Positions 1-64,000 of a stretch of 64,000 nt of DNA are shown in pieces. Positions within the stretch are counted from its first letter, which is position 1; each line of letters opens with the position of its first letter. Where the stretch lies: assembly GCA_034521575.1 (NCBI GenBank), contig JAXHMJ010000005.1, forward strand, positions 682,001 to 746,000. The letters are read 5' to 3'. Below the pieces are notes generated by a model. That model was given only the letters and a program-made list of their open reading frames with translations. It ran no database searches and was not told the DNA's origin. Origin of the DNA: a candidate division KSB1 bacterium (GTDB lineage Bacteria; Zhuqueibacterota; Zhuqueibacteria; Residuimicrobiales; Krinioviventaceae). The position numbers and the translations under genes are program-made.

Positions 1-2206
1 ATATCCCTGCCATTGATCCATACGCACAGAAGCCAAGGGAGCACTTTCATACCAGCTGGTTGGAAAACCCAATACTTTTGCCCAGGAGGGACGCTGATAA
101 AAATGGCCGTAATTAAAGCGCAACTTGGATTCTTCCGTAATCGGGAATGACAATCCCAGACGCGGAGCGAGTGCAAACTTCCACTCAGAATTCACTGTCA
201 TCTTGTCATTGCGCTGCCCATCGAATGCTCCCATATAATCACTGCTCACACCCGGAATATAGGCAAACCACTCTTTCTTTTCCATATAGGACTGCCAGAT
301 GGGAGCCGTATTGGATGGCGCGCCGTCTCCGCCGTTGTGTTCCTGAAAAGCGAGCGGATCATAAATGCTCTCGGCATATTTATGCATGGCATTAAATGCA
401 TCCATGCGCAAACCGATATTAACAATCAGGCCTTCATACTCCATTTTATCCTGGATATACATTGCCCCTTCCATAGGCGTGCCGTCGAACACATTATCCA
501 GATGCCATACATCGCCGGCAGGAAACTCCATGTAATAATGCTCGTAATTCACATCATAAAATTTGAACTGAGCGCCACCTTTGATTTGATGAGCTTTATG
601 AATCTGACTCGTCATATCAGCGCGTGCATTGAACACCTTGCTGTTACTGTAGTTATTCACCTGAATCTGCCGGGCTTCCAGTCGGAAATTACCGGAGAGA
701 TCAAACCAACTGTCGCCCCAGCCCATTTGCTCGGTTGATGTTTCAAGTTTTGAATAATCCTGCAATTCAGTCATATCATCAGCCAGGTAGGTAAAACTGC
801 ACGGTGTAAAATGTAGCCGGACTCAGCGTATGCTGCCATTTCAACGTTGCCATATTAATTGTTTTTTCCTGAGGTCCTTTTAACCAATAACCGCCCCAGG
901 GAGCATAAGCTTTGTTGTCATAGGGAGAGCGTACATCCGCATTCGGTTGCCAGCGCGCTTCCTGAGAAGATTCCATATTATTCCAATTGCTCTCGGTATA
1001 GGTCGCACTTTTATACCATCCTCTGAGCACATTCAGCGTAAGCTTTTTGTTCGAGGAAAAATAATAGTTTAATTTTGCCTGTGCGTTGTACTCTGGATTG
1101 TAAGCGTGAGCCTGCGGGAAAATATTAACACCGCGTTTATAGCGTCCGGTAAGCAACAGTGTAAAATTCTCCGTCAAGGCGCCGTAAAGTGTGCCTTCAA
1201 TTTCATGCTCGGCACGTTCGGTATAGTCGCCTAACACATCATCGGGTGTGATCTGTTCTCTGTACGTGTCCAGCAATTGATCCGCAGAGGGCACGGTTTC
1301 GCCATCCCAACCGTAGAAACGCTTGAAATAATTGGCGTAATTCTGACGTTGTGCCGGGTCCTCCAATGTACCTTCCCAGTATTCTTTGTCAAAATTTGTA
1401 TATTTCCACAAATCATCACTGTACATATTGGGGCCCCAGTGATACTGACCAGCGGGTCGCATACGATAATTGAATTTACCATGAAAATTTTGCTTTTGCC
1501 GGGAAGCTTCTTTAGTGACAACATTAACAACACCGGACATCGCATTACCATATTCAGCATTGAACCCGCCTGTCATCACTTTAACTTCCTGCATGGCCGT
1601 TGTGTTTAATCGTTGCCAGTTATCAGATAAAAGCCCACTGTTTAAAGAAGCACCGTCAACCTTGTAATTCACCTCCGAGGCCAGGCCGCCGCGAAAATAA
1701 GTGGTTTCACCGGTATTATAAACACCCACTTTTTGACTCAAGGCGCCACTTAAATCAGCAATTGGAGCTCTCTCAATGTAGCCGGCATCCATAATCTCCT
1801 GACTGCCTGTAATATCTTTATCAACCACAGGACGCTCAGAAACAATGGATATTTGTTGGCCTTCGATTACAGTGGGCTCTAATTCAAAATCAATCGTTGT
1901 TGTCTGATCCACAGCAACTCTAACATTTGTTTTTGTGACAACGGTATATCCCATCATCGTCGCACGCACCGCATAGATTCCCGGCTGCACATTAATGATG
2001 AAATACTCACCTTCCAAATCCGTCGCAGCCCCCATTTTTGTTCCTTCGATAACGACATTGGCACCCGGTAAAGGTTCTTGTGTATTTTTATCAATCACCT
2101 TTCCGGCAATTTTACCTGTGGTCGCCGCATAATTATCCAGCGGAAAAACAGTCAACACAAGTATGCCAATCCACACCATTAAAAGGAGCAAACGTTTTTT
2201 ACGCAT
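1..2206 (-). CDS. TonB-dependent receptor with carboxypeptidase-regulatory-like N-domain (3' end outside window; one frameshift)
   Basis: Outer-membrane beta-barrel receptor that would import a ligand with TonB energy. The start at 2206 is chosen because a strong AAGGAGG site lies just upstream and the protein then opens with a Lys/Arg-Lys signal peptide (MRKKRLLLL). Next come a beta-sandwich repeat typical of CarboxypepD_reg-like domains (GKVIDKNTQEPLPGANV, then GYTVV) and a plug domain (YFRGGLASEVNYKVDG, GGFNAEYGNAMSGVVNVVT). The reading frame stops at 779, but the next frame continues without a stop from about 780 to position 1 with beta-barrel-like, aromatic-rich sequence. Removing one base from the AAAA run at 793-796 joins the two parts. 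This is either a true frameshift or a homopolymer error. The C-terminus is beyond the window. The ligand is unknown; the LacI-type regulator just upstream suggests a carbohydrate, which is an inference. Confidence 0.85.
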
Positions 2207-2444
2207 GTCCAATCCTCCTTGGTTGTTGGTTAAAAAGAAATGTTCTGCCAGCAGATAGCTGCCTGTAATTATCTGCCGTGCAGTCGTCTTTTCACGATGG
2301 TACGAGAAAGACAAAGTTATTAATGCAGCTTTGGATTATACAATAGAGGTGGGTTAAAAAACTCTTTGAATTTTCAGGCCAAGTGGCTATATTAATAGAT
2401 ACTCGGGATGAAAACATCTCTATGTATTTATCCTGTTTACATCA

Positions 2445-2493
2445 ATGCTTTTAGCCGTATTCCTTGCCCGGACTCGGTTAAAAGCATTTTTTT
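2445..2493 (+). terminator. Hairpin followed by T7 (terminator-like, plus orientation)
   Basis: A 13-bp stem with one mismatch (2445-2457 with 2475-2487) is followed by seven T on the plus strand. It lies between the LacI-type gene and the receptor gene, both on the minus strand, so its orientation opposes both. It may be bidirectional or part of the receptor leader. Confidence 0.4.
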
Positions 2494-2498
2494 ATCTG

Positions 2499-3542
2499 TT
2501 ATTTTCCGTTCACCTCCTTTATAGTTTCTTTAACAGAATTTCTCTTAATCATAGTAGTAGGTAACAAGATGCTTTTTGAGGAAAAAATACGGTTAGTTTC
2601 GATTTGATCAAACAAGAGTCGCATGGCCATTTGACCCAGCTCAAAATTCTTTTGTTCTACCGTTGTCATCGGCGTTTTAAGAAATTCAGAGTAGGGTTGT
2701 TCATCAAAAGCGACCATGGATATATCATCTGGTATGCTTAATCCTTCTTCATAAAGGGCGCGCAGGACACCAAGAGAGATGAGATTGCTCATAGCAAAAA
2801 TAGCAGTGGGAGGTAACTCATTTCGTAATAGTATTTTGGTTTCAAAATACCCGTTCTGATCGCCGAAACTATCTCCAACGATCAGGGATCTATCCACTTC
2901 GATATTATTGTCCTTCAGTGCTTGAGTATAGCCTCTGATTCGTTCTTCATTCGGGACCGTTCCGGGTATACCCTGAATGACGGCAATTCTTCGATGACCA
3001 CATTTAATCATATAATTTACGGCATCATAGGCACCCTGAAAATTATCCGAACCCACATACGGCAAATCAGAATTGAAATAATACCGATCAATCACAACGA
3101 CAGGTGTACCGCCTTTCTGAAAGCTCTCAAGAGCCTGAGAATTCAGTCCGACAGGAGCGACAATCAAACCATCTACTTTACGATTCTGCATTAAAATGAG
3201 AGAATCCTGTTCAAGTTCTTCATTCTCCTGTGAATCACACAGCATAATTGAATAGCCGTTTTTACGTGTAAACCCTTCCACACTTTTTGCAATACTGGAA
3301 AAAAAATGATTGGAAATATCGGGGATGATTAGGCCTATTATCAAGGTTTTTTGCATCCTGAGGCCGCGAGCCATAGGATTAGGAATATAATTAAGTTTTC
3401 TGGCTTCGGAGAGAATGCGTTTTTCGGTTTGCTTGCTGATGCGATATTGAGTGGCTTTACCATTGAGCACTCGCGATACAGTGGAAGGAGAAACAGTACA
3501 ATTATTTGCAATGGTTTCGAGATTCACATGATTGTTATCCAT
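2499..3542 (-). CDS. LacI-family transcriptional regulator
   Basis: DNA-binding sugar-responsive regulator of about 347 residues, the usual family length. The start at 3542 is preferred over the in-frame start 24 bases upstream because a GGAG site precedes it and the helix-turn-helix then begins at once (NLETIANNCTVSPSTVSRVLNG), followed by the hinge helix region (NPMARGLR). The rest is a periplasmic-binding-protein-like domain with typical landmarks (IGLIIPDISNHFF, DGLIVAP, VVVIDR, YDAVNYMIKCGHRRIAVI, DDISMVAFDE). The gene points towards the TonB-dependent receptor about 290 bases downstream, so the two may form one regulon. A promoter overlapped by an inverted repeat lies directly upstream and suggests autoregulation. 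The effector sugar cannot be told from sequence. Confidence 0.93.
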   Translation of the reverse strand: MDNNHVNLETIANNCTVSPSTVSRVLNGKATQYRISKQTEKRILSEARKLNYIPNPMARGLRMQKTLIIGLIIPDISNHFFSSIAKSVEGFTRKNGYSIMLCDSQENEELEQDSLILMQNRKVDGLIVAPVGLNSQALESFQKGGTPVVVIDRYYFNSDLPYVGSDNFQGAYDAVNYMIKCGHRRIAVIQGIPGTVPNEERIRGYTQALKDNNIEVDRSLIVGDSFGDQNGYFETKILLRNELPPTAIFAMSNLISLGVLRALYEEGLSIPDDISMVAFDEQPYSEFLKTPMTTVEQKNFELGQMAMRLLFDQIETNRIFSSKSILLPTTMIKRNSVKETIKEVNGK

Positions 3543-3568
3543 CAATACTCCGTTCTGTAGGCACAATA

Positions 3569-3588
3569 TTGCTCAATCCTTTGAGCAA
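3569..3588 (-). promoter_or_regulatory. Probable operator of the LacI-type gene
   Basis: A perfect 8-bp inverted repeat, TTGCTCAA and TTGAGCAA, separated by four bases. It sits immediately downstream of the predicted -10 box and 27 bases before the start codon. This position is classical for a repressor site, probably bound by the LacI-type protein itself. Confidence 0.6.
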
Positions 3589-3616
3589 ACATACAAATTT
3601 TTTATTTCTTTGTCAA
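3588..3616 (-). promoter_or_regulatory. Sigma-70-like promoter of the LacI-type gene
   Basis: On the minus strand a consensus TTGACA (3611-3616) and a TATGTT -10 box (3588-3593) are separated by exactly 17 bases. The box ends at the edge of the inverted repeat described as the operator. Confidence 0.65.
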
Positions 3617-4369
3617 TGCTTTTTTAAATTATTTTGATGTATTTCTAAAAATATTAATACAATTCTCCAGAACGACAAGCCATCGAGAACACAAACAATG
3701 GTTAAGCGTTTATTTTTTATACATTAATAATCAAATTAAATACTTTCCCTGTTCGGGTACTTTTATCGGAGATTTTCGAGTAATAAATGATGCATAATGA
3801 GCAAGTTCCTCAAGGCTGCAAAAACATTGCACTCGTAAAATAAACACCGACAATCATCATCTATTTTGCACAATCCATTGTTTCAAAGCTCCAGTTGGAT
3901 ATTTCAAAGCTCAAACTCCATAGCTCAAATCCGTGTACGTGCACAATCTCCACGCCACAGGGGTCAGATAAATGCTGACAGCCAATAGCTAACGGCTAAA
4001 TCTCACTCCTCTATTTTGTGATTTAAAAGGAAAAGTATCCCCTATGTTTTCATATCGTGCGGCTATGGCGGAATCTGCGGACTATGAGCGATGCGGAGCA
4101 TCACCGTCTGAATCATGCAAGTCGGAGCCGACAGACGTTCCCGGCCTAAATCGGGAACGAGATAATAGCAACGCCTCCGTTGGGGCCCGGACCGCCGATA
4201 AAAGTCAATAGTGAACACAACCGCAACCGTTCAAGCGTGACAAATTACCAGACAATTTGTATCAAAGGTAGCAGTTAAAGGCAATTAATAATGAATAATG
4301 CAGAATTAAGATGTTAAAAAACAAACATCATATTAATGAAGGCAAATTTCTTTTTAAGGAGCAACTCGA
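3617..4369. other. Gene-poor intergenic stretch
   Basis: About 750 bases without a credible gene. The left part is AT-rich. The part at about 4020-4210 is more GC-rich and contains a perfect 8-bp hairpin, CGTTCCCG with CGGGAACG (4136-4159), without a T-run. No coding remnant was recognised until the DUF433 relic at 4370. Confidence 0.6.
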
Positions 4370-4560
4370 ATGAATGAGCGTATTTCAATCAATCCTCAAA
4401 TATGTCACAGCAAGCCCGTCATCAGTGGAACACGGGTTTGGGCAAGCACCATCCCGGGAGCACCTGGCCGGTGGTAATACGTTCGAGGAAATACTTGAAG
4501 ATTATCCGACCCTTCTCACGTGAGGTTATTCTGACAGCATTGCAGTTTGAAAGTTTTAAG
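4370..4560 (+). pseudogene. Decayed DUF433 (antitoxin-like) gene
   Basis: A start codon preceded by AAGGAG opens a frame reading MNERISINPQICHSKPVISG, then TRV, which is the diagnostic N-terminus of DUF433 proteins, small helix-turn-helix proteins often paired with PIN-like toxins. The frame breaks at about 4455. The family sequence resumes in another frame (LAGGNTFEEILEDYPTL) and then in a third (REVILTALQF). At least two indels are needed, and no partner toxin gene follows, so this looks like a real relic, not a single sequencing error. Confidence 0.7.
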
Positions 4561-4572
4561 AAAATCCAGTAT

Positions 4573-4621
4573 CAGTTCGTCTTGTTCGTTTTTGTTCGCT
4601 GCTTAAACTAAAATCAGCAGC
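4573..4621. repeat. Solitary diverged copy of the 10-13 kb hairpin repeat
   Basis: This stretch begins CAGTTCGTC, continues with TTCG blocks and GTTCGCTGCT, and closes with AAATCAGCAGC. The order of elements matches the repeat unit of the array at 10790-13290. Like the array, it sits downstream of genes facing each other (the DUF433 relic and the tRNA). Confidence 0.55.
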
Positions 4622-4641
4622 CGATAGTAATTAAAAACAAG

Positions 4642-4715
4642 TAGCGGCGCAGGGATTCGAACCCCGGACACGTGGATTATGATTCCACTGCTCTAACCAG
4701 CTGAGCTACGCCGCC
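4642..4715 (-). tRNA. tRNA-Met (CAT), elongator type
   Basis: A 74-base cloverleaf on the minus strand. The acceptor stem GGCGGCG pairs with CGCCGCT (G-T at the end), the D-arm reads GCTCAGCTGGTTAGAGC, the anticodon stem is GTGGA/TCCAC with loop ATCATAA, and the T-loop is GTTCGAATC. The anticodon is CAT. The initiator's unpaired 1-72 C-A and its run of three G-C pairs in the anticodon stem are absent, so this is elongator Met, or less likely the lysidine-modified Ile tRNA. CCA is not encoded. Confidence 0.92.
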
Positions 4716-4792
4716 GGTTCTGATCAAGTCTTTTAATGTATTTAAATTTTTTATAAAGTGCAAGAATTTTTTTATCCCGCATTGTTGTTTTT

Positions 4793-5410
4793 TTACAACA
4801 ATTCCTGCAGCGGTGTAAAGCTGATCTCGGACCAGGATTCGACACGGGTGTCTGGAGAATCCTTGATTTCTTTCAATTTGTCCAGATTAACGAATCCGCC
4901 CCAGGAGATCTCGGCGTCCATGGCATTGACGGCTTTGTCGGTTTCAACGATAAACAACAGTCCGAAATGCACCTGGCCGACTTGGGTCAGATCATCGTTG
5001 ATGTATCCGATCAGTTTGGGCTCATCATAGTCAAGCAATCCGATTTCTTCCTCCAGTTCACGTTTGAGACTGGTCATGATCGGATCGCCGTTTTCAGAAT
5101 CAATGTGATCAATATGCCCGCCGATGCCCCAGGACCATTTGCCGCGCAGGCGGTTTTCATGATAATTTTCATCACCGGCGCGCTGATAGGCAAATACTTT
5201 TTTTTCATCAGGATTGACGATCAACACATAGGCAATCGGCTGCTTGTACTCCGGATTTTCCTCCATATCGCCGCGTCGTTTGTACAGATAGTTTTCCTGA
5301 ATGCGGCTGTAATAATCAACGCGGCCGGCATCGGAAAATCCCTGAAATCCGGAATCGCCGAACAATGTTTTGCGGTCGATGACCAGGATTTGTTTGTCAA
5401 ATTTATTCAC
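4793..5410 (-). CDS. NUDIX hydrolase
   Basis: Small hydrolase of about 205 residues that would cleave a nucleoside-diphosphate-linked compound. A slightly extended Nudix box is visible at residues 97-125 (GGHID, an acidic segment, then RELEEEIGL). The N-terminal part (KQILVIDRKTLFGDSGFQGF) resembles the group annotated as predicted phosphoesterases of the NUDIX family. The GTG start overlaps the stop of the glucose-6-phosphate isomerase gene, so the two are probably translated together. The substrate is unknown. Confidence 0.88.
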   Translation of the reverse strand: MNKFDKQILVIDRKTLFGDSGFQGFSDAGRVDYYSRIQENYLYKRRGDMEENPEYKQPIAYVLIVNPDEKKVFAYQRAGDENYHENRLRGKWSWGIGGHIDHIDSENGDPIMTSLKRELEEEIGLLDYDEPKLIGYINDDLTQVGQVHFGLLFIVETDKAVNAMDAEISWGGFVNLDKLKEIKDSPDTRVESWSEISFTPLQELL

Positions 5411-6741
5411 GACTCGCCCTTTATTTTATCGTCCAGTTCCTGTTTCCGGTCTTCAAATCCGGGTTTGCCCAGCAGCGCAAACATATTTTTCTTATACGCT
5501 TCCACACCGGGCTGGTTGAACGGATTGACATCCAAAAGCAGACCGCTCACCGCGACGGCAAATTCAAAGAAATAAAACAATTGTCCCAACACATATTCAT
5601 TGCGTTCGGGCACACTCAGCGTCATATTGGGGAGGTCGCCTTCATAATGCGCGTACTTTGTTCCGAGATAGGCTTTTTGATTGACCGCATGCAGATCCTG
5701 TCCGGCCACAAAATTCAGTTGATCCGGATCGCCCTCTATCTCTGGAATTTTAGTATCAGATGTTGTCTTGTCCAATGTTAAAAACGTTTCAAACAAAACC
5801 CGTTCACCTTGCTGAAAATACTGTCCCAGTGAATGCAGATCCGTGGTCAGATTTGCGGACGTGGGATAGATTCCTTTATTTTCCTTGCCCTCACTTTCGC
5901 CGAACAATTGCTTCCACCATTCGCCGATATACTGAAAATAAGGTTCAAACGCAGACAGGGCTTCAACCTTTTTACCTTTTTCATACAGTAGATACCGGGC
6001 GGCAGCATACGTCAAAGCCGGATTTTCCAGGACATTATCATTTTCTTTACAGAGCGTTGCCATATCCTGCGCGCCTTTGAGCAGCTGCTCAATATCAAAT
6101 CCCGCTGCAGCAATGGGCAACAGTCCCACCGGCGTCAAAACAGAAAATCGACCGCCCACATCATCGGGTATCACAAACCTGCGGTATCCTTTGGCTTTGG
6201 CAATATCATGCAGAATGCCCTTGTTCGCATCCGTGGTCGCAATAATACGCCGTTTCAGTTCTTCCTCCGAACAGGATTCGGACAACACCCGGCGCAGCAG
6301 ACGAAAGGCCACAGCCGGTTCCGTGGTGCCGCCGGATTTTGAAATGACATTCACATACACGTCCTTGTCCTGAATATAGGAAAACAGGGAATCGGTATAG
6401 TCACCGCTGATATGATGCCCCAGAAACAACACATTTTTTGCAGCAAACGGTTCGGCCAGAAACTCAATGGCCGCACGGGCGCCCAGATAACTGCCGCCGA
6501 TGCCGATGCTGACCATCCCATCCGAATGATCACGGATTTCCGCTGCCAGGTCCTTTACCCGGTTCAGTTGTTCAGCTGCATCAAAAGGAAGTGAAAGCCA
6601 GCCGAGAAAATCATGGCCCTTGCAGGTTTTGTTCCACAGGCTTTGATGTATAGCCCGAACTTTATCCTCAAGTTTGGACAAATCCGACTGTTTGATATAA
6701 TCGTCCAAAAGCTGAATATTTAATTTAAAGCGAGTGTTCAT
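5407..6741 (-). CDS. pgi: Glucose-6-phosphate isomerase
   Basis: Cytoplasmic enzyme interconverting glucose 6-phosphate and fructose 6-phosphate. The 444-residue length matches the short bacterial form. Sugar-isomerase landmarks are present: SIGIGGSYLGARA near residue 80, SKSGGTTEP near 137, GRFSVLTPVGLLP near 197, FGESEGKENKG near 282 and a C-terminal NQPGVEAYKK with the conserved lysine. The ATG at 6741 is preferred over an in-frame TTG two codons upstream because AGGA lies at suitable distance. It begins 22 bases after the small basic protein and overlaps the Nudix gene, suggesting one transcript from about 8134 to 4793. Confidence 0.96.
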   Translation of the reverse strand: MNTRFKLNIQLLDDYIKQSDLSKLEDKVRAIHQSLWNKTCKGHDFLGWLSLPFDAAEQLNRVKDLAAEIRDHSDGMVSIGIGGSYLGARAAIEFLAEPFAAKNVLFLGHHISGDYTDSLFSYIQDKDVYVNVISKSGGTTEPAVAFRLLRRVLSESCSEEELKRRIIATTDANKGILHDIAKAKGYRRFVIPDDVGGRFSVLTPVGLLPIAAAGFDIEQLLKGAQDMATLCKENDNVLENPALTYAAARYLLYEKGKKVEALSAFEPYFQYIGEWWKQLFGESEGKENKGIYPTSANLTTDLHSLGQYFQQGERVLFETFLTLDKTTSDTKIPEIEGDPDQLNFVAGQDLHAVNQKAYLGTKYAHYEGDLPNMTLSVPERNEYVLGQLFYFFEFAVAVSGLLLDVNPFNQPGVEAYKKNMFALLGKPGFEDRKQELDDKIKGES

Positions 6742-6763
6742 GATCAATCCTATTGTTAATCAA

Positions 6764-7141
6764 TCAAATTTGTTCCTGGTCGGAATGAGATGTTTCAGTT
6801 TTCTTATGATGGCGAATTTTTTTCCATTTCCAGCCCATCAGGATTCCGGTGATCCGTCTGCGCCAGCGTTTTTTCGAGGCCCAGCGCTTCAGACGCGGAA
6901 ACCGGGTGGCCGTTTCGTGCTCATGACTGCCGCGTTCACGCATTTTAACCGAGCTCAGGATACTGTCTCTTCTATCACGCTCTTCATCCAGCAACTCGGA
7001 AGAGGTAACAATGCCTTTTTTCACCAACACTCGCACCATGGAAGCTGTTGATATTTCACCGGCAAAACCGAAATCCGGTGTGGTCACCTCTTGTTCCTGC
7101 AGATCAGACTGTTCGCCCATGTTTTTAGTCCTTTTGCTCAT
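6764..7141 (-). CDS. Small basic protein of unknown function
   Basis: About 125 residues. The ATG at 7141 overlaps the stop of the membrane-anchored receiver gene (ATGA), so it is probably translated by coupling. A middle segment, STASMVRVLVKKGIVTSSELL, resembles the short helical 'locate a ligand, lock a partner' segments seen in many hypothetical proteins and does not define a family. The C-terminal half is very rich in Arg, Lys and Trp (LKRWASKKRWRRR, GWKWKKIRHHKK). That could bind nucleic acid or acidic membrane lipids. I do not recognise the family. Its conserved coupling to receiver proteins makes a signalling accessory role plausible. Confidence 0.7.
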   Translation of the reverse strand: MSKRTKNMGEQSDLQEQEVTTPDFGFAGEISTASMVRVLVKKGIVTSSELLDEERDRRDSILSSVKMRERGSHEHETATRFPRLKRWASKKRWRRRITGILMGWKWKKIRHHKKTETSHSDQEQI

Positions 7142-7620
7142 TTTATTACAAATTTTGCAATGAGATACCCCAAAATCAGCCACAAAGGGATAGAAATAAT
7201 CAGCGCCCGGTTCACACCTCTCAGCACCGGCAGGCGCTTGATATGGGTGTGATGTTTCAGGCAGCGTTCGATACGGATTCTGAATTCGCTTGAATTAACC
7301 GGCTTGACCAGATAATCATCTGCGCCGGCTTCAAGGGTTTTAGCAGCCGTTTCTTCGGATGCATCTCCGGTCAGGAAAATAAAAGGACATTGCGGGTCCA
7401 GTTCCCGCAGCTTTTGCATAAATTCGAAACCGTCCATTTCCGGCATACGGATATCCGCAATGACGAGATTAAAATCATTCCCGGAAAACGTATCAAGCGC
7501 TTCATGGGCGCTTTGCGCTCCCCTAACCTCATATCCCCAGGATACCAGCAAATCAGACAGCATCTGAATGACCTGAGGCTCATCATCGACGATCAGTATT
7601 TTTTTCTTTTTCCGGCTCAT
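7138..7620 (-). CDS. Response regulator receiver protein with C-terminal membrane helix
   Basis: A 160-residue protein that accepts phosphate from a histidine kinase. Receiver residues are all present: acidic pair D12/D13, phospho-acceptor D56 (VIADIRMPEMDGF), T84 (FLTGDAS) and K106 (YLVKP). There is no DNA-binding or enzymatic output domain. Instead, residues 138-158 form one hydrophobic helix (ALIISIPLWLILGYLIAKF) ending in Lys, which would anchor the receiver to the inner membrane. No kinase is encoded nearby. It lies between another receiver-like gene and the small basic protein, with which it overlaps by four bases. A membrane-tethered single-domain receiver is unusual. Confidence 0.88.
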   Translation of the reverse strand: MSRKKKKILIVDDEPQVIQMLSDLLVSWGYEVRGAQSAHEALDTFSGNDFNLVIADIRMPEMDGFEFMQKLRELDPQCPFIFLTGDASEETAAKTLEAGADDYLVKPVNSSEFRIRIERCLKHHTHIKRLPVLRGVNRALIISIPLWLILGYLIAKFVIK

Positions 7621-7711
7621 AGATTACGATATTAGAAACAGACGCAGGGATATTTTTTTAAAGATATAAATTTTTGAACACAATTCAAAATCATATCCAG
7701 TCTTTCAGAAT

Positions 7712-8134
7712 CTAATTCCGATTATTATGAAACATGTCACGGGCGCTTTTCGCGTCAAATGCATCGGATTGTGAATGGCGGGGACAAACCGCATGCTTGA
7801 CGCTTGTCTGGATATACATCATCTTTGTCAAATTAAGAGGTTTGGGAAAAATATCAAACGTGTGTTTTAAGGTCCGAAAAGAGTTCGGCATGGTCTTTAA
7901 ATCGGTGAACAAAAATATTGCAGTGCAACTGCGTTGCAGTACAACGGGATACTCTTTCTGCAGATTCTGAAACAAATCAGCATCAGACAGAAACACATCA
8001 AAATTCGACTGCTGAAGCTGCAGAACAGCGGCCTCTGCGGTGGATACTGCTTTGCAGTGATGGGAATTTGCTTTTAATAAAAATCTGCAGATGCGAATAT
8101 GGGCTTTGTCCTGGTCCAATAATAAAATACGCAT
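7712..8134 (-). CDS. Divergent receiver-domain protein
   Basis: About 140 residues. The ATG at 8134 follows GGAGA at good spacing and starts the receiver fold directly (MRILLLDQDK). The acidic residues D7/D9, a potential phospho-acceptor D51 (FDVFLSDADLF), T77 (FLFTD) and K98 (FPKPL) are in receiver order, but the surrounding sequence is divergent and the region after D51 is shortened. The C-terminal 35 residues are polar and His-rich. It is the first gene of the minus-strand group leading to pgi. It may be an atypical receiver that works without phosphorylation or by competing with the next protein. Confidence 0.7.
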   Translation of the reverse strand: MRILLLDQDKAHIRICRFLLKANSHHCKAVSTAEAAVLQLQQSNFDVFLSDADLFQNLQKEYPVVLQRSCTAIFLFTDLKTMPNSFRTLKHTFDIFPKPLNLTKMMYIQTSVKHAVCPRHSQSDAFDAKSARDMFHNNRN

Positions 8135-8324
8135 AAAGTCTCCGATTAATGACATCTTTTTCATTACCAAAATCATGCCAGAACAGTCCACATTAAAAAG
8201 CTATGTATATCAATATGTTACAGAAATTTTCAAGCAGAAATGACCAGCAATGAGCCATAAAACAGGCAAGATGAGGCCATTTTTACCCATCAAATTGCAA
8301 TCTGTGAAATTTTTTGTTGCTATT

Positions 8325-8353
8325 TTGATAAAATTTTCAATATCTTGTAATAT
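8325..8353 (+). promoter_or_regulatory. Sigma-70-like promoter of the acyl-CoA synthetase gene
   Basis: TTGATA (8325-8330) and TAATAT (8348-8353) are separated by 17 bases, in an AT-rich region between two divergently oriented genes. Transcription would start near 8360, leaving a leader of about 120 bases. Confidence 0.6.
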
Positions 8354-8374
8354 GAATCCTGCCAAGATTTACAA

Positions 8375-8417
8375 ACAGATCAACCGGATATATCCCGCTC
8401 GGGATCGCCTGATCTGT
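8375..8417 (+). promoter_or_regulatory. Nested hairpin in the 5' leader of the acyl-CoA synthetase gene
   Basis: The outer arms ACAGATCA (8375-8382) and TGATCTGT (8410-8417) pair perfectly and enclose an inner perfect hairpin, ATCCCG-CT-CGGGAT (8392-8405). The element lies inside the predicted leader RNA. No known riboswitch family is recognised, and there is no T-run behind it. It could be a protein-binding site on DNA or an RNA control structure. Confidence 0.4.
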
Positions 8418-8482
8418 AATTCCACAGAAAATCACAGCCGTATATTGTCCTGTTTGATTCACCTTAAAAAGAGGATGCTGCC

Positions 8483-10185
8483 ATGAATATTGATGTCGAA
8501 CAATTAACCGTCCGGGCCCTTTTGCAACGCAGTTTTGAGGAATACGCTGATTTTCCCGCTTTGAGCATAGTGGGTGAAAAACCGTTCACCTATATGCAGG
8601 TCCGTGAGCGCGCTGTTGAAACCGCTATGAGGCTGTTAAACCGCGGCGTTAAAAAGGAGAAAAAGTTATTATTTTGGGAGAAAACAGTCCAAACTGGGTG
8701 ATTGCCTACTGTGCTGTCGAATACATCGGCGCTGTGGCGGTCCCCATACTGACCGGATTCCCGGAATCGGATATCCGCCACATTATACGTCATTCCGAAT
8801 CTGTCGCTGCCTTTGTCGCTGAAAAACACATGGACAGTGTTGAAGAAATCGATAAATCCAGTCTGCACACAATTTACACGTTGGAAGATTTTACAGAAAA
8901 GAAATTAAAGCAAAACACCGCCAAAGAACTTGAAAAGCATATCCAGTCATTTTTAAAGCAAAAAGGCAGAAAACCCAAAGACGAAGATCTGTTGGAACAC
9001 TATAAACCGGAAGAGGACGAATTAGCGGCCATTATTTATACCTCGGGAACCACAGGACACTCCAAAGGTGTCATGCTGACTCATAAAAACATTGCATCTG
9101 ATGTTGTAAATTCCATCAAGCAATTCCCTATTGATCATCAGGACCGCTTTTTATCCATTTTACCGTTATCCCATACCTTTGAATGCACAGGCGGTATGAT
9201 GTGTCCTCTGTCCGCGGGTTCCAGCATCGCTTACATGAGCGGACTCCCCACTCCGCAAAAGCTTTTATCCGCGATGGCTACCGTACAACCCACCGCTGTT
9301 CTGACTGTGCCGCTGGTGATGGACAAAATTTACCGCAAACGCATTTTACCGCAAATCCAGGAAAAAGCGGTAATCGGAACATTATACAAACTGCCGTTTT
9401 TCCGTAAAAAGCTCAACAAAGTTGCCGGCAAAAAACTGCACGAAACGTTTGGCGGCAAACTGCGCTTTTTCATGTTTGGCGGCGCAGCGCTCAACGTTGA
9501 TGTGGAAACGTTTCTCCGCGATGCCGGCATCAGCTATTCCACCGGTTACGGCATGACCGAGACCTCTCCCATTTTGACCATCAACCCGTTTGGCAAGGTC
9601 AAAGTGGGATCATGCGGTCAGACAATCCCCGGCATCGAGATCAAGATTCACGAGCCCAATCCGGAAACCGGCGTCGGAGAAATTATCATCAATGGTCCGA
9701 TTGTCATGCAGGGGTATTACAAAAATGAAAAGGAAACGGAACGTACGTTTCTCGACAAGGAGTGGCTGCGCACCGGCGATCTGGGATATTTCGATCCGGA
9801 AGGATATCTGTTTATCAAGGGAAGATCAAAGAATGTGATTGTGGGGCCGTCCGGCGAGAATATATATCCTGAAATCATCGAACAGGAGCTCATGCAAAGT
9901 CCGTTTATTCAGGAAGTCGTCGTCTACCAGTCCAAGGGACGTCTGCTGGCTCTGGCCTATCCGGATTACGATATGATCGATCAAGAGATTGACGGTAAAA
10001 AGGAATCAGAAGAAACAGAGTCGCGTATCGAAGATATTCTGGACGAGGAACGCAAAAAAACAAACGAACGTCTTCCACATTTTGCCGCGGTGAGTAAAAT
10101 CTTTGAACAGCGGGAACCGTTTGAAAAAACCCCGACGAATAAAGTCAAACGGTATCTGTATATTCCCAAGAACGATGTGGAGTAA
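8483..10185 (+). CDS. Long-chain acyl-CoA synthetase / AMP-binding ligase (one frameshift)
   Basis: Adenylate-forming enzyme that activates fatty acids to acyl-CoA. The ATG at 8483 follows AGAGGA. The first frame (to 8701) ends with RLLNRGVKK, and the family sequence continues in the next frame (VIILGENSPNWV). Adding one G at about 8656 restores a protein of 567 residues, the usual length. Later landmarks are the AMP-binding loop YTSGTTGHSKGVMLTH, STGYGMTETSP, RTGDLGYFDPEGYLFIKGR and a C-terminal TPTNKVKRYL with the conserved lysine. The single indel may be a sequencing error. The gene stands alone on the plus strand with its own promoter. Confidence 0.9.
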
Positions 10186-10203
10186 TTACACAGTATGGGT
10201 TCG

Positions 10204-10234
10204 GTTCGCTGCCCGTCTCGATCGGGCAGCGAAC
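10204..10234. repeat. GC-rich hairpin related to the array repeat
   Basis: A perfect 12-bp inverted repeat, GTTCGCTGCCCG with CGGGCAGCGAAC, and a 7-base loop, 18 bases past the stop of the acyl-CoA synthetase gene. The GTTCG...CGAAC ends and the GCTGC/GCAGC core resemble the array hairpin (GTTCGTTGCT/AGCAACGAAC). No T-run follows, so it is not a standard terminator. Confidence 0.5.
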
Positions 10235-10270
10235 AATACGAAATTGGTCAAACAAAAAAGATATATTTAC

Positions 10271-10318
10271 CGGTTCGTCGGATTTGGTTTGTTCGTTGCT
10301 GAAAATCAGGAGCAACGG
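10271..10318. repeat. Single repeat copy separated from the main array
   Basis: It carries CGGTTCGTCGG, then the core GTTCGTTGCT, the GAAAATCAGG loop and AGCAACGGAC. This is one array unit lying on the far side of the GxxExxY gene, so that gene is flanked by repeats on both sides. Confidence 0.75.
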
Positions 10319-10323
10319 ACAAA

Positions 10324-10738
10324 TCATTCTATTTGCTCTGATGCTTCTGCAGCATTCTCAATAAAGTTGGGTACTCTTTCAATATCAAATCCGGTTGCAC
10401 GATTTGGAAAATTGATCAAAACGCCCAATTCATATCCTGTTGCTTTAAGATAGTTCAAAAGCTGAGCTTTATGAAACTGTGCAATATGTTCTGCACATTT
10501 CAGTTCTATGATGATCTGGTCATTAACAACCATATCTGCACAATACTCACCAATTGTTTCACCTTTGTATTGGACCTCAATCGGTTTTTGTGTTTCTACT
10601 TTTGAATCCCCTGTTGATCAATTCAATGCTCAAAGCCCGTTCATAAATTTTTTCCAGAAAACCATTGCCTAATATTTTACGGATTTCGATACAGGCCTTT
10701 TTAATTTTGTAGAATGCTTCTTTTTGAATTAATCGCAT
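10324..10738 (-). CDS. GxxExxY protein (PD-(D/E)XK nuclease-like), one frameshift
   Basis: Small protein of about 137 residues of the GxxExxY family, which is placed in the PD-(D/E)XK nuclease superfamily; the biological role is not known. The N-terminal half contains the name-giving motif (GNGFLEKIYERAL). The C-terminal half contains ADMVVNDQIIIELKCAEHI, the acidic/E-x-K core expected for this fold, then LLNYLKATGYELGVLINF. The two halves are in different frames. Removing one base of the TTTT run at 10600-10603 fuses them. It is probably functional if that is a homopolymer error. It sits between one repeat copy and the large array, and shares the array's minus-strand direction with the radical SAM gene. 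Confidence 0.8.
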
Positions 10739-10789
10739 GTTTCCTCCCTAATTTACAAGTGATTTTATAATTTTCAGTATAATTATCCC

Positions 10790-13290
10790 CGGTTCGGTTG
10801 TTCGTTGCTAAAAATCAGGAGCAACGAACGACTCGAACGACACAAACTATGAAAAATACACCTGCCAGTTCGTCTCATTCGTTTTGTTCGTTGCTGAAAA
10901 TCAAGAGCAACGAACGACGCGAACTATGAAAAAACACACCTGCCAGTTCGGATAGTTCGTTTTGTTCGTTGCTGAAAATCAAAAGCAACGAACGACGCGA
11001 ACTATGAAAAACACACCTGCCAGTTCGGATAGTTCGGTTTGTTCGTTGCTGAAAACCAAGAGCAACAAACGACTCGAACGACACGAACTTAAAAAAATAC
11101 ACCTGCCAGTTCGGATAGTTCGTTTTGTTCGTTGCTGAAAATCAAGAGCAACAAACGACTCGAACGACACAAACTTAAAAAAACACACCTGCCAGTTCGG
11201 ATAGTTCGGTTTGTTCGTTGCTGAAAACCAAAAGCAACGAACGACTCGAACGACGCGAACTATGAAAAACACACCTGCCAGTTCATCTCATTTGTTTTGT
11301 TCGTTGCTGAAAATCAAGAGCAACGAACGACTCGAACGACTCGAACTTAAAAAAATACACCTGCCAGTTCGGATAGTTCGGTTTGTTCGTTGCTGAAAAC
11401 CAAAAGCAACGAACGACTCGAACTTAAAAACACACCTGCCAGTTCATCTCATTCGGTTGTTCGTTGCTGAAAACCAAAAGCAACGAACGACGCGAACTAT
11501 GAAAAAACACACCTGCCAGTTCGGATTGTTCGTTTTGTTCGTTGCTGAAAATCAAAAGCAACGAACGACGCGAACGATGAAAAACACACCTGCCAGTTCG
11601 GATAGTTCGGTTTGTTCGTTGCTGAAAACCAAGAGCAACAAACGACTCGAACTTAAAAACACACCTGCCAGTTCACTCATTCGGTTGTTCGTTGCTGAAA
11701 ACCAAAAGCAACGAACGACTCGAACGACGCGAACTTAAAAAATACACCTGCCAGTTCGGATAGTTCGGTTTGTTCGTTGCTGAAAACCAAGAGCAACAAA
11801 CGACTCGAACGACTCGAACTATGAAAAACACACCTGCCAGTTCGGATAGTTCGTTTTGTTCGTTGCTGAAAATCAAAAGCAACGAACGACGCGAACGATG
11901 AAAAACACACCTGCCAGTTCGGATAGTTCGGTTTGTTCGTTGCTGAAAACCAAGAGCAACAAACGACTCGAACGACTCGAACTATGAAAAACACACCTGC
12001 CAATTCGGATAGTTCGTTTTGTTCGTTGCTGAAAACCAAGAGCAACAAACGACGCGAACGACTCGAACTATGAAAAACACACCTGCCAATTCGGATAGTT
12101 CGTTTTGTTCGTTGCTGAAAACCAAGAGCAACAAACGACGCGAACGACTCGAACTATGAAAAACACACCTGCCAATTCGGATAGTTCGTTTTGTTCGTTG
12201 CTGAAAACCAAGAGCAACAAACGATTCGAACTTAAAAAAACACACCTGCCAGTTCATCTCATTCGGGTTGTTCGTTGCTGAAAACCAAAAGCAACGAACG
12301 ACTCGAACTATGAAAAATACATCTGCCAGTTCATCTCATTCGGTTTGTTCGTTGCTGAAAATCAGGAGCAACAAACGACTTGAACTATGAAAAATACATC
12401 TGCCAGTTTGTCATTCGGTTTGTTCGTTGCTGAAAATCAGGAGCAACAAACGACTTGAACGACACGAACTTAAAAAAATACACCTGCCAGTTCATCTCAT
12501 TCGGTTGTTCGTTGCTGAAAATCAAGAGCAACGAACGACTCGAACGACACGAACTTAAAAAAATACACCTGCCAGTTCGGATAGTTCGTTTTGTTCGTTG
12601 CTGAAAATCAAGAGCAACAAACGACTCGAACGACTCGAACTATGAAAAAACACACCTGCCAGTTCGTCTCATTCGGTTGTTCGTTGCTGAAAATCAAGAG
12701 CAACAAACGACTCGAACTATGAAAAACACACCTGCCAGTTCGGATAGTTCGTTTTGTTCGTTGCTGAAAATCAAAAGCAACGAACGACTCGAACTATGAA
12801 AAATACATCTGCCAGTTCGGATAGTTCGTTTTGTTCGTTGCTGAAAACCAAGAGCAACAAACGACTCGAACGACACGAACTTAAAAAATACACCTGCCAG
12901 TTCGGATAGTTCGTTTTGTTCGTTGCTGAAAATCAAGAGCAACAAACGACTCGAACGACTCGAACTATGAAAAACACACCTGCCAGTTCGTCTCATTCGG
13001 TTGTTCGTTGCTGAAAACCAAAAGCAACGAACGACTCGAACGACTCGAACTTAAAAAAATACACTTGCCAGTTCGGATAGTTCGTTTTGTTCGTTGCTGA
13101 AAATCAAGAGCAACGAACGACTCGAACGACACGAACCTAAAAAAACACACCTGCCAGTTCGGATAGTTCGTTTTGTTCATTGCTGAAAATCAAAAGCAAC
13201 GAACGACACAAACTTAAAAAAACACACCTGCCAGTTCGGATAGTTCGTTTTGTTCGTTGCTGAAAACCAAGAGCAACAAACGACTCGAAC
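10790..13290. repeat. Array of about 31 long-hairpin repeats
   Basis: Head-to-tail units of about 72-88 bases. Each unit has CACCTGCCAGTTCG, TTCG blocks spaced nine bases apart, the stem GTTCGTTGCT, a loop of about nine bases (GAAAATCAA or GAAAACCAA), the opposite stem AGCAACGAAC, CGAAC blocks spaced nine bases apart, and an A-rich linker. Cores begin near 10801, 10886, 10965, 11041, 11128 and so on to 13250. The two arms can pair over about 29 positions with periodic internal mismatches. Unit length changes mainly by whole nine-base blocks. Many copies have AGCAACAAAC, and one has GTTCATTGCT. Both changes keep pairing through G-U only in RNA copied in the minus direction. The reading frames found across the array are by-products of the repeat. 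Confidence 0.95.
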
Positions 13291-13323
13291 GAGAAAAACA
13301 TATACCCATTGTGCGTGAAACTT

Positions 13324-14601
13324 TCAGACCTTTCCGCAGCAATTCTTGAATTTTTTACCGCTGCCGCAGGGACAGGGTTCATTGCGGCCGGCGGTGTACT
13401 GGGCAGCTGCCGGAGGTGAGACGGGTTCCGGTTGCGGCGCCGGGTGTTCATTCAGGCGCTGTTCATACTGCTGCTGCCGCCACTGCGCAGCCAGCCGGCG
13501 TAAATCCTGATCCGCGTGTTCGAAAAAGCGTTTATAAGCTTCGCAGAAATGATTCGAGCCGCGGTCGCGCGGATCACCCTGACGGTCCTTGGGACAGCCG
13601 CCGCGACAATGCATCAGCCAGGGACAATCCACACATTCCGGCGGCAGCTGCGCTTTAATGGCGCCGAACTCATTTTGACGCGGAGAATTGAGCAGATCGA
13701 TCAATTTATCTTCCAGCACATTGCCGAGCCGCCACTGCGGATCAACAAAGAAATCACAGGAATACACATCGCCATTGTGCTCCACCACCACATAAATGCC
13801 GCATTCCTTGAGCAGCGTGCATTCCGGCGGCTGCATGCCCACATAAGTATGAAACACGGAATCAAAAAACCGCACCGAAGTGGTGGGCTGACCGGCGCGG
13901 AAATCGGATTTCCACAGGTCATACAATTTGATGAAAAAGTCGCCCAGGCGCTCGGCATCCACTGAATACGGCGCCGAACGCGCCGGATCCGTGGGATGCG
14001 GTTCGACAATGGGAATGAACTGCATGAAATTGATATTGTGCGCTTTGTGATAATGGTAAATCTCTTCCACATAATCGACGGAATAATTATTGACCACCAC
14101 CAGAGCATTGACCTCCACGCCTTCATGCAGCATCACATCCCGGGCGCGACTCACACGCTCCCAGCTGCCTTTGCCGCCGGGGAATTTCCGGTATTTGTCA
14201 TGAATGTGCTGTGGACCGTCCAGGGACAGTCCGACCAGAAAATGCGCATCGCGCAGAAACTGCGCCCAGCTTTTGTCAATGAGCACACCGTTGGTTTGCA
14301 GGCCGTTGCCCACCACTTGACCGTCACGTCCAAACCGCACCTGATATTCAACCGCGCGTTCGTAAAACTCGCGCCCCATCAGCGTGGGCTCGCCGCCCTG
14401 CCAGCCGAACGACACCTGCTGTCCGCCCTGCCACATCACCTGTTTGATCATGTGACGCTGGATGCGGTCACTCATGCGATGTACCGGCTGTTCTTTGAAC
14501 AATTCAGCTTTTTTCAGATAAAAACAATAGTCGCAACCCAGATTACAGTCCGGGCCCGCGGGTTTGATGAGGATTGATGAGAGTGGTTTTTGCTGCGGCA
14601 T
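13324..14601 (-). CDS. Radical SAM/SPASM enzyme, anaerobic sulfatase maturase type, with C-terminal SEC-C motif
   Basis: Iron-sulfur enzyme of 425 residues. The radical SAM cluster motif is CNLGCDYCFYLKK near residue 19. FGWQGGEPTLMG and LQTNGVLID follow as in sulfatase maturases, which oxidise a Cys or Ser of a sulfatase to formylglycine. The SPASM part supplies further cysteines (CTLLKECGIYVV, CDFF, ECVDCPWLMHCRGGCPKD). The C-terminus adds a proline-rich linker and a zinc-type SEC-C motif (RNEPCPCGSGKKFKNCCG). No sulfatase gene is present in the window, so the substrate is either encoded elsewhere or different. Transcription from this gene would run into the repeat array. Confidence 0.88.
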   Translation of the reverse strand: MPQQKPLSSILIKPAGPDCNLGCDYCFYLKKAELFKEQPVHRMSDRIQRHMIKQVMWQGGQQVSFGWQGGEPTLMGREFYERAVEYQVRFGRDGQVVGNGLQTNGVLIDKSWAQFLRDAHFLVGLSLDGPQHIHDKYRKFPGGKGSWERVSRARDVMLHEGVEVNALVVVNNYSVDYVEEIYHYHKAHNINFMQFIPIVEPHPTDPARSAPYSVDAERLGDFFIKLYDLWKSDFRAGQPTTSVRFFDSVFHTYVGMQPPECTLLKECGIYVVVEHNGDVYSCDFFVDPQWRLGNVLEDKLIDLLNSPRQNEFGAIKAQLPPECVDCPWLMHCRGGCPKDRQGDPRDRGSNHFCEAYKRFFEHADQDLRRLAAQWRQQQYEQRLNEHPAPQPEPVSPPAAAQYTAGRNEPCPCGSGKKFKNCCGKV

Positions 14602-14639
14602 GAGATGTCTTTCGGTTCTTATTCATACGTGTTTCAAAA

Positions 14640-14867
14640 TTATGCTATTTTTTCTTTTAATAAACTTTTATCTACATCCAAAGTATAAGACAATATCGTA
14701 TTAATATCCATCTTTTTAGAGGCGTTTAATATTTCAATCCCAATCAATTTTCCTTCAGATGTCGTATCAATATTTATTCCTTCCCGGATTTCAATAACAC
14801 CATCCGCATTTTGATTTCCGAGTTCCAAATAAAGAGCATCAACTTTTTCGTCATAATGTATTTTCAT
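14640..14867 (-). CDS. DUF2283 domain protein
   Basis: A 75-residue protein with the DUF2283 pattern: MKIHYDEKVDALYLELG at the start, then GINIDTTSEGKLIGIEILNASKK. Function is unknown. In many genomes this family lies beside a DUF4258 gene, as here, with a four-base overlap (ATGA). The pair resembles a toxin-antitoxin module, but activity has not been inferred from sequence. Confidence 0.85.
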   Translation of the reverse strand: MKIHYDEKVDALYLELGNQNADGVIEIREGINIDTTSEGKLIGIEILNASKKMDINTILSYTLDVDKSLLKEKIA

Positions 14868-15091
14868 TGCTGAATTCCTTTCTTTAAAGGATAAACTGTG
14901 ATAATAGTAGCATCATCCTTTTCTACTGACAAGACTATTTTAATTGGATATTCAAATCCAGCCAGTTCTTTTATAACTATATTTTCACCTTCTGTCAATT
15001 TTAAATCACTTAATAATAACTCTATTTTTGATTGGTGTATTTTGTAAAGTTTTGCTCTCCTCTTTGCATGTCGAGAAAAATGTATTCTCAA
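14864..15091 (-). CDS. DUF4258-type small protein, possible toxin
   Basis: A 75-residue basic protein starting MRIHFSRHAKRRAKLYKI and ending TIITVYPLKKG. The N-terminal 'H-A-x-x-R' segment and the final beta strand match the DUF4258/RelE-like style of small toxins. Its stop overlaps the start of the DUF2283 gene. A VapB-like (DUF2281) gene ends 58 bases upstream on the same strand, so three small genes may form one operon. Which one would neutralise it is unclear. Confidence 0.7.
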   Translation of the reverse strand: MRIHFSRHAKRRAKLYKIHQSKIELLLSDLKLTEGENIVIKELAGFEYPIKIVLSVEKDDATIITVYPLKKGIQQ

Positions 15092-15149
15092 ATTTGAATA
15101 TCCTTTTCATTAAAAAATTACATAATTTTTTTACTTTCACGAAATAACA

Positions 15150-15374
15150 CTATTCATGGGGATAATCAGTTTTGTAATCTGCAAATTCTTCATCCAAATG
15201 GGACATAGAAGCCGTATACAATTCTTTTAACGCAATCTCTAGTGATTCACCCTTATTTTCAAAAGCATGTTTCAACTTTAAGAAATGAATAAAGTCAAGT
15301 ACCTCGTTTAAAATATCAGGTGATAAATCATCGGCTTCTTTTACAACAAGTTCTTTTATATTTTGTTTTTGCAT
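15150..15374 (-). CDS. DUF2281-type antitoxin-like protein
   Basis: About 74 residues. The ATG at 15374 follows GGAG and is preferred over an upstream in-frame start. The sequence KELVVKEADDLSPDILNEVLDFIHFLK is the typical DUF2281 helix (a family of VapB-like antitoxins). The rest is acidic (HLDEEFADYKTDYPHE), as expected for the toxin-binding tail. No PIN-domain toxin follows directly; the next genes are DUF4258 and DUF2283 proteins. Confidence 0.75.
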   Translation of the reverse strand: MQKQNIKELVVKEADDLSPDILNEVLDFIHFLKLKHAFENKGESLEIALKELYTASMSHLDEEFADYKTDYPHE

Positions 15375-15536
15375 TTCTGTACTCCAACTATTCAATGTAT
15401 CTGATCTTTTTCCTAAACAACAATATAGAAAAAAACACAGTAAACTGCAAAATTATTAAAATCAGAGTGGCGGTTTACAAGGGATACTATTCATACCGGC
15501 AAAAGGGCGGACGTGTTCCGATGACTATTTAAAACA

Positions 15537-15707
15537 TTAGTTCACGAAAAAAACGAGATCATCCGAAAAACGATGATCAAAATAATGACGGCTCAGTGCA
15601 GTACCACCGGTTAGATAGAACGGCGTTTCTGCAGCGTTGACGCGTTTCAGCGCTCCATCCTGAAAAGGATACAGGCTCTCCCTGTAATATTTTTCGTATG
15701 ATTTCAT
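15537..15707 (-). pseudogene. Truncated AbiEii/AbiGii-type nucleotidyltransferase toxin
   Basis: Only 56 residues remain of a protein usually longer than 200. The segment TPFYLTGGTALSRHYFDHRF, then SDDLVFF, is the family's N-terminal nucleotidyltransferase motif. The second catalytic Asp of the usual DLDFF is Val here, and a TAA follows four codons later with no family sequence beyond it. The start overlaps the previous gene by four bases, an arrangement kept from a working operon. Confidence 0.75.
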
Positions 15708-15970
15708 AATTTTCGTTGATGCGCAAACCGCATCTTTTTGATCAGGTCCGGTGTCAGGTTTTTTTTCAAAAATGTTTTCCCAAACAAATCCAGGATATCA
15801 TAAAAAGGCAATTGTTGTAAAATACGCAATAATGCACGCTCCTGATTCAGCATTCCAACAGCAGAATGTTCACCCAGAGCGATGTTGTAAAAGACGACAG
15901 GATCAATGTCATAATCCCAAAGTATGGGCTGTATTGTTTCTTGAATGTATTTTGTATTGATACCGGTCAT
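15704..15970 (-). CDS. Partner protein of the AbiEii-type toxin (hypothetical)
   Basis: About 88 residues (MTGINTKYIQ at the start; LNLTPDLIKKMRF-like end, actually KKNLTPDLIKKMRFAHQRKL). I do not recognise a named domain. Its position directly before, and overlapping, an AbiEii-type reading frame is common for small antitoxin or helper proteins of these systems. With the toxin truncated, it is probably an orphan. Confidence 0.55.
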   Translation of the reverse strand: MTGINTKYIQETIQPILWDYDIDPVVFYNIALGEHSAVGMLNQERALLRILQQLPFYDILDLFGKTFLKKNLTPDLIKKMRFAHQRKL

Positions 15971-16053
15971 GAAAAACACAGTATAGCGTTTATGTATTTG
16001 TAAGAATAAATTCCTGCGATCATTTTACAGCAATCATTAAGACACAATGTGTC

Positions 16054-17213
16054 TCATACACATTCTGTCTTGTTTTTGCGCAATAGTTTGCGTTTGATCC
16101 AGTACAGAAACAGAGGGTCGGTTACTGTATACTGCTTGTTCCTTTTTTCAATGATACCATTCTTCTCAAATCGTTTAATGGCACGTGCCACATTGACATG
16201 CTTTGTATTAATTTTACTATATATTTTTTCGCGATTTTCGGCCAATGCCACGAGCACAGCAACATTCTCCCGACTTTTGCTCAGTTCCTGCCAAAGGGTC
16301 TCAATGTAATTGATTTCAACCCACATAGCAGATTCAATATAATCCGCAATCTGCGATGCCTTTACAGTCCTCTCTGTCGCATGTTCCAGTTCAATTTGCT
16401 GACAGATCAATTGCGTGTAATACGGATGACCTCCGGTAAAGTCAAGGATGGTATCCAGACTTGCCTGCTCTACATTGATCTGAAGGCTTTTAAAAACATG
16501 ACTCAAATAGGTTTTAAAAGCTGATTTTTCAATACACCCCAACTTTATAATTCGGGCAAACCGATAAAAGGGGGCATGAGAAGAAATAAACAAATCATTC
16601 ATAACCGATTCATAGCTGCCGGAAAAAATATAGGTTGCCTGTTGTTGTTGAATTTTCGCGCGAAAAAGCTTTATAATTTCAGTCCCATCCAATTTTTGCA
16701 AATCGCCAAATTCGTCGAAAATGCAGACCATATCATGTTGATGGCGGACGGCAAAGTCATTTATAAAATCGACACTGGCGGATAATAGTTTATCAGGATC
16801 CTTGTGACGATCCGCAAATGAAAGAATATAGTCAAACTCTTCAATGGTCTGTTTGAATTCAATATGTCTGAGCAATTCGCTGATATTATCCTTGAATTTG
16901 TTAAACAGTGAATCCAGTTTTTATTTTGCAAAACAGATTCAGTGATTTTTTCGGCCAATAGTTCCTTATTAGGCGTTGAGAAAAAATCAATGTATCCGGA
17001 ATAGACTTTTGTATCATCGAATCGTCTCAAAACCTCCAATAATACTGATGTTTTTCCAAAACGCCGCGGCGCCACCAGCACCACACTCTGCCCTCTGCTC
17101 GTGAGATGCATTATTTGTTGAACGATCTGTTTCCGTCCGACGAGCTGGTTCCCCGTCACCGGTTTGCCGGCTAAAAATCCTTGTAAAGTATTTGATTGTT
17201 TAGAGTGTGTCAT
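16054..17213 (-). CDS. AAA-type ATPase (archaeal-ATPase-like), one frameshift
   Basis: A P-loop ATPase of about 386 residues. Walker A is VAPRRFGKTSVLLE near residue 48 and Walker B is MVCIFDEFGDLQ. These are followed by a SGSYESVM sensor region and a C-terminal winged-helix segment (HVNVARAIKRFEKNGIIEKRNKQYTVTDPLFLYWIKR), the standard layout of this family, which is often found in mobile or defence contexts. The frame changes at the TTTTT run 16918-16922. A one-base change joins ...SVLQNK to LDSLFNKFKDNI. Function is unknown. Confidence 0.85.
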
Positions 17214-17596
17214 GGTAAAATTTAAAAATTGTTATTTTGATCGCAGTCTTGGTTATTCACCAAACGCAGAGGCCGGCAGAGACAACAAAGGCCGTTGAGC
17301 CGGAAACGAGGCATAACAGTTTCATCTATATATGGCTCAGCATGCTCTGGTGTTTTCAAACCAAAAGTAAAAGTTCGATTCAAATAAAAATGCTGGGCAC
17401 GTATTACAATATAAAACAATTAACTTTAACTGCAAAATGAAAAGGGAGTTGGGGGCCGATGGAAGGAGAAAAAGACCGGCAAAGGAATGAAAAAATGATT
17501 AAAGGTAACAAAAATGTGGCGAGGACGAAAGCAAAACAAAGTTGAGCTCGTTATTCAAAGGAAACCACCTGAAATCCGCGTTTAAAACCTGCTATT
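17214..17596. other. Intergenic stretch without recognised feature
   Basis: About 380 bases between two minus-strand genes. I see no coding remnant, repeat or clear terminator. The right part is purine-rich on the plus strand. Confidence 0.5.
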
Positions 17597-17875
17597 TTAT
17601 TTGAAAAACGCAAACAAAATCCCCAACAACGCCCCGACCTGACCGATCCAGAAAATAAACATCCATTTGATAAGGTCGGCGCGGGTGTGCTCAATTTTTG
17701 AGTCCAGGCGTTTTTCTACATCGGCAATTGTCACATTAACTTTGCCGATCTCTTCGGTCATCCGCTCATTGACTTTGGATAGTTCGGTGGTAATACGATT
17801 ATCCAGACGTTGTTCTGTCTGTGCAATCGCCAGTTTCAGATTACCAGTTTCTTGAGTGATGCGTTCATTGATCAT
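17597..17875 (-). CDS. Coiled-coil protein with C-terminal membrane helix
   Basis: A 92-residue protein. Residues 1-68 form regular heptads (RITQETGNLKLAIAQTEQRL, then repeated VNERMTEEI and VEKRLDSKI), and residues 70-91 form one membrane helix (WMFIFWIGQVGALLGILFAF). This resembles DUF1640/CCDC90-like small proteins, without a known function. It begins three bases after the stop of the Wzi-like gene, so it is co-transcribed with the polysaccharide locus. Confidence 0.75.
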   Translation of the reverse strand: MINERITQETGNLKLAIAQTEQRLDNRITTELSKVNERMTEEIGKVNVTIADVEKRLDSKIEHTRADLIKWMFIFWIGQVGALLGILFAFFK

Positions 17876-17878
17876 TGC

Positions 17879-19426
17879 TTATTGTTCATTGTCAAACCCA
17901 AACACCACCTCCCCGTCCCACCACAATCCAAGCCGCCAGGTGGTGTGCGTTTCGTTCTCGCCTTTTACTTTTTGATAGTTGTCATACATATTGTAGTACC
18001 ATTCAGCGTTGACGCCCCAGTGGATAGACGGCTGATAACGGGCAGAAAGACCGATGCTGTTCCGCGTTTCAACAACACCGGTGGGAAAGGGTTCCGAGTA
18101 GCCTTGTTCTGCGGTGTAATCGATCCACGGGGTATCAAACGGCGTGTAAATCGATCCTTCACCACGGCGGGTGTGACTGTAGTGCAGCTTACATTGCAAA
18201 TCCGCAGAAAACCACTGCTCGGCCTCGATCTGCAGCAAATCAAAGTCATTGCCCAGCGGATGCCCCAGGGGTTTGTTGCGGTGCAGGAAGACTTCGTGAA
18301 AGCTCAATGTTTTATAGGTTCTATTGGTGACACGTGTATATTCTCCAGACAATGTAAGACCGGAAAAAGCAAACGGATCAGACCATTTCACACCGGTGAT
18401 CAATCCGATCTCATTGGGTTCTAAATCACCAGGTCTGGTTTTCTCAATTTGAATATCATCAATCAGCAGTGACGCGTAGACATGAAAAGAGTTGTGCGGA
18501 TAATAAAGAAAATCCACAGCGGGAAGTACATTACCGGCGCCCGCTTCATTCTTTTGTGCTCCGTGATAAAAAAGCACCGGATTCAAATAAACGCTGTTAA
18601 AAGACTGATTTTCTCCACCATAAACCATGATCTCTGACACGGCAACCCTGAACCTGTTTTCAAACAAAGACAATCCCAATCGATGACCGGATAAATATCG
18701 ACGTGCTGTAAACCGACTGGAATCTCTGGCCAATCCATTCATGGGATCAAGCTCGGATATGACAAACATATAGTCAAAAGGTCCGAATCGGGCGCGGGCG
18801 CGCAATTGATCAAGCGGTCTGGCATGATTGGATAATACCAGAGAGCCCGTCTCTCCAGGTCCCCAGCGCAGAAAATCCCTGCCGATTAATACATCAAATC
18901 GATCCCAATTCACACGCACATACGCCTGCTCGGTGTACCCGGCAATGCCCCGCCATTTATCGCCTTTATAGAGAGGATCATGATAATCATATTGATCGAA
19001 ATTGACGCCGCTGTAAGCAAAGACATGCTCTCCAATCTGCGCTCCGGCACCGGCACGGTATATCCCCCTGTAAGCGGCATTGTTCTCAGGCTCATCATCC
19101 AAATTCGCTTCCAACCGCGCTCGACCTGTAATATGGGCACCGGTAGCTTCAGACATAAATTCATATTGGAGTTTTTCATAGATATGGGTAACAAAGGCGG
19201 AATTCAAAGCCTTTATTTTCTCTTCCTCGCCCGATAGTTCCCGGGCAACCTCACCGCGCGTGTACGGCAGTTGCAAGGGATTCAGTTCTAATAAAAATCC
19301 TCTGTCCTGCAGGACTTTTATATCATCATAGGCCCAGTGAAACGTCGGGAGTGTTTCGTGCACAGCTGCTTGTGAAGAGACAACAACCAGAAACAGACAG
19401 AAAAAGCAAATTTGACTGATTTTCAT
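17879..19426 (-). CDS. Wzi-like capsule assembly outer-membrane protein
   Basis: About 515 residues with an N-terminal signal peptide (MKISQICFFCLFLVVVSSQA). The body alternates short beta strands with aromatic ends (GRARLEANLDDEP, YTEQAYVRVNWDRFDVLIGRDFLRWGPGETGSLVLS). The 'GRDFLRWGPG' segment is typical of the Wzi-type capsule assembly family, which binds exported polysaccharide at the outer membrane. It lies directly downstream of the initiating sugar phosphotransferase. Confidence 0.85.
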   Translation of the reverse strand: MKISQICFFCLFLVVVSSQAAVHETLPTFHWAYDDIKVLQDRGFLLELNPLQLPYTRGEVARELSGEEEKIKALNSAFVTHIYEKLQYEFMSEATGAHITGRARLEANLDDEPENNAAYRGIYRAGAGAQIGEHVFAYSGVNFDQYDYHDPLYKGDKWRGIAGYTEQAYVRVNWDRFDVLIGRDFLRWGPGETGSLVLSNHARPLDQLRARARFGPFDYMFVISELDPMNGLARDSSRFTARRYLSGHRLGLSLFENRFRVAVSEIMVYGGENQSFNSVYLNPVLFYHGAQKNEAGAGNVLPAVDFLYYPHNSFHVYASLLIDDIQIEKTRPGDLEPNEIGLITGVKWSDPFAFSGLTLSGEYTRVTNRTYKTLSFHEVFLHRNKPLGHPLGNDFDLLQIEAEQWFSADLQCKLHYSHTRRGEGSIYTPFDTPWIDYTAEQGYSEPFPTGVVETRNSIGLSARYQPSIHWGVNAEWYYNMYDNYQKVKGENETHTTWRLGLWWDGEVVFGFDNEQ

Positions 19427-19456
19427 AACCAATCCATAGAATTATTCATAATGTTA

Positions 19457-20851
19457 TTAATAGGCATGCTTGTTCCAAAAGCCTTTGAACGGCGTTTTTA
19501 AAATAATGGCAAGATCCAGAAGAAAAGACCAATTTTCAATATAAAAGAGATCGTATTCAATGCGTCGTTCAATCGAAGTATCGCCGCGCAATCCGTGAAT
19601 CTGGGCCCAGCCGGTAATCCCGGCGCGAACCACATGCCGCATCATATAGCCGGGAATGTCTTGTTTGAACTGCTCGATAAAATGCGGACGTTCCGGACGC
19701 GGACCGACAATACTCATATCTCCTTTGAGTACATTCCAGAATTGCGGGAGTTCATCCAGACAAGTTTTTCTTAAAAAGGCCCCCACAGGCGTTACACGCA
19801 CATCCTTTTCCTGTGTCCAGGTGGTGTCACTGACAGATTCAGGTTGCTGCTGCATGGTGCGGAATTTGTAAAAATCAAATTGTTCACCATTGTAGCTGAT
19901 GCGTTTTTGAACAAAAAAAACAGGGCCCCGGGATGTTAATTTAATTGCAGTAGCAACAAGTGCAAACAGAGGCGACAAAATTAAAAGTGCAAAAAATGAA
20001 AAAACAATATCAAAAAGGCGTTTAACCCATTGATACTGAAAGGTATCGACAGGTGTGTTACGAATCCCGACTACAGGCATACCATCCAATTCAAACACTT
20101 TGGTACGCGGTTGTACAAGTTCAAATAAATCGGGTACAATATTCAGTTCAACGCCGGCAAACTCGCAGATATTGGCAACATTGCGAATTTGCTGTTTTTG
20201 ATTGAGCGGCAATGTGAGCATAACCCGATCGATGGTATGTTTACTTAATATTTCAGATAATTGAGAAATCGATCCCAACAAGGGGGCCTGTGCATCCGCC
20301 GGCACACCGTTGTTGCTGCAATATCCGTCCACTTTGAATCCGTACCAGGGACGCTGCTCAAAAACAGTTTCCACCCGCCGGGCCAGTTCACCACCGCCGA
20401 CAATCAACGCCCTTCGCTGGTTGTACCCAAGCGCGCGAAAATGAGCCAGGGTCATGCGGACCAATTGGTGCCAGATACCCAGCACCAGGATGATCCAAAC
20501 GGCAAAAATAGCAAGCATCAAACGGGAAATGTCAAGGGGTTTGATCAAAAAACTCACGGCTGCAAACGCGAGGACAGCAAGACCTGTGGACACGAAAACA
20601 GGCCGCCAATCCGCCGCGCTTGAACTGACGCGCTTGGAGGTGTAAAGACCGGAAGACCAGGCGCTAAGCAGCCAAATGACAATGAAAAGAAAAAGTTCTA
20701 TAATATAGGTCGATAGATCAGGACGTGAACCGTAAAAGACAGGTAACCAATTGAATCTGAACCAGAACACCATATAAAAACTTGTGCTTATAATAATCAG
20801 GTCCAGGACTCCCCAGATCATATTGAACCATTTGGCTTTGGTTTTCAGCAT
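19457..20851 (-). CDS. Undecaprenyl-phosphate sugar phosphotransferase (WcaJ/WbaP-type)
   Basis: A 464-residue membrane enzyme that starts repeat-unit assembly by loading the first sugar phosphate onto undecaprenyl phosphate. Four N-terminal membrane helices are followed by a nucleotide-binding-like domain ([16 protein letters not shown]). The C-terminal catalytic domain has the hairpin helix [20 protein letters not shown], then [28 protein letters not shown] and [16 protein letters not shown]. All family hallmarks are intact. The sugar is not predictable with certainty. Confidence 0.94.
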
Positions 20852-20865
20852 ACCCCTCCTCCCAT

Positions 20866-21830
20866 TTATTGATTTGGCTCCACTTGCTTTTGTATCCAGG
20901 GATAGGTTTTCTCCAATCCCTTTTTTAACGGATAATCAGGCGCCCAACCTAATTTTTCATGAATCATACGATTATCTGAACATCGGCCGCGCACTCCCAG
21001 GGGGCCCGGGATATGCTTGATTCTGCATGATTTCCCAGCAACCTGCATCACCAATTTGGCCAGTTGATTGATCGTGACCATTTCATCAGAACCAATATTC
21101 ACAGGCCCGGTAAAATCAGATTCCATCAATCGACGTACACCTTCCAGACATTCATCAATAAAAAGAAATGAACGTGTTTGTTTCCCATCTCCCCACATCA
21201 AAATTTCACCCTTATCATCTGCCTCTGCCACTTTTCTACAAAACGCCGCTGGCGCTTTTTCCCGACCATCATTCCAGGCTCCCTGCGGACCGAAAATATT
21301 ATGAAATCGTGCAATCCTGACCTGCATACCATAGTTTCTTCCAAAGGACAGATACAATCTTTCACTAAAGAGTTTTCCCACCCATATTCGCTATCCGGTT
21401 GAGCGGGATAAGCTGATTGTTCCTTGCAATTAGGATTCTCCGGATTTGTTTGATTGAATTCGGGATAAATACAGGCGGAGGAAGAGTAAAATATCCGTTT
21501 AATATTACGCCGATAACAGGTCTCCAATATATTCAAATTTATTAAAGCAGAATTATGCATGATATCGGCGTCATGGTCGCCGGTAAACACATACCCCGCT
21601 CCTCCCATATCCGCAGCCAGTTGGTAAACATGGTCAAATTTACGGTCCACCGCTAAAAGGCAAACTTGAGGATCCCGCAAGTCGCCTATAATAAAATCAT
21701 CAGCCTGGGTTGGGGAAAATTGAGGATATTTCAAATCCACTCCCCGAACCTAAAAGCCTTCTTGCTTAAGGCGGTTCACCAAATGAAACCCTATAAAACC
21801 GCCGGCGCCACAAACCAATGCTGATTTCAT
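20866..21830 (-). CDS. NAD-dependent epimerase/dehydratase (GDP-mannose 3,5-epimerase-like), interrupted
   Basis: Short-chain dehydrogenase-type sugar-nucleotide enzyme. It starts at 21830, overlapping the glycosyltransferase stop (ATGA). The N-terminal GAGGFIGFHLVNRL is followed by an in-frame TAG (21750-21752, codon 27), where VRGVDLK continues; a Trp codon TGG is expected. Later MGGAGYVF, SSACIYPE and SEYGWE then shift frame near 21373-21376, continuing with KLFSERLYLSFGRNYGMQ, the Y-x-x-x-K region. Repaired length is 321 residues, normal for the family. Two independent lesions make a real pseudogene more likely here than in the single-indel genes. Confidence 0.8.
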
Positions 21831-23014
21831 ATGTTTGCCTCCGATTTCAATATGTTTTCAAATTTATCTGCAATGGTAGCAATTTGAAAGTGTTTCTCTG
21901 CATATCTCCGTGCATTCTCCCCCCAAACAGAACGAGCGTCAGGAACATTCTTAAGATCCAGGATAATATCGGGCAATTGCTGCTTTTCTTCGAGTGCGAT
22001 AACCTTGCCGGCTTTAATTCGTCGAGTTATTTTTGCCGACAAATTTTCCGGCGGAACGACAAGCAATGAAGGTCGCTGCGCACAATACCCTGACCACACT
22101 TTCGACGGAACACTAAAGATACCGGCATCCTCTTCTAAAAGTACCAGAAGCAAATCCGCAGCAGCAAGCACCTGAGGAAATTTATCAAACGGCTGCAAGG
22201 GTAACAATAGCAAATTGGACAATTCTTTATTCCCCTTTTCCTGCTTTAAATAATCCATCCCTTGCCCTTCCGATACAACCACGAAACAAATATCCTTGCT
22301 GGATTTCAGCGAAACAGCCGCATCTACGATGACGTCGGGATTGTGTTTCATACCAAGGGTACCGGAATATAAAACAACAAATTTATTGTCAATTTTTAAA
22401 TCTTTAGACCAATCATTCTTTTTGGGCATAACGGGTATATCACGAATCGGTGCCCAATTGGGGATAACGGTAACTTTGTCTTCTGATATATTCCATGCAT
22501 CGAGCTGGCGTCTGAATTCAGGTGCAATGGATATTATATGCGAACACGTTTGTAAAATGTTTCTCTCCAATTTGTCAAAGTGCCACCCAATAGCTCGTCC
22601 CAGGAACCCCATGCGCTTTTTTAAAAGACGCCGAGCTGCAACACTGATTATATCCTGCAACCAATGGATCATGGGGATTTTCAATTTGTTACAGGTTTTT
22701 AATAAAAGTCGTTGTGCTTCCAGAGGTGTATTCGAAGACAAGACGACATCTGGTTTCAATTTAGTGATTTCTGCGGATATTTTTACACCGTATTCGTGTT
22801 CCTGAAACCACCTTTTTACAAAATTCATTTTTTGTACGGGATCATGTTCAATATTAACAACTGTCAGATTTTCATTATCCGAGACCAGCCCTGCTTTCGG
22901 CCCCCCACTCGCTGACGTGTAAACATGCCATACTCGATGTCCCCGTTTTGCCAGTTCACGACTCAGATCAAATGGAAACGGATGCCCGCAGTAGTCGTGG
23001 ATAATTATTTTCAT
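21827..23014 (-). CDS. Glycosyltransferase, family 4 (GT-B)
   Basis: A 395-residue retaining GT-B enzyme. It has an N-terminal DLSRELAKRGHRVWHVYTS, a middle VIPNWAP and FVVLYSGTLGMKHNPDVI donor-domain start, and C-terminal AADLLLVLLEEDAGIFSVPSK with the acidic donor-binding region. It resembles WcaI-like colanic acid transferases. It is the last gene with the host-like base composition; the next genes upstream in transcription are AT-rich. Confidence 0.9.
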   Translation of the reverse strand: MKIIIHDYCGHPFPFDLSRELAKRGHRVWHVYTSASGGPKAGLVSDNENLTVVNIEHDPVQKMNFVKRWFQEHEYGVKISAEITKLKPDVVLSSNTPLEAQRLLLKTCNKLKIPMIHWLQDIISVAARRLLKKRMGFLGRAIGWHFDKLERNILQTCSHIISIAPEFRRQLDAWNISEDKVTVIPNWAPIRDIPVMPKKNDWSKDLKIDNKFVVLYSGTLGMKHNPDVIVDAAVSLKSSKDICFVVVSEGQGMDYLKQEKGNKELSNLLLLPLQPFDKFPQVLAAADLLLVLLEEDAGIFSVPSKVWSGYCAQRPSLLVVPPENLSAKITRRIKAGKVIALEEKQQLPDIILDLKNVPDARSVWGENARRYAEKHFQIATIADKFENILKSEANI

Positions 23015-23120
23015 TTTGATCTCACATCAAGCTTTCAATAATAATATTAAACTGTATTCTGAAAAGTCAAATACTTGCAATTGCATATATCACTCAATGA
23101 AAAACTGAACAATACAAATT

Positions 23121-23852
23121 CTAAAGGTGACATGATTTTTTGAATAGAAAATCACCTTGAATAGCGAGACCTTGATTATCATATGATAAATTATAGACTC
23201 CTACTAAAATAATATTATGCAAACTTAAAAAATCAATTATCTTATTAGCCAATACTTGGTCACTATATAGCTCAACGAAAGATAACTCACAATAAATATA
23301 TTCAAACAAGTCAATAAATGAAACACAGCTTTCAAGCACCTGGTATTCGTAACCCTGAATATCTAATTTTAAAAGAATAGGGCTATCGATAATATTAAAA
23401 TCGATGATACTATCTAAGCGTGATACCATAACATTACACATATATTCTTCATTAGTCCCGGGGAAAACGGATTCCTGAAGTTTACTGATTGGAAGGAGAG
23501 AGGAGGAATCATCCCGCCGGGAAACATGCATAACTGTTTCTCCTTCTTCATGCCCTAACGCATATTGGTATAATTGAACCTTCTCATCATTTAAGAATAA
23601 TTCTCTAAATATATTAAAAGGTTTTTTCAGAGGTTCGAATGCAATAATTTTTGCATTCGGGAAAATATTCCTTGCAACGAGAGAAAATTGTCCTCTATTG
23701 CCACCGATATCAATAATTGTATTTATATTCATTGTTTTCAATACTGATTCATGTTCAACGCTGGCAGCCACACCCTTTAATAAAGCTTTTAAATACATTT
23801 TATTGCAAATTATTTTTAATAACTTTTTTATTTTTTTTTGTATAAATTGCAT
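23121..23852 (-). CDS. FkbM-family methyltransferase
   Basis: A 243-residue SAM-dependent methyltransferase. The SAM site reads TIIDIGGNRGQFSLVA and IIAFEPLKKPF; the FkbM signature LLKLDIQGYEYQVLES follows. It probably O-methylates a sugar of the polysaccharide repeat. The coding sequence is strongly AT-rich. Confidence 0.9.
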   Translation of the reverse strand: MQFIQKKIKKLLKIICNKMYLKALLKGVAASVEHESVLKTMNINTIIDIGGNRGQFSLVARNIFPNAKIIAFEPLKKPFNIFRELFLNDEKVQLYQYALGHEEGETVMHVSRRDDSSSLLPISKLQESVFPGTNEEYMCNVMVSRLDSIIDFNIIDSPILLKLDIQGYEYQVLESCVSFIDLFEYIYCELSFVELYSDQVLANKIIDFLSLHNIILVGVYNLSYDNQGLAIQGDFLFKKSCHL

Positions 23853-23910
23853 GATTAAATACTCGTAAAAAAATGTAAAAAAATCAGTTAATCATTTAAA
23901 ATCAATATTT

Positions 23911-24918
23911 TTAAAAATCATTTTCCAGAACATTCATCTTTCTTATAGATGGTTTTATTAACATCTTGATTGTTCTTTTATATGTATTCAATTTAGATAT
24001 TTGTTTCTTTTTTTTTTGATCATCAAAAACTGGAAGTATAGCTATCATTAATAATACTTTAATAAACAGTATTGTTGAAACTCCAAAAATAAATAAATAA
24101 CTATTTGCTTTAGATAAATGCTTCTGGTAATAGTATAAACGACTTTTATACATTTGGACAAAATATTTACCCGGGAATTCTTGATTTAAAGCGGCACCAC
24201 CATAGTGAATAATTTTTGCAGCTGGGAAATAACAAATCTTCCATCCATTTTTCATAAATCTATAACACCAGTCCGCCTCCTCTACCATAAAAAAGAAACC
24301 TTCATCGAGTAGTCCTATTTCATTTAAAGCCTCCCTTCGTGTAAACATGAAAGCGCCCACCACAATTTCAACATAAGTAATATCATTTGCATTATAAAAT
24401 AAACCAAGTCCAATTTTTGTTAAAGGTTTTAGGTGATTGGAAATGAAAGCTCTTTTTTTCGGTGTATTTTTTCTAAAAAATTCAGGTATACATAGTTTTA
24501 GTAGATCATTGAATACTCTGGGATAATTAACAATGGACGGTTGTAGAGTATAATCTGGATTCAACAACTTACAACCTAAAATCCCTACTAAAGGATTCTG
24601 ATCCATGTACGATTTTGCCAATTGCAGTGTATTGGGAAGAATAATAGTATCATTGTTTAGGAGCAAAATATATTTCCCGGTTGATAGCTGTATGCCTTTG
24701 TTATTTGCAGATGAGAATCCTTCATTATTATCATTTCTGGTAACAAAAATCATTTTTGACATTTTTTTTATTTCTTCAAGATTGAATTCACGAGAACCAT
24801 TATCGATAACAATAATTTCTATATCTAGTCCATAACTATTTTCTATAATTGACTTTATACAATTAATTGTATATTTATAAGTATTATAATTTACTATGAT
24901 TATCGAAACATCTTTCAT
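23911..24918 (-). CDS. Glycosyltransferase, family 2 (rhamnosyltransferase-like)
   Basis: About 335 residues. The inverting GT-A start DVSIIIVNYNTYKYTINCI, the NNKGIQLSTGKYILLLNNDT donor motif, GAFMFTRREALNEIGLLDEGFFFMVEEADWCYRF and a C-terminal membrane helix are typical of O-antigen rhamnosyltransferase-like enzymes. The ATG at 24918 is preferred because GGATGG precedes it and the catalytic fold begins there. Confidence 0.9.
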   Translation of the reverse strand: MKDVSIIIVNYNTYKYTINCIKSIIENSYGLDIEIIVIDNGSREFNLEEIKKMSKMIFVTRNDNNEGFSSANNKGIQLSTGKYILLLNNDTIILPNTLQLAKSYMDQNPLVGILGCKLLNPDYTLQPSIVNYPRVFNDLLKLCIPEFFRKNTPKKRAFISNHLKPLTKIGLGLFYNANDITYVEIVVGAFMFTRREALNEIGLLDEGFFFMVEEADWCYRFMKNGWKICYFPAAKIIHYGGAALNQEFPGKYFVQMYKSRLYYYQKHLSKANSYLFIFGVSTILFIKVLLMIAILPVFDDQKKKKQISKLNTYKRTIKMLIKPSIRKMNVLENDF

Positions 24919-25008
24919 TATGCCATCCAATATTATTGGAAACAAATTAATAGCTTTAGTTGATCAGAATTACAATTACAAATTTTAAAATCACAGATAA
25001 AACAAAAA

Positions 25009-26220
25009 TTACTTAAAAATCTTGGATAATTCCGAGGCTGATGAATTAGCATCAATTAATTGCCGAATATATGATATATTATCTGGAAAGGACGCCCTTA
25101 TATCTAGCAGTGAATCAATAAATGCTTCATCTATTTCATCAAAATCGTTCTTAATAACTAGACCTGTTGAATAGATTTTAATAAACTCCACAGCACCTTT
25201 AACATTCTCATTCACAATAGGAATCAAGCCAGTTGCAATATACTCTACAAATTTCACCCCTAACCTACTGTCAGATTTATTCATTAACTGGAGACCATAG
25301 TTGCATTCTGAATAAATTCCAGGCAAATCTTCATAGTTAACATTAGTAAACAATTTAATTTTATTTCTTATATCCATAAACTCTGAACTATTCAAGACAC
25401 CTGTATATTTTGAAGGTCTAGTACTGGTAACAATATATAACACTGAATCATTATGAATATTACATATTCTTTTAAAAAAAGAAAGATAAGTATAGAGGTT
25501 ATTCCAATGTCCCAAACTACCTGAATATAAAAAAGTAAACTGCTTATGAGCTTTGTTTATTGGCTCAAAATGATTAAAATCAACTTTATTGTAATATACT
25601 ATATATCTATCTTTATTATCATCTAAGCCGGATCTATTTAAAAAATCTTTCTTCATTGTATTTGAGATGAAAAGCACTTTATTAGATCTATTAATCGTAA
25701 CCTTTTCAAAGTATTTCCATAATCTCTCTGAAATTGAATTTTTCTTCCAAATACCGATTAAAACCAGTTCATTTATCATATCAGATCTTGGATCAAACAC
25801 CAGTCTTTTTCTGTTTCCATAAAATAAACAAAACACTAATGCAATCTGATAAGATCGTAGGTTATAGTATAATTCTTCATTACGACACCAATCTGTAAAC
25901 CTCATCATTATTATATAAAAAAATAAATTAGTAAACAAAAACGGTATTAGATACCATCTGGGATAGAAAAATCGTGATCGCAAATATAAAATTGGCCGAA
26001 TAATCACATGTATATTTTTTTTTATAAGTTCATTTCTAAAAAATGCAATTTTTCTTCTATTTTTGATCAAATCGAAAAAAGATATGAAGGCAACAATTTC
26101 AAAAGAATAATCATGTTTTTGTATTAATTTTCTAAAAGGTATAATATGTTGTGTATATATAAGACCTTTAGACCAAAAATCCTCATTAAAAATCACAAGT
26201 CTAACTTTTCTATTTACCAT
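25009..26220 (-). CDS. Glycosyltransferase (GT-B, family 4-like)
   Basis: A 403-residue protein with membrane-associating stretches in its first third (LIPFLFTNLFFYIIMM) and a GT-B donor domain (FTFLYSGSLGHWNNLYTYL, YSECNYGLQLMNKSDSRLGVKFVEYIATGLIPIV). It is diverged, so family 4 is inferred from fold-level motifs. Its start overlaps the end of the polymerase gene. Confidence 0.82.
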   Translation of the reverse strand: MVNRKVRLVIFNEDFWSKGLIYTQHIIPFRKLIQKHDYSFEIVAFISFFDLIKNRRKIAFFRNELIKKNIHVIIRPILYLRSRFFYPRWYLIPFLFTNLFFYIIMMRFTDWCRNEELYYNLRSYQIALVFCLFYGNRKRLVFDPRSDMINELVLIGIWKKNSISERLWKYFEKVTINRSNKVLFISNTMKKDFLNRSGLDDNKDRYIVYYNKVDFNHFEPINKAHKQFTFLYSGSLGHWNNLYTYLSFFKRICNIHNDSVLYIVTSTRPSKYTGVLNSSEFMDIRNKIKLFTNVNYEDLPGIYSECNYGLQLMNKSDSRLGVKFVEYIATGLIPIVNENVKGAVEFIKIYSTGLVIKNDFDEIDEAFIDSLLDIRASFPDNISYIRQLIDANSSASELSKIFK

Positions 26221-27413
26221 TTTATTACGGTACTTTTGGTATCGGACGAGAAAGATTTTTCAGACATTCCAAATACTGTCCCCCATAAAATTGTCATTAT
26301 TATAAAAACATAAGGATACATAATCAAATGTGAAAACATCGACATTGTAAAAAAAATGAGATAACTGGATAATAATGGTACAGCTAGATTTGATTTTATC
26401 TTGTATAAATAAATTGCTCTTCTTAAAATAATTAAATGTAATAAAATATAGATAATCAAACCGATTATACCATAATCATAAGTACATTCCAACCAATCAT
26501 TGTGTGCAGAAAGCCCATCAAACATTTCATTTTTTACTTCATTGTGGCCATGACCAAAGATAAGATCTACCAATGAGCTGGCTTGCAATAAGCCTATCAC
26601 CGTTTTATAAATCTCAAGTCTATAACTTCCCCTGTCATCAGTAATATTAAGAAACCTTTTATAAATCCATTCTTCATTAAAATCATTAATTTTAACAAAA
26701 ATACCTAAAATTAAAATCAGTATTACCAAATAAATTAAAAAATACTGAAATTTTTTCGCTCCTTTTTTCATAATTATTTTCAAACCATATCCTCCCAATA
26801 ATGCAAAAAAATAACTAATAATTGCAGTTCTTTTCAATGAAAATGCAACTACAGCGAGTATTATTATTTGAGAAAATATTTTTAGCATTTTGTTTGAGAT
26901 GAAAAAACACCAGGGTAAAATCAATAATGTGAAATAAGATATATTCAATTGTAACATTGTATTTGTTAAATATTGATTTACATAATTATATTCTCTAAAA
27001 AAAAAGAATGAAAAAATTAATAACAATGTACAAAAAAGAGCAATTAGATTATTTAAAAGCATCTCGTTAGATTTTTTGAAAAATATATAGAAAAAAAGGA
27101 TCGATAATGGCCAAAATAATACTTGGTATACATATGCAAAAACATTCCATATCTGATTCGTATGAAATACACTTGTAATATAGATGTAAATACTCCAAAT
27201 TATTGTCCACTTGAAAATACTGCTATTTTTGGTGGAAATATTCAACAACGTATAGGTAAAAAAGAAAATAATTATTATTGATTTCAGTAGTTGATAAACG
27301 ATTATACTTTCAGATTCATCAATACTTCTTAGCCTAAAATAGTATTCAAAACCAAGATAAATTCCGATAAGAAGTACCAGAATCCTAAAAAAATATAATT
27401 GTATCTTATTCAT
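26214..27413 (-). CDS. wzy: O-antigen polymerase/ligase-like membrane protein (Wzy)
   Basis: About 399 residues with ten or more hydrophobic helices. The large loop has the O-antigen ligase/polymerase pattern: RGSYRLEIYKTVIGLLQASS, LIFGHGHNEVKNEM, then GLSAHNDWLECTYDYGIIGLIIYI. It would join lipid-linked repeat units in the periplasm. The ATG at 27413 is chosen. It overlaps the stop codon that would be used by the upstream glycosyltransferase if its C-tract were one base longer. Confidence 0.88.
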   Translation of the reverse strand: MNKIQLYFFRILVLLIGIYLGFEYYFRLRSIDESESIIVYQLLKSIIIIFFFTYTLLNISTKNSSIFKWTIIWSIYIYITSVFHTNQIWNVFAYVYQVLFWPLSILFFYIFFKKSNEMLLNNLIALFCTLLLIFSFFFFREYNYVNQYLTNTMLQLNISYFTLLILPWCFFISNKMLKIFSQIIILAVVAFSLKRTAIISYFFALLGGYGLKIIMKKGAKKFQYFLIYLVILILILGIFVKINDFNEEWIYKRFLNITDDRGSYRLEIYKTVIGLLQASSLVDLIFGHGHNEVKNEMFDGLSAHNDWLECTYDYGIIGLIIYILLHLIILRRAIYLYKIKSNLAVPLLSSYLIFFTMSMFSHLIMYPYVFIIMTILWGTVFGMSEKSFSSDTKSTVIKW

Positions 27414-27584
27414 CAAAATAAATCTTTACTCGATCGATAAACTTTTGAATACTTGTCTTGAAATGTACTACTAAATATATAAAATGTAATACCTTAGCAT
27501 AAGAATATTCTAATGAAAAATAAGAAGGGATAATCGAGGCAAACGGTAAAATTGACTTTAACCTCTTATTTATTTTTCTTATAG

Positions 27585-28766
27585 CTACTCCCTTGTAGTA
27601 AAAAGCAGGGGGGGGGTATTATCAACAATATTATCATTATATACTGCTAAGAATAAATCGAACCATTTCTTAGTAATTACCTGGAATGAAAAATTATCTT
27701 TAATAAATTGAACTGTTTTATTTGAATTATAACCTTCTCTTTGAAGTAAACTTATGATGGCATTTGCTAATTGATAAGGGGATGTTTTATCCAATAGTAT
27801 TCCACTCTCTTTGTACACCGTATCAAGATATCCAGGACATTTTTTAGTTACAATGCTACATCCAGCGAGTTGTAATTCTATTGCTGTATAACCAAATGTT
27901 TCTGTAAGACCACTAGGGTTGGGCACTCCAACTTTAGTTTTATTTAGAACATCTTTTTTTTCAACCCCGAGAATACCTAAAAACCTAACGGAAGGTAAGA
28001 TATTACCCGATGAATCTAATATATATTTGACGAACAATTTCTCATAATATTTCTCTGCTAATCCATACTTTCCAAGTTTTGTTTTCCTATCATACAACTG
28101 ACCGGTGCCAATTACATTTAATGTAGCATCCGGCACCACTTTTAGCACTTTTTTCCATGACTTTGCTAACAGATGGAAACCTTTATGTGGTGACAGGCTT
28201 CCAATATATGTAACTACATTCTCTCTTTGGTTATCTATTTTATAAAGACTATCATTGCAATTTACCCCATTAAAAATATACATCGATTTTTCATATAATT
28301 CGTGATCCAGCAACAAACCTAATTGTTCTTTCCCCACACATACTACTTTAACAATTTTCAAATTTCGTGAATAATAATTTATCCATCTTGGGGGAATAAA
28401 AGTATGGGCCCAAATTATTACTTTACATTTCAACTTTGATATTGAAGAAAAAAGTTCTTCGTTTGCATCTAATTCATTTATCCTGCTTACTACTAATATA
28501 TCGATATTATCATGCAAAATGAATTTTCCAAGCTCATTTGTAGAGTCTACAAGAGTAGCATTAATGTCAGAGGGTAACATCATCTTTGCTTCGAGATAAG
28601 TTTTGAAAACAAAAGAAGAGGTTTTAAATAAATTCAAGTAATAAATAAGTGAAATCATTGCATAAAATGTACCACCAATTCCAGGATTTCCCCTATCTAT
28701 ATTCCTGCAGTCAATTTGGGAAATTCTTTTGTTTTTCAGATAAAATCCTACTCTAATATTATTCAT
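27585..28766 (-). CDS. Glycosyltransferase family 4, C-terminus set by a C9 tract
   Basis: In the given sequence the protein has 393 residues. It has GT-B features: VVTYIGSLSPHKGFHLLAKSW, VGVPNPSGLTETFGYTAIELQLAGCSIVT and E-x7-E spacing. A run of nine C (minus strand) at 27608-27616 lies ten codons before the stop. With ten C the frame stays open for about 60 more codons, to 27406, and its stop overlaps the wzy ATG by eight bases, the same tight spacing as its neighbours. The longer form of 453 residues is probably the full-length gene. The start overlaps the pyruvyl transferase stop. Confidence 0.88.
   Translation of the reverse strand: MNNIRVGFYLKNKRISQIDCRNIDRGNPGIGGTFYAMISLIYYLNLFKTSSFVFKTYLEAKMMLPSDINATLVDSTNELGKFILHDNIDILVVSRINELDANEELFSSISKLKCKVIIWAHTFIPPRWINYYSRNLKIVKVVCVGKEQLGLLLDHELYEKSMYIFNGVNCNDSLYKIDNQRENVVTYIGSLSPHKGFHLLAKSWKKVLKVVPDATLNVIGTGQLYDRKTKLGKYGLAEKYYEKLFVKYILDSSGNILPSVRFLGILGVEKKDVLNKTKVGVPNPSGLTETFGYTAIELQLAGCSIVTKKCPGYLDTVYKESGILLDKTSPYQLANAIISLLQREGYNSNKTVQFIKDNFSFQVITKKWFDLFLAVYNDNIVDNTPPLLFTTRE
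27608..27616 (-). repeat. C9 homopolymer within a glycosyltransferase gene
   Basis: Nine consecutive G on the plus strand (C on the coding strand) in otherwise AT-rich DNA, located in codons near the 3' end of the gene. Such tracts slip during replication and are common sites of phase variation, and are also frequent sequencing errors. Confidence 0.9.
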
Positions 28767-29893
28767 TTATTACAGTTTTTGCTTAATTTATTTAAAAAAA
28801 TACATGATCTTTTTTTATGCTGTTCAAATTTTATAAAAACCCTATTGTAATCGATCATTTCATCGATATTAATTTTATTAATATTATTTACATATCTACT
28901 ATCAAGATCCAAGCTTTTTAATAAATATCCCTGTCGCTCTGAGGAACCTGTATTAATGGTAAAAAAATTCTTTTTAAAGACAATAGATAAAGCAGTTCCA
29001 TGAAAAGAAGTAGTGATAACATAAGAAGAATATTTTATTAAATTTAAAAATTCCACAGGTCCACAAGTCTGAATAATTCGATTTTTAAATATCAAATTAT
29101 TTAAACCAGATAACAATTGGATGATCCGAAGTCCTTCTTTTTGGGCAATCCTTTTTGCTAACAACATCGCCCTTTTATCTTTAACCACTTGGAAAACGAA
29201 AATATAAGGTTCCTCAATAATATTAGCTAGTCCTAACTTCCCATACATTTTTTGATCTATCAGTAAAGTAGGATCAATAGTTGTTATTATTTGTTTATTT
29301 GTATATTGTTTTAATAGTTTAATCATGCCAGACTCTCTGACTGAAATATAGTCCAAATCTTTTAATTTATTCTTGATATCCTTTATATTTTCTCTATTTT
29401 TTATTTTGGAAAGATTCCCCATACTCACAGCATATGCCATCTTGATACATTTCATTTTTTTATCAAATTTTAGGAAATATATCTTATCCCACCCTCCTGT
29501 TAATATGGGATTCCATATTTGATCACTTCCACAGATTAGAGCATCAAAATCTTTTAATAAATTATTTAAATCCTGAGAATCTGTTGACGTTATAATTAAA
29601 TTAGATTCTAAAAATTTACTAAAACTCAAATTCCTTTTAATTACCAATCCAGTATTCAAGTTATAAAATATCAAATATTTTAAAAAAGTTATTAATCTGC
29701 GTTTGTGGAACAATGTTAATAAATTGAAAGGTTCATAATGATCTTCAATGTGTTTATTTCTATAGTCAACAATCTCTACCTTAAACCCTTTGCTTATAAG
29801 ATACTGTTCAAGTGCCCAAGTTTGTAATACCGCACCATAATTAACTGCACGGTGAAATGTAATTATCCCGATTTTTATATTATTATTGTCCAT
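28763..29893 (-). CDS. Polysaccharide pyruvyl transferase family protein
   Basis: A 376-residue enzyme that would add a ketal pyruvate to a sugar. The family start is IGIITFHRAVNYGAVLQTWAL, with ALICGSDQIWNPIL, IDPTLLI and SSYVITTSFHGTALSIVF. The last is the conserved 'S-F-H-G' site of this GT-B-like family. It would give the polymer a negative charge. Confidence 0.92.
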   Translation of the reverse strand: MDNNNIKIGIITFHRAVNYGAVLQTWALEQYLISKGFKVEIVDYRNKHIEDHYEPFNLLTLFHKRRLITFLKYLIFYNLNTGLVIKRNLSFSKFLESNLIITSTDSQDLNNLLKDFDALICGSDQIWNPILTGGWDKIYFLKFDKKMKCIKMAYAVSMGNLSKIKNRENIKDIKNKLKDLDYISVRESGMIKLLKQYTNKQIITTIDPTLLIDQKMYGKLGLANIIEEPYIFVFQVVKDKRAMLLAKRIAQKEGLRIIQLLSGLNNLIFKNRIIQTCGPVEFLNLIKYSSYVITTSFHGTALSIVFKKNFFTINTGSSERQGYLLKSLDLDSRYVNNINKINIDEMIDYNRVFIKFEQHKKRSCIFLNKLSKNCNK

Positions 29894-30062
29894 AGATCTG
29901 CATTCATACGTAAATATAATAAATTATTAGTCCTCCATCGAAATAAAATTATAGGCTTTACCTACCGTCTGTTATTAAATAATGCAATCATATCGCAAAT
30001 GCAACATTGGTTAGATATATAACATTTTTTAACTTGGTTCATAAATCTATACATTACTATTA

Positions 30063-31779
30063 CCTAAACTGAGCGATTCTTCGAAAAATAAAAAACCTTT
30101 TGGGATTATAATGGATTGTTATTATTTTAATTAAGACAAAATCAACTAAAATCAATCCACGCACCCAAAAGGTGACAATAATATGAAGAAAAAAACCAAT
30201 TCAAAGCAAGTAAAAATTTCAAAAATCGAGGTCACAACTGAAAAAATGAGCGGGCGCGGCGGCCTGTTTTTCTTTATCAAATATGTCGAAAATATTGGTT
30301 TTTTCAAGCTTTTCGAACAATGTCTTGGTTCTCTAAAAGGTTCGGCCAAGGGCATTAGTTGCTTTCAGTTTATTAAACAAGTTGTGGGCTGGTTCATTGA
30401 TGGCACCGACCGTTCCATGTTAGGCTTTGATCGACGTAAAAACGACGACGCTTATGCCGCGCTCCTGGAGAATGAGCCTTGGCACATGGCGACATCGCAT
30501 CAGATAAAGAGAATGTTTCGCCGACTTGGTTTTGTCGGACAATGGCTCTTTCGTTCTATTTTGCTCAAGCTTTTTATCTGGCGCCTTCATGTTGAAAAGC
30601 CCAAAGTGATCATATTATTCGCTGATACGGTGGTCTTTGACAATGACGATGCCCAAAAACGTCAAGGCGTTAAGCCAACTTATAAGAAGAAAAAGGGCTT
30701 TCAGCCGCTGCAAATCAGCTGGGGGCCTTATGTGGTGGATGCATTGTTCCGTCCTGGCAATGTGCACTGCAATCATGGGACAGATTTGAGAAAAGCTGTT
30801 GGACGTTTGGTCAAAGCGATTCGAACCCATTATGCTGATGTGCCAATCATACTGCTTAAAGACAGCGGTTTTTTAGATGATAAGAATTTCAGATTTTTTG
30901 AAGAACGCCTCGGCATTCATTATGCGTGCAGCGGAAAGCTCTATAAGGGTATTAAACAATATGTTAAAGAAGTTCCTGTTGATCGATTTCACTTGTATCA
31001 AATGTCGTGGTCGTTTGTTGAATTTGGTAACCGGCTTGACACGTGGTCTACATTTCGGCGATGCATTTTCACATCACAAGAAACCGAAGATAATGGCCAG
31101 ATGACCTTTGATTTTGCTCGACCGGACAATGTGATTTATACAAACATTGGCCAGAATAAAGAATGTGATGAAAAGCTGGTGCAGGCAGTTGGCGATGACT
31201 ATTTAAAGGCGGAAAAGATCATTGAATTGGATCATAGTCGCGGCAAGGGTGAACTTGTTCATCGTTCACAAAAGGATTTTGTCGTATGCGAGCAGCTTCC
31301 CTTTAAAGGCTTTGGAATGAACAGAGCCTTTTATTACATTTTTTTGATGAGTCATTTTCTATACGAAGCTTTCAAGCGTGATATGACCCAGGATGTGTTA
31401 CCGGTTACGAGCTATCCCAGCACTTTTCGCCGGACTGTAATTGATTTTGCTGTCAAGATAATATCGACGAGTCAACAGGTAATCTTGAAAGTCACCCAAG
31501 CTACTTATGATGCATTAAAAATTCCACTTTTATGGCAGGCGATTCGCGAACAAAAACCAGCTTTCATGACATAGAGCAAAATGTTTCCAGAAAATTTTAT
31601 TTCACAGGATTGATACGCCCTAATGTTAGTTTTTTCATGTTTTTAGGCATAGTTCATTTTAAAAACAGGTAAAAAGACTTTTGTAACATGAAAACAGAAT
31701 AGAATTTACACAAATAGACATGACTGGCTCCCTTTTGAGCCAGTTTATTTTGTTCTGTTTTAAAATCGCTCAATTTAGG
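30063..31779 (+). mobile_element. IS1380-family insertion sequence, intact
   Basis: A 1717-base element. Its ends are inverted repeats: left CCTAAACTGAGCGATT and right, read inward, CCTAAATTGAGCGATT. The direct 5-bp duplication TATTA flanks it at 30058-30062 and 31780-31784. It encodes one transposase. Ends starting with CCT and 4-5-bp duplications fit the IS1380 family. Its base composition is higher in GC than the AT-rich DNA around it. Confidence 0.92.
30183..31574 (+). CDS. IS1380-family transposase
   Basis: A 463-residue DDE transposase, full length for the family, with an intact frame. It has the N-terminal SGRGGLFFFIKYVENIGFF, then ILFADTVVFDNDD (first Asp), IPIILLKDSGFLDD (second Asp) and a C-terminal ELDHSRGKGELVHRSQKDF with the candidate Glu, followed by the helical SHFLYEAFKRD region. 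It is the only gene of the element. Confidence 0.92.
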   Translation: MKKKTNSKQVKISKIEVTTEKMSGRGGLFFFIKYVENIGFFKLFEQCLGSLKGSAKGISCFQFIKQVVGWFIDGTDRSMLGFDRRKNDDAYAALLENEPWHMATSHQIKRMFRRLGFVGQWLFRSILLKLFIWRLHVEKPKVIILFADTVVFDNDDAQKRQGVKPTYKKKKGFQPLQISWGPYVVDALFRPGNVHCNHGTDLRKAVGRLVKAIRTHYADVPIILLKDSGFLDDKNFRFFEERLGIHYACSGKLYKGIKQYVKEVPVDRFHLYQMSWSFVEFGNRLDTWSTFRRCIFTSQETEDNGQMTFDFARPDNVIYTNIGQNKECDEKLVQAVGDDYLKAEKIIELDHSRGKGELVHRSQKDFVVCEQLPFKGFGMNRAFYYIFLMSHFLYEAFKRDMTQDVLPVTSYPSTFRRTVIDFAVKIISTSQQVILKVTQATYDALKIPLLWQAIREQKPAFMT

Positions 31780-32782
31780 TATTAATTACATTAACAATAT
31801 TTTCAAGAGTATATCTTTTAGATATAGGTATTTTAAACTCTTTAGGTGCAAAACCGCAGCTAATCATAACAACAAAAGTCTCTGAATCCTTTATTTTCGT
31901 TAATCTCCTCATCAATTGTTCTTTGTTCTTTGTAAAACTACAATTGAGAATACATGCTGCTATTTTATAATAATGCAGGGCATATAAAAGATTCATCGCA
32001 TAAATACCGCCATCAATAAATAGTAAGTTTCTTTCACTCAAAAAACTATAATTTCCCAATTCAGAAGTAATAACTATTAATTTATTAGCAAGTTCTCCAA
32101 ATCCCCTATTGCCTCCTTGCGCGCTAAGAATCTTCTTTATTTCTTTTTTATTGGAATAAATATATACTCTCACAGATTGTCGATTACAGGCTGAGGGTGT
32201 ATTCCTCACCAGATCCATCGCTTTGTAAAGCAAGTCTATGGGTATATCTTCTTCCGCGTAATTCCGAACACTTGATCTGGAGTTGGAAAATACAGGGAAA
32301 GGACTTTCACTATGTTTAAAGAATTCATTATCTGTTATTTTTCTTTGAGCGCAGCGGTTCATTTCTATCTTTATGTGAGCTTTTAATTCATCTACACGCT
32401 GTAAAGTAGTCTTTTCTAGCTGGTATCCGTTTTTTTGATTAAATTCAATATATTCAAATATTACAGCAATAGCATGTTGCAATTGTTCATCGGATTGTCC
32501 ATATTTTTTAATATACTCAATACTGTCATTTATCAATACCTCTATTACCTCTTTACCAAATCCCAATCTAGGTTCAGGCATGACCAAACCTTTTTCAATG
32601 ACATGATATCGTGCAATTATTTTTCCTGTAAGCTTGCTTCTATTATTTACCATCGCTGTCGCTGAATGATGGTAATAACGCATTAAATCATACCAATACT
32701 CTTTAATTGCCGCTCCTAAAAATATCCAAAAAGGAGAAAGTATTTGTTTTAAATAATATTTAAAATTTGTTCTTTTATCCAT
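31775..32782 (-). CDS. Nitroreductase-like protein; last codons altered by IS insertion
   Basis: A 335-residue protein with a helical N-terminal region and a flavin-type nitroreductase fold (SRSSVRNYAEEDIP, NTPSACNRQSVRVYIY, FIDGGIYAMNLLYALHYYKI). Such proteins recur next to pyruvyl transferases in polysaccharide loci, with unknown reaction. The stop codon TAA (31775-31777) lies inside the IS terminal repeat. Without the IS and one duplication copy, the frame would end VINSNV in place of VINT, so only the last few residues changed. Confidence 0.85.
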   Translation of the reverse strand: MDKRTNFKYYLKQILSPFWIFLGAAIKEYWYDLMRYYHHSATAMVNNRSKLTGKIIARYHVIEKGLVMPEPRLGFGKEVIEVLINDSIEYIKKYGQSDEQLQHAIAVIFEYIEFNQKNGYQLEKTTLQRVDELKAHIKIEMNRCAQRKITDNEFFKHSESPFPVFSNSRSSVRNYAEEDIPIDLLYKAMDLVRNTPSACNRQSVRVYIYSNKKEIKKILSAQGGNRGFGELANKLIVITSELGNYSFLSERNLLFIDGGIYAMNLLYALHYYKIAACILNCSFTKNKEQLMRRLTKIKDSETFVVMISCGFAPKEFKIPISKRYTLENIVNVINT

Positions 32783-32802
32783 TTACTTTTAACATTTCAA
32801 GT

Positions 32803-34263
32803 TTAAAACCTATTTTTTAACTCATTAACTATATCAAATTGCATTTTATTTTTCAGAATAAAAATAATCCAATACAAATTAATCAACAATAAAATAATTC
32901 CAAGAGAATAACGATAAAAATTGTTTTTTATCAAACTCGTTATGATACTCGCTACAGTTAATACAATAAAAATAAACAATATTTTTTTCAGCAATAATGA
33001 GAACTTTATATTAACTAATTTTTTGCAAATAATCCAAGCCATTAAAAAATACAAGGTATATCCTGCAAAATAATTGATGCCCAAACCAGAAAACCCTAAT
33101 ATTTTTGTAAAAAAAATTAATAACAAAAATTCAATTATCCAAAAAACAGATTGTATAAAAATATAAACCAAAGATTTACCTTTTGCCATAATTAGATACG
33201 AAAATGGGAATGCCATTATTCTAAGGCTCACTCCCAATATTTGCCATCGAATTATTCTCGCTCCTTGAACAAATTCAGATGAAAAAATTAAAAATAAAAC
33301 CAATGGCGAAAAAATGAGAATTGCATTAACACCTATACTTGCAATGAGTATTCCTAATTCCATTTGCTCATTGATTATTTTCTTTAATTTTTTTTTGTCA
33401 CCCACAACCATCGTTAATCTGGGCATTAAATCTACACCCATTGAAGTTAGTATTATGCCTATATATATATTTGAAATTGACCAACAAGCACGATAAATCC
33501 CTACCGTATCAACATTAAAAAAATCTTGCAAATATATATTAGAGAGGTATGTCATTACTGTGGCAACAATATTTGAAATACAAAAACCTAAACCCAAATA
33601 AATCAATATTTTGAATTCACGTACTGCCTCGGTTATTGAGGGTATAATTTTTTTAATATCTAGTTTATTAACAAAATACCCTGTTGAGACTGCCATGGCT
33701 AATCCTACGGTAAAAAGAAAAAGGGGAATTCCACTCGTTCCCAAAATAAAAATAACAAATATCGCTATAGCTGATCCGATAATTGAGCCAATAATTTGAC
33801 TCCATGCTAATCCTTTTATATCTCTCAATCCCGTTAGTATTGAAATCTGTCCTTTAGAAATTCCATTTAATAAAATAACAAATGATACTATAATGATTCC
33901 CCAATAATATTTTTCAGAATTCAAAATTACCAGAGATATTTTTTTTGAAAAAAGAATGGAAATAATAGCGGCGCAAATTGAAACAATTAAAATACACCAC
34001 CTAACAATAAAAATTGACTTGTATACTTTATCTGGACTTTTTGAATTTTTTGCGATCTGCCTTACACCACTTTGGTCAAGACCTAATAAAGATATTTGCG
34101 ACATCATTTCAATATATGATTGATATAATCCCCATGTTCCAAATCCCAAAGTTCCGGTAAATAAGGCGAGCATTTTGTTCCTTAACAAACCTGATATAAT
34201 TTTAAATACCTGTACAAGTCCGATTACTCCGGTTGTTTTAAAAATATTCCTATATGGATTCAT
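32803..34263 (-). CDS. wzx: Polysaccharide flippase (Wzx-like)
   Basis: A 486-residue protein with 12 to 14 hydrophobic helices. The N-terminal TTGVIGLVQVFKIISGLLRNKMLALF and GTLGFGTWGLYQSYIEMM are typical of oligosaccharide flippases of the MATE-like family, which move lipid-linked repeat units across the inner membrane. It pairs with the Wzy protein of the same locus. Confidence 0.92.
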   Translation of the reverse strand: MNPYRNIFKTTGVIGLVQVFKIISGLLRNKMLALFTGTLGFGTWGLYQSYIEMMSQISLLGLDQSGVRQIAKNSKSPDKVYKSIFIVRWCILIVSICAAIISILFSKKISLVILNSEKYYWGIIIVSFVILLNGISKGQISILTGLRDIKGLAWSQIIGSIIGSAIAIFVIFILGTSGIPLFLFTVGLAMAVSTGYFVNKLDIKKIIPSITEAVREFKILIYLGLGFCISNIVATVMTYLSNIYLQDFFNVDTVGIYRACWSISNIYIGIILTSMGVDLMPRLTMVVGDKKKLKKIINEQMELGILIASIGVNAILIFSPLVLFLIFSSEFVQGARIIRWQILGVSLRIMAFPFSYLIMAKGKSLVYIFIQSVFWIIEFLLLIFFTKILGFSGLGINYFAGYTLYFLMAWIICKKLVNIKFSLLLKKILFIFIVLTVASIITSLIKNNFYRYSLGIILLLINLYWIIFILKNKMQFDIVNELKNRF

Positions 34264-34747
34264 TACGCATCGTCTAATTTCTTGAATAAATTATTGCATT
34301 CTGTAGATTTTTTTATTTCGCTACAATTGTAATGTATTTTTTTTAGTTCTTTCAGATAAAGTATAAATTTCTTGATTGAAAATTCATGGGTAAATCAATT
34401 TGTTTAAATAATCATGGAAATTAAAATCATTATCCCCATAAATTAATATTTTAACTAACTTGTTCAAGAAGATATAAATTTCGTTTAAAAATCATTACCA
34501 CTATTATCAAGCTTTATAGCTTTAATGGGCTCCTTTTCCGTTTATTAATACAATTTGTAAAAATATTGTTGAGATTATTTTAAAAAAGAAATACAAACCA
34601 GTTATGCCGTTTCTATATTTATTCACTGAAAAGCATTATAATATTGAAATAATTATTAAAACTGCATATCTTTATTACAATTTCACATTTAAAAATTGAT
34701 TCCTCTAATAAGCTTGAAGGACAGTATATTTTTTCGGAAGTTAATTC
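34264..34747. other. AT-rich intergenic stretch upstream of wzx
   Basis: About 480 bases, very rich in A and T, without a credible gene. It could hold the leader and promoter of the polysaccharide operon. A short perfect palindrome TACAATTGTA is at 34322-34331. No JUMPstart/ops-like element was recognised by eye. Confidence 0.5.
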
Positions 34748-36145
34748 TTACTTACTCGTTGGATACGCGTCTTTTATTATTTCATCACGGAACGGTTCTA
34801 TAATGATTTCCCAATTCATCTCGTTCTTATTTTCATTTACTCTTTCATCAATAATTCTTTGATAAATAGCAGAAGGAAATATCGTTCCCCAGTAGTTGTA
34901 TTTTGCATTCATATTATGCGGATTATCAAACGGAGATGGTGTAATCCAAATTATCCTTTTACTATGATCTGAAATAAAATTATTATTATTAATCGTGATA
35001 TAACCATGCTTGTAAAGTACGATACAATCAGTTTTAAAGTCTTCGAAAGTATTTTTATTTACTATAACATTGGAATAATACTCACAATAAATGCATTGCT
35101 CTAATGATAAAAAATAGTTATACCACAATTCAACCTCAGAATAGTATTGTATTACTATAGGCCCACTATGATCGAATATGCAATTGTTGTAAAGTTTAAT
35201 TTTAGAACTATTTAAAATAAAAGCAGGATTTTCGCTTTTTCCCTCACCTGCAATTAATGAATTACTTATCTCTCCCTCTGTATTGGATTCACATTTAATA
35301 CACGAGTTTTTCAATACACTTCGATTAAGTTCAAATTTGCTTAATCTTTTCAAATAAAATCCAAAAGATAAAACGTTTTTAACATAAAAATTATCAACAT
35401 ATATCTGCCCCTCATCTATCACAAACCCTGTATCGCATTCTTTCATAACACAATGGTATATATCACATTTTTTACTAGAATTTATTTGAATTCCCCGCCA
35501 CTCTTCATCATCCGCCACAAACCAGATCTTGGCCGCATTGCTGCCGTAGGCGAGCAGCTGTCCATGCACAATCAATCCTTTCCCCCGCTGCGACCGCACC
35601 ACCACGCCCTCATTAATCAGCAGCGTCCCGCCTTCCGGAACGGTCACATCGTCTTCAACGATCACGTGCTGGAACGCCGGCCACTCGGTATAGCTGTCCA
35701 GGGTGCCGGAAACGTGCTGTTCTGCATACAGCGGAATCGTCTGCGGTTCCGTATCCGCGTTCACATTATAGATATAGCGCCAGCCGTAACCGAATTTCCG
35801 CGCCACCAGGTTATAGTCACCGGCCGGAATATTGGTGATTCGATAGGCGCCGGCGGTATCGGTTGTGGCCGTGTACAGGGGTTCGGAATCGCGGTGATCG
35901 AACAGCGTCGCCTGGTTCAGTTCCATACCCACCGTGGGAAAGCGCTCGCGCATGCGCGCGACGGTTGTGTCCGGCTCTGTCAGCGGATAAAGTTCGATCA
36001 TGACGCCGTCGTCATCGGTGCCCTTTACATCGACAAATCCGGACAGGTTAAACTGTTCAACAGAGATCAAATTTCGCGTACAGTTCAAAAGGACTGATGT
36101 CAGGCCAAAAAGACCTATGGCTATTAAATATTTATAATGTTTCAA
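34748..36145 (-). CDS. Lipoprotein with carboxypeptidase-regulatory-like domain and parallel beta-helix; mosaic composition
   Basis: A 465-residue protein. It has a TTG start, a signal peptide ending in a lipobox (TSVLLNC, Cys22), then a SGFVDVKG beta-sandwich domain (AYRITNIPAGDYNLVARKFGYG). From about residue 150 there are short repeated beta-helix rungs with Asn-rich turns (HNMNAKYNYWG). Codons before about residue 225 are GC-rich; after it they are strongly AT-rich, with an abrupt change near 35460-35500. The right boundary of the imported locus thus lies inside this gene. It might bind or process surface polysaccharide; this is inference. Confidence 0.8.
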   Translation of the reverse strand: MKHYKYLIAIGLFGLTSVLLNCTRNLISVEQFNLSGFVDVKGTDDDGVMIELYPLTEPDTTVARMRERFPTVGMELNQATLFDHRDSEPLYTATTDTAGAYRITNIPAGDYNLVARKFGYGWRYIYNVNADTEPQTIPLYAEQHVSGTLDSYTEWPAFQHVIVEDDVTVPEGGTLLINEGVVVRSQRGKGLIVHGQLLAYGSNAAKIWFVADDEEWRGIQINSSKKCDIYHCVMKECDTGFVIDEGQIYVDNFYVKNVLSFGFYLKRLSKFELNRSVLKNSCIKCESNTEGEISNSLIAGEGKSENPAFILNSSKIKLYNNCIFDHSGPIVIQYYSEVELWYNYFLSLEQCIYCEYYSNVIVNKNTFEDFKTDCIVLYKHGYITINNNNFISDHSKRIIWITPSPFDNPHNMNAKYNYWGTIFPSAIYQRIIDERVNENKNEMNWEIIIEPFRDEIIKDAYPTSK

Positions 36146-36329
36146 TGATGCTCTCTCGATAGATGGATTTTTTCAATAATTGAAATCTCGCAAGTATGAA
36201 ATCTGGAACAACAATATCTTTTTTACCAAGAAAATACTCTGTTTGTAATGCTACAGCTTTTTAGCTGTGAATTTCAGCTACAAACCATTTTAATACTACA
36301 GTTATGTATTATTGCAAGTTTGTACATTA

Positions 36330-36524
36330 TTATAATCTATACGTCTCACAAAAGTCGTTCACCATAACGGTCTCTTCAAGGTCAATATCCTTCATCCGTA
36401 AAATGAATTCATCACAAAAATCAGGCTCTTGCACAAATTTTTTCTTGATAAAATTCATATCCCGCTTTAAATCAACGACCATCTCATAGACCTTTTCAAT
36501 GGTAATGTCTTTTTTATCATGCAT
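36330..36524 (-). CDS. Small antitoxin-like protein
   Basis: A 64-residue protein, charged and helical (TIEKVYEMVVDLKRDMNFI, then MKDIDLEETVMV), preceded by AGGAG. The layout resembles small antitoxins of RelE/VapC pairs, but no toxin gene follows it. It lies just after the decayed VapC relic. Confidence 0.5.
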   Translation of the reverse strand: MHDKKDITIEKVYEMVVDLKRDMNFIKKKFVQEPDFCDEFILRMKDIDLEETVMVNDFCETYRL

Positions 36525-36560
36525 ATTTTAATTCTCCTTTTGTTGGAACGGGAAATATTA

Positions 36561-36696
36561 TCACAAAGATTCTGAATATAATTCTATTTCTTTGATTTTA
36601 TAAAGCGATTTATCAAGTGACCAGTATTGAATCATTATGGTATGGCTTGCTGGCAATAATTGCATGGGTATCAAGGAAAAACCTATTCCCATTCAT
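36561..36696 (-). pseudogene. VapC (PIN domain) toxin relic
   Basis: The start overlaps the end of the VapB-like gene. It reads MNGNRFFLDTHAIIASKPYHNDSI; 'FFLDT' is the PIN N-terminus, and the following part resembles the C-terminal D-A-I-I-A helix of the fold. The middle of the domain is therefore missing. A frame change follows, after which the usual C-terminus SLDKSLYKIKEIELYSESL appears. At least one large deletion and one indel have occurred. Confidence 0.6.
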
Positions 36697-36889
36697 CTCT
36701 TAATATCCGTTGTTCTTTTATGGCATTTCCTTTCCATTCTAATCTGCCCGCTAAATCGGTAAAATGATACTTTTCAATTGTGTTATAAGGAAGGATAATG
36801 ATTTCGGCTTTTTCACAATTAAAATCAGGTGGTAATTTAATCGTTATTTTTTTATTTTTTATCTTTTGTATTTGTTTTATTGCTTTCAT
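36683..36889 (-). CDS. VapB-like antitoxin (orphan)
   Basis: A 68-residue protein with an AbrB/VapB-style strand pattern (KKITIKLPPDFNCEKAEIIILPY) and a basic/acidic tail (GRLEWKGNAIKEQRILRDEWE). It overlaps the VapC relic start by 14 bases, as in intact vapBC operons. With the toxin decayed it may persist only as an orphan regulator. Confidence 0.65.
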   Translation of the reverse strand: MKAIKQIQKIKNKKITIKLPPDFNCEKAEIIILPYNTIEKYHFTDLAGRLEWKGNAIKEQRILRDEWE

Positions 36890-37023
36890 TGTGCACCTTC
36901 ATCATTGTCCTGGGTAGAGATTGGTGAATTGTGATTCGTATTTTATATACTGTCAAATGAGTAGATTGGGAACTGTTTATTTTCGGCTCCATACCTGTTA
37001 AATGGGAATCTGCTTTTTAACAT

Positions 37024-37060
37024 AACAGTACGTACTCCAGTATGTACTGTTTGTTTTTTT
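37024..37060 (+). terminator. Hairpin with T-run (plus orientation)
   Basis: A 12-bp stem with one mismatch (37024-37035 with 37040-37051) is followed by a run of seven T at 37054-37060 on the plus strand. It is located just after the HepT gene, which is on the minus strand, so the T-run is on the wrong side for that gene; it may act weakly in both directions. Confidence 0.4.
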
Positions 37061-37064
37061 GATC

Positions 37065-37487
37065 TCAATCAGAATCCTGATCCAGTTCATATATAAGCGA
37101 ATAAAATGTTTCCAAGTCGATGAGATGGTTCTTTAAAATCTCTTTTAAAATGACAACATTGATTTGCTGATAATCATGTACAGCGATATTGCGGAATCCT
37201 GTCATTTTCACCATTTTTTCGCAGAGTTCAGCATCTATCACTTGATTATCTCGCAATATCATAAAACACTCCCGATAACTGGCCGGTAGTTTTAATCCGC
37301 GTTGACTGATGACGACATTGGCCATATCGATGGCTGCCTGAATAGCACGCTGCAGGTTCAAAACAAACACATCCTGCACCATAATATCATTTAGTTTATC
37401 CGGATCCAATTGTGTCGCTTTTTGGATTGTATTCAGGCAATTCTTGATGATCGAGATTTTTGACAAAATAACATCTTGTTCAAGCAT
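37065..37487 (-). CDS. hepT: HepT-like ribonuclease toxin (DUF86)
   Basis: A 140-residue helical protein with the HEPN catalytic motif R-x4-H-x-Y, seen as RNIAVHDY near residue 106. HepT toxins cleave or damage RNA and are inactivated by AMPylation from the MntA partner. The start overlaps the mntA gene by eight bases, the usual operon form. Both genes are intact. Confidence 0.9.
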   Translation of the reverse strand: MLEQDVILSKISIIKNCLNTIQKATQLDPDKLNDIMVQDVFVLNLQRAIQAAIDMANVVISQRGLKLPASYRECFMILRDNQVIDAELCEKMVKMTGFRNIAVHDYQQINVVILKEILKNHLIDLETFYSLIYELDQDSD

Positions 37488-37881
37488 ACAACCGCCCGTT
37501 GAGCATATGGTCTTCTATAATTTTACGACTCATCTTGAAATCCAGGTATCGGCTGATGGTCATGGCTTTATAATTGAGAAAAAAACCGGGGTCAGAATTA
37601 ATGATCAGTTCACCATTGGCCATGACCTGCATGGCAATGATCAGATCACAATCATTCAAAAAGACAATATCCAGTTCATGCGATGATAATTCGTAAAATT
37701 GTTGATAAAAATTCATCTTTTCTCCGATACCGGGACGGGCTTTGCGGTGATAAACCGCCAGGTCAATATCGCTGTCATTTTGAAATCGTTCATTCAGCAG
37801 AGATCCAAAGACCAGCGCAAAAACAACCTGGTCTGTCATCAACATTTTAAGATTTGATATAATGTTTTGTTTGTGCGTCAT
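37480..37881 (-). CDS. mntA: MntA-type nucleotidyltransferase antitoxin
   Basis: A 133-residue nucleotidyltransferase with the G-S-x10-D-x-D motif (FGSLLNERFQNDSDIDLAVY) and a third acidic site in HELDIVFL. In the type VII module this antitoxin transfers AMP to the HepT Tyr. It is intact and upstream of hepT. Confidence 0.9.
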   Translation of the reverse strand: MTHKQNIISNLKMLMTDQVVFALVFGSLLNERFQNDSDIDLAVYHRKARPGIGEKMNFYQQFYELSSHELDIVFLNDCDLIIAMQVMANGELIINSDPGFFLNYKAMTISRYLDFKMSRKIIEDHMLNGRLYA

Positions 37882-37992
37882 TGTTTTGGGTTCTATAACG
37901 AATCGAGCAAAAAGTCATCAAGATAAAAATCCAATATACAGTTTTTCTTTGTATATTTACGCCTCTAGCGTACATCTCTTTTAAAAAACCAA

Positions 37993-38218
37993 TCCACACA
38001 AAGAGGCAAAAATCGCAAAGAAAAACAAGAGTTAATCCATATTATGCTTTCAAATAGCTGAGAATACTTGTTGGCCTAAATTTTACCATTTTATTGTTAA
38101 GCGTTTGTTTTACCATGTGCACTTGTTTCTTTATTTTTTCCTCTGCGACCTCTCGCGGCTCTGCGTGCAATATTTCGATAATCAATTCACGCAAAGAAGC
38201 AAAAATCGCAAAGAAAAA
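37993..38218. repeat. Dispersed CGCAAAG-type repeats, two direct copies and one inverted-looking arm
   Basis: Two near-identical copies of about 32 bases (37993-38025 and 38187-38218; both contain GCAAAAATCGCAAAGAAAAA) flank a stretch with the complementary-type phrase CTCTGCGACCTCTCGCGG at 38140-38158. Similar 'cgcaaag' words are common in intergenic DNA of many Gram-negative genomes. The copies seem to interrupt the DUF4258-like gene here. Confidence 0.65.
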
Positions 38219-38323
38219 ATGTTTCCCTCTAATACCACAAACAACATGTATGGGTGTCCCGTTGTCTGTAAATCCGGCCACCAAACAACTTTTTTCCTCT
38301 ACCCGTATCAATAACCTGATCAA
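38042..38323 (-). pseudogene. DUF4258-like gene disrupted by a short repeat
   Basis: Residues SCLVAGFTDNGTPIHVVCGIRG match the central strands of DUF4258 proteins. Directly after this the frame runs through repeat DNA (KHFFFAIFASLRELIIEIL) that lacks family sequence. The upstream N-terminal part appears in another frame. Best read as a broken small gene. Confidence 0.5.
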
Positions 38324-38509
38324 CCGTTAGACCATTTTGCATGCGACACTGGAGGGATTAACTCTGTTTAACAAGCTTTAAACACAGCTTCGCCATGTCA
38401 GTTACACAGAATCGACTGGCGTAAAACTTAAGATATTTTGCATTTGAACCGACGCTGGATCACAGTATTCATGCGATCCGATAATTTAGGAATTCTATAT
38501 CAATAAAAA

Positions 38510-40282
38510 TTAAAAATAAAGCAAAGAAATCATAATAACAATCAGTATTCCTACAAGTAAATTCATAGGAAGGCCCACTTTAATAAAGTCTCTAAATTTG
38601 TACCCACCGGGGCCATAGACCATCAGGTTCGTTTGATACCCGATTGGGGTAGCGAAACTGGCGGATGCCGCAATAGCCAGGGCAATAAAAAAAGGACGCG
38701 GTTCAAGTCCGGCCTGGTGTGCCGCAGACAGCGCCACCGGAAATACAAGTGCCGCAGCCGCGTTATTGGTGATGATTTCAGTATAAATACTGGTTAATAA
38801 ATAAACAGCGGCCAGGATAGCCACAGGTCCCCAATTACCCACCAGACCGATTAAAAAATCCGCAATCATATCATCCAGTCCTGATTGTTCCACTGCTTTT
38901 GAAATACCAAACGCAGACGCAATGATAATGACAACACCCCAGTCAATGCTGTTGCGGGCGTCAGTCATGCTGATCGTTCGTGAAATCATCAATGCCAAAG
39001 CCGCCAGCGCCACGCTGATCAGAATCGGTATAACACCGGTGGCCATAGCAACTATCATTAAACCTAATATACTCAGAGAAAACCAGACATAGCCTCTTGG
39101 TTTGGAAGCTGTCGTTGCTTTACGCGACACCAGATAAAAATCCTTGGAATGGTACCATTTTTCAGCAAATTTATGATCAGCCAAAATCAGTAATGTATCT
39201 CCGGTGCGCAGTACAATATCGCCTATTTTTTTTAGAATCCGCTCTCCGCTTCGGTGGATGGCCAAAATAACAGCATTATAATGCGAACGAAAGTCACTTT
39301 TTTTGACACTTTTTCCAATCAATGGAGAATTGGCGGATACCACCACTTCAAATATACCGAGTTTATCAGAGTCATAATGTTTAAGGTCAAACTCATGGTC
39401 TTGAATAACAGACAGACCTTTGGTTTGCTGAAGTTCAAGAATGGTATCCGGGAGGCCGGTAAAAAACAATCGATCGCCAGACTTTATGATTTCCCGCGGA
39501 CCTACAAAAGACAGCAATTCACCCGCCCTCTCAATTTGAAACAAATACAATCCTTTCAATTCACGCAGGCCGGCCTGTTCAATGGTATGGCCTGTGTATC
39601 GATATTCAGGCTCTACTTTCATTTCTATGACAAATTCCCGTGTATGCTCACCCAATTCAACCATTGTTTCTTTACGCGACGGCAGCAAATGGCGCATAAC
39701 AAAAATAATAAAAAGCAACGCAACAAGCGCAACCGGAACACTGACGCGTGATATCTCAAAAAATCCGAATCCCGGATATCCATTGGCAATTAACAATCCA
39801 TGCACCAATAATGTGGTACTGGTGCCGATCAAAGTACAGGTTCCACCTAAAATAGCGGCATAGGACAAGGGAATCATGAGCTTGGAAACGGGCAAATCCG
39901 CTTTCCGTGCCCATGAACGAACCGCGGGAATAAACATCGCCACAATGGGTGTATTGTTGAAAAAGGCAGACAACAGGGAAACCGGAAACAAAAAATGCAA
40001 CAATTTTCGAGTCAAACTGGCGTCACCTTGACTCAGCCAATCACCAAGGGTATTGAGAACACCGGTATTCTTGAGTGCAGCGGCCACTATAAATAACAAT
40101 GCAACCGTCAGCATGCCCGTATTGGAAAACCCCGAAACAGCGTCTTCTACTGTAACCACTCCGCCCAATGCCAATAAAACAAGAGTGGCAAATATGATCA
40201 CATCGGGTTCAAACACCTCACGGATCAAACAAATCGTCATGATTACAATCAAAGCAGCTGTATATATCAACTCAAAAGTCAT
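38510..40282 (-). CDS. SLC13/DASS-type anion permease with two RCK_C domains
   Basis: A 590-residue inner-membrane transporter. Each half has about five to six membrane helices and a permease signature (SAFFNNTPIVAMFIPAV; TSIYTEIITNNAAAALVFPVALSAA). Between the halves lie two TrkA-C/RCK_C-type ligand-binding domains (about residues 210-385: GLRELKGLYLFQIERAGELL, then SPLIGKSVKKSDFRSHYNAVILAIHRSG). It probably moves sulfate, a dicarboxylate or a similar anion with Na+; the substrate is unknown. Confidence 0.9.
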   Translation of the reverse strand: MTFELIYTAALIVIMTICLIREVFEPDVIIFATLVLLALGGVVTVEDAVSGFSNTGMLTVALLFIVAAALKNTGVLNTLGDWLSQGDASLTRKLLHFLFPVSLLSAFFNNTPIVAMFIPAVRSWARKADLPVSKLMIPLSYAAILGGTCTLIGTSTTLLVHGLLIANGYPGFGFFEISRVSVPVALVALLFIIFVMRHLLPSRKETMVELGEHTREFVIEMKVEPEYRYTGHTIEQAGLRELKGLYLFQIERAGELLSFVGPREIIKSGDRLFFTGLPDTILELQQTKGLSVIQDHEFDLKHYDSDKLGIFEVVVSANSPLIGKSVKKSDFRSHYNAVILAIHRSGERILKKIGDIVLRTGDTLLILADHKFAEKWYHSKDFYLVSRKATTASKPRGYVWFSLSILGLMIVAMATGVIPILISVALAALALMISRTISMTDARNSIDWGVVIIIASAFGISKAVEQSGLDDMIADFLIGLVGNWGPVAILAAVYLLTSIYTEIITNNAAAALVFPVALSAAHQAGLEPRPFFIALAIAASASFATPIGYQTNLMVYGPGGYKFRDFIKVGLPMNLLVGILIVIMISLLYF

Positions 40283-40326
40283 TCAGAGTACCTGTCAGAA
40301 TGATAATGTGCGTTTCTCACAAAAGA

Positions 40327-40833
40327 TCAAGCGCAACGTTCAATTTTAACGTTTCGGATATCGACCAGAACCGTTTTTCCGATGCATTCGATTTGAATCG
40401 CAAAATAATACACACCCCTGGCCTCAACGACCTGGCCTTCATATCCCATCAACAAACCGCTGCCAATGCGTACATGCTCGCCAATATCCAGGCCATTTTG
40501 CACCTGCACATCGACATTCTGTTCCAACAGCATTTTAATGGCATAGATTTCTTCATCGCGGACCGGAGTGGGTTTGTCTTTAAAACTGATAATACGCGCC
40601 ACACTGGGCACCTTGATCACCTCATAACGATAGACAAACGGGATGTGACAAAAGATATAACTTGAAAACAAGGGCGCCTCTACCCATCTTTTGCGGTCTT
40701 TCCATTGATTCAAGGTTTTACGCAGGGGCAAAAAATTTTCAATCCCTGCCTCGTCCAGTTCCAGTTTGACCTTTTTTTCATGCCGCGGACGCGTCACAAA
40801 CGCGTACCACATTTCCTGTCTCTGCGGTATCAT
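40327..40833 (-). CDS. NusG-like antiterminator, UpxY/RfaH type
   Basis: A 168-residue specialised NusG paralog. The NGN domain reads MWYAFVTRPRHEKKV, then NFLPLRKTLNQWKDRKRWVEAPLFSSYIFCHI. The KOW-like C-terminal segment is GEHVRIGSGLLMGYEGQVVEARG. Such proteins bind RNA polymerase and let it read through long polysaccharide operons. It starts 23 bases after wzc. The start at 40833 follows an AGAGG site. Confidence 0.9.
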   Translation of the reverse strand: MIPQRQEMWYAFVTRPRHEKKVKLELDEAGIENFLPLRKTLNQWKDRKRWVEAPLFSSYIFCHIPFVYRYEVIKVPSVARIISFKDKPTPVRDEEIYAIKMLLEQNVDVQVQNGLDIGEHVRIGSGLLMGYEGQVVEARGVYYFAIQIECIGKTVLVDIRNVKIERCA

Positions 40834-40856
40834 CAACAAAACCTCTTACTCTGATT

Positions 40857-43238
40857 TCATGCGGGGTGTGTTCGTTTTCGCCGTCTGCTCTTTTGCTTTT
40901 TCCGGTCGGTATCGTAATAGTGATAGTATTGATAATAGTAAGAAGAGTTGTAAAAGTTTGTGGTTTTGACACTGTTCATGACAACACCGACAAGCGGCGC
41001 TTCAACACGCCGCAATTGTTTAACCGCCATATCCAGCGCCTGGCGCTGGACTTCGCCGCTTTTGACCACCAGCAACACACCGTCCACCTGATTGCTTAAC
41101 AGAGTCGGATCCGTCACGGCAATCACAGGCGGACAATCGATCAGCGCCATGTCGTAACTCTGTTTGGCCTCCTCAAGCAGATGACGCATCTTTTCCGACC
41201 CGAGCAGTTCAGCCGGATTCGGCGGCAGGGTGCCGCACATTAAAAAGTCCAGATTTGACAATCCATTGACAGTCTGTACAGCATCCGACAAGGTGGATTT
41301 TCCGATTAAAACATTGGTCAATCCGGGTTCTTTATTGAGTCTGAATAATTTATACAACATCGGCCGGCGCAAATCCGCATCGATCAGCAATGTTTTTGTG
41401 CCCATTTGCGCAAAGGTAATGGCAAGATTGGAAACCGTGGTGGACTTGCCTTCACGCGGACCGCTGCTCGTCATCAGGATCGTCTTGCGCGGCTGATCCG
41501 CCGCGGAGAATATCAGATTGGTGCGCAGAGAACGATAAGCCTCGGACACCGGTGATTTGGGGCGCAGATGCGTGACCAGCCGCTCGTTCACATTCTGCAC
41601 TTCCGGATCGGCATTTTTCAAAGTAAACGGCGCGCCTTCGTTATGCTCGGGCTTGATATAGGGAATCATACTGACCAGGGTCAGATTCATGGCTTCCAGT
41701 TCTTCAAGATTATTGATACTGTCGTCCATATACTCGCGGAAAAAGGCGATTCCCACGCCCAGTCCCAGTCCCAGCATGGCGCCGAGCAGCAGATTGAGTT
41801 TCTTTTTCGGTTTAATCGGATTGCGCGGCGGTTTGGCCGGATCAATGACCCGGACATTGCCCAGCTGCCCGACTTCGGTAATGCGCGATTCCTGATATTT
41901 TTCCTGCAGCATAATATAAATCTTTTCGGACACCTGGGCCTGGCGTTCCAGACGCGCCAGTCTCAGCTTTTTTTCCGGCAGGGATTCCAGTTCGTTGTTA
42001 TAGCGTTCGAGAATACGCTCAAAAGCCGACACTTTGGGTTGCAGGGCCTGAATTTCCGTTTCGATCTCGATTTTACTGGTGACCAGCGACCCCGCCATCA
42101 CTGAAGGATCAATGAATTCAGCGGCCGCAATTTTCATCACTTCTTCCTTGAACTGGTTTTTGATAGCATCGATCTGCCGGGTCAGCCGATCCACTTCCTT
42201 TTGTGTGTAAACCGACTCGGCGCGTCCTTTGTTAATGGCGTCGGATAAAAACATGGCCAGTCTGGCTTCTTTTTCAGCAATTTGCCGTTTCAGTTCTTCC
42301 AGATAGGGTTTGGAAGAAATCGTTTCCATATCAATTTTTTTGTTCTGCTGTCCCAGTTTTTTGTCAATATAGGCAAGACGCTGCTGCGCCGACTGGTACT
42401 CGGTTTTGGCTTCATTATAGAGAGATTCAAACTCGGCGATTTTTTTCACCAGCTCTTCGGTTTCCCGGTCCAGCGCAATGACATTGGCGGATTCCTGATA
42501 TTGTTTCAGGTTTTGCTCGGAACTCTGCAGTTCATCTTCGTACCGGCTCAGCTGTTCACGTAAAAAGCGCGACACTTCACGCACTTCGGCCTGACTCTCC
42601 TCCCGGTTCATGCGCTTGTAAACGGAAAACACCGTATTGGCGGCAATGGAGGCTGCAACCGGGTGCTGCGCCTGCACCTCTACATCAATAACATCCGTTT
42701 CCCGGATTAATTTTACATTGAGATGTCCTTCTCGAAACGAATTCACCCGCGCATCAAATTTTTCCTGTTCCGACAATGTATCCGTCTCTCCGGACCGCAA
42801 CGTGGACAAGAACGATAAAAGCCCTTTATCTCCCTCCGGCCACAGGGCGTCGACCAACAATTCTGAATCCGGATGGCGCACGAGTTCGCGCACCACATCC
42901 TCCGACAGTGAACGGCTGTTCAGGATCTCTACCTGATTGTTGAGCATGGTCTCTTTTTTCATCATGCTGGTGAAATCAAACAAGGATTCGCCCATACCCG
43001 CTTTTTCCTCCAGCATCAAACGGACATTGGCCTGATAGACCGGTTCGGTCGTGAACGTCACCCATACGGTAATCACCATCACGAGTATAAAACACGCCGC
43101 GATAATCCATTTGCCGCGCGAAAACACACGCAGGTAATCCCGCAGATGGATCTCGCTTTCCGGTGTTTCACTGAAAAACGGGGCATTTCTTCCATTGCCG
43201 TTGCCGTTTTCCGGCGTTTTTTGGGAATAGCTATTCAT
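40857..43238 (-). CDS. wzc: Polysaccharide co-polymerase / tyrosine autokinase (Wzc)
   Basis: A 793-residue inner-membrane protein. An N-terminal Wzz domain with a first membrane helix (GKWIIAACFILVMVITVWV) is followed by long periplasmic coiled coils (about residues 190-440) and a second membrane helix (LLGAMLGLGLGVGIAFF). The BY-kinase domain has Walker A TSSGPREGKSTTVSNLA, A' LLIDADLRRP and B MALIDCPPV. The tail has a cluster of Tyr (YYYQYYHYY), the autophosphorylation site. It controls chain length and export. Confidence 0.95.
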   Translation of the reverse strand: MNSYSQKTPENGNGNGRNAPFFSETPESEIHLRDYLRVFSRGKWIIAACFILVMVITVWVTFTTEPVYQANVRLMLEEKAGMGESLFDFTSMMKKETMLNNQVEILNSRSLSEDVVRELVRHPDSELLVDALWPEGDKGLLSFLSTLRSGETDTLSEQEKFDARVNSFREGHLNVKLIRETDVIDVEVQAQHPVAASIAANTVFSVYKRMNREESQAEVREVSRFLREQLSRYEDELQSSEQNLKQYQESANVIALDRETEELVKKIAEFESLYNEAKTEYQSAQQRLAYIDKKLGQQNKKIDMETISSKPYLEELKRQIAEKEARLAMFLSDAINKGRAESVYTQKEVDRLTRQIDAIKNQFKEEVMKIAAAEFIDPSVMAGSLVTSKIEIETEIQALQPKVSAFERILERYNNELESLPEKKLRLARLERQAQVSEKIYIMLQEKYQESRITEVGQLGNVRVIDPAKPPRNPIKPKKKLNLLLGAMLGLGLGVGIAFFREYMDDSINNLEELEAMNLTLVSMIPYIKPEHNEGAPFTLKNADPEVQNVNERLVTHLRPKSPVSEAYRSLRTNLIFSAADQPRKTILMTSSGPREGKSTTVSNLAITFAQMGTKTLLIDADLRRPMLYKLFRLNKEPGLTNVLIGKSTLSDAVQTVNGLSNLDFLMCGTLPPNPAELLGSEKMRHLLEEAKQSYDMALIDCPPVIAVTDPTLLSNQVDGVLLVVKSGEVQRQALDMAVKQLRRVEAPLVGVVMNSVKTTNFYNSSYYYQYYHYYDTDRKKQKSRRRKRTHPA

Positions 43239-43268
43239 AGCAACATCTACCTCAACATGTAAAAAACG

Positions 43269-43754
43269 TTAATCCCGCTGGGAATACCATTGCGCAAAAT
43301 AGACAGCCTGAACAATCGTGGCCACTCTCCAGGTCAGATCAAATATCTTGCTGATCAAATGAAAGGTGGTTCCGGACACCACAATGGTATCTCCCGGACG
43401 CAGTACGGGATTATTGTCAAGATCGCCGTGGTTGACAAAATGATTGACATCGATTTCAAATACAACGCTCGAGTCTTGTATGGAACGCACCAGTTTAATT
43501 CCTTTAATGCGCGCATCTTCCTGCGGACCTCCCGCATAGGAGAGCAGAGACACCAGATCGGTTTCAAGGGGAACCATGTATTGACCCGGCTTGTTCACAA
43601 AGCCCCACACATTGACCGCCATCAAAACCTGATCCTGATCGCCCAGAAAATACTGGGCAGCGGCCTGGCCGGATCCGGGACTAATTTGTGCGGATGCTGA
43701 CGAGATTATGGCTAACAGGATAACACTATAGAATGCAGGATAGAGTCGTCGCAT
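43269..43754 (-). CDS. SLBB-domain polysaccharide export-associated protein
   Basis: About 161 residues, starting at 43754 after GGAG. It has a signal peptide (MRRLYPAFYSVILLAIISSASA) and an SLBB-type soluble ligand-binding fold (NVWGFVNKPGQYMVPLETDLVSLLSYAGGP, then PVLRPGDTIVV). It lacks the Poly_export N-domain of a full Wza and may be a short partner of the export channel. It is followed by wzc. Confidence 0.8.
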   Translation of the reverse strand: MRRLYPAFYSVILLAIISSASAQISPGSGQAAAQYFLGDQDQVLMAVNVWGFVNKPGQYMVPLETDLVSLLSYAGGPQEDARIKGIKLVRSIQDSSVVFEIDVNHFVNHGDLDNNPVLRPGDTIVVSGTTFHLISKIFDLTWRVATIVQAVYFAQWYSQRD

Positions 43755-43767
43755 AAAATCTCCGCCT

Positions 43768-44400
43768 TTATCTGAGATCAATGATCTCCTGATTTGCGTC
43801 CGGTTCGTAGACAAACGTCTCTGCCGGAAGCGTTATATCCGTCTCGATCGATTGAATATCAAACACGGTTCGGTTGTTATTGATATCGGTTCTTTCTATT
43901 TTACGAATCATGTTCTTTTTATCCACCCAGAGCCTGACTGTTTGATTAAACTCACCCTGTTGCTCTGCTGTTAATACTATACATAAAAACTCACTGTCCC
44001 CGGAGCAAAAATCCGCTGAATAATGCTCCAGATAAGTATCATAAAAGCTTTTCAAGAACGGATTATCCTGTTCACCGGTCGCATCATCAATCAGAACCTG
44101 ATCATTCATCTTGTTGACCGTCCAGAGGGTTTTACCGTCCGTTACAATCAACTGGTCCGATGTATTAATTCGAAATTTCTTTCCGTTCCGGGTGCAAATC
44201 TTTCCTGTTATCTGGCGGGTTTCGTTGGCCAATGTCCAGTGGAACGTCTGGGTATATTCAGCGCAGACGGTTTCAAATGACTGATACGTATCGCGTACGG
44301 ATTTTAAAACATCCCGAGGGGTCTCATCTTTTCCCTGAAGCGCGTTCGCCCCCAGGACCAACACCCATAATATATATGTTTTTACGACGATTGCAAGCAT
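43768..44400 (-). CDS. lolA: Outer-membrane lipoprotein carrier LolA-like
   Basis: A 210-residue periplasmic protein with an N-terminal signal peptide. Its beta-sandwich landmarks fit LolA (VCAEYTQTFHWTLANETRQITGKI, LIVTDGKTLWTVNKMNDQVLI, ETDITLPAETFVYEPD). It would carry lipoproteins from LolCDE to the outer membrane. It begins 14 bases after ftsK, an arrangement common in many bacteria. Confidence 0.88.
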   Translation of the reverse strand: MLAIVVKTYILWVLVLGANALQGKDETPRDVLKSVRDTYQSFETVCAEYTQTFHWTLANETRQITGKICTRNGKKFRINTSDQLIVTDGKTLWTVNKMNDQVLIDDATGEQDNPFLKSFYDTYLEHYSADFCSGDSEFLCIVLTAEQQGEFNQTVRLWVDKKNMIRKIERTDINNNRTVFDIQSIETDITLPAETFVYEPDANQEIIDLR

Positions 44401-44414
44401 TTTTTTCCTCTTTT

Positions 44415-46790
44415 TTAAATTTCTTCTGAATTTTGAAACCAGCCCTGTAATTCGTCCGGTTGCAGCAAAACTTCCCTTGCCTTGCTTCCTTCAAACGGCC
44501 CTACAATCCCCGCCGCTTCCAGTTGATCAATGATACGCGCCGCTCTGGAGTAGCCCACTTTGAGTTTTCTCTGGATGATCGAGACCGAACCCTGTCCGCT
44601 GTTGACCACAATATGAGCGGCATTTTCAAACAGGGCGTCCCGCTGGTCGCTGTCATACATCAATTCAAAATCTTCCGATTCCTCTTTGAACGCCTTGAGG
44701 GGTGTTTTTTCAAAACAGGGTTGATGACGAACATGCTCTATGACGGTCTCTATTTCTTCAGAGCCGATATAGGCATTGTGCAAACGAATGGCTTCCGGAC
44801 TGGCCGGCGGCATAAACAGCATATCGCCGCGTCCCAGCAGCTGTTCCGCGCCGTTCATATCCAGGATAATCCGTGAGTCGTTGCGCTGCGCCACCTGGAA
44901 TGCAATGCGGGCCGGAAAGTTGGCCTTGATCACTCCGGTGATCACATCAACAGACGGCCGTTGGGTGGCCAAAATAAGATGAATCCCCACAGCGCGCGCC
45001 ATTTGGGCGAGACGGGCGATGGGTTCCTCTACATCCCTGGCAGCGGACGAGGTCAGCATCAAATCCGCCAGCTCGTCAACAATCACGACCAGATAAGGCA
45101 GCGGCTGCGGATTGTCGTCCCCTTCAGGCGCATAGATGCCGTCATAGATTTTTTGGTTGTACTCTTCCACGCTGCGCACACCTGCTGCAGCAAGAACATC
45201 ATAACGCCGTTCCATCTCCATTTCCGCTGATTTTAGCATTTCAATGGCGGTTTTGGCGGTGGTTGCCACTTTTTTCCTGGAGCCTTCCACATAGGAAAGA
45301 TGATGATGATACAATTTGGCATAATTGGACAATTCGAGCCGTTTGGGATCAATCATTAAAAACTGCACCGTGGCCGGTGTGGCTTTGTATAAAAAGCTGT
45401 TGATAATGGTGTTCAAACAAACACTTTTACCGGAACCGGTCGCTCCGGCGATCAAAAGATGCGGCATTTTCTGCAGATCGGCAACATAGGGTTCCCCGGA
45501 AATATCTTTTCCGATGGCAAACGTCAGAGGTGAACTCGCGTTTTGAAACAAAGTCGTGGATAATATTTCACGGATATAAACCACTTCCGGGACGGGATTC
45601 GGCACTTCGATTCCAATGGTTGACTTGCCCGGGATCGGCGCGACAATTCGAATGCGTTTGGCGCGCATGGCCATGGCCAGATCATCGGAAAGTGAGACGA
45701 TGCGGGACACACGGATTCCGGGAGCCAGACTGAGTTCGTACAAGGTAATCACCGGACCGGGGTTAATCTCCACCACTTGCGCTCGAATACCGAAATCCTT
45801 TAGTTTTTCAACCAGCAGTCCGGCATTCATACGCAGCGCTTCCTCACTGATTCCCTCCTGATTTTCAGGCGCCTGCTGCAGCAGGTCAAGCGGTGGCTTT
45901 TCGTATTGATCTTCAAATTCAGGGCAAGTCAGGGTATCGTTCAAATCGGGCGTCTCATCAGAATCATTTTCTGCCTCGTCTTCTTCGAACGATTCATCAG
46001 GTTGATCAGGCGCCTTGTCCTCACGGCGGTAAACCGGTGGAAAATCCGCTTCCGGTACCTGTTCAGGCATCGCGGGTTTCTCTGCCGTTTCGGGCGCCGG
46101 GGGGCGCTTTCGAATCCTGGGCTGTTCAGTTTTTTTATGCTGTTGCCGGGACCACCACGTTTGCAGAAATTGATACAGTTTATACCAGGTGCGAATCAAA
46201 AACGTCTCGATACTTGACAAAACCTGCGCCAGGGAAACCGTCGTGCTTAACAGGACCGTTAAAAGGATAATCCCGATCAACACAATAATAGAGCCCAGGT
46301 CGCCAAACAGCGCAATCAACACTCCGGCCAGCATCCCTCCCAAACGTCCGGAAAATTCAAAGGATGGATTCAAATGCTCGGGAGCAGACACCAGGTCCTG
46401 CCAGGCAAAAGCCACAGAGATGAACAGAGCAAACAAAGCCGCCAAAAGCGACCAGCGTTTGAGATGATAGGTATCCTTGTCTAATAATCGGTTCAATCCC
46501 CAGATGATAACCAAAAAGGGTAAAATGAGCGCAGGATACCCGATGGTGTATCGATACAGGTAATGCGACAAATAGACACCGGCCCATCCCATCTCATTTT
46601 CAATGCGGTAGCCCTGACTCACACCCGCCGGCGTTTCTGTCGGAACATAGGTATAGAGAGCAATGAACACAAGGACCCCGGTGAGGATCAGCAAAAGGCC
46701 CAGAATTTCCTGGCGTTTATCCCAGGAAAAGGATTGCTGCCGCGAATGTTTTCGTTTTTTATTATTTTTATTCGCTTTTCGTTTCGTCAT
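44415..46790 (-). CDS. ftsK: DNA translocase FtsK
   Basis: About 791 residues. It has four N-terminal membrane helices, a Pro/Glu-rich linker (about residues 200-300), a motor domain with LIAGATGSGKSVCLNTIINS, FLMIDPKRLELSNY and VVIVDELADLML, and a C-terminal winged-helix gamma domain (GSVSIIQRKLKVGYSRAARIIDQLE) for reading KOPS-like sites. It pumps chromosomal DNA at the septum. The start at 46790 is chosen (AGGAA upstream). It overlaps the end of comB. Confidence 0.95.
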   Translation of the reverse strand: MTKRKANKNNKKRKHSRQQSFSWDKRQEILGLLLILTGVLVFIALYTYVPTETPAGVSQGYRIENEMGWAGVYLSHYLYRYTIGYPALILPFLVIIWGLNRLLDKDTYHLKRWSLLAALFALFISVAFAWQDLVSAPEHLNPSFEFSGRLGGMLAGVLIALFGDLGSIIVLIGIILLTVLLSTTVSLAQVLSSIETFLIRTWYKLYQFLQTWWSRQQHKKTEQPRIRKRPPAPETAEKPAMPEQVPEADFPPVYRREDKAPDQPDESFEEDEAENDSDETPDLNDTLTCPEFEDQYEKPPLDLLQQAPENQEGISEEALRMNAGLLVEKLKDFGIRAQVVEINPGPVITLYELSLAPGIRVSRIVSLSDDLAMAMRAKRIRIVAPIPGKSTIGIEVPNPVPEVVYIREILSTTLFQNASSPLTFAIGKDISGEPYVADLQKMPHLLIAGATGSGKSVCLNTIINSFLYKATPATVQFLMIDPKRLELSNYAKLYHHHLSYVEGSRKKVATTAKTAIEMLKSAEMEMERRYDVLAAAGVRSVEEYNQKIYDGIYAPEGDDNPQPLPYLVVIVDELADLMLTSSAARDVEEPIARLAQMARAVGIHLILATQRPSVDVITGVIKANFPARIAFQVAQRNDSRIILDMNGAEQLLGRGDMLFMPPASPEAIRLHNAYIGSEEIETVIEHVRHQPCFEKTPLKAFKEESEDFELMYDSDQRDALFENAAHIVVNSGQGSVSIIQRKLKVGYSRAARIIDQLEAAGIVGPFEGSKAREVLLQPDELQGWFQNSEEI

Positions 46791-47532
46791 GCGTTCCTGC
46801 ATCCAGTTTTGATTCATGAATAACCCGATTATAAGACAAGCGGGGTACAATATCCGTGATATTCAACATTGCGCAATAATTCAAATCGGCCTGGAATCCA
46901 AGATTTACCAGATATTCTCCATGCGAACTGTTTTTCAGCAGCGTGCCGAGATGATTAAAATATTTCTTTGATAATTTCAACCATTTTTCAGCGAGTTCAC
47001 TGAGAAGCAGCTTGTCATCGAATTGCAGCAGTTTGTGGATCAAAAAAGCGGCACAGCCCAAATCCTCAACAGAGGGGTGACCGCCGGAGCCGGCGCAGAT
47101 CAGATGAATATTTTTGTCGCTTTCCGTTAATCGATGGACACTGGCTCCCATATTTAAAAAAGACAGCAAAAAGACCTCACTGACATGCGAGACACTCGCA
47201 AGCGCGCGCGTTCCGTTGCTGGTTGTGAGAATAATCGTTTTATCCCGTACTTTCAGGGGGGTGTATTCCAGCGGTGAATTGCCCAGATCAAATCCTTCAA
47301 TCGGCAGTCCTTTACGCTCTCCGCATAAAAGGGAGTGATGCCCTTGCAGTTCTTTGGCTTGTTCCCGTGCCTGTTCCACGGTTTTCACCGGGATCACCTC
47401 TTTCGCGCCATTCATTAGCGCCGTCACCATTGTAGACGTAGCGCGCAGAACATCGATCACAACAGCGATTGAATCATGATAAGAGAATGTTTCCGCGCTT
47501 TTCGCGGTTTCCAAGAGTCTGACCGTGCGCAT
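46768..47532 (-). CDS. comB: 2-phosphosulfolactate phosphatase family protein
   Basis: A 254-residue protein of the ComB family, which dephosphorylates 2-phosphosulfolactate in coenzyme M or sulfolactate metabolism. Visible: VVIDVLRATSTMVTAL, LLCGERKGLPIEGFDLGNSP, TTSNGTRAL, LICAGSGGHPSVEDLGCAA. No other genes of that pathway are in the window, so the local role is uncertain. It starts ten bases after gcvT with GAGGGG upstream. Confidence 0.85.
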   Translation of the reverse strand: MRTVRLLETAKSAETFSYHDSIAVVIDVLRATSTMVTALMNGAKEVIPVKTVEQAREQAKELQGHHSLLCGERKGLPIEGFDLGNSPLEYTPLKVRDKTIILTTSNGTRALASVSHVSEVFLLSFLNMGASVHRLTESDKNIHLICAGSGGHPSVEDLGCAAFLIHKLLQFDDKLLLSELAEKWLKLSKKYFNHLGTLLKNSSHGEYLVNLGFQADLNYCAMLNITDIVPRLSYNRVIHESKLDAGTHDETKSE

Positions 47533-47541
47533 AAAAACCCC

Positions 47542-48624
47542 TCACTTTTGATAAAAAGGAGGCTTTATAATTTCAGCATCCGTGAGATTATTTCTGATCT
47601 TTATGGACAGAGGTGTACCCGCTTTTGCATATTCAGCAGGTACATACCCCATTCCGATTCCCTTTTTCAGCATGGGAGAAAATGTACCGCTGGTCACCGA
47701 TCCAACAGTGTCGCCGTCCTTGATTATATCATAGCCGGGACGAGGAAATGCTTTTCCTTTGCATTCAAAAGCAACCAGTTTGCGTGTTATTCCCTCTTGT
47801 TTTACGCGCCGCAATGCATCCCGTCCGATAAAGTCTCCTTTATCCAGTTTGGTGATCCAACCCAGTCCGGCCTCCAGCGGATGGGTGGTCTGATCGATAT
47901 CATTGCCGTACAGGCACATTTTCATTTCAAGGCGCAGTGTATCGCGCGCGCCCAGTCCGATGGGCGCAATATCATAAGGCTTGCCGCTCTCCATCAAAGC
48001 ATTCCAGACCGTTTCAGAGTGTTCCCGCGGGAACATCAGTTCAAATCCGGGTTCGCCGGTATAACCTGTTTTCGATACCAGTACATCGATACCGGCTACG
48101 GTCGCATAATCGAACCAGTAAAATTTTATTTCGGACAGATCAAGCTTTGTCAGGGGCTGCAGCACTTTTTCCGATTCCGGACCCTGCAGGGCCAGCAGGC
48201 TCAATTCATCACTCTTGTTGGTTAATTTAACTTGCGGTAACAAATGGGTTTCCGCCCACTCCCAGTCTTTTTCAATATTCGATGCATTGACGACCATGAC
48301 ATAGTGATCCGGAGCGCGGTAAACGAGCAGATCATCCACAATTCCTCCATCCGGATAGCACATGGCTGTGTAATGCGCCTGATACACGGACAGCTTGCCG
48401 ACATCATTGACGGTTAATTTTTGTAAAAACTCGAATGCCTGTTCGCCATAGACAAAAAACTCGCCCATGTGTGAAACATCAAAAAGTCCCACCGTACTGC
48501 GCACACGCCGATGTTCCTGCTGAATACCCTGGTACTGCACAGGCATGGCATAACCGGCAAAATCAACAAGTTTGGCGCCCATCTTTTCATGAATCTCATA
48601 AAGACCGGTTTTTTTCAATGACAT
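47542..48624 (-). CDS. gcvT: Aminomethyltransferase (glycine cleavage T protein)
   Basis: A 360-residue tetrahydrofolate-dependent enzyme of the glycine cleavage system. It has LVDFAGYAMPVQYQGIQQEHRRV and FDVSHMGEF at the start, ARDTLRLEMKMCLYGNDID with the folate-binding Asp, and a C-terminal barrel domain (GTVGSVTSGTFSPMLKKGIGM-like). The ATG at 48624 follows GAGGG and is preferred over the longer reading. gcvH and gcvP are not in the window. Confidence 0.94.
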   Translation of the reverse strand: MSLKKTGLYEIHEKMGAKLVDFAGYAMPVQYQGIQQEHRRVRSTVGLFDVSHMGEFFVYGEQAFEFLQKLTVNDVGKLSVYQAHYTAMCYPDGGIVDDLLVYRAPDHYVMVVNASNIEKDWEWAETHLLPQVKLTNKSDELSLLALQGPESEKVLQPLTKLDLSEIKFYWFDYATVAGIDVLVSKTGYTGEPGFELMFPREHSETVWNALMESGKPYDIAPIGLGARDTLRLEMKMCLYGNDIDQTTHPLEAGLGWITKLDKGDFIGRDALRRVKQEGITRKLVAFECKGKAFPRPGYDIIKDGDTVGSVTSGTFSPMLKKGIGMGYVPAEYAKAGTPLSIKIRNNLTDAEIIKPPFYQK

Positions 48625-48727
48625 ATCAAACCCTCGCAATCGGATAGATTTAATGACTAGTAGACAATTCTTAAAATAGCAACAATTTGTACCAGTGTCA
48701 AGCACAAAGTGAGCGTCCCCATGAAGA

Positions 48728-48753
48728 AAGCCGGAGCCCTCAGGCGCCGGCTT
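48728..48753 (-). terminator. Hairpin after rseP
   Basis: An 11-bp stem with one mismatch (48728-48738 with 48743-48753, AAGCCGG and GCCGGCTT) and a four-base loop. On the minus strand it is followed by a short pyrimidine run (TTTCTTC). It would end the lpx/dxr/rseP transcript ahead of gcvT. Confidence 0.5.
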
Positions 48754-48896
48754 TTGAACAGTCCCGGTTCGACACTTTAATAAATCGCCAGTTCTTTACG
48801 ACAAGGGATTTGTAAATACGTTTTATTGTAAATAATAAACCGGGACAAGAAAAAATTGACAAATGGCCACAACAGGAAAAAATTATCAAACCAGAG

Positions 48897-49964
48897 TTAG
48901 CTTACAATCCGCATAATATCATTAAAAAAGACAAATATCATTAACGCGAAAATAATAGCCATTCCGATTTGCTGAAAAATCAATTTGGCCTTTGTAGATA
49001 CGGGTTTTCGCATAACGGCTTCTGCGCCCAATAATACAAGATGGCCGCCATCCAGCGCCGGAATGGGAAATAAATTAATCAATCCAAGATTAATACTGAG
49101 CAGAGCGGCAAATCCGAGCAAGCTTGTCAGTCCCGCTCTGGCGGTTTCACCCGTCATTTGAGCGATTCGGATGGGGCCGCCCAGTCCTTCTTTGACAGAC
49201 ACTTTGCCGCTGAACAACATCCCGAAAGACCTGAGCATCAGGCCGGTGAGATTGGCCGTTGATTTAAAACCATATCCCACAGCCGGGAAAAACCCGACGT
49301 CTTTGTGCTGCATGAGCGGTTCAATTCCGATTAGCCCAACTTTTCGGAATGCATCTTCTTTGGGTACAACGCTTTTTTGAAACATTTCACCCTTGCGTTC
49401 CCATTGAATAGAAATCTCCTGATTGGGAGCCTTGTGTATAATATTAACAATATCCGTCCATTCATCAATGGACTCACCCTCAATGGAGACAATACGATCG
49501 CCCTTTTGCAGTCCAATCTCCGCAGCCGGATGATCCTCAACAACAGCGCCCACAACCGGCGGATTTGATTTTAGAGGCACCTCCATACCGGTATACATCA
49601 TGGTTCCTGCAAAAACAAAAGCGGCAAACAGAAAATTAAATCCGGGGCCGGCTACAATCGCCAGAAACCTGGCCCATAAAGGCTTGGACATAAATTCCCA
49701 GGGTTCTCCTTTCAATCCTTCCTGGTCCATACTCTCGTCAATCATTCCGGACATTTTAACATAACCGCCCAGCGGAACAGCCGAAATACAGTAATCCGTA
49801 TCGCCGATCTGCTTACCGAAAAGCCGCGGTGGAAAACCAATTGAAAAACGCTCCACACGGATACCCACCAGTTTTGCCAAAATAAAATGACCAAACTCAT
49901 GCACCAGCACCAGAACACCGAGAATAACAGCGAACGGCAATATATACGTTAAAACAAAATCCAT
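48897..49964 (-). CDS. rseP: Site-2 protease RseP
   Basis: A 355-residue membrane zinc protease that cleaves anti-sigma factors within the membrane. It has HEFGH in the first helix (LVHEFGHFILAKLVGIRVE), GGYVKMSGM, one PDZ domain (about residues 120-200, LQKGDRIVSIEGESIDEW) and the second zinc motif INLFPIPALDGGHL. Four membrane helices. Usual family length. Confidence 0.95.
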   Translation of the reverse strand: MDFVLTYILPFAVILGVLVLVHEFGHFILAKLVGIRVERFSIGFPPRLFGKQIGDTDYCISAVPLGGYVKMSGMIDESMDQEGLKGEPWEFMSKPLWARFLAIVAGPGFNFLFAAFVFAGTMMYTGMEVPLKSNPPVVGAVVEDHPAAEIGLQKGDRIVSIEGESIDEWTDIVNIIHKAPNQEISIQWERKGEMFQKSVVPKEDAFRKVGLIGIEPLMQHKDVGFFPAVGYGFKSTANLTGLMLRSFGMLFSGKVSVKEGLGGPIRIAQMTGETARAGLTSLLGFAALLSINLGLINLFPIPALDGGHLVLLGAEAVMRKPVSTKAKLIFQQIGMAIIFALMIFVFFNDIMRIVS

Positions 49965-50033
49965 AATACCCTCTGTTCATAAAAAGCTTGTTTTTAAATT
50001 AGACGTTGTAGAAAGAAAAAAGATTCCTCATTT

Positions 50034-51185
50034 CTAACTCTTTTTAGCAAGCACAAATTCCCGCGCCCACTGATCCGCCCGGATCAATTCAGCTTCATCC
50101 GGTTTTGAAACATGATTAAAATCCTGCAAAGCCCGATCAATCAATTCCGGAATCTGGTCAAACCGAATCACGTTGGACAAAAACAATTGAACAGCGGCTT
50201 CATTGGCCGCGTTCATGACAGCCGGCGCGGTTCCGCGCCGGTTGGCCGCATCATACGCCAGCGCCAGACATTGAAACTTTTGAAAATCAGGTGGTGTAAA
50301 TGTCAATTCGCGCAGCGTATCAAAATCAAGTCGGGGAAAATCCGAGGACCAGCGTTCCGGCCAGGTAAGGGCCAGCTGAATGGGAACGCGCATATCCGGG
50401 ACTCCCATTTGACCCTTTACAGAGCCGTCCCGGAACGCAACCATGGAATGAATAATCGACTGCGGATGAATGACAACACGCACTTTTTCCACCGGAACAT
50501 CAAACAACCAATGGGCTTCAATCACCTCAAGGCCTTTGTTCATCATGGTTGCCGAATCGATGGTTATTTTATTGCCCATCGACCAGTTGGGATGATTCAG
50601 GGCCTGCTCAACAGTGACCTGGGAAAAGCGTTCCCGATCCCACGTTCGAAACGGCCCACCGGATGCTGTCAAAATAATCTCCTCGACAGCCTGATGTTCC
50701 TCGCCCATCAAACTCTGAAAAACAGCGCTGTGTTCGCTGTCGATGGGAAGGATTGTAATACCCTTTTCATGAGCCTTTTTCATAACCAGCTCTCCGCCGA
50801 TCACCAGCGTTTCTTTATTAGCCAGAGCAATCTCTTTGCCTCGATCCAATGCGGCCAGGGTGGGAAGAAACCCCGCCGCTCCGACCACAGAATTGACAAA
50901 CAGATCATAGTCGGCTTTCGCAGCAATCCGGGTCAGGGCATCCTGTCCCGTGAACACAGTCACGCCCAAATCCTGAAACAAATTGATATCGTGATCCGCC
51001 GGAGACCGTCCCGTTACTGCCGCAAATTCGGGTTTATAGCGTTTAACCAATTCCAGCAGTTTATCAACATGGGTATGAGTGGTCAGGGCTTGTACACGAA
51101 ATTGTTCGGGAAATTGGTCAACACAGTGCAAAACATTACATCCGATTGATCCGGTTGCTCCAAGAACGGCAATGGTTTTACTCAA
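50034..51185 (-). CDS. dxr: 1-deoxy-D-xylulose 5-phosphate reductoisomerase
   Basis: A 383-residue NADPH enzyme of the MEP isoprenoid pathway. It has the nucleotide site VLGATGSIGCNVL, ALANKETLVIGGELV, PIDSEHSAVFQ, TASGGPFRTW, HPNWSMGNKITIDSATMMNKGLE and VVIHPQSIIHSMVAFRDGS. The TTG start overlaps the lipoyl-protein ligase-like gene by eight bases. Together with uppS it links isoprenoid supply to the envelope block. Confidence 0.97.
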   Translation of the reverse strand: MSKTIAVLGATGSIGCNVLHCVDQFPEQFRVQALTTHTHVDKLLELVKRYKPEFAAVTGRSPADHDINLFQDLGVTVFTGQDALTRIAAKADYDLFVNSVVGAAGFLPTLAALDRGKEIALANKETLVIGGELVMKKAHEKGITILPIDSEHSAVFQSLMGEEHQAVEEIILTASGGPFRTWDRERFSQVTVEQALNHPNWSMGNKITIDSATMMNKGLEVIEAHWLFDVPVEKVRVVIHPQSIIHSMVAFRDGSVKGQMGVPDMRVPIQLALTWPERWSSDFPRLDFDTLRELTFTPPDFQKFQCLALAYDAANRRGTAPAVMNAANEAAVQLFLSNVIRFDQIPELIDRALQDFNHVSKPDEAELIRADQWAREFVLAKKS

Positions 51186-52020
51186 AAGTCATATCCCATT
51201 GTTTTGATAGTGCAGAAAAACGCGGCTGCAGTTGTTCAGCACGCTGTTTCTCCGAGTCGGTCAAATCTCCAGGCTCGAAAGCAATGTCCAGTTCATTCTT
51301 AAACCCTTCAATGACAGCGCGGCGCACCTGTTCTGTATCGATACCCGGATCGAATTCCTGCAGACAGGCGGTATGTCGCTGCATATAACGATGCACACTC
51401 TTTTTCCAGGCGGCATCTCCGCGGGTCATATAATCAATGATCTTTAAATGTCCGGGACCGATCAGAATAGAACCATGCTGCAGCACTGAATTGTTGACAC
51501 GGCGCTGCGCGCTGCCAACCAGCTTTCCGGAGCCAACTCTGATTTCATATTGAACAGACGAGGCATAACACAGACTCGATTTATCGCCTTTGTTAAAATT
51601 TTTCGGCGTCCGCACGGCGCGCTCAAAACGTACCGGCACATTTAGTTTCTCCAGGCCGTTTGTCAAACATCGGCTGATTAATTCATAAACAGCACGGATA
51701 TCTTTGTGGTAACAAGGATTATCCGGAGGAAGAACAACCGCATAAGTCAACTCCTGGTCATGCAGAATGGCGCGTCCGCCGGTCGGTCGAATGACCACAT
51801 CAATCCCGTCGCGTTCACATTTTTGTATATCAATATCGCTCAGAGATTGATGATATCCCATGGATATGGCAGGCGGATTCCAGGTATAAAGCCGCAGTGT
51901 GGGAATATTGAGCGGCGCGGAGAGCTGGGCCATGGCCATATCCACTGCCATGTGATGTGTACCCGGCGCGGATTCGCCATCAATCAGTCTCCATCTCGGA
52001 TTTTTACCCGTTTCGGCCAT
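51178..52020 (-). CDS. Lipoate-protein ligase / octanoyltransferase (LipM-like)
   Basis: About 280 residues of the BPL_LplA_LipB fold. Substrate motifs: SMGYHQSLSDID, IRPTGGRAILHDQELTYAV and the lysine site GSGKLVGSAQRRVNN. A Cys in SLCYASSVQYEI lies where LipM-type octanoyltransferases carry their catalytic Cys, which favours the octanoyl transfer role over plain lipoate ligation. It follows lpxA with overlapping codons and overlaps dxr. Confidence 0.85.
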   Translation of the reverse strand: MAETGKNPRWRLIDGESAPGTHHMAVDMAMAQLSAPLNIPTLRLYTWNPPAISMGYHQSLSDIDIQKCERDGIDVVIRPTGGRAILHDQELTYAVVLPPDNPCYHKDIRAVYELISRCLTNGLEKLNVPVRFERAVRTPKNFNKGDKSSLCYASSVQYEIRVGSGKLVGSAQRRVNNSVLQHGSILIGPGHLKIIDYMTRGDAAWKKSVHRYMQRHTACLQEFDPGIDTEQVRRAVIEGFKNELDIAFEPGDLTDSEKQRAEQLQPRFSALSKQWDMTFE

Positions 52021-52789
52021 CAAATCATACCCCGGTCTGATTCCCTGATAAAATTCAAAACCGATTCCACTTCCGGGATCATGTCAATTTCTTTTTGAAT
52101 ACGTTCTACGGCCTGGCTTGTATTCAAATTCGAGCGATAGAGAAACCGGTAGGTACGTTTGAGCGTCTGTCTCACCTCCGGCGAGAATCCGCGGCGACGC
52201 AGTCCAATCGAATTCAATCCCGCAAATCTCAATGGTTCGCCTGAAGCCAGAATAAAAGGCGGTACGTCATTGACCACACGATAAGCGCCTCCGACCATCG
52301 CATGTTCCCCCACCTTGCAGAACTGGTGAATGGGAGTCATGCCACCGATAATGACCCAGTCTTTAACAGTAACATGACCGGCAATTTGCACACCATTGGC
52401 GATAATGACATGATCCCCGATCATACAATCGTGCGCCACATGACTATAGGCCATCAGCAGACAGTTTTTACCGATCTTACTTTACCCAGGTCATGGGTAC
52501 CGCGATTCAGGGTACAAAATTCCCGGATCACTGTTTGATCGCCGATTTCGAACGTGCTTGTTTCGCCGGAAAATTTCAAATCCTGAGGAATGGTTGCGAC
52601 AACAGCGCCTTTATGGATGCGGCACTCACGGCCGATACGCGCTCCTTCGGCCACAAGCACGTGAGAGTCAATTCTGGTATGATCACCAATGACCGTATCC
52701 TTTTCAACAACCGCAAAAGGTCCGATTGTCACATTATCGCCGATTTCCGCTTTGCGGTCAACAAGTGCAGTGGGATGTATCTGTGTACT
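52020..52789 (-). CDS. lpxA: UDP-N-acetylglucosamine acyltransferase LpxA (one frameshift)
   Basis: First enzyme of lipid A synthesis, a left-handed beta-helix trimer. A GTG at 52789 with AAAGGA upstream gives a start 20 bases after lpxC-fabZ. Hexapeptide repeats are visible ([29 protein letters not shown]), with NRGTHDLGK followed by a frame change near 52476-52484, then [21 protein letters not shown], including the catalytic His. Adding one base gives 256 residues, the normal length. As this gene is essential in lipid A-producing cells, the indel is most likely a sequence error. Confidence 0.93.
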
Positions 52790-52808
52790 CACAGTTGTAG
52801 TCCTTTGT

Positions 52809-54206
52809 TCAGGATTCTTCAATATCAACAATGGCTGCCATCAAATCCGCTTCGCAGGCCAGTTGATCGCCGATATAAGCGCGTCCGTACATTTTGGCCA
52901 TGGTTCGCCGCTGGGCTCCCATTTCCAGTTCAAAGCGCAGGGTGTCGCCGGGCGTGACCGTATGTCGAAAGCGGACATTGTCAATTCCGGTAAAATATAC
53001 ATATTTGGTGCTGGGGTCCATTTCGGCATTGAGCAGCATCACGCCGCCGACCTGGGCCATCGCTTCAACGATCAAGACGCCGGGCATGATCGGTTTTCCG
53101 GGGAAATGTCCCTGAAAAAACGGTTCATTCATGGTTACATTTTTTATCCCGACCACATGTTCACCGGGCACCAGATCTACAATCCGGTCCACCAGTAAAA
53201 ACGGATAGCGGTGCGGCAACACTTTGGCAATGGCCTCGGAATCGAGAACCACATTGCTTTCACTGACGTGATATTTTTGCTTGATCAGTTTCTTTTTATA
53301 TTCTTTGCGAATTTGCTTCACCAGTTCGGAATTGGCCTTGTGCCCTGAACGGGCTGCAATAACATGTCCTTTAATCGGCACCCCCAACAGCGCCAGGTCA
53401 CCAATCAGATCAAGCGCCTTGTGACGAACCGGTTCGTTGTAATAACGCAGTTCTACATTATTGAGAATCCCGTTTTTCGAGAGTTCGATTTCTGCATCAA
53501 TATTGAATAATGAACGCAGATCATTCATTTCCGCGTCATCCATCTCTTTATCAATAATCACCACCGCATTATCCAGGTCACCGCCCTGAATCAGGCCGGC
53601 TTTGCGAAGTTCCTCAACTTCATGCAAAAAGCAAAACGTGCGGGCAGCGGCAAACTCGGTGGCAAATTCTTCATGCAGGGAATACATGGATGTATACTGA
53701 GTTCCCAGAGCCGGATTCTGATAATCCACCATAAATGTAATACGAAACTCATCGGAAGGAAACACGACAATATCAATACTGCGAGACGGATCGGAATAAG
53801 CAATCGTCTTATCGATAACCAAATAATCGCGCAGGGCGTCCTGTTCTTCGATGCCGGCCTTGAGCAACACCTCAACAAACGGAAGAGAACTGCCGTCGCC
53901 GACAGGGGGTTCATTGCCATCCACTTCACATATAATATTATCAATTTCCAGGCCACTGACAGCGGCAAGTACGTGTTCCACGGTATGAATTTTTACATCA
54001 CCGATCCCGATGGTGGTGCCGCGTGATATATCAATCACATGATCGACATCTGCCTTTACATCAGGGCTGTCTTTAATATCGGTTCGGCGGAAGACAATGC
54101 CCGTATTCACAGGCGCGGGTTTGAACGTCATCGTTGTTTTATTCCCGGTGTGCAACCCGGTCCCGGTATAAGATGCAGGCTTTATGATCGTTTGCTGATT
54201 TTTCAG
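52809..54206 (-). CDS. lpxC/fabZ: Bifunctional UDP-acyl-GlcNAc deacetylase LpxC / hydroxyacyl-ACP dehydratase FabZ
   Basis: A fusion of about 465 residues, as in Bacteroidota and relatives. The LpxC part has [17 protein letters not shown] and [14 protein letters not shown] (zinc ligands and catalytic His). The FabZ part has [15 protein letters not shown] and [23 protein letters not shown]. The canonical N-terminus ([20 protein letters not shown]) extends upstream to a CTG at 54204-54206, five bases after a perfect AGGAGG. The nearby ATG at 54209-54211 is out of frame and hits TGA two codons later. The start is therefore CTG, or two bases are wrong here. Confidence 0.93.
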
Positions 54207-54234
54207 AGCATCCTCCTATGGTTTTTAGGGGATA

Positions 54235-55248
54235 TTATTCTTTTATTTTTTTCTCCAAAGCTTTAACACGTTTGAGCAATTCAGGAAGTCGCAAAAGCGA
54301 TGCAAATTCCCGTTTTTCTCTAAAAAAAGGACGCGCCGGTGTGCCGTTGTAATAGGAATCATCGGGTACAGAATGGGTAATCCCTGACTGAGCGCCTATC
54401 GTCACACGATCTCCGGTCTTGATATGTCCGGCAAACCCCACCTGTCCGCCGATCATGTTGTATTTTCCCAATTTTGTGCTTCCGGAAATACCGGTTTGCG
54501 CGGCAATGGCGGTATGTTCATCAATTTCGACATTGTGCGCCACCTGGATCAAATTGTCCAGTTTGACGCCGTTTTTGATCAACGTTGATCCCATTGTAGC
54601 GCGATCAATCGTTGTATTGGCTCCAATTTCAACATCATCCCGGATGATCACATTCCCCATTTGCGGAAGTTTGTGATATTTTCCATCCTGAAACGCGAAC
54701 CCGAAACCATCCGAGCCGATCACGGCCCCCATATGAATGATACAGCGGCTGCCGATGACACATTGTTCCCGGACAGACACGTTCGCGTATAATACGGTAT
54801 CGTCGCCCACAGATACATCCGTCCCCAGCGCGGCGCCGGGGTGTATCCGGGTATTGTCGCCGATCCGGCAGCGGTCTCCAATGACCGCGTTGGGCCCAAT
54901 GCGCACGTTTTCACCAAGCTGTACATCCCGACCGATGACGGCTTTTTCGTGTATTCCGGATGCGAGCTGTTCAGGCGGCTGATACAATTTTTGTGCAAGG
55001 GTCAAAAATGCAAAATACGGATTTTTAACCCGCAGCAGAGTCACCGGGGCATCATTGAAATCGGGATCAACGATGACAGCAGATGCCCGGGTGCTGCTGA
55101 TGTATTTGGCGTATTTGGGATTCGCAATAAAAGACAGTTGTCCGGGTTCAGCCTCTTCAATTTTGGCCAGGCCCTTAATCTCTAAATCGGGATCACCGTC
55201 AATCTGCGCTCCTGTCCATTCAGCAATATCGGATATTTTAAGGTGCAT
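54235..55248 (-). CDS. lpxD: UDP-3-O-acylglucosamine N-acyltransferase LpxD
   Basis: A 337-residue third enzyme of lipid A synthesis. The N-terminal uridine-binding domain (GLAKIEEAEPGQLSFIANPKYAKYI) is followed by hexapeptide helix repeats (IGPNAVIGDRCRIGDNTRIH) with the catalytic His region DNLIQVAHNVEIDEHTAIAA and a C-terminal coiled coil. It lies between skp and lpxC-fabZ. Confidence 0.97.
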   Translation of the reverse strand: MHLKISDIAEWTGAQIDGDPDLEIKGLAKIEEAEPGQLSFIANPKYAKYISSTRASAVIVDPDFNDAPVTLLRVKNPYFAFLTLAQKLYQPPEQLASGIHEKAVIGRDVQLGENVRIGPNAVIGDRCRIGDNTRIHPGAALGTDVSVGDDTVLYANVSVREQCVIGSRCIIHMGAVIGSDGFGFAFQDGKYHKLPQMGNVIIRDDVEIGANTTIDRATMGSTLIKNGVKLDNLIQVAHNVEIDEHTAIAAQTGISGSTKLGKYNMIGGQVGFAGHIKTGDRVTIGAQSGITHSVPDDSYYNGTPARPFFREKREFASLLRLPELLKRVKALEKKIKE

Positions 55249-55278
55249 AGTTGGGCTCCGGACGCATAAAGTAACGGT

Positions 55279-55821
55279 TTAATTTGACGATTCCAGGCCT
55301 TGTTCAAGCTCATCCAGCACGAGCTGTGTCAGGTCCCGCTGATTCTCACCGACATATACGATATTACCGGAAACCGTATCAAAAATGTAATCATACTCTT
55401 CTTCTTCACCCACTTTACGGATAGCGGTGTTGATCTTTTCAATAATGGGCTGCATGATCTCATCCTGGCGCTGATAAAACTCGCCATTCTGACCCCACTT
55501 TTGATTCTGATATTGCTGAATTTTTTGGTACAGCGCCTGAAGTTCCTGTTGTTTTTCTTGCTGACGTTCTTCGCTGAGTAAAAGCTTCTGAGATTCCAGC
55601 TGCTGTCCCAGCTGCTGGAACTGCTGCTGCATCTGACGGGCTTCTTCTTCCCATTCGCGGTTTAATTTATCCAGCTGTTCCTGTGCATCCTGGGCTTCCT
55701 TATACTCGGCCAAAATTTGATTCGAATTCACATAACCGAGTTTCTGCGCTGCGGCTGTCATGCTGAATGCAAGTACAAATACAGAAACAAGCGCCATTAA
55801 AATTGATTTTTGAAATTTCAC
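55279..55821 (-). CDS. OmpH/Skp-family periplasmic chaperone
   Basis: A 180-residue protein with a signal peptide (ILMALVSVFVLAFSMTAAAQ), then LGYVNSNQILAEYKEAQDAQ, the OmpH start, and a long charged coiled coil (about residues 40-120). It binds unfolded outer-membrane proteins. The GTG start has AGGAGG at good spacing. It is next to bamA, as in many genomes. Confidence 0.92.
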   Translation of the reverse strand: MKFQKSILMALVSVFVLAFSMTAAAQKLGYVNSNQILAEYKEAQDAQEQLDKLNREWEEEARQMQQQFQQLGQQLESQKLLLSEERQQEKQQELQALYQKIQQYQNQKWGQNGEFYQRQDEIMQPIIEKINTAIRKVGEEEEYDYIFDTVSGNIVYVGENQRDLTQLVLDELEQGLESSN

Positions 55822-55856
55822 AATATCCTCCTGTTATAAATTAGTTGGTAAAATTC

Positions 55857-58178
55857 TTAGAAACTTCGTCCAAAGACAAAATGCATCTTCCATTTTGGAT
55901 TTGGATCACCCTGATTATCGACGCGGTCGAATCCGTATCCATAATCAAAACCAATAATCCCGACCATCGGCATAAACACACGCCCGCCGATTCCCACTGA
56001 TCGTTTCATATCAAATGGATTGGCGCGGCGGAAATCGGCCCAGGTATTGCCGGCTTCTGCAAACAAAAGCCCGAAAATAGTTGGATTGGGCGCGATCGGG
56101 ATACGCAGTTCAGCCGTGTATTTCAAGATCGTCTGCCCGCCTTCATCAACCATACGATAACCGGACAACGGGTCGTCATATCCACGAAGCGGAGTAGAAC
56201 GCGACAAGCCGTCACCCCCTATAAAAAAGTATTCCAGATAGGGAATGTTGGCTCCATCGCCGATTCCATCCAGATAACCGGCATGCACACTGGTATACAT
56301 GACAAGATTCCAGAAGGACGGAATGAACCAGTCCGCATTGAACGTCCATTTATGGAAATCCACGTTTCCGCCTAAAAACGTGCCGGCCAGTTCAGCCCGT
56401 AAAGACACATCGGAACCGCGCGTGGGAAATTCGGGGCGGTCGAGACTGTTGCGTGACAACAGAAACGTCACGCTGCTGCTGATAAGCGGCCAATCTTCAT
56501 TGATAATATTATTGGGATTGGCTTCCACAATATATTGATTAAAGTTTGAAAGCTCGGTACGGTCAAGACTGTAAATCATATCACCGCGGAAAAAGTTGTC
56601 CGGCCAGCGCAACCGGCGTCCCAGACGAACCGAGGCGCCGCGAGACACCTGTTTGTAGCCGATATAATACGCGTCACGTTTGGTGTCATAGAAACTGAAT
56701 CCCGCCAGTGTGGGTGTATCAAACAGCCAGGGCTCGGTAAAGCCGATATTAAAGGAACGATAATAGCGGCCGAACATCCAGTCGAAATTCAACTGCTGTC
56801 CGTTCCCGAATAAATTGGCCATGGAGACTCCAATACTGCCGATTAGCTTATCCCGCTCGCTCCATCCGGCGGACATATTGGCGGTATCTGTCGATTTTTC
56901 TTCAACCGCAAATTCCAGATTTACTTTTTCCTCGGAAATCGGATTCACCTTGGGCTCTACATTGGCGAAATAATTCAGCATCCAGACTTCCCGCTGACTG
57001 CGTTCCAGCAGTGAGCGGTTAAAGGTTTGTCCGGGAAATGCTTTGATTTCACGCCGGATCACTTTTTCCTTGGTCTTTGAATTGCCCGTAATTTTTATCT
57101 CGTTGATCTTTGCCTGTTTACTCTCATTGACAATAAACCGAATATCGAGAATATGCTCATCATCCGGATTCAGTTTTTCCTGGGGCGTGATGGTCGCAAA
57201 AATATACCCGCGGTCGTAATACAGACTCCCGACATGCTGATAAACCGCTTCATCCAGTTTTTTCTTCGAGTATACATCCCCGGTATCAAACCGCAGCTGA
57301 GCGCTCAATTCCTTATCGGTAAAGATTTTATTACCATCCCAGGTCATTTCACCGAAATGGTAGAGCGGTCCTTCATACACCCAGATGTCAATGAACATGT
57401 CATCGCGCGTCTGGTTGTAATACAAACTGTCTCTCAGGATTTCCGCGTCCCGGTACCCTTCATTCTGATAAAACTGAATGACCTTTTTCAAATCATCGCG
57501 GTAATTGTCTTTATCAAAATCAGCGCTCCGCCACCAGCGGTCTTCTTTGATTTCTTTGAATTGTTTTTTCAGCTTGCCGTCATCAAATGCATTGTTGCCG
57601 TAAAACCTGATTTTTTCAACCTGGACTTTATCGCCTTCATTAAACGTAAATTTAACAACAACCCGGTTGCTGTCAGCAGAAGAAGACGATTTGGAGATAT
57701 CAATCTGCGCCAGCAGAAAACCTTTTTCCTTGTATTTATCCAGCAACTTTTGTTTGGCCCGCGCCAACATGGCCGGACTGACAATCTGACCCCGATAAAA
57801 ATTCAATATCTCTTTGATATCTTTTTCTTTGAGTTTTTCGTTACCCTCAATCTCATATCGTCCCAGTCGCGGGTATTCTTCCACCTTGATGGTAATATAA
57901 ATACCGTCGGCCAACTCCCGGTCTACAAGAACTTTGACATCGGAAAACAAATTCAGACGCCACAATTGACGAATGGCGGTTTGCACCTTTTCGCCCGTAA
58001 TTGTGGTTCCCGGCGTCAATCCCGAACTCATTCTAATCATATCGGCATCTGTGTTTTCGTTTCCCTCAACAGAGATGCCCAATATTTTAACCGAAGAATA
58101 TTGTGCGGCAGTTGGCTGGACAGATAGAATCGCGAGAACAAGTAGTAGAGTAAAAGCTGATAATCTCATAAGCGTCAT
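55857..58178 (-). CDS. bamA: Outer-membrane assembly factor BamA
   Basis: About 773 residues. A signal peptide is followed by five POTRA domains (residues about 30-420, for example ILGISVEGNENTDADMI, IEGNEKLKEKDI, INEIKITGNSKTKEKVI) and a 16-strand barrel. The barrel has GGDGLSRSTPLRGYDD (the VRGY-like/RGF loop) and the C-terminal aromatic end HFVFGRSF. The ATG at 58178 is preferred because AAGGTG lies upstream; an upstream TTG is possible. Confidence 0.95.
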   Translation of the reverse strand: MTLMRLSAFTLLLVLAILSVQPTAAQYSSVKILGISVEGNENTDADMIRMSSGLTPGTTITGEKVQTAIRQLWRLNLFSDVKVLVDRELADGIYITIKVEEYPRLGRYEIEGNEKLKEKDIKEILNFYRGQIVSPAMLARAKQKLLDKYKEKGFLLAQIDISKSSSSADSNRVVVKFTFNEGDKVQVEKIRFYGNNAFDDGKLKKQFKEIKEDRWWRSADFDKDNYRDDLKKVIQFYQNEGYRDAEILRDSLYYNQTRDDMFIDIWVYEGPLYHFGEMTWDGNKIFTDKELSAQLRFDTGDVYSKKKLDEAVYQHVGSLYYDRGYIFATITPQEKLNPDDEHILDIRFIVNESKQAKINEIKITGNSKTKEKVIRREIKAFPGQTFNRSLLERSQREVWMLNYFANVEPKVNPISEEKVNLEFAVEEKSTDTANMSAGWSERDKLIGSIGVSMANLFGNGQQLNFDWMFGRYYRSFNIGFTEPWLFDTPTLAGFSFYDTKRDAYYIGYKQVSRGASVRLGRRLRWPDNFFRGDMIYSLDRTELSNFNQYIVEANPNNIINEDWPLISSSVTFLLSRNSLDRPEFPTRGSDVSLRAELAGTFLGGNVDFHKWTFNADWFIPSFWNLVMYTSVHAGYLDGIGDGANIPYLEYFFIGGDGLSRSTPLRGYDDPLSGYRMVDEGGQTILKYTAELRIPIAPNPTIFGLLFAEAGNTWADFRRANPFDMKRSVGIGGRVFMPMVGIIGFDYGYGFDRVDNQGDPNPKWKMHFVFGRSF

Positions 58179-58247
58179 AACTGCATGCACCTTTTTTTTA
58201 ATCAATAATTTATGAAATTCTATAAAAAGAGTAAAGGAAAATGTGAT

Positions 58248-61200
58248 TTAAAACGGAAACCAGTGACGAAGCACGATGCGCGCATCCTGCCGATTATACA
58301 GCATCAAACTATCATAATCGTACTCAAGTTCCAATAAAACCTGGGGAGAAATGCGAAATTCCAGTCCCAGTGTGTGATGCAGTCCGAGCGCCTTTTCCCG
58401 GTATCGGTAGCCGATGCCCGACTCGATTTGACCGGTGTACTGGAGAAAAAACCGGTTGGCCAGATACTTTCCGACAATAACCCGGGTGCTCTCGAGCAGC
58501 AGCAATCGGTCATTCAGCACCACGGTGTTGTTTAAATTATAGTTTAAAATATTCTTTGTCAATTGAGAGCTAAATCTCACATAATCCAATCCCAAGGTTT
58601 TTTCAAGTTCCCGTTCCAGCGGCCTGAACAAAGGACGAAACAGAATATTATCCGTGCTGTACCCGAATGCCGACAAGGCGCTGTTTTGCAGGTTGCTGGC
58701 GGAATAACCGAGCGATGACATGATCTGCGCTTCGCTGACTCCGACATTCGGATTGTCACTGGTTAATTTGAAGCGGATTTTGTTAAACCGGCCGCGTGAA
58801 CTTTCCTGCCGCGCCCTATCCCCAAAATTATCCTGGGTCACCGTCGTATCCACAGTCTGCAGAGTCAGATAAATATTTGACGTAATACCCAGAGAATCCG
58901 TCACTGTGGTTTTTGCGCGGCCATAGGTGATCGGAATCATACTGCTCCGGTCGAATTGAACGCCAAACTGCTCGACCATAAAACTCATATCCAGGTATTC
59001 TACAAAGCCGCTGGTGGAACGCAATTCACCATTAATCCGGAAGGTATCATCTGCAAGCCTGCCGGTGAATTCCAGTCCGCCAAAGTTTTCATCCAGCATG
59101 ATATTGACATAGACTTCATCAATAGCTCCTGAATAATTACGGGAAAACCAGTTGTTTTCCATGGGTACGACTTTAACATCCCAAAACAAATTTTCAAAAA
59201 ACTGATGAACGCCGGTCTTTTTATTATTCTCCCGCTCGTAAAAGGGAAACATAATTTGTGAATGGGACAAATAGATCATTCCGCTCAGAATATATCCGCC
59301 CTCACAGGCTGCTACGATCATATTTTCACCTTCAGCGCGGCCGGCAAATTGCAACCGCCCAAACTCTCCGGGTTCCATCAGCCCCTGAATATTCAGCGGC
59401 AGCGGCTCTTTGCTGTGCACCACCAGGGCGCCGAGATTCAGATCAGGCCCCGGGATCGTAATATTCTCAAGGGGACGCTTTGAGTCAATCTGCTCGACAG
59501 GTTCATTGTGAATTTCAAAGGGGCTCTCCCCCATTTTGCCTTTGAGATGTTCAAGATCGACATATCGATTTTCCGGGTCAAATGATATCTGTGCAGACAG
59601 ATCCCGTACCGGAGCAATAACATTGGCAAAATTCACTCTCCCGTCCCGAATAGACAATTCAGCCTGATCAATTAGGGGATTTTGCGGGGTACCGCTTACG
59701 TGAACATTCAGAGAACAATCTGCTGACGGGTCCTTTACAAACTCTGTAATATCCGACAAAAAGAACAGCAAATTGCCGTCCCCTTTGAGTTCAAAGCGCA
59801 TACTGTCGGAAGCGGCAAACGGAAAAAACCCGTTACCCGACAATTCATATCGGTCAAACCGGGTGAGCCGGAATGAATCCAGCGCCACGCCGTGGGCTGC
59901 ATTCCGGGAATCCATCACATTCAATTCCAACTCATCGAACGGAATCCCATAAATATCCCCTTCCTTGAGCCCAACCCGGCCCCTGATCTCCGGGGATGTC
60001 CGGCTGCCTTTTACAGCCAAATCGATAAATGTCTTTCCGCTGACCGGAAATTCTTTTTGATCTGCAGCAAACCACACGTGTCTCAGGTCAAATCCAGCGC
60101 CTTTTAGCCAAATGTCAAGGTCCTCAAAATCCGTAGACATCGAACCGCCGGCAATCAGCAAGGTTGCGGTCTCGGTGTTTAGCATAAAATTCCGAATACT
60201 CAGTTTATCCGGTTCCCAGGTAAAGCTTAGTGTAGAGCCATAAGGCCCTCTGTCATTGAAAAACATCTTTTGGATGGAAATATCTCCCTGAACAACCGGC
60301 TGAAAAAGCGTACCGCTGAACATCAGGTCCGAATCGGTTTTAGCGGTAAATCCGGACAGCGAATCGCCCAGAATCCGGTTTAATTCCAGACCAAATGTTT
60401 TAACAACGCCATTCAGACGCAGGCTGTCGTTCAGGTTTACACTCAATCGGGAAAACAACTGATTTTCGATGGAAAGCTGCGTTAATCGAAATTGCGAGGC
60501 GGTTTTCTCAAGCGCATATTCAGCGATCAAAGGATTGATAGTATCGGGGTATAGAGAAAGCTTTCCGCTTCCCACCCAACCTGTTGCGGACGTTTCAGCG
60601 TTCATGGCCAATGATAGAAATTGCCCTGTCCCCCGGCGAACAACAGTCAGGCCGGCATCAAATTGTTGTTCATCACCTGTCAGATCAACTGAAAAATCAT
60701 ACTGCTCTCGCATTTTGCTGGTTGCGGGCAGATTCAGTACGGCATAAACAGCATTGGCGATAGAATCGCCTTTGAACGTATATTTCAAAAGCTCACCGGA
60801 AAAGTCAACCATGGCTTGCAAATTGAGCGTTTCGCTATGCTCCAGACTATGAATCCTTGCTTTTTTGTTATAATAGGAAAATGCGGAATGCAGATAAACG
60901 GAATCCATGGTCTGTGAATAAAGAGAACAGCCGATCGTCCCCAGAATAAGCGGTCTGTTCAGGGTGCCGGATAATTCAGCAGAGAGCAGAGTATTCAGGG
61001 AAACAAGAGGCTCGGGAAGCATCGGATTTAAAAGCGGAGCGATATCGCCCAGCGATTCAAAAGAGGCGGAGAGTTTGGGCCGTGGACTGTTAAAATCAAT
61101 TGATCCATTCAAGTCAAGTTGAACGCCATTGCATCGGCCGCGGCTCGATTTGATAAAAAGTTCTTTTTTACGGTATGTAACGTCTGCCGTCAAATCATCC

Positions 61201-62354
61201 AATTCAACACCGCTCACAGTAAATTTGGCGGCGCTGACAATGCCGCTCAACGCTATATCAGAGTTGAAACCGGTGACTTTGCCGTTAGCGCGTAAAACAC
61301 CCTGCATATCGGCGCTGATATCATCCGGAAAAACGGCCTCAAACCGTTGCGGATCAAAATCACGTACAGTCACGTCCAAATCAAAAACCGGATCGAATAC
61401 CTGATAAATATGACCTTTCAGGGACACAGCCGCACCGTTGACAATTTGCTCTGATTTTACTGAAACATCGCTGCCCTGAATTTCACCGCTGGTTTGAGTG
61501 TTTTGGAAATGTAACCTTCCGGACTGCAGCGTAAAATCTCCCCCGCGGATATTAAAGGTTCCGGATAAAGAGCTTTGGTTGGGTGACTTTTGCGGCGTCC
61601 ACTGCAAATCGGCATCCAACAAACCCTCATTCAGTTCAATTTGTTCCGGGTCAAGCAGATCGATTCCGTTTTGCAAATTATAGTCATCCACATTAAAACT
61701 GGTATGCAGGAAATGCCCGGTTTCCAGATCGATTCTTCCCTCTGCCAGTATATTTTTTTCCATAGAGTTAAAAAGAGAACCCTTTCCGCGCAACACAAGT
61801 TCGGACTGTTTTTCCCGATAAATCGCTCCGTCCAGACTGCGGATAACCGGATATGTCGTATCATCCTGTGCCCATTGAATAATGCCTTTTTTGATGGTAA
61901 TGCGCTTAAGATGTTGTATGGGTTCAAAGTTCAACAACACCTGTTCAACAGAAACAAGGGAATCCGACGGCGACCCGGCCGACCTTCTACCGGCTAATGG
62001 CGTGCGTTTAAAGGTGACAACAGGATTCAAAAACTGAATATTATTCGAAAGTTCCGCCGGTTTAAATCCGGGAATAATCAAATTCAGCACATTATACCCG
62101 AGAACCAGGTCATGAATCTCAATCAAAATATCGTTATCTTCCAAAGGCACATGTATACCCTGAATGTGTATATTGCCAAATCCGACATGTACTTTGGAAA
62201 TATCAAATTGTTTTCCCAAAACAGGACGAAGTTGATTCTGAATATAATATTCAAGTCTTTCATTCGCTTTGAAAACACGCCACCCCTGCAACAAAACCAT
62301 AAGCGCCGCCACAATAAAGATAAATAAAAAAAGAACCCACTTTCTCTTTTTCAA
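58248..62354 (-). CDS. tamB: TamB-like translocation/assembly module protein
   Basis: A 1368-residue protein. It has an N-terminal signal-anchor helix (WVLFLFIFIVAALMVLLQGW), a long beta-helical taco-like body and the DUF490/TamB C-terminal domain (WDVKVVPMENNWFSRNYSGAIDEVYVN, then GELRSTSGFVEYLDM and GVQFDRSSMIPITYGRAKT). Such proteins bridge the membranes and move lipids or assist barrel assembly. The TTG start has AAGGGA upstream. It is between uppS and bamA. Confidence 0.94.
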   Translation of the reverse strand: MKKRKWVLFLFIFIVAALMVLLQGWRVFKANERLEYYIQNQLRPVLGKQFDISKVHVGFGNIHIQGIHVPLEDNDILIEIHDLVLGYNVLNLIIPGFKPAELSNNIQFLNPVVTFKRTPLAGRRSAGSPSDSLVSVEQVLLNFEPIQHLKRITIKKGIIQWAQDDTTYPVIRSLDGAIYREKQSELVLRGKGSLFNSMEKNILAEGRIDLETGHFLHTSFNVDDYNLQNGIDLLDPEQIELNEGLLDADLQWTPQKSPNQSSLSGTFNIRGGDFTLQSGRLHFQNTQTSGEIQGSDVSVKSEQIVNGAAVSLKGHIYQVFDPVFDLDVTVRDFDPQRFEAVFPDDISADMQGVLRANGKVTGFNSDIALSGIVSAAKFTVSGVELDDLTADVTYRKKELFIKSSRGRCNGVQLDLNGSIDFNSPRPKLSASFESLGDIAPLLNPMLPEPLVSLNTLLSAELSGTLNRPLILGTIGCSLYSQTMDSVYLHSAFSYYNKKARIHSLEHSETLNLQAMVDFSGELLKYTFKGDSIANAVYAVLNLPATSKMREQYDFSVDLTGDEQQFDAGLTVVRRGTGQFLSLAMNAETSATGWVGSGKLSLYPDTINPLIAEYALEKTASQFRLTQLSIENQLFSRLSVNLNDSLRLNGVVKTFGLELNRILGDSLSGFTAKTDSDLMFSGTLFQPVVQGDISIQKMFFNDRGPYGSTLSFTWEPDKLSIRNFMLNTETATLLIAGGSMSTDFEDLDIWLKGAGFDLRHVWFAADQKEFPVSGKTFIDLAVKGSRTSPEIRGRVGLKEGDIYGIPFDELELNVMDSRNAAHGVALDSFRLTRFDRYELSGNGFFPFAASDSMRFELKGDGNLLFFLSDITEFVKDPSADCSLNVHVSGTPQNPLIDQAELSIRDGRVNFANVIAPVRDLSAQISFDPENRYVDLEHLKGKMGESPFEIHNEPVEQIDSKRPLENITIPGPDLNLGALVVHSKEPLPLNIQGLMEPGEFGRLQFAGRAEGENMIVAACEGGYILSGMIYLSHSQIMFPFYERENNKKTGVHQFFENLFWDVKVVPMENNWFSRNYSGAIDEVYVNIMLDENFGGLEFTGRLADDTFRINGELRSTSGFVEYLDMSFMVEQFGVQFDRSSMIPITYGRAKTTVTDSLGITSNIYLTLQTVDTTVTQDNFGDRARQESSRGRFNKIRFKLTSDNPNVGVSEAQIMSSLGYSASNLQNSALSAFGYSTDNILFRPLFRPLERELEKTLGLDYVRFSSQLTKNILNYNLNNTVVLNDRLLLLESTRVIVGKYLANRFFLQYTGQIESGIGYRYREKALGLHHTLGLEFRISPQVLLELEYDYDSLMLYNRQDARIVLRHWFPF

Positions 62355-62435
62355 TGTATCCCTTTTACATTAATATTCGTACACATGTTTCATATCTTTA
62401 TGCTTGGACGTTCGGTATGTTCCGGAAAAAAAGAA

Positions 62436-63206
62436 CTAATCGGAGGGTTGCATCTGCTCTGTTACTTTGCCGAATCTCCGTTCCCGCTGCTGATAATCCC
62501 GGATGGCCAATAAAAACTCATGTTTACGGAAATCCGGCCAGAGAGCCTGGGTGATATAAATCTCGGTGTAGGCGATCTGCCAGAGTAAAAAATTACTGAT
62601 GCGGAATTCTCCACTGGTACGAATCAATAAATCAGGATCACCGATGGCTACGGTCTGCATGTATTGGGAAAACAAATCCTGATCAATATCTTTAGGATCG
62701 ATTTTTTCCTCACGCACGGATTCACAGATCTTTCGGACGGCAGAGACAACCTCCTGTCGTCCGCTATAGCTGAGTGCAAGATTAAGTATCAAGCCGGTAT
62801 TATTCGACAGATCTTTGATGGCTTTGCGAAAAGCCATCCGTTGAGCAGTCGGAAGTGAATCAAAATCACCGATAGTCATGAGCCGCACATTTTGCCGCTT
62901 CAATTCGGGTATTTCATTATTGATTGTTTTCAAAAGCAAACTCATCAGCGCAGAGACTTCAGAAGCCGGTCTTTTCCAGTTTTCCGAGGAAAACGTGTAA
63001 AGCGTAACAGCCTTGATACCGAGTTCTCCGGCTGTTTCCACCACAGAACGCACAGACTCTATTCCTTCCCGGTGACCCGAGGTTCGAGGCAGATTCTTTT
63101 GCTTTGCCCAACGCCCATTCCCGTCCATAATAATAGCGACGTGCCCGGGCAGATTTCCATGTTCTTTAACAGATTTTAATAATACGGCAGTATCCATTTC
63201 GGGCAC
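62436..63206 (-). CDS. uppS: Isoprenyl transferase (undecaprenyl diphosphate synthase)
   Basis: A 256-residue cis-prenyltransferase that makes the undecaprenyl lipid carrier for cell wall, O-antigen and capsule. Visible: HVAIIMDGNGRWAKQKNLPRTSGHREGIESV, TLYTFSSENWKRP, LALSYSGRQEVV, DPDLLIRTSGEFRISNFLLWQIAYTE. The GTG at 63206 has AAGGA at six bases and is preferred over the ATG three codons later. It heads the envelope block. Confidence 0.96.
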   Translation of the reverse strand: MPEMDTAVLLKSVKEHGNLPGHVAIIMDGNGRWAKQKNLPRTSGHREGIESVRSVVETAGELGIKAVTLYTFSSENWKRPASEVSALMSLLLKTINNEIPELKRQNVRLMTIGDFDSLPTAQRMAFRKAIKDLSNNTGLILNLALSYSGRQEVVSAVRKICESVREEKIDPKDIDQDLFSQYMQTVAIGDPDLLIRTSGEFRISNFLLWQIAYTEIYITQALWPDFRKHEFLLAIRDYQQRERRFGKVTEQMQPSD

Positions 63207-63298
63207 AATTATTCCTTTTTAGCTTTAACGCAGACACATGGGGTTCAGTTTCAATGAATCATGATTCGGGCTGCAACCGCAAATGAGTCCAGTAGAAT

Positions 63299-63329
63299 CA
63301 AAAATGCGGTACCGTGTTACGTACCGCAT
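63299..63329 (-). terminator. Second terminator-like hairpin after the TPR gene
   Basis: A perfect 9-bp stem, ATGCGGTAC (63304-63312) and GTACCGCAT (63321-63329), followed on the minus strand by five T. Confidence 0.65.
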
Positions 63330-63348
63330 GATTGATCATTTCCAGGAT

Positions 63349-63378
63349 AAAAAAAGGCGCCCCGTTAATAACGGGGCG
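63349..63378 (-). terminator. Rho-independent terminator of the TPR gene
   Basis: A perfect 9-bp GC-rich stem (CGCCCCGTT, 63358-63366, with AACGGGGCG, 63370-63378) and a three-base loop. On the minus strand a run of seven T follows after two C. It is six bases past the stop codon, with a second hairpin downstream in tandem. Confidence 0.85.
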
Positions 63379-63383
63379 TTGTA

Positions 63384-64000
63384 CTAATTTTCAAGTTCTT
63401 CGGATCTTTCAAAAGCCTCTTCAGCTTTTTCACGCTCACCGGTTTGACCGTAAACAATTCCCAAATTATATAAAAGAGAAGAATCGAGAGTGATATCATC
63501 ATCACTTTCAGCAATTTCGACTGCTTTTTCGAGATACGGAATAGCTTTGCCGTACAGAGTCCTGAGCTGTTTTACTTCTTCCTCTGTGACCTCTTTGCCT
63601 TCATCTTCTTTCTTGACCAGCTCTTTTTGGTAATCCTGGGCAATCTGCAGCAATGCCTGTCCCACACTGATATTGGCTTCGTAATCTTTGGGATTTTGTT
63701 CCAACAAATTATTGAACAAATCTAATGCTTTGTCCATTTCATCGTTTACCAGATAAAGCCGTCCCAGGTTGAACAGAATATCCTGATCACCGGGGTTTTT
63801 TTCAAGCGCTTTTTCATAGGTTTCTTTGGCTTTTTCGGTTTCCCCGAGCAAATCATAGGCCAGGCCGAGATTGACGATGGCGTCTTTATTATCAGGATCC
63901 AGCTCGAGGGCCTTTTTCATCAGACCAACGACAGGTTCAAATTCTTCAAGGCCGAGATGAGTTCGCGCCAGTGCGATATAGCCGTCAACACTGTCAGGCT
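63384..64000 (-). CDS. Tetratricopeptide repeat protein (5' end outside window)
   Basis: The visible part has at least 205 residues and stays in frame to the window edge (PDSVDGYIALARTHLGLEEF precedes the first internal Met). Four TPR-type helical pairs are visible (MKKALELDPDNKDAIVNLGL, YEKALEKNPGDQDILFNLGR, LFNNLLEQNPKDYEANIS, then LLYNLGIVYGQTGEREKAEE), with a charged insert between the third and fourth. It is likely a periplasmic or cytoplasmic scaffold. A strong terminator follows it. Confidence 0.88.
   Translation of the reverse strand, partial: PDSVDGYIALARTHLGLEEFEPVVGLMKKALELDPDNKDAIVNLGLAYDLLGETEKAKETYEKALEKNPGDQDILFNLGRLYLVNDEMDKALDLFNNLLEQNPKDYEANISVGQALLQIAQDYQKELVKKEDEGKEVTEEEVKQLRTLYGKAIPYLEKAVEIAESDDDITLDSSLLYNLGIVYGQTGEREKAEEAFERSEELEN

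Follow-up and report, generated by a model that had tools for sequence, protein, structure and literature searches.

The window analysed here is a stretch of 64,000 nucleotides from a candidate division KSB1 genome. The locus under study lies between an acyl-CoA-synthetase-like gene on the plus strand, which ends at 10185, and a radical-SAM/SPASM-like gene on the minus strand (14601-13324), both named by reading of their translations. Between the two we found a fragmented gene of the GxxExxY family (TIGR04256, PD-(D/E)XK nuclease-like) and an array of hairpins. The gene occupies positions 10324..10738 of the minus strand, with its ATG at 10738 and its stop codon at 10324-10326. To its left lies a half-degenerate hairpin unit on the plus strand (10271..10331; covariance-model match G000:C5:692270-692335, E 6e-11), which matched our hairpin regular expression at 10292-10319 and reaches the stop codon with its 3' arm AGCAACGGACAA (10311-10322). 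On the other side we read from the sequence a right arm CGGTTCGGTTGTTCGTTGCT (10790..10809, plus strand), of which the outer 12 nt pair with the left arm at 11 of 12 positions. The arms touching the gene (10311-10322 and 10796-10809) show the same polarity as the common form of the family described below, though they are decayed. A first-pass annotation had reported a repeat unit just past the stop codon and an array starting about 50 bp before the gene. Both hold: the half-degenerate unit ends ∼5 bp from the stop codon and the array begins ∼50 bp upstream of the ATG.

The same annotation had called a single GxxExxY gene. Position and identity were correct, as the longer piece scored 88.4 bits for TIGR04256 compared to a cut-off of 35, but the gene is not one open frame. 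We detected a one-base frameshift within an A-run near 10600, which splits the 415-bp gene into two out-of-frame pieces, so that family residues 3-44 and 38-114 fall in different frames; both pieces exceed the cut-off. The copy is thus either a pseudogene or the product of an assembly error and, if it is not misassembled, the frameshift means that it is dead.

The tandem array (10782..13292, plus strand) contains 31 gene-less hairpins with a period of ∼86 bp (77 or 86). TRF reported a period of 86 with 28.1 copies and 84% matches for 10989-13292, and the regular expression placed the 31 hairpins from 10801 to 13280, in addition to the one left of the gene. The arms consist of three 9-nt words, GCAACGAAC GACTCGAAC GACACGAAC. 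The units are alike throughout the array and differ mostly by gain or loss of a 9-nt word and by small changes. An Rfam scan of 9000-14000 gave two sub-threshold hits only and no rRNA, and we rejected a known structured RNA on these grounds. TIGR-type guide arrays carry variable spacers between constant repeats; the window units have no variable spacers, which speaks against a guide array of either CRISPR or TIGR type.

For the family-wide comparison we collected GxxExxY loci by protein family alone, blind to their flanks. For the bracketing score we aligned the 300-bp left flank locally with the reverse-complemented right flank and took the best match; loci with a score of at least 16 were counted as bracketed, a value that no shuffle reached in the phylum set. 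A GxxExxY gene was present in 72 of the 82 genomes of the phylum (E<=1e-20). The 32 phylum loci had a median score of 20.2, compared to 10.0 when the right flanks of other loci were used and 9.0 after shuffling. The gene was bracketed in 23 of these 32 loci and in none of 29 controls, for which we took PIN-domain genes that are similar in size and come from the same genome set. These numbers apply after dropping flanks shorter than 120 bp, which retained 32/32 GxxExxY, 29/30 PIN and 26/30 four-helix-bundle loci. For named genomes from many phyla (80 loci, of which 79 were scorable and L218 was dropped) an inverted repeat brackets the gene in 58 of 79 cases, compared to 2 of 1131 control windows elsewhere in the same loci. 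L088 and L162 come from one genome, but both score under 16 and add nothing to the positives. Strong arms were absent from 21/79 named and 9/32 phylum loci. Given these contrasts we rejected a chance association; the excess of inverted repeats that the first-pass annotation proposed to look for is there, and gene and repeats belong together across the family. Its expectation of GTTCG-like blocks mostly failed, as the family flanks mostly contain other words and each locus has its own 9-nt word.

The arms are ∼27 nt long and consist of three 9-nt words such as CACGAAGNN. When we determined the arm period the best lag was 9 in 48/58 named and 13/23 phylum bracketed loci. The common form of the unit is ACCACGAAGnnCACGAAGnnCACGAAG-ATG...stop-CTTCGTGnnCTTCGTGnnCTTCGTGGT, and the window units, set in that register, begin with their own three words and thus follow the same three-word design. 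By reading, the family arms begin with ACCAC, ACCGC, ACCAT or GCCAC and the window arms with AGCAAC. Many loci have a single hairpin of which the gene is the loop, with the arms abutting ATG and stop. In L163, L166, L168, L170, L174 and L192 the 5' arm closes with an innermost word that has GAAGA or GAAGG as its end, right before the ATG, so the 5' arm may double as a ribosome-binding site. We then considered how far DNA similarity extends in the 418 locus pairs that could be aligned over the ORF. It reached more than 60 bp beyond the ORF in just 19 pairs. Most commonly it ended 25-44 bp out (left 150 + 35 pairs, right 120 + 151 pairs), and for many of the more divergent pairs it ended at the ORF itself; on the left side the end fell within the ORF edge (−20 to 14) in 174 pairs. 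As similarity between unrelated sites usually stops at or inside the arms, the unit measures ∼435 bp.

The arm word and the protein vary together. For this comparison we used 111 rows, of which 65 were scorable, meaning that the word occurs at least twice in both arms. In 63 of the 65 loci left and right arm agree in their 7-letter core, with seven cores overall, whereas permutation gave a mean of 26.5 concordant loci and a maximum of 39 in 5000 rounds. With the commonest core set aside, 24 of 26 loci were still concordant. We placed the cores on a protein tree of 61 of the 65 rows (four with stops were dropped) and counted 11 changes, close to the minimum of 8; shuffled cores required 24 on average and none of 200 shuffles was as low. 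Host phylum, with 14 classes and five rows without a named phylum dropped, required 30 changes (shuffled mean 40), a rough count because the labels come from NCBI names, in which the 'Deltaproteobacteria' MAGs mostly resolved as Myxococcota. The word therefore tracks the protein tree much more closely than host phylum does. For example, the CATGAAG clade comprises five rows from Thermodesulfobacteriota, Lentisphaerota, Verrucomicrobiota and Pseudomonadota. The protein is short and support in its tree is mostly weak (4/58 branches starred), so we place weight on the contrast of 11 to 30 changes and none on single branches. A word that follows the protein phylogeny fits a protein acting on these repeats. 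The earlier suggestion that the gene acts on the repeats gains from this for the family, but not for the window copy, which is frameshifted and cannot do so now.

The GxxExxY family (TIGR04256 / PF13366) is named after a motif. In 44 sequences we found 15 invariant columns, among them E27, D67, E77 and K79 of the PD-(D/E)XK core, so that the D ... E-x-K residues of this superfamily are in place. The AlphaFold2 model (pLDDT 94) has a restriction-endonuclease-like fold. Its nearest solved folds, all with moderate scores, are the LHK and lambda exonucleases, Cas4 SSO0001 (Z 9.6, rmsd 5.2, 101 aligned) and the archaeal Hjc Holliday-junction resolvases. Foldseek matches to nucleases were weak (best E 1.1e-3), and a sequence search of the PDB returned no relative at E<=0.1. 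Residues and model support a predicted nuclease with an inferred substrate.

In the genome of the window three GxxExxY genes are intact and two more persist as remnants, namely the window copy and a fragment at C5:499433. A separate tandem array, with units of ∼105 bp (C2:361187-362978), flanks the gene at C2:362284 (L003) on both sides. Its repeat family also forms a gene-less array of four units ∼8 kb away and has ∼14 dispersed matches, and it is unrelated in sequence to the repeat of the window array. The remnant at C5:499433, which lies on another contig than L003, corresponds to the L003 gene and its upstream flank with a deletion. A solitary gene-less hairpin of the L003 repeat family also lies in the window itself (38134-38209, minus strand). 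The covariance model of the window hairpin detected further copies at C5:479-489 kb among small genes and others singly elsewhere. Outside the array we counted relatives in at least ∼22 places, with both strands merged by hand; 150 of 3141 candidates were scored, so the hairpin numbers for this genome are lower bounds. In L035 (G000:C5:470001-490000) about ten solitary GTTCG hairpins lie between small genes at 8500-19300. Several of these genes are of toxin-antitoxin type (VapC-like, YefM/YoeB-like and MntA/HepT-like), and an intact IS200/IS605 transposase gene lies within the cluster at 11058-11498. The spaced hairpins were also considered as integron attC sites, but judged by eye the attC core does not fit.

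The solitary gene-less hairpins (L035 and L358-L369) show a polarity opposite to that of the gene-bearing form, and they do so in two unrelated repeat families. Their 5' arms are Y-rich, so the apex of a solitary hairpin carries the tips of the element. In this arrangement a right end abuts a left end, which a circle or a head-to-tail tandem would produce. We therefore rejected simple internal deletion of the gene-bearing form as the origin of the solitary copies in this genome. The deletion reading does fit L036 compared to L003 and, by eye, the flanks of L001.

We sought the flank pieces of five loci in sister species. G076 carries a GxxExxY gene and two further gene-less hairpins at a site where G077 is ∼530 bp shorter between the same flanks. 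At a second site G069 is without what G068 carries; this element is atypical, with the hairpin beside the gene and not around it. Presence and absence at the two sites mean gain or loss and do not give the direction, so either could be a loss. We found no target-site duplication in the two filled/empty alignments, which are too diverged at the junctions to reveal one. Other elements are common to sister species at the same place, which marks many of them as old residents. Paralogues within one genome are diverged and we saw no recent within-genome bursts of full copies; together with the lack of directly seen movement this points to activity that is low or old. Two degenerate patterns found no relative in viral contigs, and relatives occurred in 8 of 72,556 plasmid records, so we also rejected a phage- or plasmid-borne gene.

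Two further gene families are bracketed in a similar manner. S23 four-helix-bundle genes (TIGR02436) of the same phylum lie within inverted repeats in 16/26 loci (L243:9641-10012 and L102-L131), and in 14 of these 16 the best lag was 7, which corresponds to a 7-nt word. DUF559 endonuclease-like genes (L243:13342-13713 and L310-L339; 27 of 30 loci scored) are bracketed in 16/27 loci by CCCCCTT...AAGGGGG palindromes, e.g. TCCCCCTTTGAAGGGGGA, and the lag test on the scored loci gave no single clear period for their arms. GxxExxY, S23 and DUF559 genes each come with their own repeat type, and hence family and repeat grammar match in three cases.

On balance we lean slightly towards the explanation that the GxxExxY gene is the single ORF of a compact mobile element of ∼435 bp that reads its own terminal words. 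The ORF occupies the loop between two imperfectly matched inverted arms of ∼27 nt, each with three copies of the word. The protein would bind the arms at its own word and may nick or cut the folded ends, as hairpin or cruciform. Moves of such an element would be rare inside a genome and frequent from species to species, and repair and slippage at the hairpins could give rise to gene-less copies and tandem arrays. In the window the gene would have died by frameshift while its arms were amplified into the array of 31 hairpins and the ∼22 dispersed relatives.

An alternative that we consider improbable is that the hairpins are independent and are spread by, for example, an IS200/REP-type transposase, with GxxExxY genes inserting into or homing to them. 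Gene-less hairpins outnumber genes in the genome of the window, the transposase gene at L035:11058-11498 is intact and lies inside the dispersed cluster, and REP palindromes are known targets of IS elements (PMC1525189). A target model predicts a word that follows the host, however, while the observed word follows the protein, and the many loci with one hairpin only, in which the gene forms the loop and the arms touch ATG and stop, speak against independent hairpins. REPIN/RAYT systems resemble the GxxExxY units insofar as a single-copy gene is accompanied by palindromic repeats that are also found alone (PMC3116915, PMC2817692). The REPs are GTAG- or CGTC-tagged and RAYT is a Y1 (HUH) transposase (PMC3733652). 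In contrast, GxxExxY proteins are predicted nucleases of another fold with a repeat word that differs by clade. The only NCBIfam match of the window gene at E<=0.001 is TIGR04256, and by reading neither the family arms nor the window arms carry a GTAG or CGTC foot. MITEs and other small mobile repeats are likewise short gene-less inverted-repeat units, both dispersed and in tandem, but here the presumed parent gene is enclosed by the arms themselves, and gene and word correspond clade by clade. It is equally improbable, in our estimate, that the arms serve as operators, or as a hairpin in the mRNA, for autoregulation (or RNase III processing) of an ordinary gene that is shared horizontally. 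Right before the ATG, the inner word (GAAGA, GAAGGA) takes the position of a ribosome-binding site, and any binding would be expected to make arm word and protein co-evolve. Autoregulation needs neither symmetrical arms nor arm-confined similarity, gene-less copies or tandem arrays.

Less probable still is an RNA-borne element like the S23 intervening sequence (IVS), with an RNA stem, removal by RNase III and spread via host reverse transcription. The anatomy of the Coxiella 23S rRNA IVS is nearly identical: in the description drawn from parts of PMC4990558 it measures 428 nt, has a terminal stem of 28 bp and encloses one ORF, and IVS are patchy and horizontally spread, as are the GxxExxY units. 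The family shares the terminal repeat of ∼28 bp with one ORF in ∼430 nt, which the decayed window copy does not, and the S23-family genes of the phylum are bracketed too. In contrast, IVS encode S23 within rRNA helices, whereas the GxxExxY units lie between protein genes, as in the window, and encode a protein with a DNA-nuclease-like PD-(D/E)XK fold. The 9-nt words have no counterpart in those parts of the IVS description (PMC4990558). The open-access literature, which leaves most subscription journals outside, returned neither a role nor a repeat association for GxxExxY genes, and within this limited search the association appears undescribed; its anatomy alone resembles the IVS. To our knowledge the combination of fold and repeat grammar matches no described element.

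A broader version of the mobile-element explanation, which we regard as possible but somewhat short of an even chance, would unite the three families in one general class: a small ORF (GxxExxY, S23 or DUF559) within family-specific word repeats, whose protein reads the word and whose arms co-evolve with it. Arrays would be a by-product, the rRNA IVS a special case, and the elements either selfish or domesticated. If true, widespread small-protein families whose names mostly refer to a motif or a domain number would gain a role, and the hairpin repeats of many bacterial genomes would be explained as the termini of a single kind of element. The clade-specific word predicts that each GxxExxY clade binds or cuts its own word, which would amount to a series of nucleases with matched targets and to DNA movement using none of the usual transposase folds.

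A minor observation concerns L243 (G068:C3:207000-221500). Here two GxxExxY genes, one four-helix-bundle gene and one DUF559 gene break up a run of genes of pyrimidine-degradation type, the latter named by reading of their translations. Each of the inserted genes has an inverted repeat of its own type.

Follow-up and report, generated by a model that had tools for sequence, protein, structure and literature searches.

The array and its neighbouring genes

The window, the whole 64,000-nucleotide stretch of candidate division KSB1 DNA that was analysed, contains a single tandem array, reported by TRF at 10989–13292 with a period of 86 and 28 copies. Cutting the array at its joint extends it to 31 units on the plus strand (10792–13292), a length that rests on the assembly; 29 of the units are distinct and the last is truncated. 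The remainder measure 75–78 or 83–87 bp, and these two length classes (~77 and ~86 bp) correspond to one 9-nt word more or less in the right arm. Each unit folds into two successive 5-bp helices of GTTCG/CGAAC words, each followed by a 4-nt internal loop, and then a 10-bp core. With up to two mismatches allowed, 32 copies of the core GTTCGTTGCTGAAAA are present, compared with 0.34 expected from shuffles, and its exact form is found at the array only within the whole 5.26-Mb genome. These data agree with the original prediction of about 31 tandem hairpin units with GTTCG/CGAAC blocks, as do the variant counts, with AGCAACAAAC present in 15 of the 31 units and GTTCATTGCT in one. The array is also, as had been proposed, non-coding and not a CRISPR: there are no unique spacers and the units align over their full length with a mean column identity of 86%, so that reading was rejected. 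No Rfam match was found in the window. Departures from the stem consensus across the array are mostly CpG transitions, chiefly towards CpA on the plus strand, which hints at strand-biased cytosine deamination or methylation.

The right neighbour of the array is a minus-strand gene for a radical SAM/SPASM protein with a SEC-C motif (13324–14601), and beyond it lie two adjoining small genes (14640–15091), encoding a DUF2283 and a sub-threshold DUF4258 protein, which overlap by a few bases and resemble a toxin-antitoxin-type pair. The left neighbour is a plus-strand gene for an AMP-binding enzyme (PF00501; 8674–10185), convergent with the genes to its right. Between the AMP-binding gene and the array sits a GxxExxY (PF13366) gene on the minus strand, found in two pieces that lie in different frames: a first part at 10592–10738, matching profile positions 2–44, and a second at 10324–10608, matching positions 39–114. 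The pieces score 88.8 and 34.5 bits, both over the Pfam cut-off, and their frames meet near an A-run around 10600. The gene is therefore either decayed or interrupted by an assembly indel, and this copy may be inactive. The description of the site as a convergent intergenic region thus holds for the outer pair of AMP-binding and radical SAM genes, but the array itself lies between two minus-strand genes.

Further GTTCG hairpins (10199–10321, plus strand) flank the GxxExxY gene on the side away from the array; within them, positions 10270–10320 are 82% identical to an array unit and share its orientation. The gene thus has the repeat on both flanks. The range of 10790–13290 first assigned to the repeat describes the array correctly but leaves out this related unit. 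At all nine orthologs of the radical SAM gene in relatives the array is absent, and a search with the array over 62 relatives returned a single 35-bp match. The array in the window is lineage-specific.

The GxxExxY protein and its hairpins

GxxExxY proteins of the relatives match TIGR04256, placing the family as TIGR04256/PF13366, and PF13366 is present in 52 of 60 relatives. A PDB sequence search yielded no solved relatives. In a Foldseek comparison with PDB structures, the AF2 model (pLDDT 96.4, pTM 0.88) came closest to lambda exonuclease, SSO0001 (a Cas4 protein) and LHK-Exo, with a best E of 4e-3, probabilities of 0.98–1.0 and a TM of ~0.5. Across 76 sequences D67 and E77 never vary and K79, Q91 and Y95 hardly do, giving a D..ExK..QxxxY arrangement which we take to be the pattern of the RecB/Cas4/lambda-exonuclease nucleases. 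PADLOC gave weak Cas4 matches at most. Differences between the copies at L031 and L039 fall 17/3/56 on the three codon positions, which indicates purifying selection on GxxExxY. Judged by its modelled fold and catalytic residues, GxxExxY is a member of the PD-(D/E)XK nuclease superfamily and a predicted nuclease. We found no function described for it in open-licence PMC papers, and its mention in a reverse-transcriptase paper is only a passing one.

The evidence that proved decisive came from beyond the array: GxxExxY genes generally sit inside hairpins of this kind. With one common threshold applied to all counts, enclosing repeats were found at 27 of 32 PF13366 loci from this genome and 60 relatives, compared with 1 of 30 loci of the control family PF05016 (MWU p 1e-9). 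In named public genomes they were found at 62 of 75 PF13366 loci among the matches listed, compared with the same 1 of 30 (MWU p 2e-10). About 17% of PF13366 loci have no enclosing repeat at this threshold. The public set derives from a pattern scan that matched at least 595 stretches, and comprises 80 PF13366 loci from about 20 phylum-level groups, assigned from record titles, among the matches listed. The main control is this single family, its 30 loci drawn from the same relatives; an unrelated family was chosen because a swapped-arm ranking over the 80-locus set was blunted by the common words CTTCGTG/CTCTGTG. In the 32-locus set, own flanks gave a median inverted-repeat score of 22 and foreign flanks 11. 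When 400 kb of this genome were surveyed for hairpins, a gapless search proved too strict and gave one hit; with gaps allowed there were 33 inverted repeats, whereas a mononucleotide shuffle gave 2.

The words from which the arms are built differ from locus to locus. Other PF13366 genes of this genome are bordered by hairpins of CACAGAG/CTCTGTG, CACGAAG/CTTCGTG or GCAAAG/CTTTGC, and at a public locus, L138, the order is ACCACGAAGGACACGAAGAGCACGAAG, GxxExxY gene, CTTCGTGCTCTTCGTGTCCTTCGTGGT. The more alike two GxxExxY proteins are, the more alike are their words (Mantel r 0.30, p <= 5e-4). As a rule, then, PF13366 genes lie within or between hairpins built of words particular to the locus, in some 20 bacterial phyla among the matches listed. 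We found no description of this link in open-licence PMC papers, from which the hairpin words are also absent, and an earlier account elsewhere is possible.

Genes of a second family, PF05635, show the same hairpin architecture at 21 of 26 loci outside rRNA. Their words have a period of 7 nt at 16 of 21 loci, compared with 8–10 nt at 21 of 23 PF13366 loci from the same 60 genomes (Fisher p = 1.5e-8), and control DNA has no word period. Since the period differs by family within the same genomes, it tracks the protein family and not the host. No rRNA match was found in the window, at 20 PF13366 loci or at 20 PF05635 loci. The PF05635 hairpins of the relatives (L066–L095) often lie beside efflux or ABC transporter genes, and near one of these loci (L068) there are two Acido-Lenti-1 RNA matches (2474–2519 and 3047–3092).

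Filled and empty sites, solo hairpins and other arrays

Presence and absence at orthologous sites, as a transposable element with terminal inverted repeats would show, is seen in efflux operons whose pumps are >80% identical: the GxxExxY element lies between the adaptor and pump genes in two genomes and is missing in three. This evidence comes from the L031/L039 loci and not from the window copy, and the empty adaptor-pump sites are highly diverged, so that insertion ends and target duplications are blurred. At L032 an internally deleted gene copy remains between retained arms. Two unrelated lineages (L132 and L146) carry elements with different words at the carA-carB junction, as read from translated ends, and operon junctions may be preferred targets of the element.

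Hairpins are also found without a gene. Solo GTTCG hairpins occur elsewhere in this genome, on contig C5 at 479.7–489 kb and 788.4 kb, and gene-less CACGAAG hairpins are dispersed in two relatives (G042 and G048), with loops that are related between copies. Searches for the word pair CACRRAGNNCACRRAG gave matches in 56 of 60 genomes, but hardly any for its reversed control. One 85% complete genome (G034) has 229 matches of CACRRAGNNCACRRAG and zero PF13366 matches, so in that genome the words can persist without the gene. Tandem arrays accompany 6 of 32 PF13366 loci in this genome and its relatives and 7 of 80 among the public matches listed, compared with 0 of 30 control loci. Together, the empty sites, the deleted copy, the solo hairpins and these other arrays indicate mobility of the GxxExxY element.

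Two other repeat families were noted in this genome. A second dispersed palindromic family, CCCGTAGGGAC...CTATAGATAT, lies on contig C2 at 297–420 kb and on C5 at 480–489 kb, where it surrounds an ORF (L283, 6058–6498) resembling an IS200-type Y1 transposase and is interleaved with GTTCG solo hairpins. A multicopy inverted-repeat family, CATGCATCC...GGATGCATG, is found on contig C2 at 228–240 kb (L097 and L098).

Origin of the array and comparison with known systems

On balance, the array probably arose by a tandem expansion, specific to this lineage, of the repeat belonging to a non-autonomous, DNA-level and probably mobile GxxExxY hairpin element, in which we infer a nuclease action. The element would consist of a word-repeat arm, the GxxExxY gene and a complementary arm. 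Its nuclease may recognise hairpins of its own words, either as cruciforms or as single-stranded hairpins, and cut or trim them, after which host repair would copy or amplify the repeat. Such cutting and repair could yield solo hairpins, internally deleted copies and tandem arrays alike. In the window, where the gene appears to be broken, unequal exchange, together with gain or loss of 9-nt words, would have multiplied the repeat to 31 units, and the array would have drifted afterwards.

The level at which the hairpins act was assessed from their mismatches. A minus-sense structured RNA had been put forward, on the grounds that stem departures give G-U pairs in that sense, and within the array they do: there are 29 G-U cells at 7 site types in the minus sense, compared with 3 cells at 2 site types in the plus sense. 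However, this excess was discounted as evidence for RNA because the units arose from one another by duplication and CpG transitions account for 7 of the 9 site types. Array pairs never change on both sides, which leaves no covariation within the array, and over 94 related loci gene-sense G-U mismatches are about as frequent as A-C (190 versus 183; 44/45, 87/87 and 59/51). A structured-RNA reading of the array was rejected on these two grounds. The equality of G-U and A-C favours a role of the hairpins at the DNA level.

An element acting at the RNA level is nevertheless conceivable in a broader form, in which the arms, transcribed with the operon, pair as double-stranded RNA and RNase III cuts them as in the intervening sequences (IVS) of 23S rRNA, excising or insulating the GxxExxY message, with the array as a chain of RNA hairpins. 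PF05635 proteins are known from such RNase III-excised IVS (PMC4990558), several GxxExxY elements lie inside operons, and in the relatives the genes are codirectional with their upstream neighbour in 28 of 30 cases and with their downstream neighbour in 26 of 30, neighbour strands being read from ORFs only. This insertion in the operon direction is now the strongest point in favour of a role as RNA, but codirectionality falls to 49 of 67 and 45 of 69 in the wider set, among the matches listed. The flanks also fold slightly better in the gene sense (p 0.0015 and 0.04), an edge that may reflect coding-strand composition. Given also the lack of covariation in the array and of any preference for G-U over A-C, we regard this explanation as rather unlikely.

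An improbable explanation, in our view, is that the array is a neutral satellite, a chance palindrome near the radical SAM gene that was amplified by replication slippage and lies near GxxExxY by coincidence. The lineage-specificity of the array, the word-sized indels between its units and the missing covariation would all fit, but the repeat is present on both sides of the GxxExxY gene, its word family is dispersed elsewhere in the same genome, and the gene-hairpin link recurs in about 20 phyla, among the matches listed, with a clean control. Neutral slippage may still account for how a few units became 31.

Enterobacterial BIME/REP sequences are clustered extragenic palindromes, as is the window array, and the suggestion of an expanded BIME-like DNA element bound by a nucleoid or nuclease protein came near to the nuclease-linked DNA element that comparison brought out. 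As a host element, whose hairpins bind gyrase, IHF or similar or act as terminators or stabilisers of mRNA 3' ends, it is highly improbable: the hairpins are palindromic, extragenic and repeated, and some solo copies stand just behind genes (L284), but the words are locus-specific and not genome-wide, their period tracks the co-encoded protein family, and many hairpins lie within operons, where terminators would harm. To our knowledge, BIME/REP sequences have no co-encoded PD-(D/E)XK gene, and their unit grammar differs from that of the array.

The hairpin link gives the widespread GxxExxY family a testable substrate, accounts for a class of repeats often met in environmental genomes and suggests an origin for sequences that fragment 23S rRNA; that the word period should be specific to the protein was not expected. 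We tentatively propose, as a possibility that goes well beyond the window, that GxxExxY (PD-(D/E)XK) and S23-type four-helix proteins could be parts of a single, so far unrecognised superclass of bacterial mobile elements. In these, a small protein would read palindromic arms whose word period (8–10 or 7 nt) is its own. The rRNA IVS would then be a special case, and arrays like this one an amplified by-product.

The 23S rRNA IVS with an S23 ORF (PF05635), for example that of Coxiella burnetii, has a terminal inverted repeat whose loop carries a small ORF, is sporadic and is suspected to be mobile (PMC4990558). PF05635 genes outside rRNA show the same layout. The window element shares the small ORF within an inverted repeat, the sporadic spread and the suspected mobility. 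It differs in encoding a PD-(D/E)XK-type protein in place of a four-helix bundle, in lying between protein genes and not in rRNA, and in its 8–10-nt words, whereas PF05635 loci have 7-nt words; with no rRNA match in the window, identity with an IVS was rejected. In the REPIN/RAYT system of Pseudomonas fluorescens SBW25, a gene is bordered by its own palindromic repeats, which are also dispersed without the gene and form ordered tandem clusters (PMC3116915). All three features recur here, but RAYT is a relative of Y1/HUH transposases and GxxExxY has a PD-(D/E)XK fold, and the window repeat lacks a 16-mer REP, its palindrome being built from 9-nt words. Because the enclosed gene is PF13366 and not a Y1 transposase, this assignment was rejected as well.

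MITEs and insertion sequences resemble the GxxExxY element in having a gene between terminal inverted repeats, an internally deleted copy and empty sites, but the latter has no DDE or HUH transposase and its arms are periodic word repeats. With Cas4 and lambda exonuclease GxxExxY shares the fold and the D..ExK..QxxxY residues; it differs in its size of ~123 residues and its TM of only ~0.5, and no CRISPR or recombinase partner was seen. The best reading from these comparisons is that the window element would work much as REPIN/RAYT or the rRNA IVS do, using a Cas4/lambda-exonuclease-like protein as its putative nuclease.
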